Below, one piece after another: positions 1 to 64,000 of a stretch of 64,000 nucleotides of DNA. The translations under genes and the position numbers were made by a program. Below the pieces are notes generated by a model. That model searched no databases. It was not told the origin of the DNA and worked only from the letters and a program-made list of their open reading frames with translations. Each line of letters opens with the position of its first letter. The first letter of the stretch is position 1. Source of the stretch: Cerioporus squamosus (Eukaryota; Basidiomycota; Agaricomycetes; Polyporales; Polyporaceae); assembly GCA_022592435.1 (NCBI GenBank), contig JABYQS010000116.1, positions 60,133-124,132 of the forward strand. The letters run 5' to 3'.

Positions 1-2890
1 TGTAACGAGGCTGCACCTCTTGTGGTCCAGGAGCATCGCTCTATGCCCTCCCTCCCACAACGCTGCTTCCCCGCACTTCGATAACGACATGCAACCCCAC
101 CATACGGAGTGACTCACCTGCTCGCGCCATTTCAGTGACTCGAGTCTTAGGAGCACGGATCCTTGCATCCCGATTCCCCTCTGCGCGGCAAAGTTTACAG
201 CGCTGACAGGAAGAATTTTTGGGCGCGGCGACTCACCCGGTTTGCGAGCCCAAGACCTGGCAGCTGGCTTGATACTCAAGGGAGGACGAGAAGTTTGACA
301 GATTTTGCACAGGTTCAAATGGTCCAGTCGATGTGTGGATGTGGTCGCACGCACTGCTGCCAGTCGGCACGTGGCTGCACGGGTCCACGGTACGGCTGGC
401 CCGGATTCCGAGTCGGGACTGCCAGCGGCAACAGAAGAGCCCAAGTCTGAGCCTACACCTGCCCCGTAGCCTGTCATGAGGTGCGTCGGGCCACACCTCG
501 CCCCTCTTCATCCTCTCATGCACGTCGACGACCAGGCAGAAGAGCCGGTGGCAGCATTCCCGGATGGGTCTCGCCAGACCTTGAAGGTTCGTCATGGTGT
601 CACCGCGCTCTACCCCGTCTGAGGTCCCCATGCACACATAAACCCCGCAAACCCAGACTACGCACTCTGTCCCTGATATCAGACACACTGAGCCAACAGC
701 GTCCCTGCAACCAGCCACGGTCGCGGTCGCGGTTACCAAAGGGCGACGGGCCTCCCCGCCGCTTCTAGCATCCGAGGTACCCCTCGCTGAGGTTTGTCCG
801 TGCTCCCAGTGCCGCGCCTCCCCTTCTCACCCGCCCGTATAACTCAGCACACGCAACCCTCCGAGCCAGAGGAAGTTGCAGTAGAGTCGCCCCAGGAGCC
901 GTACCCGCATCACGTCTGCATCGAGCAGGTACGATTTCGCGCTCACTTGTCTTGCTCTGGCTTTCCCGTCTTACACGCGCGCCAGATCTTTCAAGAGATC
1001 GAGCAGCAGAGCGAGCACCGTGCCCACCAGGAGCAGGTGCGATCGCGCGCGGTTACGAGGGACCCAGGGCAGGAGCGGAACAGGGGACGGGGGAGCATCT
1101 TCGTCTCGAGATTCGGCCAGGTATGTTGCGTGTGGTTTGGCTCCGACGGCGAGAGGCACACGTGGAAGGCTAGGTCCACGTCATGCACCACCCAAGTCTG
1201 ATATTGGAGGGAATGGGGGGCCTGTTTCTGGCACACTGAGCGAGGACGTGTGTGGCAGCCACTGCGTGTGCACGTCGACGGAGTTTGCACCGTTGGTCGC
1301 CGTGCCCGCGTGGCCTCTGTCTTCACTTGGTCTTCCACCCCATAAGCCAGTGTGCCAACCGTACGAACAACGTCACGGAGGGCGCGGCAAGGGCGATGAG
1401 CACGAAACAGATCGGTGACGCGGAGGTGAGCACGGGAAGCCGCAGCAGGACAGCGGGAGCAGCAACGGCGGCGAAGAAGGATATGAATCGCGTTTCGCAT
1501 CCGAGCCGAGGCTGCTGTCGCAGCAGGAGACACATCAGCCAGTTCCATCCGAGCACGGGCACAACGCTCAGCAGCAGCCTCCCTTGGCTGATGCGTCTTC
1601 AATGCCTGGACGTAGTCGCTCCCCTACGTTGGATTACATTACGCCCAGTGACTCCACAGGTCAGTGAAGACGAGAGCCCACCTTCCGGCTGCAGCTCACG
1701 GCGACTTAGCAGCACCGGTGATACCTCCAGCGTTGAGTGCAGGTACGCCTGCCGCCAGTAGGCGTGACTTTTCGCGGGGGTGCACGTCGTCAAGTTCGAA
1801 GGGCAAGTCCCTTCGCCGCAAGCACTTCGACGCTTGCCTCTCGCTCTCTGAACCTATGCTCATCTCTCCCGTTCATGCCTTAGGTTCGCCCGCCAAAACC
1901 GGCTCGGGCATTGTACCTCGTGTCGTACGCCCGCATAACGACCTACCGGCTCACGCGCCGCTGGCCATATCCCATGGCATGAAGTTTGGTGAGTGCGTAC
2001 GCTATACGACGCGGTGATTTGCTGACTTTTCGCGCATACCACCTTATTATGGTTCGCCCCGGTCGCTCGCGCCGTGTGACCCATGGGCTCAGAGAGGGAT
2101 GAGCCTCACCCACTGCTTGCACCACGGTCTCCTTCCGCACGCATCTGGGGTCGGGTCAAGAAACGCGAACTTTCCGGTAGGCGCAGATGTGACATTGCGA
2201 GCTCCCTGCTCTGTTGACCGTGCCTACCCATCAGATGCTATGCTCCCTCCTGGCCGGCGCACAGCGGCTCCGAGCTGCACCCAAGTTGAACGCTCAATTC
2301 GCCACGTTCACGCAGGGGATATTCTGTGTGTGCATGGACAGGGTGGGGGCAACTCGGTTACCAAGGATCCGAGCTCCCTGCCCAACATGTTGCGGCCTGA
2401 CAGCCCAGCACTGCTGGCGCAGCGCCGACCTCAAACCGCTCAAGACTCCGGCGTCCATAGTTCTGGCCACTCTGCCGTGTCCGGTGCCTCGCCGCACGAG
2501 TCAGACCGCCCCAGTCACACTCCGAGCCCTGCACGCACCGTCGTCGCAGTGACGCGCCGTTCTACTCGCCAGGCAGCATTGCGAGCTCAGTCAAGGACCG
2601 TTAGCACCAGCGGGGCACAGAGCGAGGGCTCTCGAACGGGTTAGATGCTTTCTCAGCTGAGATCCAACTGCGCGCGACGGCTGACTTACCACTTGGATCC
2701 CCAGGCAGGTGGACGTTTGACGGTGTTGTGTTGCCATCGCGACATTGCGGACGTGGCAGGAGGTGACAACAAAAGGGCTAACGCTGGCGGATGGTGTGCA
2801 TCCTACGTGCAGGGGTGATAGGTCACCAGCTGACGGCGGAAGGCATCCTGCTGTTATGAGCAGGGCTCGTGGATCGCGAAGTGGTTCATT
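1..2890. other. No recognisable gene
   Basis: Only short overlapping open frames are present, with Pro/Ser/Arg-rich composition typical of chance frames in GC-rich fungal DNA. No frame carries a domain I recognise, and no set of splice sites joins frames into a conserved protein. This could be decayed repeat DNA or a long intergenic stretch. Confidence 0.5.
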
Positions 2891-3008
2891 CCGTCATACA
2901 GTACTTGTGTAGTAGCGCCTCCTCGCCTCAGACGCTGTTCCCTCCGAACCCCATCCCAACGGGCTCGAGATGCGAGCTGCAAACCAACTGCAAACCGTCC
3001 TCCCGATA

Positions 3009-3395
3009 TCACTGGGGTTGTGTCTGATGGAAGCGAGTGTTACTCGGGAAGAGTAATATTGTCCCCGCCTCAATATGAAGTCCACTGACTAGTTCCGCCA
3101 CGTCCCACAAAAAGATTTGGCTATCTAGAATCTGGGCCAACACCCGCTGCCCAAATGATCCAGCATGAATGTGCATTGCACCCAGGATCACGTCTTCGCG
3201 GCGGCGAGATGCCAGCGCAAACCGCGCTTGACAAGAGACAGGGTATGAGTATGTGCTAGCCTGAAAAATGTGGAGGTTCGACTCACCGTGAATGCGCGCA
3301 GTGTTTGCCTCAGGGGCTTCGGGACATATGGGGTAATCTAACGCACGGCGATGAGAACGATGTCGATACATCTGACGTCCAGGCGCGCTGGACAC
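3009..3395 (-). pseudogene. Unrecognised gene remnant with an LWD/GTILLFPS-like segment
   Basis: A 128-codon minus-strand frame whose C-terminal half looks protein-like rather than random: a stretch ending in FLWDVAEL followed by IEAGTILLFPSNT and a histidine. By eye this resembles the 'LWDL ... EFPPGT..FIPS...H' segment of the TET/JBP-type gene at 9-11 kb, so it may be a scrap of a cupin-like or 2-oxoglutarate dioxygenase-like protein. No HxD metal motif is visible upstream and no neighbouring exon could be joined. The similarity is short and may be coincidence. Confidence 0.2.
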
Positions 3396-3889
3396 CCGAG
3401 GTGCCAGCTAGAGTGGAGAGGGCACACATACCTGACGTTGCAACGTCACTCTGAAGCCCCTCCGACGGTTGTAACGTTGGCTTCTGGTTAGGTTCGCGGC
3501 TCATTGTTGAGTTGCTCACTGAGATGTTCAAGCCTTAGCGGTGTTGGGCAAATGGGCAGAGGATGGGAGAGGCGGTGTGGACAAGGCGCAAAGAGTGTAC
3601 GGGCAGACAGTGGCTCACGGTCACGGCGCTGCACGCCGGGCTCCCTATCAAACGAACCGTCACATGGGGCAGCCGAGTACTACCCCGAAAACACACCGGG
3701 CGATCAGGAGCCTAATATGTTTTCGAGAACGTTCTTCGTCAGGCGCAGCCCTCGTAGATACAGGTGTCGTGAACTAGCACCAGGAATGAAGTACCGACGA
3801 GCGACACGTTAATGAGGTTCGTCTGCCAACGCACGACTCTCAATAACAACCGGAATCTGACTCTTCATGGTTCGGATGTAACGCGCAGG

Positions 3890-4275
3890 GAGGTCAAGGA
3901 GCTCCTGCCCGCGAACATGGGTGAGCTTTACAGGTATGTGCAGAAGGTCGGGAGGAACGTACACTGTTGCGCAAACGTGCCCATATAAACAGAGGTACAA
4001 GAAGCCTGTCCGTGCGATCTTCGGGCTGCAAGGCTGCGGCGTCATCCGCAGCGATGGTCGTCAGTGTCTTGAATTCGTCCCAGAGAGCCCTTTGATCTGC
4101 TGCACTGCCGGCAGTGCCGAAGTATAGCATGCTGCCCACTACGGTGACCACGCCGCGCAGCTGCTGCACCGACAGCCCCTCGAACAGATCTGAACAAAAG
4201 ACGTCCCTCCAGAAGCGAAGCACTTCGTCTTGGGATGTGCGCACACGCTCCAGATCGACGGGGACCGTTAGCTGA
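3890..4275 (-). pseudogene. Paralogous gene fragment, copy 1 (FWRD...GSMLYF...PLFIWA)
   Basis: A minus-strand exon begins after a plausible acceptor (CCTCAG) with LTVPVDLERVR and runs through FWRDVFCSDLF, VVGSMLYF, LWDEF and LLVPLFIWA. The same order of motifs, with matching spacing, occurs in the frame at 6,310-6,660, so the two are homologous. No known domain is recognised. Upstream and downstream frames do not join convincingly, so this is treated as a fragment or a poorly resolved multi-exon gene. It is the better preserved of the pair through the core of about 95 residues. Confidence 0.35.
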
Positions 4276-4599
4276 GGCAATTCATGGTCAGTTTATCGAG
4301 GAAGTGGTAGGCGCATGCAACTCCTTACATGGTATATGCGGCCGCAGCCTTGCACCTTCATTCCCAGACCTTCGAGAGGGAGGGCCGGGGAGCCAGAAGG
4401 GAGACGGCTCAACCAAACAGTCACCCGCCCCGGGAGTACTTGCAACGGCCAGTCGGCCTGTTGGTAAGGCGCTGCGAGAGTCCCTGGCTGCATGTCTGAA
4501 CCAACTTTGGAGAGACGAGAGAGTATCTGGGCTGCCGCCACTGCGGCGCCCTCGATAGCGCGTCTCTTGCATCCCCTCGGCACGACGATACGATCTGAA

Positions 4600-5890
4600 G
4601 CCGGGCAGGATTAACGGTGATCACAGCGCTGGGCGTTCAAAATTGCCTTACGATCGCCAAATGACAATCGGCATCGATCCTGTGAGGATTTCCATTTATC
4701 AGATCGTGGCGTCGACATCCCTACCGGACTCACTGTCTAGACTGAGGATAGCGGGCGATACCTCGGGGCTCGGCAAGAGCTATCGCGATCATTCCACGGG
4801 CATACAAAATTGAGGATGCAAGGCAGATCGGGCCATGAACGGGCGATCACTTCAAGGCGTTGGAGGTTTAGCAGGAGTGCCCTCGAGGACTCACGTATGT
4901 TTGCTAGATCCTTATCTGCATAGCCACCTTACCCCAGATCTCTAGATCTCATCGCTCAGCATTTACGATTCGCGTGCACCTTCTCTCCGACAGCCCAAAC
5001 CTTGTGGGCATGGCAAGGTTTTGGGGTGCCTCGAAGACGCACCTCGGCCCGTTCTTCCATCCGCCCTGGGGCTGCCGAACTTTCGCGAAGACAGGTTCGG
5101 AAAAATGGCCGAGGCTTGCAGCGCTACTGGGTTCACCTTCCTGTGCTGCGTGCAGCTTCTTGCTGGCTGTTGTCGCATCCCTCCTATGATCCTCGCCCTC
5201 TTCTGCTTCGCCAGACCACTGCCGTTCGGTTCGGTATCTTACCCGTTGGCACGTCCAAGTCACACCGTTCAGGACTACACCGCATCATCGCAGGAGGTCG
5301 GAGTGGGATACCCGATGCATGGTGTGACAGGATTCTGGCAAGGCATGCGGTGTGTTCGTAAACCTCTCTGCTACGATATGTGGGTGGACGAGATCATTCG
5401 TGATCGCCCTGCTTCAACTGTGCTGGCTTCAACCGTGCGTATCCCTGACTGCCTCTCCAAGCTGGTGAACGCTGATGTACGCCACATACAGATTACTCTC
5501 CGGCTTCGGCGCGCTATATCTGGTGAGTATCCTCACAGATCGCTCGACATGTACCCCCAGATCGCTCGACATGATCCTCACAGATCGCTCGACATGTACC
5601 CCACGGAGTTTCGCGGCCTCGAATGTTCTCATGTACGCCGTTCAGTATATATCACGCTTTTGTATTACGCTCGCCCCCGGCTCTTTGTCTGATAAAGACG
5701 TCACTATCTATATCTTCTGTACATCCTGCTACCATCCTCCCGAAGACTGATGACACCCGCGGAGCTCCGAGTGCTATACTTGGGTGAACTCTTCCCGCCG
5801 ACGCCCTCAAGCAGTTTCGCAATTGTCAATTTTGTACGATATACTCAGCGCAAAGCCGATCACCTATCGGCCTTGCATCTCACGTACTTC
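4600..5890. other. No recognisable gene; short tandem repeat inside
   Basis: No supported coding sequence. The stretch contains three copies of a 16-bp word (cagatcgctcgacatg) starting at 5,535, 5,558 and 5,581, giving a 23-bp local period. Confidence 0.4.
5535..5603. repeat. Short 23-bp-period tandem repeat, three copies
   Basis: The word cagatcgctcgacatg starts at 5,535, 5,558 and 5,581. The three copies are nearly identical with slight variation in the spacers. It looks like a young local duplication without coding context. Confidence 0.7.
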
Positions 5891-6210
5891 TTAGTGTGCA
5901 GTCAACAGATGTTCTTCTTCTAAGTAGATAGCGCTTTCAGGACATCGAGATGCGTGTTGAGTATGCGAGCGTGATCGACTGCAACGCATGTGTCCTTGCG
6001 ACGGCAGGTTGGACACATTCAGATTTCTATCCTGTCCGGCACTGAGGGCTTCTGTGGCTCTGGTGCCCCATATGAGGCGCAATATAGTGGCTGCGGTCGT
6101 CGTAAGAGAGGCATGTCCACTTCCTCGCACAGTAGATACTATACTACTGGGCTGCAGATAGTCCGACTGTGTCCAGAGTCCCACCATCTTCTTCGGCGTG
6201 CCTGTGCGTC

Positions 6211-6230
6211 GGCGGCGGCGGCGGCGGCGG
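6211..6230. repeat. (GGC)n microsatellite
   Basis: Six to seven uninterrupted GGC triplets lie close to the end of the second FWR...LLWA remnant. On the minus strand they would read as a poly-Arg or poly-Ala/Pro run if translated. There is no evidence that they are coding. Confidence 0.75.
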
Positions 6231-6306
6231 AAGCAGGAAGGCAGCAGGTAATGACATCGCACCCTGCAAGTTCGCCATGGATAAAGATTAGCACCCAAAG
6301 AGACTT

Positions 6307-6665
6307 TCATCCGCCGGGAGAACTCACCGGACAGCGCGTCACCGCCCACAAAAGCAACGGTGCCAGTAGGCTCTCAGTGCGTTCCGCAACGCCGAAATGC
6401 GTGCAGTATGAGACGACGTCTGACATGACTTCATCAAACTCGCCCCAGAGACATGGGATGCTATTGGCACCGTCGTCTGCTCGGAAATAAAGCATGCATC
6501 CGACGGTTGCAATGACGGTGCGGGCTTGACGGCGTGTGCATACGTGTAGGAGGTCCGCGCGGATGTACGATCGCCAGAACGGGCTTGGGTCGTGCACGTG
6601 TGCTCTCATATGGTCGAGAGATCGTGGAATGATAAGCTGCGGGCCAGGTATTGTCAGTCGACGCG
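6307..6665 (-). pseudogene. Paralogous gene fragment, copy 2 (FWRS...GCMLYF...PLLLWA)
   Basis: This minus-strand exon starts after a CCGCAG acceptor with LIIPRSLDHMR. It continues through FWRSYIRADLL, TVGCMLYF, LWGEF and LLAPLLLWA to a GTGAGT donor. It matches the fragment at 3.9-4.3 kb motif by motif. A frame farther upstream (about 6,660-6,950, minus) could be its preceding exon. The product is unknown. Two such copies 2.4 kb apart suggest a local duplication of an Agaricomycete-specific hypothetical gene, now partly decayed. Confidence 0.35.
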
Positions 6666-7019
6666 TCAGGAAGCATAGGGAAGCTCGGGCGCACCGTCAG
6701 GTGTATCCCCGGTGCGAGGATGGCCACCGACACTCCCTCAACCCCTGTGTCACCGCAGCATTTTGGGACGTGGCTTACATAGAACCATACCGGCTGATCT
6801 TCCGCGCGCGCACCATCGGCGGTGCACCGTTGGCCTGCGCGTCGGTTTGCCCCGAGGCACGTCCGCAGAGAGTTCATGTCAAGCACTGTGCCCCCCTCTT
6901 GAGATCCACGCTCGCAGTCTTGCATGCTGTCGGCCGTGTCTATGACTGATGGCAAAGTGACAGTTAGATTCACGCTACAGAGGTGCGATAATGTCAACGT
7001 CAATGACTTGGCCACCACA

Positions 7020-8900
7020 TAATCTACAGGGATGGCTCAATGTGTCTGCGCCTTCAGCTGATTCCAGGTAGAATCAGTCTGGACGCGGTCCAAACATTCC
7101 TTCCCTGCCTGTCCCGCGCATCCACCACTCGTTCTCGGGTGTGTCCTGTCCTTTGGGCTCGCTGTCCAACCTGAGCCCTGTCCTTCTCCTTGCCATGCCG
7201 CCTCAAATCCCTTTCCCGAGTTCGGTAACCGAAAGCCCAGAAGATGTCAAGAGCACTCACCGGACATTGCCTGCGGGGTAGCCGTAGGTGTGGCGGAATC
7301 TGCAGTCATAGCTAGTGCCCGCGATATTAGTGACTCGCGCGCAATATGACATGAAACCGCGACTCACTGCGATTCTTCGACCTGAAAGTTGCTCTACTTC
7401 GCCGTGAGGACAAGGTGCCCAAGTTGCTCCCGAGCCGGTTCACCAGCCGAACGTACACTGAGAATACAGCAAAGATGGTAGAGGGTGCGAACAACTACCT
7501 GGTGGTTCAGGACTTACTTATAAGTACAGTGTTTGGCCTGCCAGTGGACTGACGCCGCTGTGGCTGAGCATGCTTGCTCGTCCTCGCTTCACCTCTCACC
7601 TATCACACCCTATTACCGTCTCTGTGCACGATCCACCACTCGCGAGAGGGCCGCCATGGTCATGGTACCGGATTCAGCGCCATCTTCCAAGCTCGGGGCC
7701 TCGGGGCCTACCCAGCGACGCCGATGTCTGCCAGTGACGACTGCGCGACTGCGCGATGCGCTCTGCACAAAGGTATGTCGCCATTTGCTGACCCTCACCT
7801 TCTCTCATCTGTACTCATTGTAGCACCGTTGCGACTCGCGGGTGATCAATCACTCGCGCGCGATGAGCGGGGGCGCACTGGACCTAACGTCGCGCCGCAA
7901 AACCTTGCGCCAGGAGGACTCACAGGTCCTCCTCTGGCTCCGAGACCGATCAAGCCCCACGAAGCCGCTCTCATATCTATCGACACGTGCGCCCAAGCTG
8001 AACATGCGTACCCCGAGGAGCACGCGTCGCGACCCGCCCACAGTGTAGGTCAAGGTATTTGCGCCGTTGCAGCGCAAACAGGTCGACATTCCCCACGCAG
8101 AAAATCGAACGTGAGTGGAGCCGGTACCATTAAACTCTGAGTTGACGTTCTCCAAGGTGTATGGCAGTCGGAGACTTGCCCAGGTCGCGAAGCTCCGCCA
8201 GCACAGAGGCTGCAACGTCGCACCGACTCCGCACGCCGGCGCCATGGACTAGAGTCCTCCTCGGTCAGGCACGACCCTAGGATGAACAAATCACTCGGTC
8301 AGGCGCAGCCCTAGCATGAATGAGTCACTCGTTCATGCTAACCGACAGCGATTGCCCGTATAATTCTAGCGGAGGCACGAGTAGGCCGTCATGTTGTTGA
8401 GCTGCGTCGCGGACTGCAGGAGCGTGAACGGGAGGCCCGCGCGTCGCTTGTCCTAGTCTCCAAGGGTAACCCGTGGTCCTCCGAGCAGTACGATGGTTCT
8501 TCAAGGGCTTTGCGAGCTTCCCCGCTAGCCCTGCTAGGTCAGTCGGCTTGCGTCGGGCACCCCAGGGGCTCGCACTTCGCGCCGTAGGCTCACTATGCAC
8601 TCGTAGGCTCCCATTATTCCCTCCCCTGTGTCTACCTGTCCAGCCCGAGCATCAAAGTCGAAGTCCCGCAAGACATATAGCGCACTGTTCTTGTTGTTTG
8701 TCGGGAAATACATAGGATGAGCGGTTATCCAGCATCTGTCGACCTTCCTGTCGCTGGATGTGCGTGCAGACGACGTCGTGTGTCGACCTCGCGACACCTG
8801 AGACAGTCAGAAAGACTACATCATATGTAGCCTGCCTTCTTGAACCCGTGACCCATTCACAACGACGTGCGGCTTACTAGATCCACCATTGCCACTTCAC
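7020..8900. other. No recognisable gene
   Basis: Short frames only. One 34-bp tandem duplication (8,261-8,328) is present. No conserved motif or coherent exon chain was seen on either strand. Confidence 0.45.
8261..8328. repeat. 34-bp tandem duplication
   Basis: The word tcggtcaggc starts at 8,261 and again at 8,295. The 34-bp units share most bases (ccctag.atgaa...tcac). A partial third unit follows. Confidence 0.6.
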
Positions 8901-8960
8901 CTGTCACATTGAATATCAGCTAAGTAGGGTGTGTACATGACATGTGCGATCTAACACGTC

Positions 8961-10833
8961 TCAGGCCTCGGCCTCCTCCGCCTGAGCAAGTAGGTCCGCC
9001 CAGGTGCTGAACCGAGCAATCCCTTCCATCCAGCGCTGCGTACCCGTCTTCGCATGAGCCCCACCCTTCGCAAAGAAGTTCTTCTGCGTCTGCATCCCAC
9101 AGTCGACCCATCGGAACAGCGCGCCGGCCGTGAATTGCGTAAAGGACATACGCTTCTCGTGTTCGGCCACCGTGGTGTTGGAATGACGGAGAATAGCGGA
9201 GGGAATGAACATGACCGTCCCCGGCGGGAACTCGACAACGAGCTTCAGGTCCCAAAGCACCATATGTCCGCCTTTCTTGTGGTCAAAGTCGCCCAATGCC
9301 ATGATTCCGCACCAACCAGGGGCGAAGTTCTTATCGTCAGTGTGCACGCGCGCCACCGAACGAGGTCCGAAGTTGAATGTTGCCGCAGCGAAGACGTCCG
9401 GTTGCCAGTTTGCGCGCAATGTGGGATCAGCGCGACGCAACCGTCCCATATTTTCTTCGTAATACTTGTACATGGGCCTTTGGTAGGTCATGAAACATCC
9501 TAGATTGCTACGTTAAGCAGGGAAAAATCTCACAAATGGGGCACGTACGGTCCATGAACAGAGCGATCCGACGCACAGCATCATTATCGCGCAACTTTTC
9601 AATCACCTCTTTATTGGGACCGAGCGCAATGTTTGCGGGGACCTGCGCAGGCATGCAGCAAACGCACAGTGTATAACAGGGTTGGGTACGTACCGTTTGT
9701 CCGCCGCCCATGGAGTAGCCAAGGTTCGCTGCCCACGTACCGCGACGATTCGACGAACTGGCAGGAACCTTCGCCTTCGCCTTTGCCTCTTCGAAGAGCC
9801 TCACCACTTCATCATGGTTCTCCATCCACGTCGGGTCGTCCGGCGGTTGCCCCGCGAACGTTACCATGACTCGACCGTGTTTGTCCAAGAAGCAGAGGGG
9901 GAACCTAACCCAATCTTGTCAGCATGCGTACGTCTGTCGCACTGGGCACCTCTACCTTGGATCAGTCTCCTGGTAGGTAAATCCTCGATCCATGAACCAA
10001 GACAGCTCGTGATCGGCCAACTCATCGGGTGTGTGTGCAACTCGTGCGCCCGTCCATCCAGTGCTGGCGACGGGAAATGTACGTTCTTCCTTATCGGCCA
10101 CGTCAAAGGATAACTCGACGTTCAAGTCGACTGACTGAGCGTTGCGGAGAACACGGAAGACGGCTGGACCGTCGTGTCGGCGTAGGCCGCCGTGCTCTTC
10201 CATGTCGTTCTGGTCTCGGGCTTGGCGCCGCTTGCGCCGCTTCTTCTTGCTGTGATTCTTGTCGTGGTTCTTGGTCGAGTTTTCAACGTCAACCTGACCT
10301 CCGCGCCCGCGACCAGAACCTCCGCGGCTCGGGGCTCCACGACCCGATGGCCCACGGTCCGAGCCTCGGGTTTCGGCGGAGTGGCCACGTGCGGGCAGGC
10401 TGCGCGGGGCACCGCGACGCGCACCTCCGCGGAAGGCTCCAGGTAAACCTCGGGGGGGCGACAAGGGGCGAGGACGAGTGGGTGGGCGCGAAGGCGCCGG
10501 GGGTATCTCCACATACGGGACAAGGTTCTGCGAGTTAGCCCGAGCAGGCTGGTAGACAGTGGGAGGGTCGTCCACCTCGTCGTCCGGGAGCGCGTCGGCA
10601 GACTCGTCACAGGCGACAGCGCGTAGTTCGGCTGTTAGCGCGAGGTCGAACAGACTTGTGCTCAGTTGCACCGGCGGCAGGATTTCCGTGACTCTTGACG
10701 TCTGCGAGCGCGTGGCGGGGCCTATCGGAGCCGTGAGCGCAGGTTCGCTACCAATGTGGCCAAGGCCACTCACCGACGGCAGAAGGACGAGCCACGGACT
10801 CAGCAGAGGATGCAGAAGCTGGAATAGACCCAC
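8961..10833 (-). CDS. TET/JBP-family 2-oxoglutarate/Fe(II) dioxygenase
   Basis: Predicted to oxidise 5-methylcytosine or thymine in nucleic acid, by analogy with the fungal TET/JBP family expanded in Agaricomycetes. Supported exons on the minus strand are: up to 9956, 9904-9694, 9642-9549 and 9499-8961 (stop). Frames agree across all three introns. The last exon holds the catalytic double-stranded beta-helix: an HTD metal motif (codons at 9,345-9,337), then GWCGI, GGHMVLWDL, EFPPGT and FIPSAILRHSNT, which supplies the distal His. An Arg-containing KRMSFTQF strand follows. Upstream exons carry the STGWTGAR and AGQPPDDPTW signatures seen in fungal members, after a basic Gly/Arg-rich tail. The 5' end is uncertain: an acceptor-like site (CTAAC...TTCCAG) lies at about 10,813-10,830, so the first exon may be farther upstream. 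The catalytic region appears intact. Such genes are often linked to KDZ transposons, but no KDZ transposase is visible here. Confidence 0.85.
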
Positions 10834-10849
10834 GGTTAGGGCGTGTTTG

Positions 10850-13640
10850 GTGACGACGAAGCAGCCGTGGATCGTCCATGCCGAGAACCGTCACTTACCA
10901 GAACCCACGGACAACGCCCTCTTGCGACTAGTGCTCGCTTGCGATCCATCCGCCGCCAGGGCATGGGCTCTATCGTTCGCGGATTTCAACGGGCTAGCGG
11001 AGCTGTGACTAGCGCGCTGTATGGAAGACTTGACCTTGTGCAAGAGTTCGCTGACAGGGCCCCGGGTTGGACGGCCTTCCCGGTCTTGATAGTGAAGCTA
11101 ATCAACGAAGTCCGCTAAAGAAGGTCGCTTCGTGACTTACCGGTCACTGCACCTTGCTTCTCCTCCGGTTCCTTGGCCGCGCCTCGCTGACTACGCTCTG
11201 AGGGAAACGATAACTGGTCAACGGGGAATGAAGAGGGACGGATGGGATGGGGCTCACTAGGCCAGGAGAATCGGCGCATTCTCGGTAATGTGGTTGGTGG
11301 CAGTCGAGCAGTCTGGAGAACGTGGGGGAGGAGGGCTGCAGAGGTGTTCGACCGCAGAAGGAGACATTAGCAGGAGTCACGGAGCTTCAGTCGCTCCGCG
11401 CGCGCCCTTCAGCCTCATAGGTCATACGCGTCTGTGCTCAGCTGAAAATCGATGCCGGGCAAACCCGATCGCCCGGCGTCCAGTCGTCGTTGTTGCTGTG
11501 CGCAAAGTGCCAACCTCAGTGCACGGTAGCACAGACTACTGACTCGCGTACTGGTTGTTAGTGGTGAGCGATCGCTCTGCCAATTCACGACATGCACCTG
11601 CAGTAGCCGCAACGTGCATGGCACATCGTTCGACCATTGCAAGCCGCACAGATATGTGTCCACGAAGACTCTAACGATTTGGCCGTCAATCGGGGCGGGG
11701 TTCCCAGCCCAAACAGAACTCTGCATCGGCCTCAGCTGTTTGTCGGGGACGACGCCGTTGCTGCCTGCGTCCGCCGAACACCTCGCGCAGAAGCTGGGTT
11801 GGGGTCTACTGACTTGCGCAGGTTCTAAACGCGCTGTCGCGAACAGTCGAGTAGACTTGCCCCTATCAAGGAAGGCCCATGAACACCGGCGAACATGGAG
11901 CTGCACGCCCGTGATGCGAAGGTGACGCACCCTGGGCCGCAGGGTGAGAACTCTCAGTAAGTATCCCAGATCCGGGGACAAGCACAAGGGATATTAACCC
12001 ACTTTGCCGTTACGTTCCTCGCGCTCCCATTCAGCAGCTGTGCGGGCGGGGCCCGATGCCGTCGGGTGTGACAATGTGCACCTTGAGTGCGTAAAACATG
12101 AGCCACTCGCGAAAATGTGAAGCCTGATGTGCGACAAGCCTACCTGAGTCATAGCTGGCGAAGCGCTCCGCAGTAGGAGTGTCTCATGCCACCCGGGCAT
12201 GGAAACACCGGCTGGCGTCCTCTCTACCGTCAGGAATGCTACTGACTCTATCTGATTGTGGCGTCAGAGACACGCGGGCACGATAGGTCCGTCAGTAAGT
12301 ATCGCAGAAGAAGCTTAGTAGAGCGGCGGCGAGTTACTCAGTACTATGCCCACCTTCAAAAGTCCACTGGGACTCGTCGGAGTCCAAGTGGACTTGCCGC
12401 ATGAATCGCATGTCATGAAAAGAGAGCACAAGGTACTAGACGGAGGAGGAGGTTTGGCAGGAGACACGTAGAGATGGACGTGATAGGCGCATGTCAGTTG
12501 ACAGATCTTGATTTGCACAGCCACCACTACACACTCTGAGAATGCCAGCGCACATCCTGCTCCACCGCGTCCCGACCGCATGCCCACTTAGACCTCAATG
12601 CCCCGTCTCACTCGATGCAGCCAGGACCGGAACGTTTTCGATAACAAGGATAGTGAAGAAGTATGGATGCAGAACGAATAGATGGCGGCCGCAATGCGCG
12701 AAGCCGTTCGTGGATACACAGCGGCTTATCAACGAGCACCCCTCCTTGCCGAGTTCCGGTGAGTTCCGGAACAGGATCCTGGTGGATCGCCACCTGGGTT
12801 ATCCACAGCCCGCAGCCTGCCCGAAACCTTGCTTGCCAAAATCGTCCCTAACGCGCTGGCCATATAGCTTCTCGCTCCCTTCTCCTCATGCTGTGACCTC
12901 GCCCTCGTTCAGCCGGTTCGGGAGGCGGCAGGAAGACATCAGGCGCCACGGTCAAGGCGATGGCCTACCAGCAAGTACGTTCACTCAGTTGAGCTGCATA
13001 ACAACTCACGATGTTCCAACAGCGCATGCTCTGCTCCAAACGTGGGGCCCAGTGCGCCCGCCGCACCGGTGAAGAGACGGTCGTGCCTGAGGGGAGAGAT
13101 GCTATTCCGGAGGACAGACGGTAAGGCGCATGCAAACAGGGTGAGTCGTCTTTTCTATGCCCCATCCCCCACCCCAGCCTCAGTCGTCCAACTTCTCGAC
13201 TTGAGTGCTCTTCCCCACAAGCTCGTTTTGCGCACATAGTCCCTGCGGGAGGCCACCACGCCACCCCGGACCGCTAGCCATGCTCACGGAGACCACCACG
13301 TCACCGTGAGCCGCGGACCAAGTCCGCCTGTGCTTGTGCAGTACGTACGCTTGACTGTCTTGCACCTGCATTCTATGCCACCGCCGCGGAGGCCACCACG
13401 CCACCCGGATCCGGCTTTGCCTTCACTGGGCAACTTACTGCGGAGGCCACCACCCCACCCAGACCACACGCAACGCAGCTCCGCTAGGACGCGTACCTCT
13501 TCGCCCTGGTGAACCAGAGTACGCTGCCGTAGGGACCTTGCCCATAGTACGTAGGTAGAAAACCGCTGTAGAGCCCTCATCTCAATAGAAGAGTCCTTTT
13601 ACGCCTGCCGCGTCGCATCCAGCCCGCTGAAATGTCGACC
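10850..13640. other. No recognisable gene; dispersed CCACCACGCC motifs near the end
   Basis: Several 60-190 codon frames occur on both strands, but none shows a recognisable domain. The first part may contain upstream exons of the TET/JBP gene. The 3' part holds four dispersed copies of a GGAGGCCACCACGCCACC motif. Confidence 0.4.
13248..13460. repeat. Four dispersed copies of a ~19-bp motif
   Basis: GGAGGCCACCACGCCACC or near variants occur at 13,248-13,267, 13,287-13,305, 13,386-13,406 and 13,441-13,460, all in the same orientation. Spacing is irregular (39, 99 and 55 bp), so this is not a simple tandem array. The copies could be binding sites or debris of a low-complexity coding segment. 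Confidence 0.6.
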
Positions 13641-13663
13641 GTCCGCGGTGTCACAATCGCACA

Positions 13664-14986
13664 ATGAGCGGCCAGATACCATCAGTACGGCCTCGCCCGA
13701 CCTGGTGGCAGAGCCTGAAAATGCGGGAGCCGTTAATCCTGTGTCCTCACACTTTGCTGTCACGCCCAGGTCCACTCGCCGTGAAGACAATAACCAGCCT
13801 GTCAAGACGGAGCCAGAACATGCCGACGAACCACGTCTTGCCAGAGTGCGTCAGGATAACAGGGCCTCGCGCGTAAGTATTCGCTGCTATCGTTGTGTTT
13901 CCCGCTGATAGGATCTTCCTGCGCAGACTGCCACCGTGCGTGACCCTCCTGATCCTTGCGCATCTAGAGATGCTGCCCCTGCTGCGATGTCGACTGGTTT
14001 CCCGCCGCCTCAAAGAGCTTGCCGACTCCGAGCTACGGGTGGACATGCGACGGATCGTCGGCCACTATCTCCCTGCGCCAGATCAGTTCTTGGACGACCT
14101 CGTCTCCTACTCAGCCGTGGTGAGCAGCCAAGCCGCGCTTGCACTCTTCCTGCGCGACCGGAGCATCCTAGACAGGGATTTGGAGGTCTCAGTGAAATAC
14201 GGCACGGAGGAGGCCTTCAACGAGTATGTGCGCACCTCGTTGCCCGTGGTGAAGGTACATGGTCGGGACGGGAGAGGGCTCAGCGAGATGACGACCGAGG
14301 GTCGACCGCAACGCCATACGACGGTCTACAAGATCAAGGGGGCCTCCAGGCGTTACATCCGAGTCATAGGCTGCTCGTATCCCACTCCGCTTGGGGCGAT
14401 CAGCTCTCTGCGCAACACCGCCCTCCTCTGCTTCTTCTCCCCGATTCTCATGGGGTGCGCCTACCCCTTCCTCACCCTCCGTCGGCTGGGACTCCATCGT
14501 GATACCAATCTAGCCTTGGGTACCGTACAGAGCTCCCGTACTGAGCTCATCAAGAACATCAAGCTCATCACGCAGGGAGGTTTCCGTTTCTCCTGGGAAC
14601 CACGCGACTTCATCTTCCCAAGACCGACCGCAGTTTGCGAGCACGGCGTGGATTGCCCCCATTGTTCCCCTTACCTCCCATGTGTCAGACAGCTTTACGT
14701 GTGCGGCTGCAACTTGCGCTACTGGGGAGACCGAGGTTGCCTGATGGCCGTGTTGGACCCCTCGTCTTCGTGGCGCGAGCTTCTCGTAGTTCCTGACCCG
14801 GAGGGGCAAATCTTCACCCCTTGGGACTGGAATTGGCTCGACAGGTGCGGGCCCCGGCTTCGTTATCCCAGGGACCCCCTAGAGATGGAGCTGAACGACT
14901 GGAATTGCGCTGAGGGGGAGAGACGGATAGCCAAGCTGAGTCTCCACCTGGCGCCATCATTCGCTGGGGAGGAGGCACTGTATTGA
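13664..14986 (+). CDS. F-box-like protein
   Basis: The main exon (13,912-14,986) opens with an F-box-like helix set: LPPCVTLLILAHLEMLPLLRC followed by LVSRRLKELADSELR. About 300 residues follow that are typical of lineage-specific Agaricomycete F-box-like proteins (YPTPLGAISSLRNT, a Cys/His patch CEHGVDCPHC, CGCNLRYWG). Members of this type usually recruit substrates to SCF ubiquitin ligases. No ATG opens the long frame, so an upstream exon is needed. A 40-nt intron from GTAAGT at 13,872 to TAG at 13,911 would join a short exon beginning at the ATG at 13,664 in frame; this is inference. Otherwise the first ATG is within the F-box at about 13,967. A decayed copy follows immediately downstream. 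Confidence 0.6.
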
Positions 14987-14989
14987 CGA

Positions 14990-15620
14990 GCGTAGACAGT
15001 GACGAGTGTACACATCCAACTTCTCCAAATCGTCGCCGAACTGGAAATCCTGCCATTCCTGCGCTGCCAAGAGTTAGCCGCTTATTCAAACAGCGGACTC
15101 TGAGATTCGCGTGGACATGAGGAGGATAATCGGTTACTACCTACCAGAGCCGGACACGTTCCTTGCAGCTCTCACCAAGTACGGCGCGGATGAGCAGCCA
15201 GGCTGCGCTCGCACTGGTCCTGCACGACCGGAGCATGCTAGATATGGATTTGGAGGTGAGCAGCCAGGCCGCGCTCGCACAGATCCTGCGCGACCGGAGC
15301 GTGCTAGATATGGATTTGGAGGTCTCGGTGAAATCCGGGGCGGAGGAGGCGTTCAACGAGTGGGTTTTCACTTTCTTGCCGGTCATCAAGGCCTGGGACC
15401 TCACTAGAGCGGGTGGCCCATACCGTAGGGCGGGAGTGTTTGACGTTACGGGGGGAGGGTCGACCTCAGCGCCGTACCACGACGTACGAGATCACCGGTG
15501 TTGCGAGGGGACCCGTTGGAGGATGAGCTTAACGACTGGAACTGTTACCAGGGGATGAAGCGCATCGGCAAACTGTCGTTTCACATGGAGCCGTCCTTCG
15601 TGGGGGAGGAGATACTGTAG
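14990..15620 (+). pseudogene. Truncated copy of the adjacent F-box-like gene
   Basis: The copy repeats segments of the upstream gene in order: EILPFLRCQEL (F-box), HEEDNRLLP/DMRRIIGYYLPEPD, SSQAALAL...DRS, SVKSGAEEAFNEWV and, near the end, a remnant of the LNDWNC...KLS.H..PSF.GEE tail. Frames must be changed several times to follow it, and the central 170-residue part (YPTPLGAI to WDWNWL) is missing. A 66-bp in-frame duplication (starting 15,192 and 15,258) repeats the 22-residue SSQAALA...DLEV segment. It is a dead tandem duplicate. Confidence 0.75.
15192..15323 (+). repeat. 66-bp tandem duplication within the F-box pseudogene
   Basis: Two 66-bp units (15,192-15,257 and 15,258-15,323) encode near-identical 22-residue blocks (SSQAALA...LDMDLEV). 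The intact upstream gene has a single copy, so the duplication arose after the gene copy formed. Confidence 0.75.
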
Positions 15621-16050
15621 CCAACGTGTGTAGCGAGGAATGTACAGAATATAAGTATCTACTTCTTCGCGCGATCGACCTGAATCATGAAGATTGGCTT
15701 CCCGGTAGACGGGTTGACAGAGGGGGCACGAGTGTTGGGATGGGGCCGGGTGACAACTGGAGGGCGAGCGACTGCTGCCTTGCCAGAACCCATCCGAGAA
15801 GACTCTGGCCGTGGCATGTTGGCTGGCGGCGCGGGTGCACCAGTTTCTATGAGACAGTCAGCAACATTGCCGCAACGCGTTGTGAGTGCGTACCAGGTGG
15901 CAGACGGGCAAGCTGACGCTTCATGTTATGCGGTGCGGGAGGGGTATCTGAAGTTGTGTGAGTATCTTGACAGAAAAGTGTTGGGCAGATAGCTCACCTT
16001 CATGAGAGTCATCTGAAGGGGGAGGCCGGGAGGGCAACTGCGCCCTCAAC

Positions 16051-19000
16051 TTAGGCATTGGCGGAGATTCGTTCAGAACTGAACATGTGAGCAAGGGACC
16101 GACAACTACGGGTGCGGGTGAACTTACGGCTATCTGTGCCAGGCGACTGAGCCCTTGCTTTGCCCTTGACGTGCGTCTGCCCCACAACCTCTGCTGCACC
16201 TTCGTCGTCTTGGCTTTCGTCGTCACCCTCTGCTCCGGAGTCCTCAGCCTTCGCTAAGCCCTCAACGTCACGATCCTCCTCGCTGTCTTCCTCCTCGCTG
16301 TCTTCCTCCTCGCTGTCTTCCTCCTCGCTGTCTTCCTCCTCGCTGTCCTTCTTCTCGCAGTCCTCCTCCTCTCCGTCTTTCTCCTCGCACTCTTCCTCCT
16401 CTCCGTCCTTCTCCTTGCCCTCCTCAGAGCCTGTGTGTGAGCCGCTTTTGCTGTGCGCTCCCGATGCCACACGTCCACAATGCGGCTGATACGGATCGTG
16501 GTCCTGAACACCGTCGGAGAACATGCCCGCCAGATTCGAACGACTCGAGCCGCGCAGCGAGAGTTGGTTCCGAGGAGGAGACGGCTCCACGAACTCGCCT
16601 TCGCCATCGCGGTCTGTAGCGTCGTCTGTACATGAAGAATTAGCGGCTGGAGAAAAACAGACTGTGAGCCTGCACGTACCTTCCCGAACAGGAGTTCGGG
16701 CCTTGAGCGTTACAGGACGCGGCTTCGGTCTGACCTTCCGCACGGGTTCAGGGCGTGGCGAGGATCGTGGCTGTATATCTTCCTCCGGTGTGTCGCTAGC
16801 ATTGCCAGTTTTACCACGACCCCGACGAGGCAGGGCAGGGAGTTCCTCTCCGTCCCTGGCAGCCATGCATTGCCTAGCGAGAGTTTTGGCACCTAGCATG
16901 ATCCCCTTGGTGATCAATCGCTGGGTGACTTGGCCTACAGCCGGCGCGCCCGATTCGATAGCTTCCTGCGCATCCAGAGCATCTTTGATCCAGTCATGCC
17001 CACGGTCTAGAAAGGTCCCGAGAGCGGCCTTGGAGACGGAGAGTCCGCGAGCTGCAGGGGGTCCAGACTCGTCAACGGGGCCTGCGTCTTTCACCTCCTT
17101 CGCGAACTTGACCCACTTCAGCAAAGTGGCTGCATGCTGTGAACTCTGGCGAGTGGCAAGCCGGATCTCCCTGTACACAGGGGACTGGCCGAACTGCTCA
17201 TAGAGCCACTCTTGCAATGCGTGAGCTTTATCCTCACCACTGAATCCATCCTCGTCAAGGTTGGACAAGGGGCTGTCCGCTCTCTGGTCGCCAGTTGCAG
17301 CCTTGACCACTTCGCCGCCAGAGTCAAGCCCCGCTGGTGACCCAGTGCACCGTGAGGGCGCCCGGATGGTCCGAGGCCGCCGAACTAAGGCAGTCGAGAC
17401 GCGGGCTGCTCCATCCTGAGGAAGAGAGGCAATCTATGACGACCCGAGGGTTGAGGATATGTGCGTGCTTTTAGCGACTGAGGGCATACGTACCGACTCT
17501 GTGACATAGTCAACGCCAAGGCGGACTGCGCTGAACTCGCGGGAAGACTTCTTCGGGTCGAGAACAGAGAGTTCCACAAGAAATTCAGGCTGCAGCTGTC
17601 TGACTCGTCCATGGGGTTGGTCCCAGAAGGCTAGACGTCGAGTGCTGGTCTTGCCACCGACCTTGACCGGAATGCCCAGGTAACCGCAAACTGGAAGCAG
17701 TGTTCAGCATGCACTCGGACACCAGAAATGGCTGGGAGAGCACTCACCGTTTTTCACAGTGATGGAATGGATGAGCAGCTCGCAAAGGTGTGAGGAGGAG
17801 ACCGTGAAGACACCGTGCTCCCGGTCAAACTGCAGTGATACATCCCGCAGGACGTCGACAATCTGAGAGCTTTCACCGGCGACGGTACGATCTTCTCCAA
17901 ACGCAGCAACATCACCACGACCATGCCATATCAAGGTCTCTGGCCAGTCCCCTCCATGAAACAGGCGCACGGGCGAAGCTTCCTGAGCGAGTAACTAAAT
18001 GAGTCTAGATCCCAAGTAAAAGACAACTGTATTACCCGCTTGCGTCGCCTCGCAGCGTCCAGGAGGGATCGGTACCGTTTGAGACCGGTCTTCGAATTGA
18101 TGTGCAGGTCATAGTCGCAACTGTAGTCTGTGATAGCCTCAGACTCAGAAGAGGCTCTGGAGCTGGGACGTGTAGAAGGTGGTGAAGACTCCCGGGAGCT
18201 CGGCTGATACCGCCAGTCCTCCTGTAACAGTATTCAGACAAGGTGTAGTTAGAATTGAGAGCACAAGGTCACTTACAAAACCGTACTCTTCCAACGTATC
18301 GTCGATGAGGGCAAGCAGAGGGTCGTCAGCAGCATCGCGTGCTCCATCGGAGTCGTTGTCGTCCGATGGGTAATAAGTGCCGTTCGAACGAGACTGAGAT
18401 GGGGAGTTAGGTTCGGGACTTCCATCGCCGTTGTTGTCAGTAGGTGGCGCTGGGTCCTTGCCCTTGTCCGGCGTGCCGCCGGTGGAAGCTGCACGTGAAG
18501 ACGCAGCGGGCAGGTCAACTCCAAGGTCACGTTCGAGTGATTCAGGGCCCCCGAAGTCTTGTAGCAATACGTCCTCGCGGACAATTGCGCCAGTGCCAAC
18601 TGGCGAGGCATGTTGATTGTGAGAGGAGAGGGGGGCCGTCCCTATCACAGCAGAGCTACGATCGTGCTCGCCCTCCGGGGTGGCATCGAGCGGTACTGGA
18701 GGGGGGTTACTGACCTCCGGGCCACCAGGAACCTGAGGAGCGCTGCCAGAGATCTCAGACGGCTTGTTCACAGCGGAGAGAGACAGCGGGTCCTCTGCAG
18801 TTGGCACGGGCACCTGAACATCCTCCACGGGTCTGACCTCTTGGCTTGCGGTGACAGAGGAGGAAGAGGAACCAGCGACATTCACGGTTGATCGGATGCG
18901 GCCAAACATGGGACGCCAAGGCCATGAGGAAGGCAACGAGGCTGAGGCGGTTGAAGAGATGGGAGGAATGGGTTGAGCCACATGGGAGTCGTCCAAAAAC

Positions 19001-19865
19001 GGGGGCGGCAGAGCGAGGGGAAGACGACTGGGTGGTGCGAGCGAGGGCAGCACTGTGCCATCTTTGGACCGTACGCGCTCTGCAGGGCTAGGCGTCGAGG
19101 AGCGCGACGTGACTTGCGAAGATGACAGCGCACGGACGATCCCGCTCGTAACCGTTGTGGGAGGGGGCAATGGTGTAGGAAGCGGCACCGTGACTTTGGG
19201 AGAGGGTAGGACTGACATGGATCCCTGAAGACGACCCAAGTCGAGCGGTGGCCCCATGAGCACAGGGGGTTGACTGACTGCTCGAGCCAGAGTGACGGTT
19301 CAAATGGACCGAGCGACGATACGCCAGAAGAAAGAGAGCGAATACGACCAACGGACCGTCTTGAAGGCGCTGCACTAGCCGGGGGCTGAGGATCAGACGC
19401 AGGGGCGTGGTCCTGCTTGGTTTCTGCACGGGAGGGGGCCTAGGTTCCGCACCATGAGCTCGAATACCGCGCGCGACTGCTCGGGGCAGAACTTACGTCA
19501 GTAGAGGTCTTCCCCGGGGTATCAGACGGCTTGGACACACGGGCCGGCAGGCGAGCAATGCTACGAGGCTATGATACGATGAGGAGATGCAACACAGGCC
19601 TGATAGAGAGACAGCGTACCGAGCGTGGGTGAGTAAGCTTGCCAGATTTCAACAGCTCAAGGACCGCGCAATCCATGTGCCATTCACGCTGGGCCAACCC
19701 TCTTGCAGGAGTGTCCTTGGGATCAGGGGGGCACTTGATCCAGCGAGAGACGCGTGCCCAGCCAACGGTGAATTGGCCACCAGTAGCTAGCCTCTGACGA
19801 AGCTTGTCTTCGCTCTCGAAGTGAAGGGCAGCCGCTTTGCCCTTGCCTCTAGTGCCAGTCTTCAC
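16051..19865 (-). CDS. Large multi-exon protein of unknown function with acidic repeat
   Basis: A chain of minus-strand exons can be followed. The first begins MKTGTRGKGKAAALHFESEDK and holds WARVSRWIKCPPDPKD. A Ser/Pro-rich section (about 19,260-18,280) is joined at DDTLEEYGF by a GTAAGT intron to EDWRYQPSS. Then come YSCDYDLHINSKTGLKRYR, PVRLFHGGDWPETLIWHG, GYLGIPVKVGGKTSTRRLAFWDQP and finally a long exon (from about 17,420 down) with LQEWLYEQFGQSPVYREIRLA. The C-terminal part has basic Pro/Arg stretches and a run of EEDSE repeats, and ends SSERISANA. Total length is roughly 1,000-1,200 residues. One frame change near 19,270-19,300 is unresolved (unseen intron or lesion). No known domain is recognised. 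It lies co-oriented behind another unknown gene. Confidence 0.5.
16276..16350 (-). repeat. 15-bp coding minisatellite (EEDSE repeat)
   Basis: Five head-to-tail copies of ctcctcgctgtcttc (plus strand) at 16,276, 16,291, 16,306, 16,321 and 16,336 encode an EEDSE pentapeptide repeat on the minus strand. The unit length is a multiple of three, as expected for a repeat tolerated in coding sequence. Degenerate copies continue to about 16,425. Confidence 0.85.
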
Positions 19866-19869
19866 TAGT

Positions 19870-20400
19870 GTCTACAAGACCGGTGAGTGGTGATTTGAGC
19901 GAGCCCATATGAGAAAATTGAAAGCAGACGTACAAGAAGTGCTTGCTTATCCAGGTTTTGGCTATCACGAGGATGAAGAGGTGGGAGACCGCACTCAGAT
20001 ATCGAAAGCAGCTGACAGAAATTATGGGTTACTTACATCTCAGCCCGGGTGAGGAGCGTGCGGCCACGAGGTGTGGTATGAGGAGAGCTGAGGGCAGACA
20101 TGATTCTCAGGGCAGGCTAGGGCAGCGGTAGTGTTTGCGGGAGGATGGGCAAAGAACAGATTCCGGGCGGGACTGTAAGCGCTAACTCGGAGTCGGTGAG
20201 CGACGATCTGCAATCCGGTGTAACCCGAGGTGCTTGCCGGTAGCCCCATGCCTGGTTAGGTAGCACGTGTCTGGTCATTGAGGGCAAACAGTACGTAATG
20301 AGGGGAGGGACCAAGTAACACAAGACACGGATAAGTTTCCTATGCATTGATTGGCGGAAAGAGACGCCCTTAGATGATCACATAACCAACGATAACGTTA
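19870..20400. other. Intergenic spacer
   Basis: Nothing recognisable is seen between the two co-oriented unknown genes. The stretch would hold the 3' end of the upstream gene and the promoter of the downstream one. Confidence 0.4.
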
Positions 20401-20406
20401 CTAAGT

Positions 20407-22484
20407 CTACGAACGCTTACGACCCCACTTCTTGCGGAACTCAGACCACTTCCCGCTGTCCTGCCGCCCAAGTTCCCTCCACCGTTGGAGCTCTCCAGGG
20501 ACCTGTCGTGCTGCGTTGTATACCGCTTGATTCTCGTTAAACGTGCCCCGAACGTAGTCAGACCCGCGAAAGGCATGCGCAAATGCGGCGGGAATCGTGA
20601 GCCCGGTGCGACGCAACGCCTCCATGGCCTTGAAGCCGGCGATCATGTCGCTTGCGTACAGCCATGGCCAGCCTGTCGACGATGGGCCCCGGGGCGCAGG
20701 ATCCAAGTCGAGACCAGCGTCAGAGAGGGTCAAGTTAGAGGATGAAGCTGACCGAGATGGGGCGACGGCGGACGATGAGGAGGAGCCTGCCACTTGAACC
20801 ACTGGCACATCCTCAATGCCAAGACTGGCCCAGTCGGCGTCCAAGGAAGGACTACCGTAGCTGAAGTCGGCGTGCTGGGAAGGGGTGGACCACGAAGCCA
20901 CAGAAGACGGAGTCGAGAAGCGGGAAGAGGGAGTCGGACTGCCTCGTGTAGTCGACGGCGTCGACATCGGGTTGGAGCGATGTAGGAGGAATGATGGAAG
21001 AGACGGAGCAGTCGGCGTGATAGAGGAGCTCTCATCATCCTCCTCGTCAGTCAGGTCGATGACCGGCCCCGGCATAGCCCGTTTGCCGAGGGCGTGTGAG
21101 GACGGGGTACTGGGGGCAGTCATGGCAGAGACACCAGTCGGTTGACAAGCTGAGGCTGCAACGGGGAACGGCATGGAGCTGCCAGGCATGTCAGAGCTCC
21201 AGGTGACCCCATGCGAGCGATAATGCAGCTCGCCCGAGACGTCGACATGCAGAGGAACGGAGTCGAACCCAGCATCAAGCCAGGAATCCTTTCGCCAGTC
21301 GTAAAACTGGAACAATGTCCCGTCCTTGAGCCCGAAGCGGTTGACTAAGTGGGCAGAGTCGCGCGGATGGAACCAAGGGTCGTTGGGGACCTCCACACGG
21401 ATCTGTCGCGCGGGCTTCCCATTCTGATAGATAGAAACATGAGTAACTCGGACCAGAAGCTATGAGAGAGCACACATACCTCATCCCACCAGAAGAGGTC
21501 CGTGATGCGCATCTGGGCATGTCCGACTTGCTTCGACATAGCGGCTCGGTCGAGACGCTGCTGCTCGATCATCTGGGCTTGGTAGAGCGTGTAGTCGTAC
21601 ACGGGGGAGAAGGAGATAGCATAGGATGAGCGATGGTTGGAACCAAGGCAGGCCTCACCAGCTGGGGGTTGGGCCGCACCGGCAGCAGTCGCAGAAGCAC
21701 CTGCTCGCGTGCCGGTGGTGGTGGCAGCAGCACCTCCTCGCCCGCCACGAGCTGCCCGGGTACTGGAGGCAGCTGCACGGCGAGCACGGGGTGGGCTCGG
21801 AGCATCATCTGAGTCGTACGGCTCAGTTTGCGTAGGAGCTGGGGTGGAGGACGGGGACGGAGGTTTCCAGTGGGGCGGATACGTGATCGTCGGTAGGACA
21901 GCGTGGTCCGGGAGAGAGTAGCGGGCTGCAAGAATGGCATGCTTTGTAAGGGATACTCATGGATGTTAGGGAGTGACTACTCACGACCCTCCTCAAAGGT
22001 GTTGTCGTGCTTGTTACAGCCACAGGACGGGATTCCGACGATCGTGACGTGAAGATGCACGCAACACTGTTGGCAGAGGCCGAACTTGCATTCCGCATTG
22101 ATCTTGCGGGAGCCTCGTCCGTGCGTGCAGACATACCCTTTGCAGAGCTTGCTGGGGACGCCCTCAGGAGGTTTGCCGCGCGGGATCGTGTCCTTCCATC
22201 GGAAGTGGTTGCACTTCAACGGGCTGCCCTCAAGCATGTTGGAGCACTGGTATGAATGGTAAGCAAAGCGAAAAGAAAGCAGGGAGACCATAGTGTATAA
22301 GGTGCAAGGACCAGACAACAGGAGGACACCGACCATCTGATACCAGCGATTTTTGTTCTTGGGCTTCCGACGGCCGGAAGCCATGGTTGGGACCAGCAAC
22401 CAGCCGGCTGTGCAGGAGGGGCAGCGGGCGAGGTGAGAGAGTTGAGGGACATGGAGGTCGTCGTCAGTGTCCGGTACATGCGGC
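20407..22484 (-). CDS. Cys-rich (putative zinc-binding) protein of unknown function
   Basis: Minus-strand exons join in frame. The N-terminus is basic (MASGRRKPKNKNRW at 22,383, or an ATG at 22,484). A Cys/His cluster follows: CSNM, LKCNHF, KLCKGYVCTHG, ECKFGLCQQCC, SCGCNKH, a layout suggesting a treble-clef or GRF-like zinc module. Next is a Pro/Ala/Ser-rich linker (to about 21,640). A compact domain beginning DLFWWDE continues, across a GTATGT intron, into NGKPARQIRVEVPNDPWFHP and FYDWRKDSWLDAG. The C-terminus is Ser-rich with an acidic IDLTDEEDD patch (SUMO-interaction-like) and ends WGRKRS. The donor after CNKH (GGTC|GTGAGT) and acceptor TTGCAG keep phase. Function is unknown; I recall the combination only as a recurring Agaricomycete hypothetical protein. 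DNA binding is inference. Confidence 0.55.
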
Positions 22485-22589
22485 ATGATAGAGACAAGGA
22501 CGAAAACGACTGAGGCAGTCAGGAGGGACTTAGGATGGATGAAGAGACGGCAGAGGACTGGTTGCCAGGAGCGTCTGGCCAAGAACTGT

Positions 22590-23050
22590 ATAGGATCTGG
22601 TCAGCCACATTTCCCAATATGAGGACCTGAGAGACTGGGTTGACATAAGAACATTAACTAACTTCGGAAGGAGGAAATGTGAAAGTATATAAGAGTGAAT
22701 AAAAGACGAGGACAGAGGGCGGCAACGGTAAAGAACGTAAGTCCCTGGCTGTCGCATCTGTCGCAATACGAAAGATGTGAGAGTCCTCACTTCATGAGTA
22801 CCTGGGTAGGGAGGGATGGCGAGTGGTGTGCAGAGAGGTTGGTGTGTGTAATTTCCAGCGCACAATGTTGCAAGGAAGGAGTTACGCACTGCTGAAGTAC
22901 TGCTGAAGCGCTGCGCTTGCAAGACACTATCAGTATACCATTCCATCACTGGTCAGAGCGGACACAGGCCAGCAGGATTGCACGCACACATAGGAGACGA
23001 TGCGTCCAGATGTCCTACCGGGGAAGGTTCTATCGCATCGCTGCAGCAGG
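22590..23050. other. Intergenic region, possible promoter of the Cys-rich gene
   Basis: No gene is seen. A TATATA core (about 22,687-22,692) lies some 200-300 bp upstream of the candidate starts of the minus-strand Cys-rich gene and could serve it. No other element is recognised. Confidence 0.3.
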
Positions 23051-23820
23051 CCGTCGGTCAACAACGAAGATGCGACAGTTGTCTCAGTGGTCTGTATAGT
23101 ATCTCTGGGAGGGCTGCCGCAGGCCGACAGATAACCGTCGCGGTGCGACAGTTGTCTGCGAGGTCCGTATGGTATCTCTCGCAACGCTGCAGTAGGCCGA
23201 CAGATGACCGTCGCGGTGCGACAGTTGTCTGCGAGGTCCGTATGGTATCTCTCGCAACGCTGCAGTAGGCCGACAGATGACCGTCGCGGTGCGACAGTTG
23301 TCTGCGAGGTCCGTATGGTATCTCTCGCAACGCTGCAGTAGGCCGACAGACAACCGTCGCGGTGCGACAGTTGTCTGCGAGGTCCGTATGGTATCTCTCG
23401 CAACGCTGCAGTAGGCCGACAGACAACCGTCGCGGTGCGACAGTTGTCTGCGAGGTCCGTATGGTATCTCTCGCAGCGCTGCAGTGGGCCGACAGATAAC
23501 CGTCGCGGTGCGACAGTTGTCCGCGAGGTCCGTATGGTATCTCTCGCAGCGCTGCAGTGGGCCGACAGATAACCGTCGCGGTGCGACAGTTGTCCGCGAG
23601 GTCCGTATGGTATCTCTCGCAGCGCTGCAGGAGGCCGACAGATAACCGTCGCGGTGCGACAGTTGTCCGCGAGGTCCGGTGGTATCTGTCGCACCTCTGC
23701 AGCAGTGCTTCTGACAGCCACCAAGGTGCGATAGACATCGGAGCAATTACATAGTATCTATCGCAAGAGACCCCAAGTGCGGTAGCCTTCTGTCGCATGG
23801 CTGCAGCAGGGCCTCTGGTG
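23050..23820. repeat. 73-bp minisatellite array
   Basis: Eight consecutive units start at 23,124, 23,197, 23,270, 23,343, 23,416, 23,489, 23,562 and 23,635, with degenerate units on both sides. The core reads CCGACAG then a short variable word (ATAACC, ATGACC or ACAACC), then GTCGCGGTGCGACAG. Each unit contains short self-complementary words (GCGACAG / CTGTCGC on the same and opposite strands). Neighbouring units share variants, indicating stepwise expansion. Because 73 is not a multiple of three and the unit lacks minus-strand stops, long open frames appear in all three minus frames. These are artefacts, not genes. Confidence 0.93.
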
Positions 23821-23829
23821 TTTCTCAGA

Positions 23830-25120
23830 GGTAGACGAGTATCTTACCTGAGCAAAGTAAGTCATGAATTGGTAGTTGAGGTGGTTTGGTGTGGTTTCTG
23901 GGGATGGTAGGTTGGGACTCATCCCTTGGTGAAACGATGGAGCAGTGGAGTAAGTAAAGAATGATGAATGTGAGGAAAGCAGGTCAAACGTGAGGCGAGG
24001 TCTCCGAGAGATGGGTGAGAGGGAGCAGTGCTAGACTTCTGTACAGCTGCTGCAGATGTGCGACACAGGTATATTCCGGTGCGGCAGTTGAGGGAAGTTC
24101 AGTACATGGTGACGTATCACGCCAGGAACGCCAAGAACATAGGGCGCTTGCGTGCCGGTGATCCGATGATCTGCGCGCTTAATGTCCGCCAGACAGTCCA
24201 GACATCTCTCCGGAGCCCGGGCATTCAGTTGAACTGAACCACCATGATGTACTAGTACTGCATCCGCACGTCTTCCAGCGCACAACGATTTCCCGGAGTC
24301 CATCAAGTGTTGGGCTCCTCAATCTTGCTGACACTCTCTCCTACCGCATCCTTGACCATAGCTCTATATCTGACCCCAGCGTTCTTCCTTGCCGCCAGGA
24401 CCGTATTGCCCACCGTGTGCGTATGCCAGTGCACAATGGGACGGAGACCGTGTTTGTGTGATAGTGGTGAGTGTCAGTGGACTATCAGAAGTCCGGAGTC
24501 TGACGTTACCTTCGGCTCTTCGACATCTCGGCCGATGGTGGAGCTGACTTACACTATGACGGCGGTGGGAGACTCGCCAACAGTCTCGCGGTTAGTCGTT
24601 CAGGACCATGCCAATTCGGACCTCAGGCTAAAACCAGTTGTTATAGCCCCGGGCGCATCCTAAGAATCACGACACGGTCCTTTGGTATATGATTGTCAGC
24701 ATGCGGAGAGAGTAGAACCAACAACGAAGGGTTCAGAGAAGACAGCGAGCGCTACGTCAGAAGGATCTGCAAGGCGCAAGGGACGAAGAGTACGTACACA
24801 CTTCCCTCCTTCTCACTTCGTAACTCCTTATGTTCATGACAACAGACTACGTCAGATATTCGTACGTATTTTGACCATTCTAATGCCTCCAAATGGAGTG
24901 GACCCTCGAGCATCTGGGCCGGGCCCCACGATGTGCATTCCCGATGGCACAACCGCCAGCAGATAACGCCCTACGGGAGGAGGTCTTCGGGGATCTTCAG
25001 GGTTGGACATTGACGACCGCAAATGCTGATAAGCTCTTACCCGGGTCTCGCGTCCCATGGGACCCCTGACTCGCATCCCCGTACGCCCACATCCCCACCT
25101 AACTGCTGAGCACGCACGGC
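23830..25120. other. Intergenic region upstream of sugar transporter
   Basis: No supported gene. A 118-codon frame at 24,307-24,663 has a hydrophobic start but no recognisable features or exon partners. The last few hundred bases presumably contain the promoter of the transporter gene starting at 25,127. Confidence 0.4.
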
Positions 25121-25126
25121 ACGACC

Positions 25127-27618
25127 ATGTCCTCCAGCGGCAAACGGGAGGCTCCGGAGCTCGACGACAAAGGCTCGTTCAAGGGCCGCGAGTCCGTCGT
25201 CGAGCTTCCCGAACCTAAGGACTCCCGCGGATCCTCTGTGCTCAACCATGGCTTGAACGCGAAACTGGAAAATCCACTCGCCAACCTCACGCACGAGCAG
25301 CTTCTGGCCGACGCCGCCGAGTTTGCCACGACGCACGACCTAGGCGAGTTCACCGAGACAATTCAAAAGGGCGCGTTGCTCGCACAAGACCCGGCTGCAT
25401 TTGAGACGCTGCCGATGCTCACCGAGGAGGACAGGAGAGTGCTGAGACGGGAGTTTACACATAGATGGGACCATCCGAAGACGTTGTACTACTTGGTCAT
25501 CATGTGTTCGGTTGCGGCGGCAGTACAAGGAGTATGTTGATTTCCCTCCTCTCTCAGTCAGGTTGGTCTTACTATGCTAACTCTCTCCACGCCGACTGTG
25601 ATAGATGGATGAGTCTGTCATAAACGGAGCGAATCTATTCTTTCCTTCCCAGTTCGACATTGAGCCCGCACCGGGAAGCGGTGCCAGCAGGGAACAGTGG
25701 CTGATTGGTTTGGTGAATGCTGCGCCATCAGTACGTCGTATCACCTTCGACGAGTCCGAATCATAGCTGAGCTCCCCTCACAGCTATGCTCTGGTGTCCT
25801 GGGTTGCTGGCTGACGACTCCAGTGCGTACCTGGTGATATCTACCTATCCTTTTCCTACGATGGTGCTCAAATCAGTCGACAGCTCAATCGATACCTCGG
25901 CCGTCGAGGAGCAATCTTTGTGGCGGCGTTGTTCTCATTCGTCACCTGCATCTGGCAAGGCGTTACGAACTCATGGCAACACCTCCTCGTCGCCCGCTTC
26001 TTCCTCGGATTCGGTCTAGGCCCCAAGAGCGCGACCGTTCCTGTTTATGGCGCAGAATGCGCTCCGCCGCTCATCCGAGGCGGTCTTGTTATGATGTACC
26101 AGACTTGGACGGCCTTCGGAATCATGTTCGGCTACGTCATGAACTTCGCGTTTCGGAACGTCCCAGACCCAGCCGGAATTCGCGGCCTCAATTGGCGTCT
26201 CATGCTAGGCAGCGTACGCAGCACTCTTTCATGCAAGTCGCTGGATATAGATGGACTGATATTTGCCGTGTATAGGCAGGTGTTCCGGCGCTGGTCATCG
26301 TGGCCCAAGTGTACTTTTGTCCGGAATCGCCACGCTGGTACATGATGAAGGGCCGTTATACCAAGGCTTTTCAGTCGCTCAGACGCTTGCGGCACACTGA
26401 TCTTCAGGCTGCAAGGGACCTCTACTGTACGCCCAATGATTTTATATTGTCCTATTGAGTATGCTCACAAGCTTTCTCGCTCGACGCATCTTACAGATAT
26501 CCATGTCCTTCTCGAGGAAGAGAAGAAGGTCAGCAAGAGCACGCACAACTTATTCCTCGAGCTCTTCACCGTGCCTCGCAACCGGCGTGCTACCCTGGCT
26601 TCGGCTATCGTGATGTTCATGTGCGCCCTCCCTATGATATTACACGGTCGAGCTACCTCGAAGCTCTAACACGCCAACATACGTTTTAGGCAACAGTTTT
26701 GTGGTGTCAACGCGATTGCATACTACTCCTCGAACATTTTTGTGCAGGGAGGCTTCAGTCAAACAGCCGCTCTCCTGGCGTCCTTCGGCTTCGGTGCTGT
26801 CAACTTCGTGTTCGCAAGTCCGGCCATCTGGACGATCGACACCTTCGGACGGCGGAACCTCCTCCTTCTTTCCTTCCCGATTATGGCAGTCATGTTGCTC
26901 ATGACAGGATTCGCATTGTACGTGGCCTATGTCGCTCATATTGCGCGTGCGGATGCTGACGAGTGACTGCATTCTAGCTGGATACCTGTGTCGAGTCCGG
27001 CACATGTAGGGGTCATCGCGCTTGGGATATACCTCTTCACGGCAGCGTACTCGTTCGGAGAAGGCCCAGTGCCTCTCACTGTGAGTACTTCGCTGTCTAT
27101 CGTGTGACTTCAAGCCTTGTCAATTGTGTCTGACATGTTCTCGTATGCAGTACTCCGCTGAGGCATTCCCGCTCTACATCCGGGACCTTGGAATGTCGCT
27201 CGCTACGTCCGTGACCTGGTTCTTGTACGTACAGCACCGATCCCCCTATACTCTAATACTGAGCTGATCAGCAATGTGGCGTTTCTGTAGTCTGTCCGTG
27301 GTTACCCTCACTGTTCCCGCACTCCTCGGAGCGTGGACCCCTCAAGGCGTCTTCGCGTGGTTCGCAGCGTGGAATATCTTCGGGTTCGTCGCGGCACTAC
27401 TCTTCGTGCCCGAGACGAAGGCGCTCTCCCTTGAAGAGCTCGATCAAGTTTTCAGCGTGCCGACTCGTACACATGCGGCCTACCAGCTGAAGGCAGGAGG
27501 TCACAACTTCCGCAAGTACGTGCTCAGGCAGAAGCTTGGCGACATGCCGCCTCTTTACGAGCACGAGGGCGCGATCGGAGAGAAGGTCTATGCGCCGGGC
27601 AGAGTTGGAGCTGCCTGA
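25127..27618 (+). CDS. MFS sugar/polyol transporter (sugar porter family)
   Basis: A proton-coupled sugar porter of the plasma membrane, 635 aa by my splicing. Exons are 25127-25531, 25605-25730, 25784-25822, 25884-26213, 26276-26426, 26497-26620, 26690-26917, 26978-27080, 27151-27224 and 27291-27618; all junctions keep frame and the gene looks intact. Family motifs are present: AAVQG with [10 protein letters not shown] at TM1; NRYLGRRGA (residues 192-199); [18 protein letters not shown] (316-321); [30 protein letters not shown] near the end. The long N-terminal cytoplasmic part (about 115 residues) and the AAVQGMDE signature fit the inositol/quinate-like subgroup better than hexose HXT-like carriers, but the substrate cannot be fixed. 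At the last intron a nearer AG (after GATCAG) would give a stop; the next AG at 27,290 gives the correct family length. It is convergent with the DAL5-like gene that ends at 27,778. Confidence 0.92.
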
Positions 27619-27777
27619 ACGGCAGTCCTCCTTACTGACCTCCTCGTCGATAGAGCACAACTTCTCGTATCGCAGTCCTAGATGCTGATATCAGTCTCGC
27701 CTACCCCCGTATCCATGCAATTCCGGGGTTTAGAGTCGCTACACGTATGAACACATATATTCTTACTCTCCGGCCGC

Positions 27778-30275
27778 TCATAGCGTGTATTGAAAGTCGG
27801 GCGCACGATCTCCGAGTCGTCGCAGATCTGCAGGTGCCCATCGAACATCCCCCTTTGCCTCCTCGCGCCTCATATCGTCCCGCTGCGAGTTGATGCGGAT
27901 ATAAAGGAACAGCGTCAACGGTACAAGCAGCAGAGCGATCACCATGAAGCCCATCTCGAGCGCGTCTGTGTCCCGCCGATCGTGAGTGAACAACTCACAA
28001 TAGAGCGTGTGTGGGATGACGCACGTCCGAGGACATACCGAGGCGCGTCCACCGTACGGTATATATTGCTTGCGATGATCCCGCCGAAGCTCGAGAAGCT
28101 GAGCTGCATCGCAATTCCCACGCCGCGCTTGTAGTGACCCGCAAGATTGTTCGGTAGCCTGGGGTAGGAGCGACGTCAGAAGAGGGGTCTTGGTCAAGAG
28201 TGACACTTTCAATCGACTTGCCATGCAGTGATGGCAGGGTAGCCGGAGTATCCGCCCGTGACGACAAGAAAGGTTCCGAAGTACTTGGCCCCGATGGACA
28301 CATCCGCGACGTTGATGGCGAAGCCGATGAAACATAATAAGAGGCCTGCAACTACGAAAGGAGACCGTTGCTTGATGTGGTCCGACCATCGGCCCCACAT
28401 AACAACGGTCACCGCTATATTCTCGCTTCTTCAGGAGGGCTTTAGGCGGGAGGATAGCGGAGGACGCACTAGCGACAACATAGGGAGGTACGGACAGGAG
28501 TTGCGAGATGGCGGCGCCGAATCCGAATCTAAAATTGAAGCGTGTCAGCCCTAGTTCATCGTTCCCCGGTATACTGACCCATTTATGATGGATCTGAGAC
28601 AAGAGGCAGCTCAAGAGGTCAGACGGATGACAGTTCACCATGCTTGAAGTAGATGCGCACGGTAGGAACAGAGTGATCCCGTAGACTGCATGCACGAATG
28701 TCAGACTTTTCAGCAATCACAACAGGGGCACTCTCACCTGCAATCGAGTTGATCATGTTGATAATGGCTAGTATCCATACTTGCCAGTCGAGCACTGCGT
28801 CCCAAATATGACGCATCTCGAAGTGCTCTTCTTCACCCACGGATGAGTTGTCGTACTCTATCCGAAGGATGTGTGTTAACGAAGACGTCATGCAGCTCTC
28901 GTGGAGGGATTTGGACGCATACTGAGGCGATGCATTAGATACGCCCGCTCTTGCGGGGTTAGGAACGGCGCACTGCTTGGGAAGTCGACCAGGACTGCGC
29001 ATAACCATCAAATCGGGACAAGTCAACTTTCGATGTCCTAAAGCAGACGAGTTGAGACTGACCGAAGAGCGCGATAAAGCCGACCACTATCGTGATCAAA
29101 CCTTCGATGATCTGGAACCGGGTGTTAGCGACGCGACGGGCATACCATCCCGGCCAGAAGATACATACGAATATCCAAGACCACCCGAGCAATCCGGCCG
29201 TCCCGGACATGAAGGAGATGCCGTATGCAAGCAGACCAGAGAACGCCCCTGCAAACGACGCGCCTCCAATGAACATAGACATGCGTGTCAGTAGCATGTG
29301 TCGCGGGTACCACAACGTGAAGCTGCGGAGAGGGGGGGTCAATGCTCATGTACGAGTCGTCCGGATGTGGGAGCAGACGCACTAGTAGAAGACTCCGCAC
29401 GACAGGCCGCTCTCTACCACTCCGAGACACAGCCGAGTGCCTACGAGTTGAGGGTAACTGAGAACGATGAATAAGTACGAGTCCGCCTTCTGGAATTGCA
29501 ATCGTCGCACCTCTTGACGACACCCGTGAGTGTTCTGCGGTGGGCATCAGTAAACTATCGCACCCGGACAAGTCGTGACGGAGTGAGACATACGTGACGA
29601 GTCCCCAGGCCATCTGGTGCGAGATCAGTCAGCTGCATATGAGGTTTGTTCTGCACTCACAGTGATTCCCGAGAGCCATCGCGATGGGCGGAACTTCTTG
29701 AGAACAAGACTGGCTGACCATTGAGCAAAGAGTCTATCGGAGACAGATAGACGAACTCACTTTGACGGTATTGCGAAGAAGAAGTATGACTGAATAGCCC
29801 TACGTGTCATTCCAATCACAAGGCAGCGATAGCTGAGCTACGTACCACGAAGTACATCGTCTTCGTTCCGACTCAGCCCCGTCCTCGTCCGTGAATAGAG
29901 TACCGCACTCACCAGCGCTACGTTGTACTTGTTCCCCGTCAGCTTGAGCTGCGTCGTTAGACCTTCGAGCTTCGCGTTCCCTGACTTATAATGAGCTCCT
30001 ATCGCAGACCACATTCGCTGCAACGTACCGATGTTGCCTCTGTCCACGAATGAACAGAGATACATAACAGTCAAAATGGGCATGAGCCGCAAGTCGATCT
30101 TGCGCCATAGTCGTCGCTCCTCTTGTGATGTCAAGATAGGCTGCACGTCAGGCGCGGAGTCTTGCCGATAGGCCTCTACATCGCGTGTTGAAAGCGACTC
30201 CCGTGTGACCTCCTCGATCGTGCCCTTCTCGCTGTCGTCGCCCATGGCAAGATGAGAGTCGTCCTCGACCATCAT
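27778..30275 (-). CDS. DAL5/allantoate-type MFS transporter (copy A)
   Basis: Anion:cation symporter family; relatives carry allantoate, nicotinate, pantothenate or other organic anions across the plasma membrane. The start is the ATG at 30,275 (a second at 30,245). Motifs in order: EERRLWRKIDLRLMP and LTVMYLCSFVDRGNIG (TM1), NAKLEGL...LTGNKYNVAL, FRPSRWLSGIT, GLLAYGISFMSGT, a loop YDNSSVGEEEHFE, MWGRWSDHI, GAKYFGTFLVVTGGY, NNLAGHYKRGVGIAMQ, and the tail RRLGDRAPDFQYTL. Intron positions equal those of copy B, including a 15-nt microexon (29,860-29,846, TMYFV). One intron (28,221-28,159) uses a GCAAGT donor instead of GT. A complete chain of exons can be traced through the regions checked, so the gene is probably functional. 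It is in tandem with copy B and convergent with the sugar transporter. Confidence 0.85.
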
Positions 30276-30730
30276 GCATGGGAAACCGAGAGTAAGAGTG
30301 GACGTCAAAGCATATAGCGTTAGGTCAGCTCGGCCTTCGCTCGGCTCGGAGTGTCGCTGACGGCGGTGTGAGCCAACTGTGACAAAGACAGGCCGAAGGG
30401 ACTTACCGTGCGACAGGAAGAGCTCCAAACGCCGTGCTATATTGAACTCCAACGAATCGAGACACATGTGCGTGCTGTCATCTCTCACCAGCAGCCTTCG
30501 CCGAAACCTTGCGGGAGCTTGATAGGCGATAGCAGTGGATTCGTGAGAGACGTCGACTCTGATTCAAGGTGCTAAAGCTACACGATGGTACCCCGGATGA
30601 TCTCAACCCCTTTGGAAGGAGCGGATGATCAGACTGTGCGTGCGTGATCATCAGAATAGTCAACGCCGTACCTCGAACTCAACCTTCTCCATGCCAAGAG
30701 TAGTAGATAGCGCACTCCGCGATGGCCCGC

Positions 30731-33194
30731 TCAAAGTGTGTATCGGAAGTCGGGCGCGCGATCGCCCAGCCTCCGCAATTCCTCCGGTGCATACCTGATG
30801 CCCTTCTCGCTCGTCTCTCGCACGAGCAGCTCTCGCTTCCTGTTGATCCTCCAGTACGTCAGGGCCACGATTGGGGTGAGGACGAGGCCGATGCCTATGA
30901 ACAGCAGCTCTAATGCATCTGCTCATTGCCGCCGGTCAGGACGCGAGCGCGAATGCAAGCGTACACGGATACTCACGGCCGAGAATATATCGTGGCTCGT
31001 CCTGGAGGCGGTAGACGTTTCCAGAGATGATGCCTCCGAAGTTGCCGAATGTGACCAATACGCCGAGCGCGACAGCACGTTTGTAGTGGCCCGAGGTGTT
31101 GTTTGGGACCCTATCCAGAGACATGAGTCGTTAGGACCATGATGAGCCAGGCGCAAATCGATGTACCAGGCATTGATCGCGGGGAAGCTTGCGTACCCGC
31201 CGATAGCGACGAGGAACGTGCCGAAGTACTTCGCTCCAATCGAGGCGTTGGATATGTTGATCCCATAGCCGATCGCGGAGAAGGCAAGCCCGGCGAAGAC
31301 GAAGGGTGCCCGCATCTGGATGTGATCGGACCACACACCCCATACCAAGACCATGATGACTTGGGTAGAGATCCCGGTGAGTAACCGCCCTCAATAATCG
31401 TATCGGACCATGACGTACCGGCGACAAGGTACACGGGGACTGTTAGCAACTGAGATATCGTCGTGTTGAAACCAAAGCTAGGTGCGTTCCTATTAGCCTA
31501 CTACCTGCTCCGACATCAGAGTCGTACGCACCCGTTGATGATAGACCTAAGGTGTGCGATCAGCATGAAAGTAACGCATACCAAAGATGCACTTACGGTA
31601 AGAAGAATGCAATGCCGTAGACTGCAGGCCCCCTAAGTTCAGCGAAGATATATGCATGGGCGTTCAAGACTTACTTGGCGTCGTAACAGTTGCATTGATA
31701 GTGCATAATGCCCAGACTTGCCAGTCGAGTAGTGCCTCCTTGACATGGCGCCACTCGAAGTGCTCTTGCTCCCCAACTGAGGAGTTGTCGTACTCTGCGG
31801 GCGCGGGAGTGTCAAAGGGACAGGAAGAGAGCCGGGAGGAAAGAATATTGCTGAACGTACTCTTCTTGTGCACGACGAATGCACGCTCCTCTAACGTGAG
31901 GAATTTGGCGGTATGGGGCAGGTCCGGAAGCACTGTGGTCAGATGTCAACGAAGTACAGCGTGAATGGGGACACAGCTCATACGGTAGAATGCGACGATG
32001 CCAACGAATATGGTGAACAGTCCTTCGAGTATCTGCCAAAGGAGCATCTAGTCAAAGTACATGACCAGCGGAGTTGATGACCCGTACGAAAATCCATGAC
32101 CATCCGAGTAGCCCGCCGGTCCCGGACATGAACGAGATGCCGTACGCGAGGAGACCGGAGAACGCGCCAGCGAACGTAGCGCCTGCCCAGAACATCGCGA
32201 TCCGGGTCTGTAACATGAAGCGAGGGTACCAGAGACTGAGACTGGTCACGTCGAAGATCAGCCTGGATCAAGAGTTCCGCGGCTTGCAACGCGAAATGTG
32301 CACTTACGTATAGAAGACTCCGCACCCAAGCCCTGCTTCCGCGACCCCCAAGCACACACGAACGCCAACAAGCTGAGGGTAACTGAAGAAGAGTCAGTGT
32401 ATCGTCGTTATATTGGAAGGGCCACATACGTCTTCACAAGCCCCATGAGGGTCCTGCAGGACGAGATCAAAACTCAGTAACAGGCGCAACTCGGGGTCGT
32501 GACACATACGTTATTATTCCCCACACAATCTCGATGAGCAGCTGAGCGACCAGATTGAGATGAGAGCGCGAGAGCGAGACACTCACTGTGATGCTCGAGA
32601 GCCAACGAGAAGGACGGAGTCTCTTGATGACCAAGCTTTTTTACACGGTGAGCTATGCACGCTGTCGGGGTGATGGCGAGATGACATACTTCGCAGGAGT
32701 GGGAAATACATTGAAAGCCTTGCAGCAACGTCAGAGAGAGCCGGAAGCATGTACGAACCAGACGTACGACGAAATAGAGGGTCTGCGCAAGGAATCAGCA
32801 CAGCTGAGCCACGCGATACGAGCCACTAGCGCACCAGGGCGATGTTGTACTTGTTTCCCGTCAGATTGAGTTGCGTGACAAGCCCTTCCAGTTTCGCGTT
32901 TCCTGTCCAGCGCCCATAACCAAACGATTCGGACGCAACGTCATCCCGAGACTCACCAATGTTACTCCTGTCCAGGAATGACACCAGGTACAACATGGTC
33001 ATGGTCGGCATAAACCGCATGTCGCTCTTCCGCCATAGTCTCCTCTCCTCGACAGCGGTAAGTTCTGGGGGTGGAGGAAGCTTGTCTTCACCGCCGTAGG
33101 TGCCCGGGCTGAGCGGAACATCCGCATCCTCTGAGGCGTCGACTTGGTGCTTCTCGCTGGTCGCAGGGGAGCTCTTGCGGTCGGTGACTGACAT
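30731..33194 (-). CDS. DAL5/allantoate-type MFS transporter (copy B)
   Basis: A paralogue of copy A with the same architecture. The start is the ATG at 33,194 (MSVTDRKSSPATSEK). Verified exons: 33194-32957, 32902-32835, a 15-nt microexon 32782-32768 (TLYFV), 32718-32690 and 32635-32587, which together rebuild NKYNIAL-TLYFV-AFNVFPTPAN-LVIKRLRPSRWLSSIT in frame. Later segments: RVCLGVAEAGLG, SLWYPRFMLQTRIAMF, SFMSGTGGLLGWSW, YDNSSVGEQEHFEW, VWGVWSDHIQMRAPF, NNTSGHYKRAVALG, and the tail LRRLGDRAPDFRYTL. It encodes a 12-TM organic-anion symporter of unknown substrate. The tandem pair with identical introns indicates a fairly recent duplication. Confidence 0.85.
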
Positions 33195-33319
33195 AGCGCG
33201 TCCACGAGAGGAACGCAAGAAGAGTCTCCTCCGCGCGATCGCTTGAGGACGCCTTTGAAGGTCCTTCGAGGCGCGCATCCCACAGCTGACCTCGTTCGCG
33301 AAGGGGTTCTCCGCCATCG

Positions 33320-34200
33320 CGCTTCTCTTTGGTCACAGGAAGGCTACCGCTGCAAAGGACACAGCTCTTTCCAAAGTACTAGTGCAGCTGGCTCGAAGCA
33401 GATATAGTCATGTCAATACATATGGGCATTGAGATCACTTACCAGACGGTGGGCCTCTGCGTGAGCTGCGTGGCTCCGAAACCCGCAAGTCAACTAGTCT
33501 TCAGGAAGTCCGTCCACAAATAGAGCCTAAATGCAGCCGCGCAAGAGCCGGATATTCCTGTCATACTGTTCGTCCTCGAGACCGCGGAAACATTCGCTAG
33601 CAATTGGACCCGGTGGTGACTGAACGGTCCGGACGGTAAATTGAACTTCTGGCGTAGGGCCCATGTCTGATACTGCCAGACATGGAGGAACCGCAGGGAG
33701 GTGCTTGCCTGGGGTGATGTACTATTTGTTCTCGGTTTCAGGGAGTCAAATCAAGAGAGTCGCTCACCAGATGCATTCCATGGCTGTAGGAGTCAGATGG
33801 CACCGGGACATGGAGGAGAGGACTCGGAGGAACCAGGCTGCCCGTGGGACTCCGCCTGCGACTGCCAGCGTTACGCCCTGTTACGCCTTAGCGCGATTGG
33901 CGCCGTAACAGTCACGTCATGGCATAACGTCCCCTCAGTCGCTTTTCGAGTTGAACCTGGACGGCCACCCTGTCGCGACTCGAGTCCTAACTGTTGTCAA
34001 TTGCACTACCTAGGGAATTGCCGACCTTGCGGTGTGGAGCTCAAGGTAAGTAATTGTACACGTTACGAAGTTCGAAGCCAGCACTGAACTCGCGCCCCAG
34101 TATGCACTGGTGGCCTTACTTCAAGTCGAAGTACTGCTCAACCACATGTTGTCTGTCAGAAGCAGACTGCCTACTGTACAGATGGGTTCATAACTCTGCC
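33320..34200. other. Intergenic; nothing recognised
   Basis: This is the upstream region of DAL5-like copy B and the downstream region of the membrane protein gene at 34.2 kb. Short plus-strand frames here show no features. Confidence 0.45.
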
Positions 34201-34208
34201 TCAAATCT

Positions 34209-35340
34209 TCAGGCTTCCGGGTGTGCCTGTATAGGAGGATCCTCCACTATCTTCCCTCGCTTCCGAGGAGGTCGCGAAGCTCTCCTCGTGCGTCCCGTGT
34301 TCACCTCAGGTCTGTCGGGAAGAGGCGGAGGCGGCGTAGGAGGCTCCGCGGCCGTAGATCCCGTGTACTGCGCAACAAGGAAAAGCGTCTCAGACGTCCC
34401 TGTTGCAGCGGACGTCCGTAGGGAGCGGCTGGCCTCTCGTGCGTCACTCTCAGCCTCCTGGCCGGCGGACGATGCGACCTTCTCCGTGACGGGCGTTGCC
34501 CCGGCCAACTGAAGAGTATAGGGAGTCGGCGAGGATAATGTGAGCGGCCGCACTGATCAAGCGCAAGTTAGTTATCCGCGTACGACGTACGTTCCCTCAG
34601 ATGTACGCTCACGTACCGTCGGAGTCTACGGATCGCCTGCGCGAGAACGCTCTCGAGACGGCGCCTCTGGCGCTCTTGAAGAGATGTGGCTTCCGCTGGC
34701 TCAGGACGACGATGAGGCTGCACAGCGCGACGAAGACGGCTATAACGCCCATGATCATCCCTGCGAGGACCTCCGCGTTCAAGGTATTGTTGGTCGAGGG
34801 TGATGACCCCGAGTCCGAGCCTGCGGAGGAGTACGTCTGCAACATCAGGTAGGCTGTGAAGGTGTCGCTGGTGGGCAAGTCCCAGATGGTACTCGATGCT
34901 GAGCTCGGTGTAGGAGCGGAGGAGAAGGGCGATGGCGGCGTGATCGCTGGGTCCGAGATAGTGGCGAAAGTCGGTATGGCTGGGATGGAGAGAGAGACTG
35001 AGGAGGCTTCTGGCATGGGGATTGCGGGAGAAGTGGTCAACAGCGAGGAGGTTTCGGATGTGAACGTATCTTGTGTAGCGAACGATTCGCTGGGGCGAGA
35101 GAGCAGTGTTACGGTGACGAATCGAGTGAGATGCAGGGTTGTAGTGGTATGCAAGGTGACTTCGACGAGATGATGTGATGCAGATGAGTATGGGGCTTCG
35201 GACGAGGTCTGTGTTGGTAGTGCAGAGTCAGGGGATGAGGTAGAGGGCGATGAACCGGTCGAGTTGTGATAGGATATGGATACAGTCGAGGCGTCTTGCG
35301 AAGTGGAGGCCGGCCCCCGCGCCTGAGGAGGTGGCGGCAT
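34209..35340 (-). CDS. Ser/Thr-rich single-pass membrane protein
   Basis: Two exons (35340-34617 and 34552-34209) join in frame across a GTACGT...CAG intron to give 355 aa. The first 185 residues are Ser/Thr/Pro-rich, fitting an O-glycosylated wall-facing stalk. One membrane segment (about 191-213, VLAGMIMGVIAVFVALCSLIVVL) is followed at once by basic residues (SQRKPH, RAFSRRR). The cytoplasmic tail is Pro-rich with PPTPPPPLPDRP (SH3-ligand-like). No signal peptide is seen at the chosen ATG, so a 5' exon may be missing. The layout resembles fungal wall-stress-sensor or SKG6-like proteins, but no known ectodomain is recognisable. Confidence 0.65.
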
Positions 35341-35344
35341 GGCT

Positions 35345-36085
35345 AGTGTTGGTAGAGTGAACGGATCCTATCAGTGGAACGCATCCTGTGCGTAAACAGT
35401 CTGAACGAGCGTGGCTTGAGGTCGGAAAAACCGACACGCCCGCGCTGTCAGTCGTATGCTAGAAGGTCAACGACCGGTCTTGCTATGCGCGGATGACTAC
35501 CTGTCGGATGGTCCATGATGTCAGCTATAGAGACCCTCGACGGAAGTCGACGAAACACATACCAGAGTCGGGCCCCGGGCGTTCGAGGAGGGTATCATTG
35601 CACCCGCGCACAGTCGCATATATGTTCGAGACTCGAGTCTGCGGGGCCCCATCGCCGCCTTGAGTCCAAGCCTCCAGGATACGCAGAAGTTGATGTTCCA
35701 TCATTTTCCCTGTCAGCGGTCGGTCCCTGGATAGTATGGTCCCTGGAGGACAGACAGCTCACATCGAGAGCCGTATAGCGAGATTAAGTTCCGCCCGACA
35801 ACCCAAATCACACTGCAGACAGATTGTGACGAGCGCCTCGGCCAGAACGTACCTCATCACTAACCGTGGGAGGTATCGTCGAGCGGTACGGGCTCAGCTC
35901 GTTGTCGACACAGCTGGATAACTTCATGCTGCATGTGCTGGAGAACCGATAGAAGTGTCCGTTGTCACTACCCTACACGAGTGTCCGTTCCTAGTACTGT
36001 TTGATCACTGGTGAACATTCCTGACGACGATGACGAGCACGAGGAGACATACCGTACATTCCCACCATGAACTGGTCCGCAACCT
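35345..36085. other. Intergenic; nothing recognised
   Basis: No frame with recognisable features lies between the two membrane protein genes. Confidence 0.45.
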
Positions 36086-36090
36086 CCACG

Positions 36091-37197
36091 TCAGTACCTC
36101 TGATATGGTGGCGGAAGGCTGAGAGTAACCAGCGGAGGCCCCTCCTCGTCGCCCGAGCCGCGGACCATATCTGGAGGTCCTCCAGCCAGGCGGATACCTC
36201 CATCGAGCTCATACACGGCATAGCTGTCCCTAGCCATGGGGGAATCATCTCCCCACATCCATGGTGAGGTGACGATGTCGGATGGTGATGGTTGCGAGGG
36301 TGCGAGCACATCTTCTCTCGCAGAGCGAGCGGCTGATAGAACGCTGTTCGCACCGAGGGACGGGTCGAGGTCACAGCGGGCGAGTGTTTCAACAGATTGA
36401 GACGTTGCGATCGGACCGAGGATAGTCGGCTGCGCAGCGTCAAAACCGTGCGCGTGGGTATGCATGTCGAGGACAGCAACAGCATCATCTACGACTTCGA
36501 TCTGCCCTGAGCGGGATGCCGGCATGACCTGTCTATGAGATGCATCCGGATTGTTGCAAGGCAGAGATGGGATGGGAGTGACGACGCGCCGGTCCATCGC
36601 GGTCTTCGAGGACACCACGGAAGGGTGCACGGGGAGCGCGGCGAAGGGACGTGCTGCAGATCGAAGACATGGTCAGCGTAGTCCGGTTGCAGTCATGTCA
36701 GCGACACGCATACCTCTCTCCCCTCCATCTTCGAGCTCATCAGCTCGATCTCTCTGAGTCCTCCAGCGCCTGCATTTCCATGCGAGCACCCCGAGGACCA
36801 CGACGGCAATCGCAACGGCCGCGGTCGAGAGGCCCGCAACGGCAGCTGTACTGAGGGTCCTAGTCGACGTTGAAGCCAACTGAGTCCTCGTAGAAGGCGA
36901 TGAACCTGATGTTGAGCTGACTGCCGTCTGGCTAGTCGTTGAAGGGGAAATGGGATCTGAAAGAAACAAGAAGTCAGTGAAACCGATGACCGTATGCAGG
37001 GGCGATCGCAGAACAGTACTCAGAGTCAGAGAAGAGGTCGGATTCGCGCTGAACGTGACTGTTCCTGGTTGACTGCTGGAGCTGGAGCTCGTGGATGCGG
37101 GCGGAGAGAAGGTAGCCGATGCGGATGGCGTCGATGGAGTAGTAGGATTGTCAGTAGGTCGCGGAAAGTGTTCATGGCGGTGTGGCCTCATCGGCAT
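36091..37197 (-). CDS. Single-pass membrane protein, N-terminally short paralogue
   Basis: Three exons (37197-37020, 36956-36714, 36653-36091) join in phase to give 327 aa. A Ser/Thr-rich stalk leads to one TM (LSTAAVAGLSTAAVAIAVVVLGVLAW) with a KCRRWRTQR stop-transfer. The long cytoplasmic tail ends in ELDGGIRLAGGPPDM ... LPPPYQRY. TM, juxtamembrane and tail match the gene just upstream (37.6-39.0 kb), but the signal peptide and ectodomain of that gene are absent here. Either a 5' exon is unrecognised or the copy is truncated. If real as drawn, the protein could not enter the secretory pathway with a classical signal. Confidence 0.6.
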
Positions 37198-37569
37198 ACT
37201 TCACAGACTGTTCGACCGTCAGAATGACGGAGATTTAGTGGCGAAGACGAGATACAAGTAACATTTGGGGGAGGGCGGGATGTCATCCGGGGTATGCTGG
37301 GACAGCTAGGCAACCGGGGAAGTCGAAGTTGGCGTGCACCAGCACGCCAGACCACATAAGACAGGACTTCCTGCATGCCAGAGGCTCGGTGTCTCTCTGA
37401 GAGTGTACGGATGTCGTGCGTAAATACCATGAGTATAGTTCGTTTGATGGTTCGATACATGCATACGCAGTATATGATTGTTCGGAATGGGCGGGTGCAG
37501 TAGTCCTTCTCGTGTGCGCAATAGCGCTGTCATGACCTGAAGCGGCGCAATAGGCTCGCAACCGCTCGA

Positions 37570-38989
37570 TCAGTACCTCCGGTATGGAGGAGGAAGAGTG
37601 GAAGTCGCCATCGGAAGCGGCTCCTCGTCGTCGTGAACCATGTCGGGAGGCCCTCCGGCGAGGCGAACACCTCCATCGAGCTCGTGAACGACCTGACCCC
37701 CTCTGTCCGTGCAAGAGCCATTTCCGTCCTCCCGAGGTAGAGGCGCAAGGTCGGAAGGTGATGGTTGGGACGCTGCAGCCACATCTGCCTTCGCAGGATG
37801 ATCGGTTGATTGAACGCCCTGCGAAGCAGGGATCTTGTGGCTCGAAGCTGTGACATTCACAGCTCCCACAATTTGAGATGTCGCAACCGGTCCGGAGACG
37901 GTCGGCTGTGCAGCGACAGAATCCAACTCGCGGGTATGGATGTGGAGTACCGAGTCTGAAGGACTCGGTTCCGGATGGGCTGTCGACATGGACTGCCTAT
38001 GGGAGGATGACATGCGGGCTCCGTCCATAGCGAGGGATGGGAGCGCCACTTTGACGATATCAGGCTTCGCTACGACCTTGTGAGACGCGTCTGACTGGGA
38101 CGAGGAGGTCGTATCCAAGGGATGTGCTGGAATTGTGGAATTGAAACGAATCAGCTAGGTCGGCGGTAGATACACGCGAACACGCACCGCTGCGGTTTCT
38201 GACTAGTAACTCGGCGGCTCGACGTCTCTGCGTTCTCCAGCTGATACACCTCCAACAGAGCATCCCCAGAAGTGCGACCGCGATTGTCGCTATGGCCGCC
38301 GAGATGCCTGCAATGGCAGCTGTACTGAGCCGGGACTGCAGGCCCGATGGAGGCGTCGTGGAAGACGACGGGGGAGTGAGGCTCATCGGAGATGCGGTCG
38401 TGAGGCTGATCGGCGGAGCGGTGACAGAGACAGTGAAGGTGCTCGTTTTCGCCGCCGATGTGTTCGTTGGAGTGGAGATTGGTAATAAGGGGCTTGAAGA
38501 CATGGCAGAGGTCAACGCGGAGGTCTGCTGCAATGTAGACTGTGTATCTTCTCCTCCTGAACTACTGGACATTGTGACCGAGGTCGGAACGGGCGAAGTC
38601 GAGGGTGTAGATGTACTTGTGGACGTCACATCCGGTGAAGTCGGGGTTGCAGATGGAGTTGTAGACGGTGGGGGGTCTCCGGAAGAGTGCAAACAACTGT
38701 CGTCGATGCTGCTCTCGACATCGAGAGATAAGTCAGCACTTGCGCCGTCATCATCGAGGACATGGAATTGCACTGTGGTACCAGCTGCAACATCGACCTT
38801 CCACTGAAGTGAGAATTGATTCTGGCGTATTCTTACTGTCCTCGCACGTCCCGGAGCGATAGTGATATCATATGGAGGTGTACCCTGGAAGATTGCGAGC
38901 GTCGCGGTGTTGCATTGCTGGACGCCTCCGGGTGCAAGGATTTCCAGCGCGCTGACCGAGGCAATCATTGTGGATAGAAGAAGGATCAT
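37570..38989 (-). CDS. Cell-surface single-pass membrane protein with LPPPY tail
   Basis: Two exons (38989-38188 and 38126-37570) give 452 aa in frame. Residues 1-15 form a signal peptide (MILLLSTMIASVSA). An ectodomain of about 85 residues with two Cys (26 and 99) resembles a small beta-sandwich (LQWKVDVAAGTTVQFHVLDDDG). A Ser/Thr/Pro-rich stalk runs to residue 220. One TM (about 223-247) ends in WRCISWRTQRRR. The cytoplasmic tail carries HELDGGVRLAGGPPDM and ends STLPPPYRRY, a PPxY-type motif that could bind WW-domain (Nedd4/Rsp5-type) ligases. Function is unknown. The architecture fits a sensor or adhesion protein of the wall. It is paralogous to the neighbour at 36.1-37.2 kb. Confidence 0.75.
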
Positions 38990-39306
38990 GATCAACCTAT
39001 GGGCGTACTTCACGCCATAATAGAGACGACAATAGTGGAGTCCAGTACGGCGAGCTGTATGATGACCGTCACAGGATGGACAGAAGTGGTATCTATACAA
39101 CTCACCGACAGAGATCCGACGATCATGACCTCGGAGAAACCGCGTGGCCTGTCTGGTCCTCTCTTGTCGAGTATTCCGCCACATGCCGTGCGCATTGAGA
39201 TCGAGGTGACTGCATGATATGACGGCCGCTTGACGGATGGCGCTTTGACGATGCATGAGGAGCAGATCGTGCCCTATATTTGGTTGTAGCATTACAATCA
39301 GCATGT

Positions 39307-39353
39307 ACAGCTGGCGTCAAAACCAATGCCCGACGTTCAGACGCGCAGTTTGT
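39307..39353 (+). repeat. Left terminal inverted repeat of Tc1/mariner element
   Basis: The 47-bp sequence starting TACAGCTGGCGTC and ending GCAGTTTG is repeated exactly, inverted, at 43,369-43,415. The outer TA (39,307-39,308) is the expected Tc1/mariner target duplication, so the element proper starts at 39,309. Inside the perfect part the similarity continues imperfectly almost to the transposase ATG. Confidence 0.95.
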
Positions 39354-39455
39354 GACGCCGAACGCGCGCCAAAATCCAAACAATTCCCGAAATTCCCTGC
39401 TGCTGTACTCGCTCGTCGTACTCCGCTTGTCCTTCAGTTTCTCCTCCTAGAGGCC

Positions 39456-40588
39456 ATGCCAAATCGCAAGATCAGCGAAGACATACAATACCGTGCGGTA
39501 GAACTTCTCTCGTTGGGGAGGAAGAGCGATGACGTTGCCACTACCCTCGGTGTCTCAAGACGCAGCGTCGAACGTTGGTGGACCCGGTACCACCGCAATG
39601 GCGGTGAGATCCCAAGATACACGTCTCTTTCATGTGGCCGGCCGCGAAGGTTCACACCGGCACTGATGGAGGACCTCCGGGATCTCATGGTACGTGCACC
39701 TTCCATGTACCTCGACGAGATTGTCCGCTGGTTCGCCATCCACCGCGGCCTCTTCGTCTCCTCTTCCACCATTCAGCGAGAAATCGAGCGACTTGGGTTC
39801 ACGCTCAAGAGGCTCCGTCGCATCGCGGCTCAACGTGACGAAGTGTTCCGTCAGCAGTGGCTGCGCGACATTACGTCTCGCTTCACGGCGGAGCAACTCG
39901 TCTTCGCAGACGAATCCAGCAAGGACAACCGGACAGTCCTGCGGAGGTTTGGACGTGCAGCGTCAGGGCAAAGAGCAGTGGAGTATGTCTCTGCAGACCG
40001 CGGAGCGCGTTACAGCATCCTCCCTGCGCTGTCGCTGCACGGTCTGCTGACGGTGAGGGTGGTGCGGGGCTCGGTGGATGGGCTTGAATTCTACGATTGG
40101 GTTCTGTTCGATCTGGTGCGTCCAGCTCATTCCATTCAACTTTCTGGTCGCCAACTAGGACTTCACATATCAGCTCCCCAAAATGAACCCGTTCCCTGGC
40201 CCGAACAGTGTCCTCATTGTGGACAACTGCCGCACACACAAGAGTCAAGCTGTGCGGGACGCAGTCGAGGCTGCAGGTGAGTGTTGTGTTGCAATTCTGG
40301 CATGTATGACGCTGACAACGTATATGCCAGGTTGTCTCTACATATTTCTCCCAGCATATTCACCTGACCTCAACCCAATTGAAGAAGCGTTCAGCTGCGG
40401 TATGTCTCCATTATATACTCCTACAGTATATCAACTCATCTCCCGCCTTAGTGAAGCATCACCTGCGGCGCCACAGCGAGCAATATGTGGACAGTGTCAC
40501 ACCGGAAGCAGACCTCGTACACGCCTGTCTTGTTGCGGTCACTCCAGAGAAGGCGCGCGGCTGGTACCACCATAGTGGTTACTTGTAG
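39456..40588 (+). CDS. Tc1/mariner-type transposase (DD34E)
   Basis: Cut-and-paste transposase, 322 aa. Exons 39456-40115, 40174-40276, 40331-40399 and 40452-40588 join in frame without lesions. The N-terminal part has a helix-turn-helix (about residues 10-45, AVELLSLGRKSDDVATTLGVSRRSV) and a second basic DNA-binding region with GRPRRFT (AT-hook-like, 61-67). The catalytic DDE_3 core has D152 (VFADES), D237 (LIVDNC) and E272 (SPDLNPIEEAFS), with 34 residues between the last two, the canonical DD34E spacing of Tc1 transposases. The C-terminus (RHSEQYVDS...GWYHHSGYL) has the usual end of fungal members. Three short introns in a mariner transposase are common in basidiomycetes. Confidence 0.95.
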
Positions 40589-40891
40589 TACCTTGTACCC
40601 TCTTTTGAATCGATCCTTGCTGTTCCATTCCAATTATTGAGGTCTTAGATTACCAACGAAATGAGTGACGGCAGCAAACTGGTAGGTATCAGTATCGAAC
40701 GGCATTACGAGTGCAGATAGCGAGAGACAGGGCTGATGGAGTGGGGAGGGCTGCACTAGGAAGAAGGGTAAGGTAGAACAGGATGATCAGCGACACGAAG
40801 GCATATTAAACAAGTGTACTCATGGACCGAGACTCGGAACAAAAGGACAGCGTGAACTCAAGAAGAGACAGTGCAAAGTCGAGAAGATAAA

Positions 40892-43266
40892 CTAGGAATG
40901 ACGACTCGAGAAGGAGTAATGAGGGTTATATGTGGAGGGGCCAGGCTGAGCATGTGAGGTCGGAGCTGAATGCGCCGGCATAAATGCCGGCAGAGGAGGA
41001 GCCACAACTGGTGCCGCGCCGGGATAGGTGTACATCCCAGAGTATGTCGCTCCTTGGGCGGGAACACCGGCATAGAACTGAGCGGGAGGCATCACTGGTG
41101 GGGGCGCATGCATTGCAGGGATGGTTAGCTGCGAGGATGCATAGCCAGGGAACACCCCAGCTGTTGGAACCATCTGCGGAGCGCCATAACCGACGGACAC
41201 AGGAGCGACGCTGCCCGAGTTGGGTTGGACTGCATGCGCGGGCAAAGATCCCCCGTGTACTTGACTCAGGATTTGCGGAGATCGCGACCTGTTTGCGTCG
41301 CTAGCCTTCCACCATTCGCTCCCAATGGGAGGCGTTCGCAAATCCACACCAGGCTGATTCTGCAGTGTACGTGTTAGTGCATGTTCCGCATATCGAGAGC
41401 AGTTCACTGCACCTTCAAGAGAGCGCACGCCCATGCTTTTACTCGTATGTCTGTGAGCTCAAAGTGCCAGCCCAGAGGTGCATAGTAGAAGCACCGCATC
41501 CCTGGATGCACGCCGCAGGCGTCAACTTCCCCATGAAGCCATAGCAGGTACTTCACCAGTTTAGGAACATCGTCGTCGAGAGACCCCTGTTGCAAACGTG
41601 AGTAGTAGCAGGTCATGAGCATGGCCTGGACATACGGTCTTGAAGCTGTTAGAATGAGCGGGGATAGCAGGGACTTGACTTGAACGCGGCAAAACTTGAA
41701 GATGTGATTGCGCGGGCGGCAGGTGGTCTAGTCCAGATGGCGGCAGATGCTGTTGCGGTAGCCCAGAAGCGGAGTCAGCCGAGGGAGCCTGCAGCCATGG
41801 CTAAAAATGTCATGAAGGAGCATCAGCAGTGATCAAGTGGATTTCGGGATGAGGACTCACCAGCTCTGCATGGTGCCGCACTGTGATCGGCTGAGCCATA
41901 CTGATCACGATGAACTCATCGCCACCTAGCGCGTCATTCGCCACGGTCTTCTTGAGCATGTTCATGAACACGTGGAAGGAAGACTCGTCGTGTAAGGGGA
42001 ACCAGCGTGTCGTCTTCAGAGCCTTGCCCTTGGCAGCAACCCACGACCACCGCATGGATGTCGTGACAAGATTCTCCTTCCCCACCGAGACAGCGGTGGC
42101 GGCATCTTGCAACAACGTCTCCCATGTCGTATGATTGTTGATCTGGATCGGGCCTAACTGGAAGGGAGACGGAGTGAAGACCTTCTCTGAGCCGCGTGCG
42201 GTGGCCGGCTTCACGACCTGGGCCGGGAGGGTGACTTCGATGAAAGCAGGGACGCTGAACGCGTCCAACGCCTTGATATTCGCGAGCGCGCCGTTGATCT
42301 TCCCACCACTGCCGAGAGGCCGTCCGCGCTTGCGCTTCTTCGTCTCTTCCTCGAACTCCGCAACGTCCGGATCCTCCGTGTCGCTGGCCCTCTCCAGAGA
42401 ATCGTCCCGCACCTGCAACTTGCCAGATGATGTGCGCGCCTTCTTCTTCGCCGGTTCTGCATGGTCGGGAGGCTTGGTCTCTGCACCACCGTGACGCGGA
42501 GCCTTGCGCAAGGGTTTCTGGTCGAGCGGAGTGGATGGTCGAGCCCGAGGTGGCAGAGAAGCCTTCTCAGGCTGACGCTTCGAGCTGGGCACATCACGGG
42601 GAGGAAGCCGAATGGTGAGACGGTTGCTCTTGGTAGGAGTAGTGCTACGGGCCCGGCCCTTGCCTGTACGTGTATCAAGGTTAGCGAAGTACTCACACGC
42701 AATATGATATGCTCACCTTTTCCCTGAGGAGTTACGGGCTCCTCCTCAGTCTTGGACTGCCCTCCCTCAACACCCTCAGCATCCGACTCCGTCTCCCGAG
42801 AAGGCCTCCTACTCCCCAAACCCGAGTCCTCGTCATCGTGACTTCCAGCGGCAAGATCGTCGCCGGCGGTAGCGCTGGCAGCATCCGACAAGTCTTCGCT
42901 ACCCTGCACCTTGACAATCAACCCGCTGAGAATCTCGGCAGGCACTGGAGCAGGAGGTGACGAGGCCTCGCTGGCCTCCCAGTCGCGCTCGAAGCCGCAC
43001 TCGGCGAGATGTGCCACTTCTGACAGTGACGGCAGTGAGACATCCCGTCTCCATCCTTCGCAGCGCTCCTCGAAGCCCAAACGGAGATCGATCCAGTCGT
43101 CGGCTTGAGCGTCGAGACCATCGATAGAATGCGTATTGACTTCGACGGCACGCAACAACCCGCGGTTGAGCTTCCGTAGCTTCTCGGCGTTTGACTCCGG
43201 GGGAGGAACCGTCTGCTCCTCCCAACCTTCTGGCACTTCCTCCCCCGCCCCGTGGGCCTCAGACAT
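40892..43266 (-). CDS. Accessory protein of the Tc1/mariner element (AT-hook-like, unknown function)
   Basis: Five exons (43266-42717, 42663-41861, 41800-41636, 41586-41413, 41359-40892) give 719 aa with every junction in frame. Residues 1-100: acidic/helical region with paired Trp-rich helices (DDWIDLRLGFEERCEGWRRD). 120-300: low-complexity, ending in a basic AT-hook-like KKRKRGRPLGSGGK (292-305). 310-450: a folded-looking domain (ALDAFSVPAFIEVTLP, TTWETLLQDAATAV, RWFPLHDESSFHVFMNML, EFIVISMAQPI). 507-564: a second conserved block (LDDDVPKLVKYLLWLHGE, WHFELTDIRVKAWACALLK). 565-719: a Pro/Ala/Tyr-rich tail. I recall the last block, as a general impression only, from Agaricomycete hypothetical proteins. 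Its place inside the inverted repeats argues for a role in transposition or its control. Confidence 0.85.
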
Positions 43267-43368
43267 AGTTAGAGAGTGTTACGAAGTAGTGTAGAAGCGA
43301 GTATTGTAGTACAGAGCAGCAGCCAACATTTTTCGATTTTTTCGATTTTTTGCGCGTGGTCGGAGTTG

Positions 43369-43415
43369 CAAACTGCGCGTCTGAACGTCGGGCATTGGTT
43401 TTGACGCCAGCTGTA
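43369..43415 (-). repeat. Right terminal inverted repeat of Tc1/mariner element
   Basis: Exact 47-bp inverted copy of 39,307-39,353. The final TA (43,414-43,415) is the target-site duplication. The accessory gene starts 102 nt inside it. Confidence 0.95.
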
Positions 43416-43830
43416 TCGAAGACCACCAGCCGAGCGCAATGCGGCAGTCAGAAGCCAAACACGCCCGAGCATGACGCCTCCGGCGCAGCTCCGGCGTGCA
43501 TCTGAGAAGACTCAGATATTGGCAGAGTCATTGTCAAGTACTGTATGTATCGTGGGCGAGGGCGGGCGAGAGCCCGCCCGAGCATGCCACGTCAGCACTA
43601 CTATACTTTCAGTATCCCCGAGTCGCCATCCAGCACGAGACAACTCGGACGTCCTCTAGTACTACAGTGCGCGGAGACCGCAGTGGCCAGGTCTGCCCGG
43701 AGGGGCGATGCCTTATACACATGCATACATTTTTTTGGTAAGACCGAACGGCACCCTAGTCAGCTCGCATCACGATACATCGCAAGGCAAGACGCACCAT
43801 ATCACACTGGGCACACCGTGTGCGTCTCCT
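43416..43830. other. Intergenic; nothing recognised
   Basis: Sequence between the transposon end and the 3' end of the DUF1348 gene. Three overlapping plus-strand frames are chance frames. Confidence 0.5.
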
Positions 43831-43836
43831 CCCATT

Positions 43837-44509
43837 TTACAGATGCTTGTCGGAGATGGGGAACGAGTTCACGTCCACGCCGTCCTTGAACCAGTGCTCC
43901 TCTTCTGTGATGGGGACGTCGTTCCCGCTCATATGCCGCTTCTTCATCCGGCCGTCCTCTGCGTATGTCCAATCCTGCGGAAGGAATCATCATGAGCGTT
44001 CGGCGGAGAACGCGATCATATCGGTCGCGCGCACGTACCTCCAGGCCGTAGCACCTATACCACTGCTTGGCGCCGTCCTCATTGATTTCGTACCATTCGT
44101 AGAAGAACTGCACAAAGCGGTGATCAGGACTTGCGCGCGATCGCAAGTCAGTGTAGCAGCAACGCACCTGGACGGCGATCTTGTTGTCTGTGAACGCGAA
44201 CAGCTCCTTGCGCAGCCGGTACCCGTTCTCCTTCTGCCATTTCTTGCTCAGGAACGCGATGACCTCCTCGCGCCCCTTCATGAACTCGCCGCGGTTGCGC
44301 CAGGCCGTGTCTTCCTGTCGGTGCGTGTGTCCCGGTCAGCATGCGCACGTCGAACTAGTTGCTCAAGCGGACGGGATCCATGGACTAACCGTGTATGCGA
44401 GCGCGACCTTCTCTGGGGTTCTGGTGTTCCAGAGGTCTTGCGCAATCTTGACCTTCTTCTGGGCCGACTCGGCGGTGAAGGGAGGCACGATGGGACTTGG
44501 GTTCGACAT
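43837..44509 (-). CDS. DUF1348 / SnoaL-like (NTF2-fold) protein
   Basis: Four exons (44509-44390, 44314-44168, 44107-44039, 43974-43837) encode 157 aa, the usual length of this family. Signatures: [95 protein letters not shown]. The family folds like NTF2/SnoaL as a small alpha+beta barrel; its biochemical role is unknown, with suggestions of a steroid-isomerase-like or stress-linked function. The gene is intact and has a good TATA box about 90 bp upstream. It is single-copy here and unrelated to its neighbours. Confidence 0.93.
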
Positions 44510-44598
44510 GGAAACTCGAAGTGCTTTGTGAGATGCTGCTTGTCTTCGCTTGCGAATAAGGGTGCACGGAGTAAGTTGGGATGGAGACACCACCGGTA

Positions 44599-44606
44599 CT
44601 TATATA
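44599..44606 (-). promoter_or_regulatory. TATA box of the DUF1348 gene
   Basis: TATATAAG on the minus strand, about 90 bp before the ATG at 44,509. Spacing and sequence fit a fungal TATA element. Confidence 0.6.
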
Positions 44607-44609
44607 GGG

Positions 44610-45686
44610 TCGATCGTAGCAGAACCTTGTAAGTACGCAATGTTCGCGACTAGTATGTAGGGCAAGCGTGCTGGTGCGTTTGAAACGCTTCCATTGCGAT
44701 CATCTGACGGCCTGAAACCTATAAGTAATCGTCAACGAGCGGATGATGCGAAGCGGAGTACTGCTGCTGATAGATGATTGGTAAAATGAGGATTGGAAGC
44801 CCGGGACGCTGAGGGAAGCGTGTCGTTGAGAGCATGACGGGAGAGCTCAGGTTAGCAGACGCCCATGGTCTCGGGCTGCAATGGCGGAGACGACACGGTC
44901 CTCGTGGATCAAACGTCCACCATGGACAATAATACGCCTTCTGTGGGTTGATCGCACACCTACATAACACCACCACCTTCGACCTCTTTGTCTACTCAGC
45001 TGTCTATGGAAACGGAAACTGTCGGCTACTGTCTTGCATCTTTGTGGTCAAACTGAGACTCGGACTCGGAGGCACTGACTCCGAGATTGTAGACGTAACT
45101 TGAGGTAAGTATGTGCGTACCGTAGACAACCATATTGTGCCGACAGGGTGAGTTGTGCGGCGACGGTATGTGTGTCCAGCTTATTTCTGCCAGTACTGCG
45201 CTGAGAACTCCCTCTAGGTCAGTAATGGCACGGTCTGTCAACATATCCTTAGCGTAACGTGGACGGATGACCGTCGGGTGCGCAGCGCTGCAGACTCTCT
45301 CGATGAGTACTATGCACCATATGCATATTGTGACCGCACAGAAGATAATCTCGCCTACGACGAGCAGACAGCCCGGATATCGTACGTGCCTGCTTCCGGC
45401 TGAGTCGTCCATGTCTCACGAGTCCCGCATGGAGCGTCATTGCAGAGCTGTGACAATGATTAAATTGGACACTGCCAACAGCACGCTCGCTTGCTCTTGC
45501 AGCTATGTACTACCGGAGTACCCGGAGACGCAAGAGGGGTTCCGGGAGGAAATCTTGCAGGCCGTTGCAGAAGGGATCGCGGAGAAGATCTACTTGTACA
45601 AACCCATGGAGCTGCGCCAGGGAATGCAGTACTCACCGCCGAGCGGAATGCGAATGCCGGCAAAGTCCGACTGGGACCGACACGGA
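44610..45686. other. Intergenic with one possible small membrane-protein fragment
   Basis: No confident gene. A minus-strand frame (45,412-45,026) starts MDDSAGSRHVRYPG and has one strongly hydrophobic segment (LLVVGEIIFCAVTICIWCIVL), so it may be part of a small membrane protein. A plus-strand frame just before the MITE-like element (PEYPETQEGFREEILQAVAEG..EKIYLY) reads protein-like but has no recognised family or exon partners. Confidence 0.3.
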
Positions 45687-45930
45687 AGGTACTGTACTAA
45701 TCAGTCCTATGCGGCGCGGGGTGTGACCTGTGACCACCCTGAGTCGCCGGAGCGGAGCGGAGGCGCCCGAAAATTGGCACTTTTGGCGGTCTTAACGCCC
45801 AAAAATCGAGACAAAATGCGAAAAACTGGGCCCTGGAGGGCCTGTGACCTGTGACCCATGACATGATGCGGCGCGGACAGGGTGGGTGTGACCTGTGACG
45901 CGCCGCATAGGACCGATTAGTACAGTACCT
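45687..45930. mobile_element. MITE-like element (~242 bp)
   Basis: Inverted repeats of 31 bp, 45,688-45,718 and 45,899-45,929, start GGTACTGTACTAATC and end ATGCGGCGCG, with one mismatch. The inside holds three same-strand copies of TGTGACCTGTGAC (45,722, 45,843 and 45,887) and a second copy of the ATGCGGCGCGG word (45,866). There is no coding capacity. A TA lies inside each end, so the true ends may be CTGTACTAATC with TA target duplications (Tc1-like), but this is not certain. It interrupts an otherwise featureless stretch upstream of the P450 pseudogene. Confidence 0.75.
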
Positions 45931-46122
45931 CACGCGCAGCAGCACGTTTCCGACGGAAGGCGACACGCTCGGTTTGGAACTTCGTGAGCTCATCCGAGTC
46001 TGCAGCAACGCATCGTACTCGAGTCTCATGCATCCCGGCGGAGTTGCAACATAGGACGTCCGCTTGGTTCGGCCGACTTGCTCCTATGTGCATCCTCAAA
46101 GCTCCTGTAAGTTACGCCGCAC

Positions 46123-48123
46123 ATGGCACTCCCCGTTAAAAGCCTGCCTGAGGTCGCTCTTGCCGGCATTGTACTATGTCTTTCCTTGGTCATCCTTCGA
46201 CCTTTGCTGAGTCGGTCGTCACTCGACAACTTGCCTGGTCCGCCGGCTGGATTTTGGTTCCTTGGTGAGTACCTTCACTGTCTGAGGCTATGAGCTAACC
46301 CGTACTAAGTATTAATCACTTCACCACAGGAAACATGAAGCAGTTCTTCTCCCGTAATCCCTGGGACTTCCGTGATTAACTAGCTCGCAAGTATCCACGT
46401 GTTTCAGTGTTACACGGTCCAATTGGCTCCAAGTGGGTTCAAGTTTGTGATCCGAAGGCATTCCATGCCATGTTCATCAAAGAGCAGGATGTCTACGAGG
46501 AGCCTGTACTGTGAGTTCACTATTGTGGGTCGGCTGTGCGTTACCTGTACTCACTTCGTTCTTGACAGACCCTTGGAGGTGCTTCTTGGGCCGGGTCTTC
46601 TCGGCACTCACGGTGAGGGAGTCGGCGTTGTAGCCATTTCGTACCGCCCTGTCTCACTAGTTGTCATACAGGTAAACAACACAGGCGCCAGCGGAAGATG
46701 CTCAATCCGGTCTTCTCGACAAAGCACCTACGCGAGATGATGCCTATATTCTACAGCGTCATTCACAAGGTGAGTACGTGGCAGGTCATACGCGGTCAAG
46801 TTGACTAGAAGTAAGCAGCGATTGCACCCCCAGCGTCGCGCCGGCGCATCGTGGAAATGATCCCTAGCAAGAGCGTACAACGCCTCAAGAACATCTCCGA
46901 CATCATGCATGAGCGCTCTGTGCTTATCGTTGAGGAGAAGAAGGCTGCGCTCGAGAAGGGCGACGCTGTGCTCAGGCACCAAGTCGGCGAGGGCCGCGAG
47001 ATCATGAGCATCCTCCGTGAGTGGTGGCCGCGGAGGAGGACAAACTCCCGGACGATGAGCTAATCGGCCAGGTCTCGTGAGTGCCCACTGAACCCCGCCG
47101 CAGTATCCACTACACTAACCGTGCCTCTAGGACGATGGTGCTTGCCGGCATGGATACCACCGCGAACTCGCTCGCACAGGTCTTGCAATTGCTCGCAAAA
47201 CACCCGGATGTCCAGGAGAAGCTGCGCGAGGAGGTCATCGCCGCCGCGGAGACCGAGAGCACTGACGGCGCAAAACTCATGGACATGCCCTACATGGATG
47301 CCGTCTGCCGTGAGACGCTACGCGTGTAAGCGTTCCCGCTTTACTTCGGTATAGGGCACATGTCTGAAGGCAATCATAGATCGCCTGGTTTCACGGCGGT
47401 CTTCAGAATGTGAGTTGGAGGGCGCAGTCTGTAGATTGGGATCCCCGCTCACTTCTTTTCTGCCTAGCCTAATGCAAGACGTGATTATGCCCGTCATGGA
47501 GCCCATCCGCATGCGTGACGGCACGCTCTCAAACGCTGTTTACATTCCGAAGGGTACCCGCGTCGTCGCCAATGTGCCAGCATGCAACCGTGACCCTGCG
47601 CTCTGGGGCCCTGGCGCAGATGATTGGCGGCCATCCCGCTGGCTCGAGCCACTGCCGCGCGAACTTGAAGAGGCACATATCCCTGGGGTATACTCGCAGC
47701 TGTACGCATGCTCTTCCATCTGTGGCTCCGGCGTACTAGTACTCTGACGCTCCCTCATCTCAGGATGACGTTCATTCTCCGCAGTTTATAGATTTAGCTG
47801 CTTGGGGGGGGGCTCACGCGCATGCATGTAAGTGTCTTGCATCCGACTGCCAAAGTTGCTGCTAACCACCTGGATGCTCACAGTGGCTTCAAGCTTGCGC
47901 AGGTCGAAATCAGTACGCTTCCAGTAGTTCCGAATGTGGCGACCGCAAATACTGACGTACTACTCGACGGGCAGAGACGGTTATGTTCGTCCTCTTGCAG
48001 CACTTCAGGTTCGAACCGACCGGCAAGCCGATTAGCTGGAACTTCGCAGCTGTGTAGTACCCAAGCGTGGGTCCTGAGGGCGAGCTGGAGATGCCGCTGA
48101 GGGTCATCCCTCTCCGTCTGTGA
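46123..48123 (+). pseudogene. Cytochrome P450 pseudogene (copy 1)
   Basis: Closely related to the intact gene at 49,038. It starts MALPVKSLPEVALAG with LDNLPGPP and shows the same introns. Defects: an in-frame stop (TAA at 46,377) in exon 2 where the intact copy has a Glu codon; loss of exon 5 and the first part of exon 6 (everything from TRDAIL to the RRR before EMIP); deletion of the exon 6/7 intron with adjoining sequence; a small deletion in exon 8 (IDFD lost); and an insertion/rearrangement just before the haem loop, so the F-x-G-G part of the Cys motif is destroyed. I-helix (AGMDTT) and ExxR (ETLR) segments remain readable. It is clearly dead. Confidence 0.92.
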
Positions 48124-48129
48124 AGCGTG

Positions 48130-49030
48130 AAGCTTCATCTCCCACTTTGATTGATGAGGATTGGTTCTGTCATATGTCTAACTGCATTTCGGTGTAAGTA
48201 TACTCACACAGTCCACTACAGTCACTTTGACATCGCCTATCGGTAACGATGAGGCCACGTATTTCTCGGATTCTATCATTGTTATCATTATTAACACCGT
48301 CAACAGGTACGGCGTAGACACTTCTTCAACACGTGCACGCTGGTCCCGTGGATAGCGTGGAACTCGCCACGCTGAGGTAGATGGTTTGCAAGACTCTCGA
48401 GATTCCCGGGCAAGCGGGCATGGGCGTATTTCGAACGAGGTCCGTAACTGTCATCAAACTACAGTATGTAAGTACGGCCACTACCACGGTAGTACCACCA
48501 CCAGACGCCCAGCAAGGTTCATCACTACATACTCAGATTGGAACGTCCACCAGCGTCGCGCCCATCCGCCGCAGCCACCTGTGCCATATCCAATGCCCCA
48601 CCAAGACATTCTGACTCGTCAGCATTTCTACCCATGCTGTGGATTTCAAGTGCGCCCAGCCTCCGGCAGCTTGTCGCCTCCTGGGCACGCGGCAAACTTG
48701 TCAGCCTGAGCACTAGACTGTCTCCCAATGATCCCAATCCATGATACTCACGTGTAGCACGCTAGAACTCCATGGCCGCCCATATGGCTTGAAGATTCGC
48801 TGCAGTATTATTCATACTCAGTAACGCGTTGATGTTGGGCGTCCTCGCCGACCAACAAGTGGAACGCCCGGCGTATGGGAAGTGCGTTCTGTGCGGAGTA
48901 TGCAAGTGTTCGTTCGGCCCGCTTCGCAACAATATGATTCAGCCTACGAGTTGCTCTCCGCGTCTATTGCGGAATAAATACCCTTCCAGCCTCTCCTACC
49001 ACCGCAGAACTTCTCCCTTATCATCCCCAA
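48130..49030. other. Intergenic; promoter of intact P450 at the end
   Basis: No gene recognised. The last 70 bp contain an AATAAATA element (48,973-48,980) and a pyrimidine-rich leader before the P450 ATG at 49,038. Confidence 0.45.
48973..48980 (+). promoter_or_regulatory. TATA-like element of the intact P450 gene
   Basis: AATAAATA lies about 60 bp upstream of the ATG, followed by a CT-rich stretch typical of fungal promoters. Function is inferred from position. Confidence 0.4.
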
Positions 49031-49037
49031 GTTGCCC

Positions 49038-51380
49038 ATGGCACTCCTCGAAACTCTGCCTCAGGCTGCTCTTGCCGGCGTCGCTTTGCTTCTTTCCTGG
49101 GTCGTCCTGCGACCGTTCCTGATCCGGTCCTCACTCGACAACTTGCCTGGTCCGCCCTCGGGCTCTCGGTTTAGTGGTGAGTTTCCCTTTCAACTACATA
49201 TGCACCTCGTTTGATGACTTCGTGATAGGTAATCTTGAGCAATATTTGTCCCGAAACTGCTGGGACTTCCGTGAGGAATTAGTTCGCAAGTATCCACGTG
49301 TTTCGGTCTTGCATGGTCTGTTCGGCTCCAAATGGGTCCATGTCTGGGATCCCAAGGCCTTTCATGCAATGTTTATTAAGGAGCAAGAGATCTACGAGGA
49401 GCCTGTAGAGTGAGTTCGCCACTGTGGAACGGTCGTGATTCATGCAATGACTGACTTCTTTGCTCGCAGAGCCTTGCGGGTGATTCTTGGACCCGGTCTT
49501 CTCGGCACTCTCGGTGAGGAGTCCGCGCTGTGATTGTTCCAGCTTGTTCTTACGAATTGTTGTGCAGGTGAACAGCACAGACGCCAGCGGAAAATGCTCA
49601 ATCCGGTCTTCTCGACGAAGCACCTGCGTGAGATGACGCCCATATTCTACAGTGTGATCCACAAGGTGAGCACCACCTGATACACGTTGCTATCATCCAT
49701 CTGCGATGGGCTGACCTGTACCCGTAGACGCGCGATGCGATCCTCCAACGTGTACGCGAAGGTCCCAAGGATGGCGTCGAACTCGACATGTTATCATGGA
49801 TGGGTCGCACGACACTCGAGGTCCTCGGCCAAGCAGGCTTGGGTTATTCATTCGATCCCCTGACCGAGGACAGACCGGACGAATTTGCTTACGCTGTCAA
49901 AGACCTGTTGTACGTTCGCGCTTTCTCTCTTTGATCTGTAATTCAGCATGACCTCACCGGCGCTGCAGTCCCCAGTTGGTCAAGACCATCGTTCCCCGCC
50001 TGCTGCTCCCATACGTCGCCGATCTCGGTCCCGCAGCGTTCCGCCGGCGCGTCGTAGAGTTCATTCCCAGCGGAAGTATACAGCGCCTCAAGGACATCTC
50101 CGACATCATGCATGAGCGCTCTGTGCACATCTTCAATGAGAAGAAGGCTGCGCTTGAGAAGGGCGACGATGCGCTCAAGCACCAAGTTGGCGAGGGCCGC
50201 GATATCATGAGTATCCTCCGTGAGTTCCAGTCCTTAGCTCTTGCACGTTACAACGGATCAGAGAAACTGATATCGGTCGTCATAGTCCAAGCAAATGTGA
50301 TGGCCGCGGAGGAGGACAAACTCCCGGACGACGAGCTAATCGGCCAGGTCTCGTAAGTATCACACCCTGCTTGTTGGATCCCAACGCGCTCACAGCGCTG
50401 ATGATGCTTCCAGGACGATGGTACTTGCCGGAATGGACACGACCGCCAACTCACTCGCACGGGTTCTGCAACTTCTCGCGGAACACCCGGATGTCCAAGA
50501 GAAGCTGCGAGAGGAGGTCACCAGCGCCACAGAGACTGAGGGCACTGAGGGCACAATTGACTTCGACACGCTCATGGACATGCCCTACATGGATGCAGTA
50601 TGTCGCGAGACGCTGCGCATGTAAGCTCTCCCGTTTTGCTTCGACGTTAGGAACCTAACTGAATGCAACAACAGATCGCCTGGCGTCACGTCGCTCTTCC
50701 GATTGTGAGCCTCTCAACGTCAGCTCGCTCTCGGTTCTCTACTCACCTCCTCTTTGTTCAGTACGACAGAGGACGTGGTCATGCCGGTTATGGAGCCCAT
50801 CCGCATGCGTGACGGTACCCTCTCCAGCGCTGTGCACATTCCGAAAGGTACCCGCGTCGTCGCCAATGTGCCAGCATGCAACCGTGACCCTGCGCTCTGG
50901 GGCCCGGACGCGGACAAATGGCGGCCATCGCGCTGGCTGGAACCACTGCCGCGCGAACTTGAAGAAGCGCATATTCCTGGGGTATACTCGCATCTGTACG
51001 CATGCTTTACCGTCAATTAGTCCGGCGTACTCTGACGCTCCCTCACCGCAGGATGACGTTCATCGGGGGCTCACGCGCATGCATGTAAGTCACTTGCCTC
51101 CGACTGCCAAAGTTGCTGCTAAATACATGGATGCTCACAGTGGCTTCAAGCTCGCGCAGGTCGAAATCAGTACGCTTCTCGTAGTTTCGAGTGTGGCGAC
51201 CGTAAATACTGACGTACTACTGGACGAGCAGAGACGGTTCTGTTCGTCCTCTTGCAGCACTTCAGGTTCGTACCGACCGGCAAGCCGATCAGCTGGAACT
51301 TCGCAGCTGTGCAGTACCCAAGCGTGGGTCCTGAGGGTGAGCCGGAGATGCCGCTGAGGGTCATCGCACTGCGTTCATGA
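49038..51380 (+). CDS. Cytochrome P450 monooxygenase (intact copy 2)
   Basis: Membrane-anchored haem monooxygenase, 547 aa from 13 exons: 49038-49176, 49229-49409, 49470-49513, 49568-49665, 49728-49909, 49969-50219, 50286-50352, 50414-50620, 50675-50704, 50762-50995, 51052-51084, 51141-51169, 51232-51380. Every junction is in frame. Features: N-terminal anchor ([18 protein letters not shown]), hinge LDNLPGPP, I-helix AGMDTT (326-331), ExxR as ETLR (386-389), RPSRW (454-458) for the PERF region, and haem loop [11 protein letters not shown] with Cys488 as thiolate ligand, then [11 protein letters not shown]. It is of the microsomal class, using P450 reductase; the substrate is unknown. Flanked by a dead tandem copy and, 10 kb away, a dead inverted copy. 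Confidence 0.95.
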
Positions 51381-51384
51381 AGCT

Positions 51385-52300
51385 CAGTCTTCCGCATTGG
51401 TGCATGGCGAGCGGGCGTACTTATATGATATGTTGTACTACGACGTGCTCTCGGTCGTGCTGTAGCTTCATTACTCAGTACTCAGCCATCGGCCGAGGTT
51501 TGTGAGGCTCGCTGACCAATGGGGCCCTGAGGATATATCGATAAGCTCTCGCAGTCGGCAGCCGCCGTCGCGGTTACAAGACGACGTCATACTCACAATC
51601 GGTTGAATCTTAGTCAATTCGGAATGATAGCGTTCATCCTTCCCGGGCTGACGGAGAATGGTCATGGACTTGGAGTTGTCGGCCGCGAGCTCGAGCAAGG
51701 CATTACTCAGTGCTGACATTAGCAGACTGCTTCGGAAAGTGTAAGCAAAGGCTTCTCGAGGGATTAATCCGTCCTTGCGGAATACGTCAAGTGGACACAT
51801 GTTGGATTCGTAGCGCACAAGTAGCGCACTAGAAGAGTGCACAGCATGCATCGAGTCAGATCGAGTCAGTACTGTTACTACTGGAAGTGGGAGAGACCAC
51901 ACCGATAGTACGGGACTGATACACCGAGCGAGCGATAGACCAGAATGTACGTAGATGGATGAAGCAACCAGCGCCCACGGCCGGATGATGGTCGTGGAAC
52001 ACCTGTTGACCAGACATATGCATTGCAAAGGGTACGTACCTGGTTGCCAATGAGCGAAAACACTACTTAGCGGCCAAGAAGCTCGGGGCCGAGCATGATT
52101 GACGCTTCATAGTCAACGTCGCATCTGTAGGACGTGTATTGCTGTACATGGTGGGGGCAGGGGCATGTGATGGCTGACGGCGAAGGACAAGATCCAGAGA
52201 CGATGATGATTAGGGCAAGTGTTGTTGTACAATGGAAACCAGCAGCAGGGAACAGGACAGCGGGGTATCGCAGCGATCTCGGAGGGTGGTGAATGAACCA
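51385..52300. other. Intergenic; nothing recognised
   Basis: This is the convergent 3' region between the P450 and SNARE genes. The 185-codon minus-strand frame here shows no conserved features. Confidence 0.45.
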
Positions 52301-52302
52301 TG

Positions 52303-53167
52303 TCATGTCTTGAACACGATGATCAAGATCAGGAGGATGAGGATGAGCAGTGCAATCATGACCGTCGAACCTGAGACCAGCACCCAAACCGGATAATGGT
52401 CAGCCAGCGCCCCACAGTCCAGCCTAGCAGTAAAGTCGACGAACCGTTCTCCTTCGCACCTCGCGCCACCTTGTCTAATCTCCGCCGTGCGTTGGTCAAA
52501 CGGCTATCTGTCCGGTCCAAATCGTGATCCAACCCCTCGAGCAGTCCGGTGTGCACGTCGAGCTCGTCGTTGATCTGCAGTGAGAGGTCCCGTTGTCGTG
52601 TGATTGAATGGGACAGCTCGTCCAAGTGGACATCCTGGACATCCATGATCTGTCGCTGCTGCAACAGCACCTCATCTGACGAGTACCCAGCCTCCGGGTC
52701 GTCCGTATATGGCGCAAAGTTGTGTTCCGCAGAAGGCCTCGGAGGTGGGGGTGCGGGAGACGGCGCTGCTGGAGGACTCGACATTGACACTGACGACGCG
52801 TCCGGAGTCATCCCAGTAGGCTGCGGCTCCTCGCACCTGCAATACACTCGTGGTCAGGATCTACAAACTCTTCAACGCACGTGTAGCCCACGAGCGGAAC
52901 GTACCTCTGCACGCCCATGGCATCCGCCTCCGTGCCAAGCATACCCCGCATCCGCTCATGCTGTGTGCGTAGTAGCCTAGTTGCCTCTGTAACGCCCTCC
53001 TGCTCCTCCAAGTCCAGAATACCCGTGCGCAGCTGCTGGAGATTCTTCACAATCTGCGGTGTGTGCAGGGATGTTGCGTTTGGGAGTGTTTGCAGGCGCT
53101 GGCGCTCGAGGAGAAGCGACAGAGTTTGAGTCGACAGCGAGGTGAGTTTTGCCAATGATGCTGCCAT
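52303..53167 (-). CDS. Qc-SNARE, Syn8/syntaxin-8-like
   Basis: A tail-anchored t-SNARE for endosomal/vacuolar fusion, 240 aa from three exons (53167-52905, 52836-52445, 52370-52303). The N-terminal helical region (1-85) has LEEQEGVTEATRLLRTQHERM. A Pro-rich linker precedes the SNARE motif (about 145-212): LLQQRQIMDVQDVHLDELS, SITRQRDLSLQINDELD, LLEGLDHDLDRTDSRL. The last intron (GTTCGT...CTCAG) must be removed to reach the C-terminal anchor STVMIALLILILLILIIVFKT (220-240); without it the frame runs into an unrelated tail. By alignment to the ELDxQ block of Qc-SNAREs the ionic zero-layer position is His183 rather than Gln. It appears to be an intact housekeeping gene. Confidence 0.88.
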
Positions 53168-53169
53168 GT

Positions 53170-54310
53170 TCGATCAACGAGACAAGCCAGGAGAGAATGA
53201 GAGAGAGGTGAATGTGTGAGCAAGCCGGAGTAAGTCCGTGGCTGAGTCGCACTCTAGAGCCACATGGCGCGCAACCTGTGCACCGCGGTGGGCCTGCATC
53301 AGTCGTCCACTGTTGGAGAGCATTCCAGTTGAACGAACTCGGACAACGCGGGATACCAGGCAAACGACGCATTGCAGGCATATAGAATCTGCTCAAGCCA
53401 TGAGGCCTGAGAGCATGCCTCTCGCAGGTCCTCAAACTTGAACGAGGAAAAAGAAATATCGCCATCTACCAATAACTTGAATAGCAACTCCTAGTTTCGA
53501 TCTAGGGACTTCAGGGTTTCATGACTATGAGCCCTGCACGCTTCCACTGCGTCAAGTTGCTGTAGCTTGAATCACTCTTGTACGCCCTTGTAGCTCAAAT
53601 TCCCGATTAGGCGAAGGACTACTCAAAGCTGGCGTATTGACAGGGTAGGTAGGAGACATATAGGCTCGCAGTGCCAGCCTCTAGTTCCTCGTCCCTCAGA
53701 ATAGAGGCTGGTACTACCGAGCAGGGGGGTGGCAGTGGTCTACCGTGAGAAAATCCTCTCTCGCTTTCAGGCCCTCGTCCACCTGGAACCGCAGGCTCAG
53801 CTGGATGTTACGCCGCGTAACAACTACACGAGAATGATGTCGTGGCCTCGAGCAACTTCGTTCACAACCCCAGCAGGTCGGAGGACGAGAGGATGAATAG
53901 GTATGAATTCTACGCGCGCCGAGGAAAGTTGTAGCGCCCATAAATGAGACTCCGATCGTTCCCACCAGCTAAAATTCGTACTCAGAAGTTCTCACGGTAC
54001 ATGTCTGCGACCCCCTCCCCCCCTCACGTAGTAGTACATAGCGGATATCATACTTGACACAGGGAGGCGATACATATATATGAGAATATAGAAGAAATGT
54101 CTGAGCTCTACGATATCGGACATCGCGACTAACAGGTGCAGAAATAATTAGTTACTGTATACACAAGGCAACTCTAGGAACGAAAGCAGGACATAGCAAC
54201 AGCGGGATCAACAAACACGAGAACATGAGGCTACGAGAGCCCGGGTGGCGTACGCTGGCGGTCAAATTCGTACGCCACGAAGCCGGGCGCCGAGGAGTTC
54301 CGAGCCAGCA
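53170..54310. other. Intergenic; nothing recognised
   Basis: Lies between the SNARE start and the 3' end of the Zn-cluster gene. A minus-strand frame (53,965-53,714) has a hydrophobic start (VSFMGATTFLG) but no further support. Confidence 0.4.
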
Positions 54311-54312
54311 AC

Positions 54313-56381
54313 TCAAGCGAGTGTGGCCCGAGCTTGCTGGATCTCGGCGAGGTGTTGACCTGTGGGTGGTGTGGTGGGCGGGTGGCGTCAGCTCCGAGCT
54401 CAATGTCCGTGATACACGGCGGTATAGTGACCGAGGGCACTGGCACAGTACTCACCCATGAGCAAACTGTTCGCGGACAAGATCGTCATCGCCCCCGTGA
54501 TCTTGTCGAGGCTCGACGTGATGTTCGTGACTTCCTCCTGCCTGACCGGAGAGGCGCTCTGGAGGACACGTCGGAGTTCGTTCACAAGGACCTTGCAGAT
54601 CGTCGACCAGAGGACCTGTCGCCGAAGCGTGAGCGAGTGGCGATGGAACGGCGAGACGGGGGGACTTACAGCAAGGACTGGGTCGAGGTGGGACACCTGG
54701 TTGACGTTCACGACGTCAAGGGCGCGGCCGGCCGCGACGGCGACGCAGACCGTCTTCTGCCAGGACATCAGCTGCTGCGACGAGAAAGTGGAGTGCAGCT
54801 GGATAGCCGCTGCGCACGTGAAGGTCCGGGCGACGAGCAGCTCGCGCATGTCTTCGGGACTACGATTCCCGATAGCGGCGAGCTGGCGGTGATACCGTTC
54901 GATGAGAGTGTCCAGGGCACCGAATCGAGCGAGGTACTCGTTGCGGTTCGGCATGTCTGTGTGCGAAGTCAGTATCGACGCCGGGATGTGAAAGGGGGCT
55001 GTGATATTTACCGACACGGTACTGCGAGGAGACGTATATGGCACGGTCCTGTAACGCACACGCCTTCGCCCGGATCGCAAGCGGCGAGAAGGCCTCGTTG
55101 GAGTCGTCAACAGCGCCCCGGAGGAAGTCCTCCGTCGTGTAGTTGCCCCCATGTGGTACGAGCATGCCCTGTCAAACACTCAGCATTTTTACTCATCGAG
55201 AAAGACACCGCGCGGCAGCGACGAACCTGTTCATAGGCTGCGGTCGCAAGCGGCCAGGGTGTGGTGATCTGGATGTTGGTCCGCCCGCCCTGGCAGATAG
55301 ACGGCGGGGTGTTCATGGCTGAGGCCCACATCTTGTCCTGTGCCATGACGGTCCAGAATGCTTGGATGCGCTCCCCAGCACCGACTGGGTCTCCGCCCAT
55401 CGCCCGACGTCAAGCAAGTGGTACCGACTACCCGTGACCAGTGCGACCGCGGCGAGAGTGTGATACCTGCCCTCTAACAAACGGCCGGTGGTGAAGAAGT
55501 AGTTCGCCAGGAGGACCTCCGCTTGAATCGTGTACAGAACCGTCGCTCCCTGTGCCATTGTCGTCCCCGAAGCGGCCTGTGTCGCACAGTGCGCGAAGTA
55601 CGACTCCCGAGCCCGGAGGCCGGTGGAGTTCGACAGTCTGCTGCCCCACAGATACACGGCGTTCATAAGGGCATCGTTCCCGGGATGTGGCGCTCCGCCT
55701 CGGCGAAATCGCGTGGGGTTGAGGAAGAAGCCCAATTGCGATGCGTTCGCCATGAAAATTTGAATTCTGATACATATCGCATGTCGAGTCAGAGGACATC
55801 ATCACACCATTTTTCAAGAACTCGTAGCGGAGCTTCGACACTTACAGCATCTGGACTTCTTGAGGTGTAGGTTTCGGAACGTGGGCTGTGTGGACGACGT
55901 TGCGTAAGCGATTGAACCACCGTTGGATGCGGGGTGGCCTGACGGTCTCACCAACGGGCGGGCCCATGCTCGTGGGATAGAGTGGGATGCCAGACGGACC
56001 AGCCACGGCGGGCATGGGGAGGCGGGACGGGCCTGCTGCAGACGACATGCCCCCATGCCTGCGGGGGTCGTGGAGTTGTACGGAGGGTGTACCTTCGCCG
56101 GGGCTTTCGAGCTCCTTGATACGGGATTCGAGCAGCGCGATGTTCTCCTCGAGAAGACGCGATCTGGTCACTTCGGCCCCGGTGGCGTACTCGCAGTCAT
56201 CAGGACGGTTGTTAGCGATGCATCGGCCACACGCTGGCTTATTGCCGTCGCATTTCTGTCGGGCTCGTCAGTGAGAGGTCGGGAGTCGATGAGGAGCAGA
56301 TGCGCATACTGCTTTGAGTTTGCGGCAGGGCAGGCACGCTGCACCTCTGTTGAGGGGTCGGCTGGAGGATGAGGAAGACAT
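54313..56381 (-). CDS. Zn(II)2Cys6 transcription factor
   Basis: A nuclear fungal-type regulator, 541 aa, eight exons: 56381-56310, 56255-55846, 55766-55432, 55384-55227, 55168-55012, 54956-54670, 54615-54456, 54359-54313. The first intron splits the zinc cluster after RKLKA. The spliced cluster is C16-x2-C19-x6-C26-x6-C33-x2-C36-x8-C45, a perfect binuclear motif. A coiled-coil follows (TRSRLLEENIALLESRIKELE). The rest is a fungal_trans middle-homology domain (QLGFFLNPTRF, AVYLWGSRLS, GERIQAFWTV, KMWASAMNTP). The intron at 55,431-55,385 (47 nt, GTAGTC donor) is needed to keep frame; if it is not spliced the gene is frameshifted. The C-terminus is LAEIQQARATLA. It sits inside the P450 cluster interval, so it could regulate those genes, but this is only positional. 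Confidence 0.88.
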
Positions 56382-56384
56382 GTT

Positions 56385-57600
56385 AGCTGTGAGTGCTGGC
56401 GTGTCTGTGTATGTTGCACTCAGCACGAACCGACGAGGCCGTCTTATATACCGTCAAATGGAGGTTGAGATATTGGAGTGTTTGAGCAGATGAATAATCA
56501 GTTGGCAGCGCCCTCGTGGATCGAAGGGTGGATGGATGCCGGGATGGTCGGTCAGACAGTGAAACGCCTCCTGACTCGAGTGTGTGGGCCAAACGCGTCT
56601 AGCGGTTCGGGGAGTCGAGAGAGAGCGACCGGGCGACGCTGGGTAGTGAATTACCATATTGGGGGGGATGGTAGGATGGAGTGAACGAGCATCTTGAGGA
56701 GGAGCTTAGTCACAGGTAGGGGACGTCGGTGTGCGATCGGTAATGCGATTCTGTCGCGACTGTGGGTTACGCAACGCGCAAGGAACCCGCCGGGAAAGGC
56801 TACGCGGGACCGATGCCTGCGACGCGGGCAAAGAAATACAAGGATGCTGAGGCGGAGGACGTCTCAGTAAGGCTGACTGTCAGATCGGCATGCATCGCCC
56901 TCTCTTCCCGGTCTGCACCGCTGGCGCGCGTCATATGAGTATGACAAACGCCCACGCCTAGCCATGGTTCCTCGCGAGTGATAGCACCATCGCGGATCGC
57001 GGTACACAAACTCCTGCGACCAGCCTTGACGCGGCCGCGGCCTCTCGGCGTAGCGACGTCGCCCGGTCTTGGATGCACGCGACGTTGCAGACTGTGATTT
57101 GGGCGACGTCCAGGCTCGCGTACGCGCTATCCGTCAACGCACGCAGCGGGGGACGCGTATTATACGCGGGTTTCTGGTGATTGCCCCGGCCCCGCGTCCA
57201 TTGAGTTGCATCGCCACTGAGCTGTATGTCCGCCCTATCCACAGCGTGCGCAGTGTCCGTGGTGGCTCGGACGGGGTTGCAGAGTTCGGTAGCCTGGTAA
57301 GCCTCGCCGGGTTCTCGTAAGGGAGCAGGTGTTTGTCGTCGGAGGTGTCGGTGTCCGAATTTTGGGCGGGGGCTGCCGCGCGCCCAGGGACTCACCGCCA
57401 CCTACCGAAGTCCGTATGGCGCGGACTCCGAGAGCCATAACCATAGCCATCCAGGTTCAGACCCTCTTCACTTCCGACGTCGACGTCGCCCGGCCTGACT
57501 CATGCTCTGTCTTCCAGCAAACATAACGTGACCTGCTTAGCTGTTCGCCCACCGCAATCTCCATGAAGCCAATCTCCTCGACCGTGGGCTATGCTGGAGA
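56385..57600. other. Intergenic; nothing recognised
   Basis: This is the upstream region of the Zn-cluster gene. Short frames on both strands have no recognisable motif. Confidence 0.45.
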
Positions 57601-57602
57601 CG

Positions 57603-58037
57603 TCATCGAAACACCGCAAGCAGCGTCTCTGCTAGCTCGAGGACAGGAGTCATCGCCAGCATATTCCGCCACAATCCCGCTCGACACCTAATACTCAGTT
57701 TGCTACCAGCGTTGGACGTATGTATCTCCCGACGGAGTACGGTCTCGCGATCGGGTATGCCTTGGCGCTGAAATGCACCTTCAAGTTCCACCCCGAACGG
57801 AGTGTGCCTTGTTTCTTCGCCACCGCGGCACGAAACGCGGCAGGCGTCGCCACAGCGCACATACTCAGAAACATATCCATCACGGCGCAGCATCACGGTA
57901 TACAGCTTCAACTGATTATCGCGCTCGACGTCCACCGCCGTGCTCCATCCACCATCGGGATACAGACTCAGGTGAATCGGTGCTGTCTGCCACCATCGCA
58001 TGATAGGTACGTCGTCCTCGTACGTTGTTGACGTCAA
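57603..58037 (-). other. Uncertain coding segment, no family recognised
   Basis: A 144-codon minus-strand frame (MRWWQTAPIHLSLYPDGGW, AVDVERDNQLKLYTVML, GVELEGAFQ) reads more protein-like than its surroundings. It might be the last exon of a gene extending upstream toward 59 kb, where further minus-strand frames (RYVKPRGCFEDGYWDG; DLQNAVQRLASAAH) occur. I could not join these into one model, so it may equally be a decayed gene. Confidence 0.25.
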
Positions 58038-58039
58038 AG

Positions 58040-60860
58040 TATCTCACTCGACAACCCGCTGTCAGTTCGGATGCGCTCCATCCCGACAGGCTTCGAGGTT
58101 CTCGGTGCCAGACTCGCCGTGTCGTCGCCGGAGCCACGTTCCATCACCATCGACTCCCCAATCTGTGAGCAAAACAGGTGGCTCTGCTCTTCCCTCTGTT
58201 CACCGCTGTCTCTGGTCACCTCCTGCTTTGCTGGAACCCTCTTGCGATATCATCTGCTGATCATGGTCGTCGGCCTCAGGAAGGAATTTGAACCCCGTTG
58301 GCGTCTACTCATAAGCGCGTCGGTGGTTGACTACTCTCCGTCGTGTCGAGCCTTAGGTCCAAACAAACACCTTAGCGAGTACACACGCACAAGACCGTGG
58401 CCACATATGGTCATACGCACGTTTCAAGCGACCCTCGTTCTCGGCAGGAGTTGTCGGTATCTTACCCTCACACGTGGCCGCAATCCAACAAGCCTCAAGG
58501 AACATCGAAACATCTTGAGGTAGCCTAAGGTGCGGAATGCCGAGAGTTCCTGCGCTTCAACCGAAGATGGTGGCGTTCAGGATCTCTTCCCGACAGTCAG
58601 GTATGTTCCCCGGTCGCGTTCATTTTGCATGGCAGTTCTGACGGAGATATCCAACATTGCCGTGTACTCCCCGGAAGGCGACACGGCGTTGACGGTCTGA
58701 TAGTTGAACCGCCAAACTGCTTACGAGCCACGGGTAACAGTGACGGCTTCCAAGAGGGCGAACATCATCCCATCCCAATATCCATCTTCGAAGCAACCGC
58801 GTGGCTTCACGTAACGCCCCATAACGCACGACAAGACAGGATAACGAAGGTCGCTAAACAGTACAGCTTCTGCAACGGCGTTTATTCTCCGTTCTTGCAC
58901 CATCCGTCCGCGAAGGGTCGGGATATCGGTGCGGCCGGACAGACGGACTTGCTGCGCTGTGAGTAGTCATTGCAGCTCCTACCGCAGTCAAACGTCCGCC
59001 GTCGCCACGAGCATGCTCGCAAGCCGCTACCCTGCGCCTGATGTCTGGCGAACGGGTGCCGCTCCAAATCGCCGCCTGTGGACGCCCCCAAAGGCATTTG
59101 GGCGTCGAACCCGATTCGAAGTCTATTCCCGGCAAGAATTTTATCCACTCCTTCCCTCCCACGTCCGAGTCCCTTCCGAGTTCCTACCTCCAACTTTCAC
59201 GCATATGCGCAGCGGACGCCAACCTCTGGACCGCGTTTTGAAGGTCGCCGTTCATGTCCGTCGTCTTGGGTTAGCCCCAAGGCTGGGAGAACTCGTATCC
59301 AGGATTCTCCCGTGTCGGAAATTGGGGGACACGGACGACCCGCCGTGCGTGCGATGGATGTGGCGGGATTGCGTGGTTGCTGTCAATGACGTGCGGCACG
59401 CCGACGCTGACCGCGGCTAGCGGGACAACCGCAGGACACCGAGGTTGCGTACCCCATCGTTGGGATTCCCCGATGTACGATAGGGAGAGGGCGGTTACGA
59501 GGTTCACCCCGCTGTCAAAGGGTCAAGTCCGAGTCAGGTCGCCGGTGTGATCTGCAGACATGGTGCACGCAATCGCGTTCGCAGCTTCCGTGAAGAGCTC
59601 GTCGACTGTCGGTCGGACGGGAGTTGGGCATCCCGTGAGTGTATTGTGTTTAGTCTGTTAGATCTGTTGTGCACTGACTAGTACTCTGTCTGGTCGTGCA
59701 AAGGTGACCGATACGGACACGGCCAGGCCAGCGTGGAGCATTCTGCGGGATTCGGACCAGGTGAAGCCTTCATGAATGAGATGAGTATGTCCGTATACAC
59801 ACCTGAGCACACGGAGGAGTCGTCTTCGCTTAGCATTCGAATACCTCTACTGCACACATTCCACCGCTCTGCGTCCCCCAGGCCATTCTGTCAGCATCTC
59901 GGACGAAGGAGAATCAAGGCCAATTGTTGGTTAGCCGAGTTTACTGCGTCGGTGGACATGACTGAATGCGTTGCCTGAAGTCTCCCACTGGGGCTTCTCG
60001 CCCTCTCTATCTCATGCAAGGACTATGGCGGCAGCGGTTGCGTCTCTGACTCAACAAGGTTCTTACAGTAAGCCTGGTCACTGCCCCCGACAGAACGCAC
60101 TTCATCTGGAGCACCTCCGGACGGGCCCTCGAGACTCCGGGGACCCTGTAAAGAGAGTAAGTTTCCGCGAACACATACCGATCAGTAGACTGCGTTGGAA
60201 GACCAGGGCGGCCCGACGCGAGAGAGCTGTTATGAACCCGACTAGTACTACTTCAGCGCATGAGCTGCACGACCCTGTACTTACGGAGGGTGGTGATCAT
60301 ATCACGTCTTCGTGAGCGGCCCGTCTACTCTGGTTCATGAGCATCTCGCGACTCTTCTTAGTCCCCGAAGCCGCACTGCGCAGTCTTCGGACGGCAGCAT
60401 TTTCGCGAGCTTTCGGGAAGCAAGGCCTCAAACGCCATCGCTATGATACGGCGATGCTTTGAACTGGACTGAGGATAGCATGAAGTCGGCAACATTGTAG
60501 GGTCAGCGGCAGTGCTTCGAGTCAGCGCAGCATAAGCGGAGGAACACACCGAGCTTTCTTGAGCATGGTCACAACTTTCCGGTCCTCAGACGGATACATG
60601 AACGCCTGCTTGCCTGCCCACCTAAGCCCTTGGATGACGGATGGCTTATCCGGAGGCAGGGTGTCGAGCTCGACGCTCTCCTCGGTGCAGCAGTAGACGC
60701 GTCGCACAGCACAGTCATAAACCTAGGAAGTTACCCATTCAGAGTAAAGCTCCGAGTGGAGTTAAGTAATAGTAGAACAAGTAGAACATATGAGTATACA
60801 CCGAGATATAGTCAGATGTATGATAGATCCGGTCCTCGTCGATCAACGTGGATGATCAAG
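58040..60860. other. No supported gene
   Basis: Scattered short frames. A minus-strand frame at 60,707-60,522 (SVELDTLPPDKPSVIQGLRWAGKQAF...) looks mildly protein-like but is isolated. No repeats or RNA genes were recognised. Confidence 0.35.
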
Positions 60861-60862
60861 CT

Positions 60863-63190
60863 TCACGGACGGAGAGGGATGACCCTCAGCGGCATCTCTG
60901 GCTCGCCAGCACCCACGCTCGGGTACTGCACGGCTGCCATGTTCCAGTTGATCTGCTTGCCGGTCGGTTCGAACTTGAAGTGCTGCAGGAGGACGAAGAG
61001 GACGTCTCTTCTCGTGCGAGAGTATGTCAGTGTCCGCGGTCGCATATTCGAAACTACCGTGAGCGTACTGATTTCGACCTGGGCAAGCTTGAAGCCACTG
61101 TGCGGATGTTCGAGTGGTCAGCAATCGTTCCTACGAGTGCAGCCAGAATACTCACATGCATGCGCGCGAGCCACCGATGAACGTCATCCTGTTGCGAGGG
61201 AGCGTCAGAACACACTCGAAGAGCGGAGTCAGGAGATGCTTACATATGGGAGTATACCCCAGGGATATGCGCCTCTTCAAGTTCGCGCGGGAGCGGCTCG
61301 AGCCAGCGCGATGGCCGCCATTCTTCCGCATCAGGGCCCCACAGCGCAGGGTCGCGATTGCACGCTCGAATGTTGGCAATGACCGGGTACCCTTGGGGAT
61401 ATGGACAGCGTTTGAGAGGGTGCCGTCACGCATGCGGATGGGCTCCATGACGGGCATAAGCACGTCTTGCGTTGTGCTGAGGAGGAAATCAGTGAGCGGG
61501 ATCCCAACCCAGGAGCTGTGTACTACAACTCACTTTCTGAAGAGCGCGTGACACCAGGCGATCTACGATTACCATCAGAAATATGCCCTACACCGACGGA
61601 GAGCGGAAATGCTTACACGCGTAGCGTCTCACGGCAGACGGCATCCATGTAGGTCATGTCCATGAGCTTGTCGAAGTCGATTGTGCCGTCAGTGCCGTGC
61701 GTCTCCGCAGCGCTGAGGATCTCCTCTCTAAGCTTCTCCTGGACATCCGGGTGTTCCGCGAGCAATTGCAAGACCCGTGCAAGCGAGTTCGCGGTGGTGT
61801 CCATGCCCGCAAGCACCATCGTCCTAGAGGCACCATTAGTGTTGTGGATACCGCGGCGGAGTTGAGCAGTCACTCACGAGACCTGGCCGATCAGCTCGTC
61901 GTCCGGGAGTTTGTCCTCCTCCGCGGCCATCACATTTGCTCGGACTATGACGGCCGATATCAGTTTCTCTGATCCCTTGTAACGTGCAAGAGCTAAGGAC
62001 TGGAACTCACGGAGGATGCTCATGATATCGCGGCCTTCGCCAACTTGGTGCTTGAGCGCATCGTCGCCCTTCTCGAGAGCAGCCTTCTTCTCGTTGAAGA
62101 TGAGCACGGAGCGCTCGTGCATGATGTCGGAGATGTCCTTGAGGCGTTGTATGGGCTTGCTGGGAATCATCTCTACGATGCGCCGGCGCAACGATGCGGG
62201 CCCGATGTCGGCGACGTACGAGGGCAGCAAGCGCGGAAGGATGGTCTTGGCCAACTGAGGACTGCAGCGCCGGGGAGGTCAGGTTGAATCCCAGATCAAG
62301 GAGGAATGCGCGAACGTACAACAGGTCTTTGACAGCATTAGAGAAGTCGTCCGGTCTATCTTCGATCAGGGGGTCGAATGAATAACCCAAGCCTGCCTGG
62401 CCGAGGACCTCGAGTGTTGTACGACCCATCCATGACAACATGTCGACCTCGACGCCATCCTTTGCACCCGCAGGGATGCGTTGGAGAATGGCGTCGCGCG
62501 TCTGCGAGCGGTAGGTCCAATAAGCCGGTGAATGATAGCGACATGTATAGGCTGCGGTGCTGACCTTGTGAATGACGCTATAGAAAATGGGCATCATCTC
62601 GCGTAAGTGCTTTGTCGAGAAGACCGGATTGAGCATCTTTCGCTGGCGTCTATGCTGTTCACCTGCACAAAGATCAGTGAGACGGGGCGGAACGTAATGG
62701 CTACGGAGCCGGCTCCCTCACCGAGAGTGCCGAGAAGGCCCGGCCCAAGAAGCGTACGCAAGCCTCTGCGAACAAGTCAGTATAGGTAGCATAGCCGGCC
62801 CCCAGTAGTGGACTCACTGAACAGGTTCCTCGTAGATATCCTGTTCCTTGATGAACATCGCATGAAAAGCCTTCGGATCCCAGACTTGAACCCATTTGGA
62901 CCCAAATGGACCGTTTAACACCGAAACCCGTGGATACTTGCGAGCTAGTTCATCACGGAAGTCCCAAGGATTACGTGAGAAGAACTGCTGCAGGTTTCCT
63001 AGTGCACTAAAGTGAGAATGACGAATTTATAAGTAGCTCGAATGGTACTAACCGAAATACCAAGACTCGGATGGTGGCCCAGGCAAGTTATCGAGGACGA
63101 CCGAGTCAGAAAAGGTCGAAGGATGATCCAGGATACATATAGCGCGATGCCGGCGAGAGCAGCCTGGGGTAGGCTTTCTAGGAGCGCCAT
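60863..63190 (-). pseudogene. Cytochrome P450 pseudogene (inverted copy 3)
   Basis: A full-length relative of the intact P450 in opposite orientation, with all exons recognisable ([71 protein letters not shown]). Compared with copies 1 and 2 it has three single-base deletions that shift the frame: in exon 1 within the LDNLPGPP hinge (SSLDN reads SSSIT); in exon 9 after SPGVT; and in exon 10 after IPKGTR (VVANVP reads SLPTFE). The exon 4 donor has also drifted to GTCAGC. Between lesions the sequence is well preserved, so inactivation is recent, or the lesions are assembly errors. Confidence 0.85.
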
Positions 63191-63194
63191 GTGC

Positions 63195-64000
63195 AGCTTG
63201 GGAGGTTTGGGGAAAGATATGGGGTACTGGGATGAGCACGTACGGAGGATATATATCGCCAGATAGACGCTCCCACAGGCTGAACGTTGCGCTGACGTTG
63301 CCAGCCAGGCAGAGCCTGGCCGAATCAATGCATCATCCTACGCTATTCCGCAGAAAACGGACTTCCCATCCTCCGGGATGATTGATATCCGGTCCACTCG
63401 CTGACGATGCGATACTGCAGAGGAGCTCCAAACGGACCGCATGCAGTTCCAGCGTGCCGGCTTCGACGTCGACTGCGAGTTTGACTCATTGTCAAGTCAG
63501 AACGTGAACGCGTGTCTATACGGCAACAAGCCGCAGAGGCAATGCATCGCATGGCGCAGCGCTGGGAGCGTGCCCTCGGGACGGCGAGTGGGCGTGATGC
63601 TGATGACAGTATCGTCTCGACTTGAACTGTGAGCACCTCCTGGGTTACTATGAAAATCGATGGCTGTGCCAGCGCCCCACCGACCTGCAAAGTTCATAGA
63701 ATCATACTATGTACTGTACTACTAGTACCATACGACGTACTCTCCTCCTCCACGAAGCCCGCTGTTTCTGCATTTCAAATGTCGACCGGCTGCGAGAGTT
63801 CGTATAGGCGTGGCTTACGTGGTCAGATTCGTCCGCAACGCGTTATCCGAGCCTACTTTCCGTGAAGGTCGGACTCCGGTGCCATCCCGCCGTGGTGAGT
63901 ACTAGTAGAGTTGCACAAGGCTGTACTTGGAGACGAGGCCTGAGCCTCTGGCCGCTGATGACGAGTTTGAACATTGCAAATCGAGGTGGGGTGTGCCCGA
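63195..64000. other. Intergenic; TATA-like site near the P450 copy 3 start, otherwise nothing recognised
   Basis: TATATAT (about 63,250-63,257) lies about 60 bp upstream of the ATG of the inverted P450 pseudogene, in a position matching the TATA-like site of the intact copy. The remainder to the window end shows no supported gene. Confidence 0.35.

Follow-up and report, generated by a model that had tools for sequence, protein, structure and literature searches.

Tc1/mariner-type elements that carry a transposase gene and a second, convergent gene between their inverted repeats recur in the genome of Cerioporus squamosus; the two-gene arrangement is a property of their lineage in the genome and not of a single locus. 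Our reference is the 4.1-kb element with two convergent genes at 39308-43413 of the window, the 64,000-nt stretch of contig C20 that was analysed. This element is probably an autonomous-looking member of a fungal cut-and-paste lineage of the IS630/Tc1/mariner (ITm) group, whose two genes specify a transposase of the DD34E type and an accessory protein peculiar to the transposon (ORF2). The paired ends, the TA duplication of the relatives, the enclosure of both genes by the ends in diverged families and the insertion of the unit as a whole are evident from the sequence.

The element in the window and its genes

The terminal inverted repeats of the element comprise 47 identical bases per end including the TA and 45 without it. 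The left repeat is perfect over 45 bp (39308-39352, + strand), with a weaker match continuing to 39393, and the right repeat is perfect over the corresponding 45 bp (43369-43413, - strand). The arms are 84% complementary over 88 nt, and a perfect 47-bp inverted pair inside 4 kb rules out chance. The flanking TA dinucleotides (39306-39307 and 43414-43415) were read from the sequence as the target-site duplication, which was seen at empty sites of relatives (see below). An earlier note had proposed bounds of 39309-43413 with perfect 47-bp repeats flanked by TA; its right end stands, the left end lies one base earlier, and the repeat length holds if the TA is counted. Of subterminal repeats to which a second protein might bind, the element shows no more than a 9-bp tandem pair within its right end and, within its left end, an inverted pair of 10 nt. 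Terminal inverted repeats and terminal TA, both found here and in the relatives with paired ends, are as expected of an ITm element; a length of 4.1 kb with two genes, which the relatives likewise approach or exceed, departs from the short single-gene form that is typical of the group without strictly defining it.

By coordinates, the two genes start 148 and 147 bp in from their respective ends, and 303 bp separate their stop codons. All gene models are predictions from the sequence, spliced by hand or by a splice-site script. The transposase gene (+ strand) runs from the ATG at 39456 to the stop at 40588 and, spliced by hand, has three introns of 52-58 nt and encodes 322 aa. Exon 1 (39456-40115) contains the helix-turn-helix (HTH) and the first catalytic D, exon 2 (40174-40276) the second catalytic D, exon 3 (40331-40399) the catalytic E and the stretch NPIEEAF, and exon 4 (40452-40588) the stop. 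Hand model and script both give exons 1, 2 and 4, with Pfam matches in addition for exon 1; exon 3 rests on the hand model and alignment to the transposase of a relative on contig C44. The script places the end of intron 2 24 bases further on (exon 3 start at 40355), giving 314 aa. The hand model is kept here, since its 322 residues align with the C44 transposase over the whole length. Pfam matches to DDE_3 (E 4.7e-26) and HTH_23 (E 5.2e-6) identify an ITm-type DDE transposase with an N-terminal HTH, and D-D34-E spacing was counted by eye, in agreement with the intact DD34E transposase proposed earlier. A profile built from four of the two-gene transposases picks up chains of Pax, Mos1 and Sleeping Beauty.

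ORF2 (- strand) runs from 43266 to 40892 and, spliced by hand, has four introns of 49-60 nt and 719 stop-free residues. Exon 1 (42717-43266) is acidic and of low complexity. Exon 2 (41861-42663) contains a basic low-complexity part, an AT-hook-like RGRP (about 42340-42314) and, in the predicted structure, a possible small α/β domain (about 42160-41879). Exon 3 (41636-41800) is followed by exon 4 (41413-41586), which contains a Cys/His...Trp motif (41517-41428), and by exon 5 (40892-41359), which encodes a Pro/Tyr-rich tail and the stop. Exons 1-3 are given by both the hand model and the splice-site script. The script misses the last intron, which has a weak donor (GTGCAG); it continues exon 4 to a stop at 41404, so that ORF2 ends at 566 aa. 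We favour the hand model, with its hand-placed exon 5, because BLASTP to the C44 ORF2 model passes the last intron and extends into exon 5, up to residue 652.

The only other copy found of the element is allelic (contig C310, which ends within the element) and is 99.2% identical over 6.2 kb, 3 kb of it flank. Since both alleles are filled, there is no empty allele at the window locus. The C310 copy lacks single bases at 41504, 41688, 41783 and 42121, all in ORF2 exons, through either sequencing error or real frameshifts. The main proposal of the earlier note, a Tc1/mariner element enclosing a second convergent gene, is borne out by the ends, the transposase domains and ORF2 itself, while its intact five-exon gene of 719 aa stands as a stop-free hand model, against the 566 aa of the script and the four bases missing from the allele.

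Two-gene relatives and their mobility

A transposase search of the genome recovered loci on C44, C105, C296, C756, C156 and C618, and ORF2 searches recovered C44 again and a relic on C201. With the window element these make at least eight transposase loci of the clade in seven families (the C310 allele is not counted), a lower bound for one genome, as the transposase and ORF2 searches score best candidates only. Searching again for transposases, with a query based on C618, added no locus. Between the five near-complete transposase models, identity is 33-61%.

Each of the eight loci also has a long second gene, convergent with that for the transposase. In six copies (five families) inverted repeats enclose both genes in elements of 3.9-5.7 kb. 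The five besides the window element, likewise with TA at both ends, are the C44 element (3.9 kb, inverted repeats of 31 bp), the shared C105 and C296 element (5.1 kb, about 60 bp), the C756 element (4.9 kb, 367 bp) and the C156 element (5.7 kb, 475 bp). Paired ends are absent at the other two loci: C618, whose sequence begins at the edge of its contig, and C201, a decayed locus without clear repeats. The conserved two-gene form that had been envisaged from the window alone is present in the window's own genome. It had been expected as many 4-kb copies with identical ends, and takes the form of few copies of several diverged families instead.

Two observations had been named as counting against a two-gene element: copies of the transposase that consistently lack the second gene, and a second gene found mainly outside such ends. 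None of the eight clade loci in this genome lacks the second gene, a count that leaves out five DDE_3 matches (two on C246, and one each on C468, C785 and at C201:272673). Those copies that do not have ORF2 retain little of either gene; they are miniature elements (MITEs, at seven of eight loci examined) and C128, an internal-deletion derivative of the C156 element. The ORF2 searches matched only these two-gene elements, the C201 relic and three N-terminal pieces, at C128, C44:75728 and C685, of which the latter two are known from matches alone. The ORF2 queries were those of the window and C156, core pieces of C105 and C618, and the first 504 aa of C756, with C44 left out; core parts alone were used where script models looked unreliable (the C105/C296 N-terminus and the C618 C-terminus).

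The relatives also provide evidence of movement. One 5.1-kb element occurs at unrelated sites on C105 and C296, and its two copies are 97.4% identical. Searches with joined flanks found empty sites for two of five elements tested: that of C156 on contig C24 (98% match, target TA in single copy) and that of C105 on contig C123 (91% match, one base different at the TA). The comparison of empty sites suggested in the earlier note reveals TA duplication for these two relatives, and whole two-gene units insert at TA. The right end of the window element matches 20 other places in the genome, and the MITEs found among them are 493-506 bp long and 96-99% alike; joined flanks identified empty sites for two of the seven, with an exact match for C334 and, for C944, an indel of 4 bp close by. 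These MITEs share the ends of the two-gene element, whose proteins probably mobilise them in trans. A comparison of C105 with C296 gives a dN/dS of about 0.55 for both genes: 0.0105/0.0187 over 297 codons of the transposase, and 0.0150/0.0275 over 416 codons (three exons) of ORF2. The C296 ORF2 has two internal stops, and the evidence for selection on the two genes is weak.

The genome also contains a single-gene Tc1 element for comparison (C57), which shares ITm affinity, TA ends and terminal inverted repeats (about 30 bp) with the two-gene elements but is 1.6 kb long, has one open frame (363 aa stop to stop) and no ORF2, and belongs to another clade. A decayed single-gene Tc1 copy lies at C201:203785, and loci on C246 (two), C468 and C785 resemble single-gene Tc1 by near-identical match scores alone. 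Clear paired ends were not seen at the transposase loci of C14 and C32. Two transposase trees were calculated, the second without row L072 (probably in the wrong frame) and the long row L075, both dropped after the first. Tc1 is represented in the second tree by three rows (C57, C14 and C32), which group separately at full support. IS630-like transposases in viral_contigs are relatives at 27-39% identity, and four of them lie in this tree with the two-gene transposases and not with Tc1. The two-gene transposases fall on one side of a branch in 11% (first tree) and 22% (second tree) of bootstrap trees, so a single origin of these transposases is not supported. The first 515 aa of the C156 ORF2 had no match in the viral contigs.

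Relationship among the second genes

Direct comparison of the ORF2 proteins is informative for the closest pairs. BLASTP was significant for window-C44 (E 2e-19) and C756-C156 (E 1e-8) and for no other pair; the same two pairs have the most similar transposases (61% and 56% identity), as expected if both genes travel together. HHalign gave weaker links: window plus C44 against C618 gave E 4e-4 (probability 36) and C756 plus C156 against C105 E 1e-3 (probability 21), and the four other comparisons gave probabilities under 1 (full range 0.1-36).

The Cys/His...Trp motif (C, [HC], C, H, W, at similar spacing) is present in all six ORF2 models. Its regular expression matched none of 12,000 shuffled sequences (2000 per protein), a test that is partly circular because these six proteins also supplied the motif. 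Across 141,630 control residues, the sole match was the window ORF2 itself. The C201 relic, which was not used to define the motif, retains an in-frame CxxC...C...HxHLT and loses the frame before the Trp. A phase-0 intron lies 4-6 residues past the motif Trp in six of six models, five of them placed by a script blind to the motif and the window's by hand. The relic and this intron support the motif. The window, C44 and C618 also have another phase-0 intron in common, 50-52 residues ahead of the Trp. Taken together, the second gene of the relatives looks like a diverged version of the window ORF2, which suggests that the protein belongs to the transposon and may help its movement.

No Pfam domain was found in the window ORF2 up to E 1, and phmmer against PDB sequences gave a best E of 0.56. 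AlphaFold models from single sequences predict, at low confidence, helix-strand-strand-helix-strand for the region before the motif and a helix, two strands and a helix for the motif region (pLDDT 43 and 67, both weak), and Foldseek with the two predicted regions returned nothing at E ≤ 0.001. A ubiquitin-like fold before the motif is a guess from the model. The C-terminal stretches of the C156, C105 and C618 ORF2s appear SAM-like by eye; in those of C156 and C105 Pfam found no SAM domain.

Known multi-gene elements and the proposed role of ORF2

Most described Tc1/mariner elements have one gene, and the accessory proteins of ciliate elements are called surprising for the group (PMC7325037, PMC12242761 for the former; PMC12242761 for the latter). 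The ciliate elements TBE and Tec are the closest precedents. As described in PMC7325037 and PMC12242761, TBE of Oxytricha resembles the window element, by description and not by sequence, in combining a DD34E ITm transposase with extra genes, one of them for a zinc-finger protein proposed as an accessory factor, and in its terminal inverted repeats (about 80 bp); it differs in having three ORFs, a predicted kinase domain, telomere-like ends and a ciliate host. Tec of Euplotes is, according to PMC7325037, a multi-gene ITm element with long terminal repeats and one ORF in the complement, as here, but with a site-specific recombinase, repeats of about 700 bp and a ciliate host. The window element has neither the three ORFs nor the telomere-like ends or recombinase of these systems; it has two genes, and its ORF2 is without a Pfam match. 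Elements of the PHIS superfamily (PIF/Harbinger, Pangu and Nuwa) likewise pair a DDE transposase with a second protein in two ORFs, and Pangu and NuwaII also occur in basidiomycetes, according to PMC4482050. There the second protein has a Myb/SANT domain in several groups and no known motif in Pangu, and target-site duplications are, for example, TWA (PIF/Harbinger) or CWG (NuwaI). The elements described here differ in transposase family and in duplicating TA instead of 3 bp, and Pfam found no Myb/SANT domain in the window ORF2 or in those of five relatives (two as core pieces). A full-text search of open-licence PMC papers gave, among the matches listed, no description of a two-gene Tc1/mariner element in fungi. 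That these elements constitute a deep fungal ITm branch nearer to IS630 than to Tc1, whose transposition obligately needs two proteins, a DD34E transposase and a member of a new, co-diverged family of Cys/His accessory proteins, and that this is the first arrangement of its kind outside ciliates, is a tentative proposal to which we give somewhat less than an even chance.

ORF2 is most likely a transposon-borne accessory protein that binds DNA or chromatin. Each gene would be read inwards from its own end, and the transposase would bind the ends and cut and join at TA. As a DNA- or chromatin-binding partner, ORF2, with its acidic and basic low-complexity regions, a possible small α/β domain, the Cys/His motif and, in some families, a C-terminus that looks SAM-like, may help to pair the ends, to enter the nucleus, to choose targets or to evade silencing. 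The simplest account by analogy is that ORF2 would serve as a partner of the transposase, as proposed for TBE accessory proteins in PMC12242761 and PMC7325037, or as a second protein comparable to that of two-ORF PHIS elements (PMC4482050).

A narrower role, as an anti-silencing or target-choice factor outside the cutting complex, is possible but on the unlikely side. Such a factor may be compared with VANC or mudrB. The basic and acidic low-complexity parts, the AT-hook-like stretch of the window copy and the Cys/His motif would suit it, but nothing sets it apart from a core accessory role.

We consider it improbable that ORF2 is cargo, meaning a gene that an ancestral element took over once from its host and that has been carried along as a passenger since then, to the benefit of the host or of nobody. 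Capture does seem to occur in this group: besides its two genes, the C105/C296 element has one for a GNAT acetyltransferase (PF00583, E 2.9e-6), which a genome search found in no other family's element. Two further GNAT copies lie on C54 and C842; the gene on C54 runs into the same right end with the left part missing, and this copy is therefore a truncated element. ORF2 also has no recognised transposition domain, as cargo would predict. But the second gene is present in all seven families despite transposase identity down to 33%, always in convergent orientation, and a useless passenger would hardly survive across such diverged transposases. Moreover, five ORF2 queries (C44 not among them) found no host paralogue in the genome, and as far as searched we reject ORF2 as a host gene.

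A coincidence, in which nested or neighbouring insertions brought an unrelated gene to lie between the ends of the window element, has nothing for it beyond the single locus there and the one-gene form of most described Tc1/mariner elements (PMC7325037, PMC12242761), and chance placement is rejected as extremely improbable by a convergent second gene at eight of eight loci, ends around both genes in six copies and two empty sites without the whole unit.

The preferred reading, a transposase with an accessory partner, bears on how the group is understood. Tc1/mariner elements pass for one-gene systems that need no partner, and it is for this reason that Sleeping Beauty and Mos1 can be used in foreign hosts. 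A fungal lineage that keeps a second gene in every family found would show that ITm chemistry has recruited partners more than once. With short ends, natural MITE substrates and filled and empty sites in one assembly, it would offer a tractable system for the partner's role.

Terminal repeats and introns of the two-gene elements

Terminal repeats range from 31 bp to 475 bp across the families related to the window element, and the arms of the long ones are 99–100% identical to each other. These arms lie at 3373–3847 and 8581–9055 of L055 (the C156 element, by repeat length) and at 2230–2596 and 6751–7117 of L054 (likewise the C756 element). Transposase introns of the window/C44 pair differ in position from those of the C756/C156/C105 group; in contrast, one intron position in ORF2, the second gene, is common to all six models. 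The allelic copy of the window element on contig C310 lacks single bases in its ORF2 exons at window positions 41504, 41688, 41783 and 42121; either the assembly is wrong there or one allele is decaying.

Additional gene and a pogo-like candidate

The third gene of the C105/C296 element, a GNAT acetyltransferase, is placed between ORF2 and the right end (about 7400–8400 of L052, contig C105; about 5300–6330 of L053, contig C296). A further copy occurs on contig C54, in a truncated element that keeps the right end, and a search match indicates another on contig C842.

Separately, inspection by eye picked out a roughly 3.85-kb candidate for a pogo-like DDE element (L062 972–4825, contig C268), with an apparent 28-bp inverted repeat and long Ser/Thr-rich C-terminal frame; L063 (contig C129) contains related sequence.

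MITEs with the window element's ends

The right end of the window element has matches at 20 places. Seven of the eight examined are MITEs of about 490 bp (for example L011 356–848, contig C57) that carry the window element's ends. These MITEs are 96–99% alike, and for two of the seven the empty site is present on a different contig.
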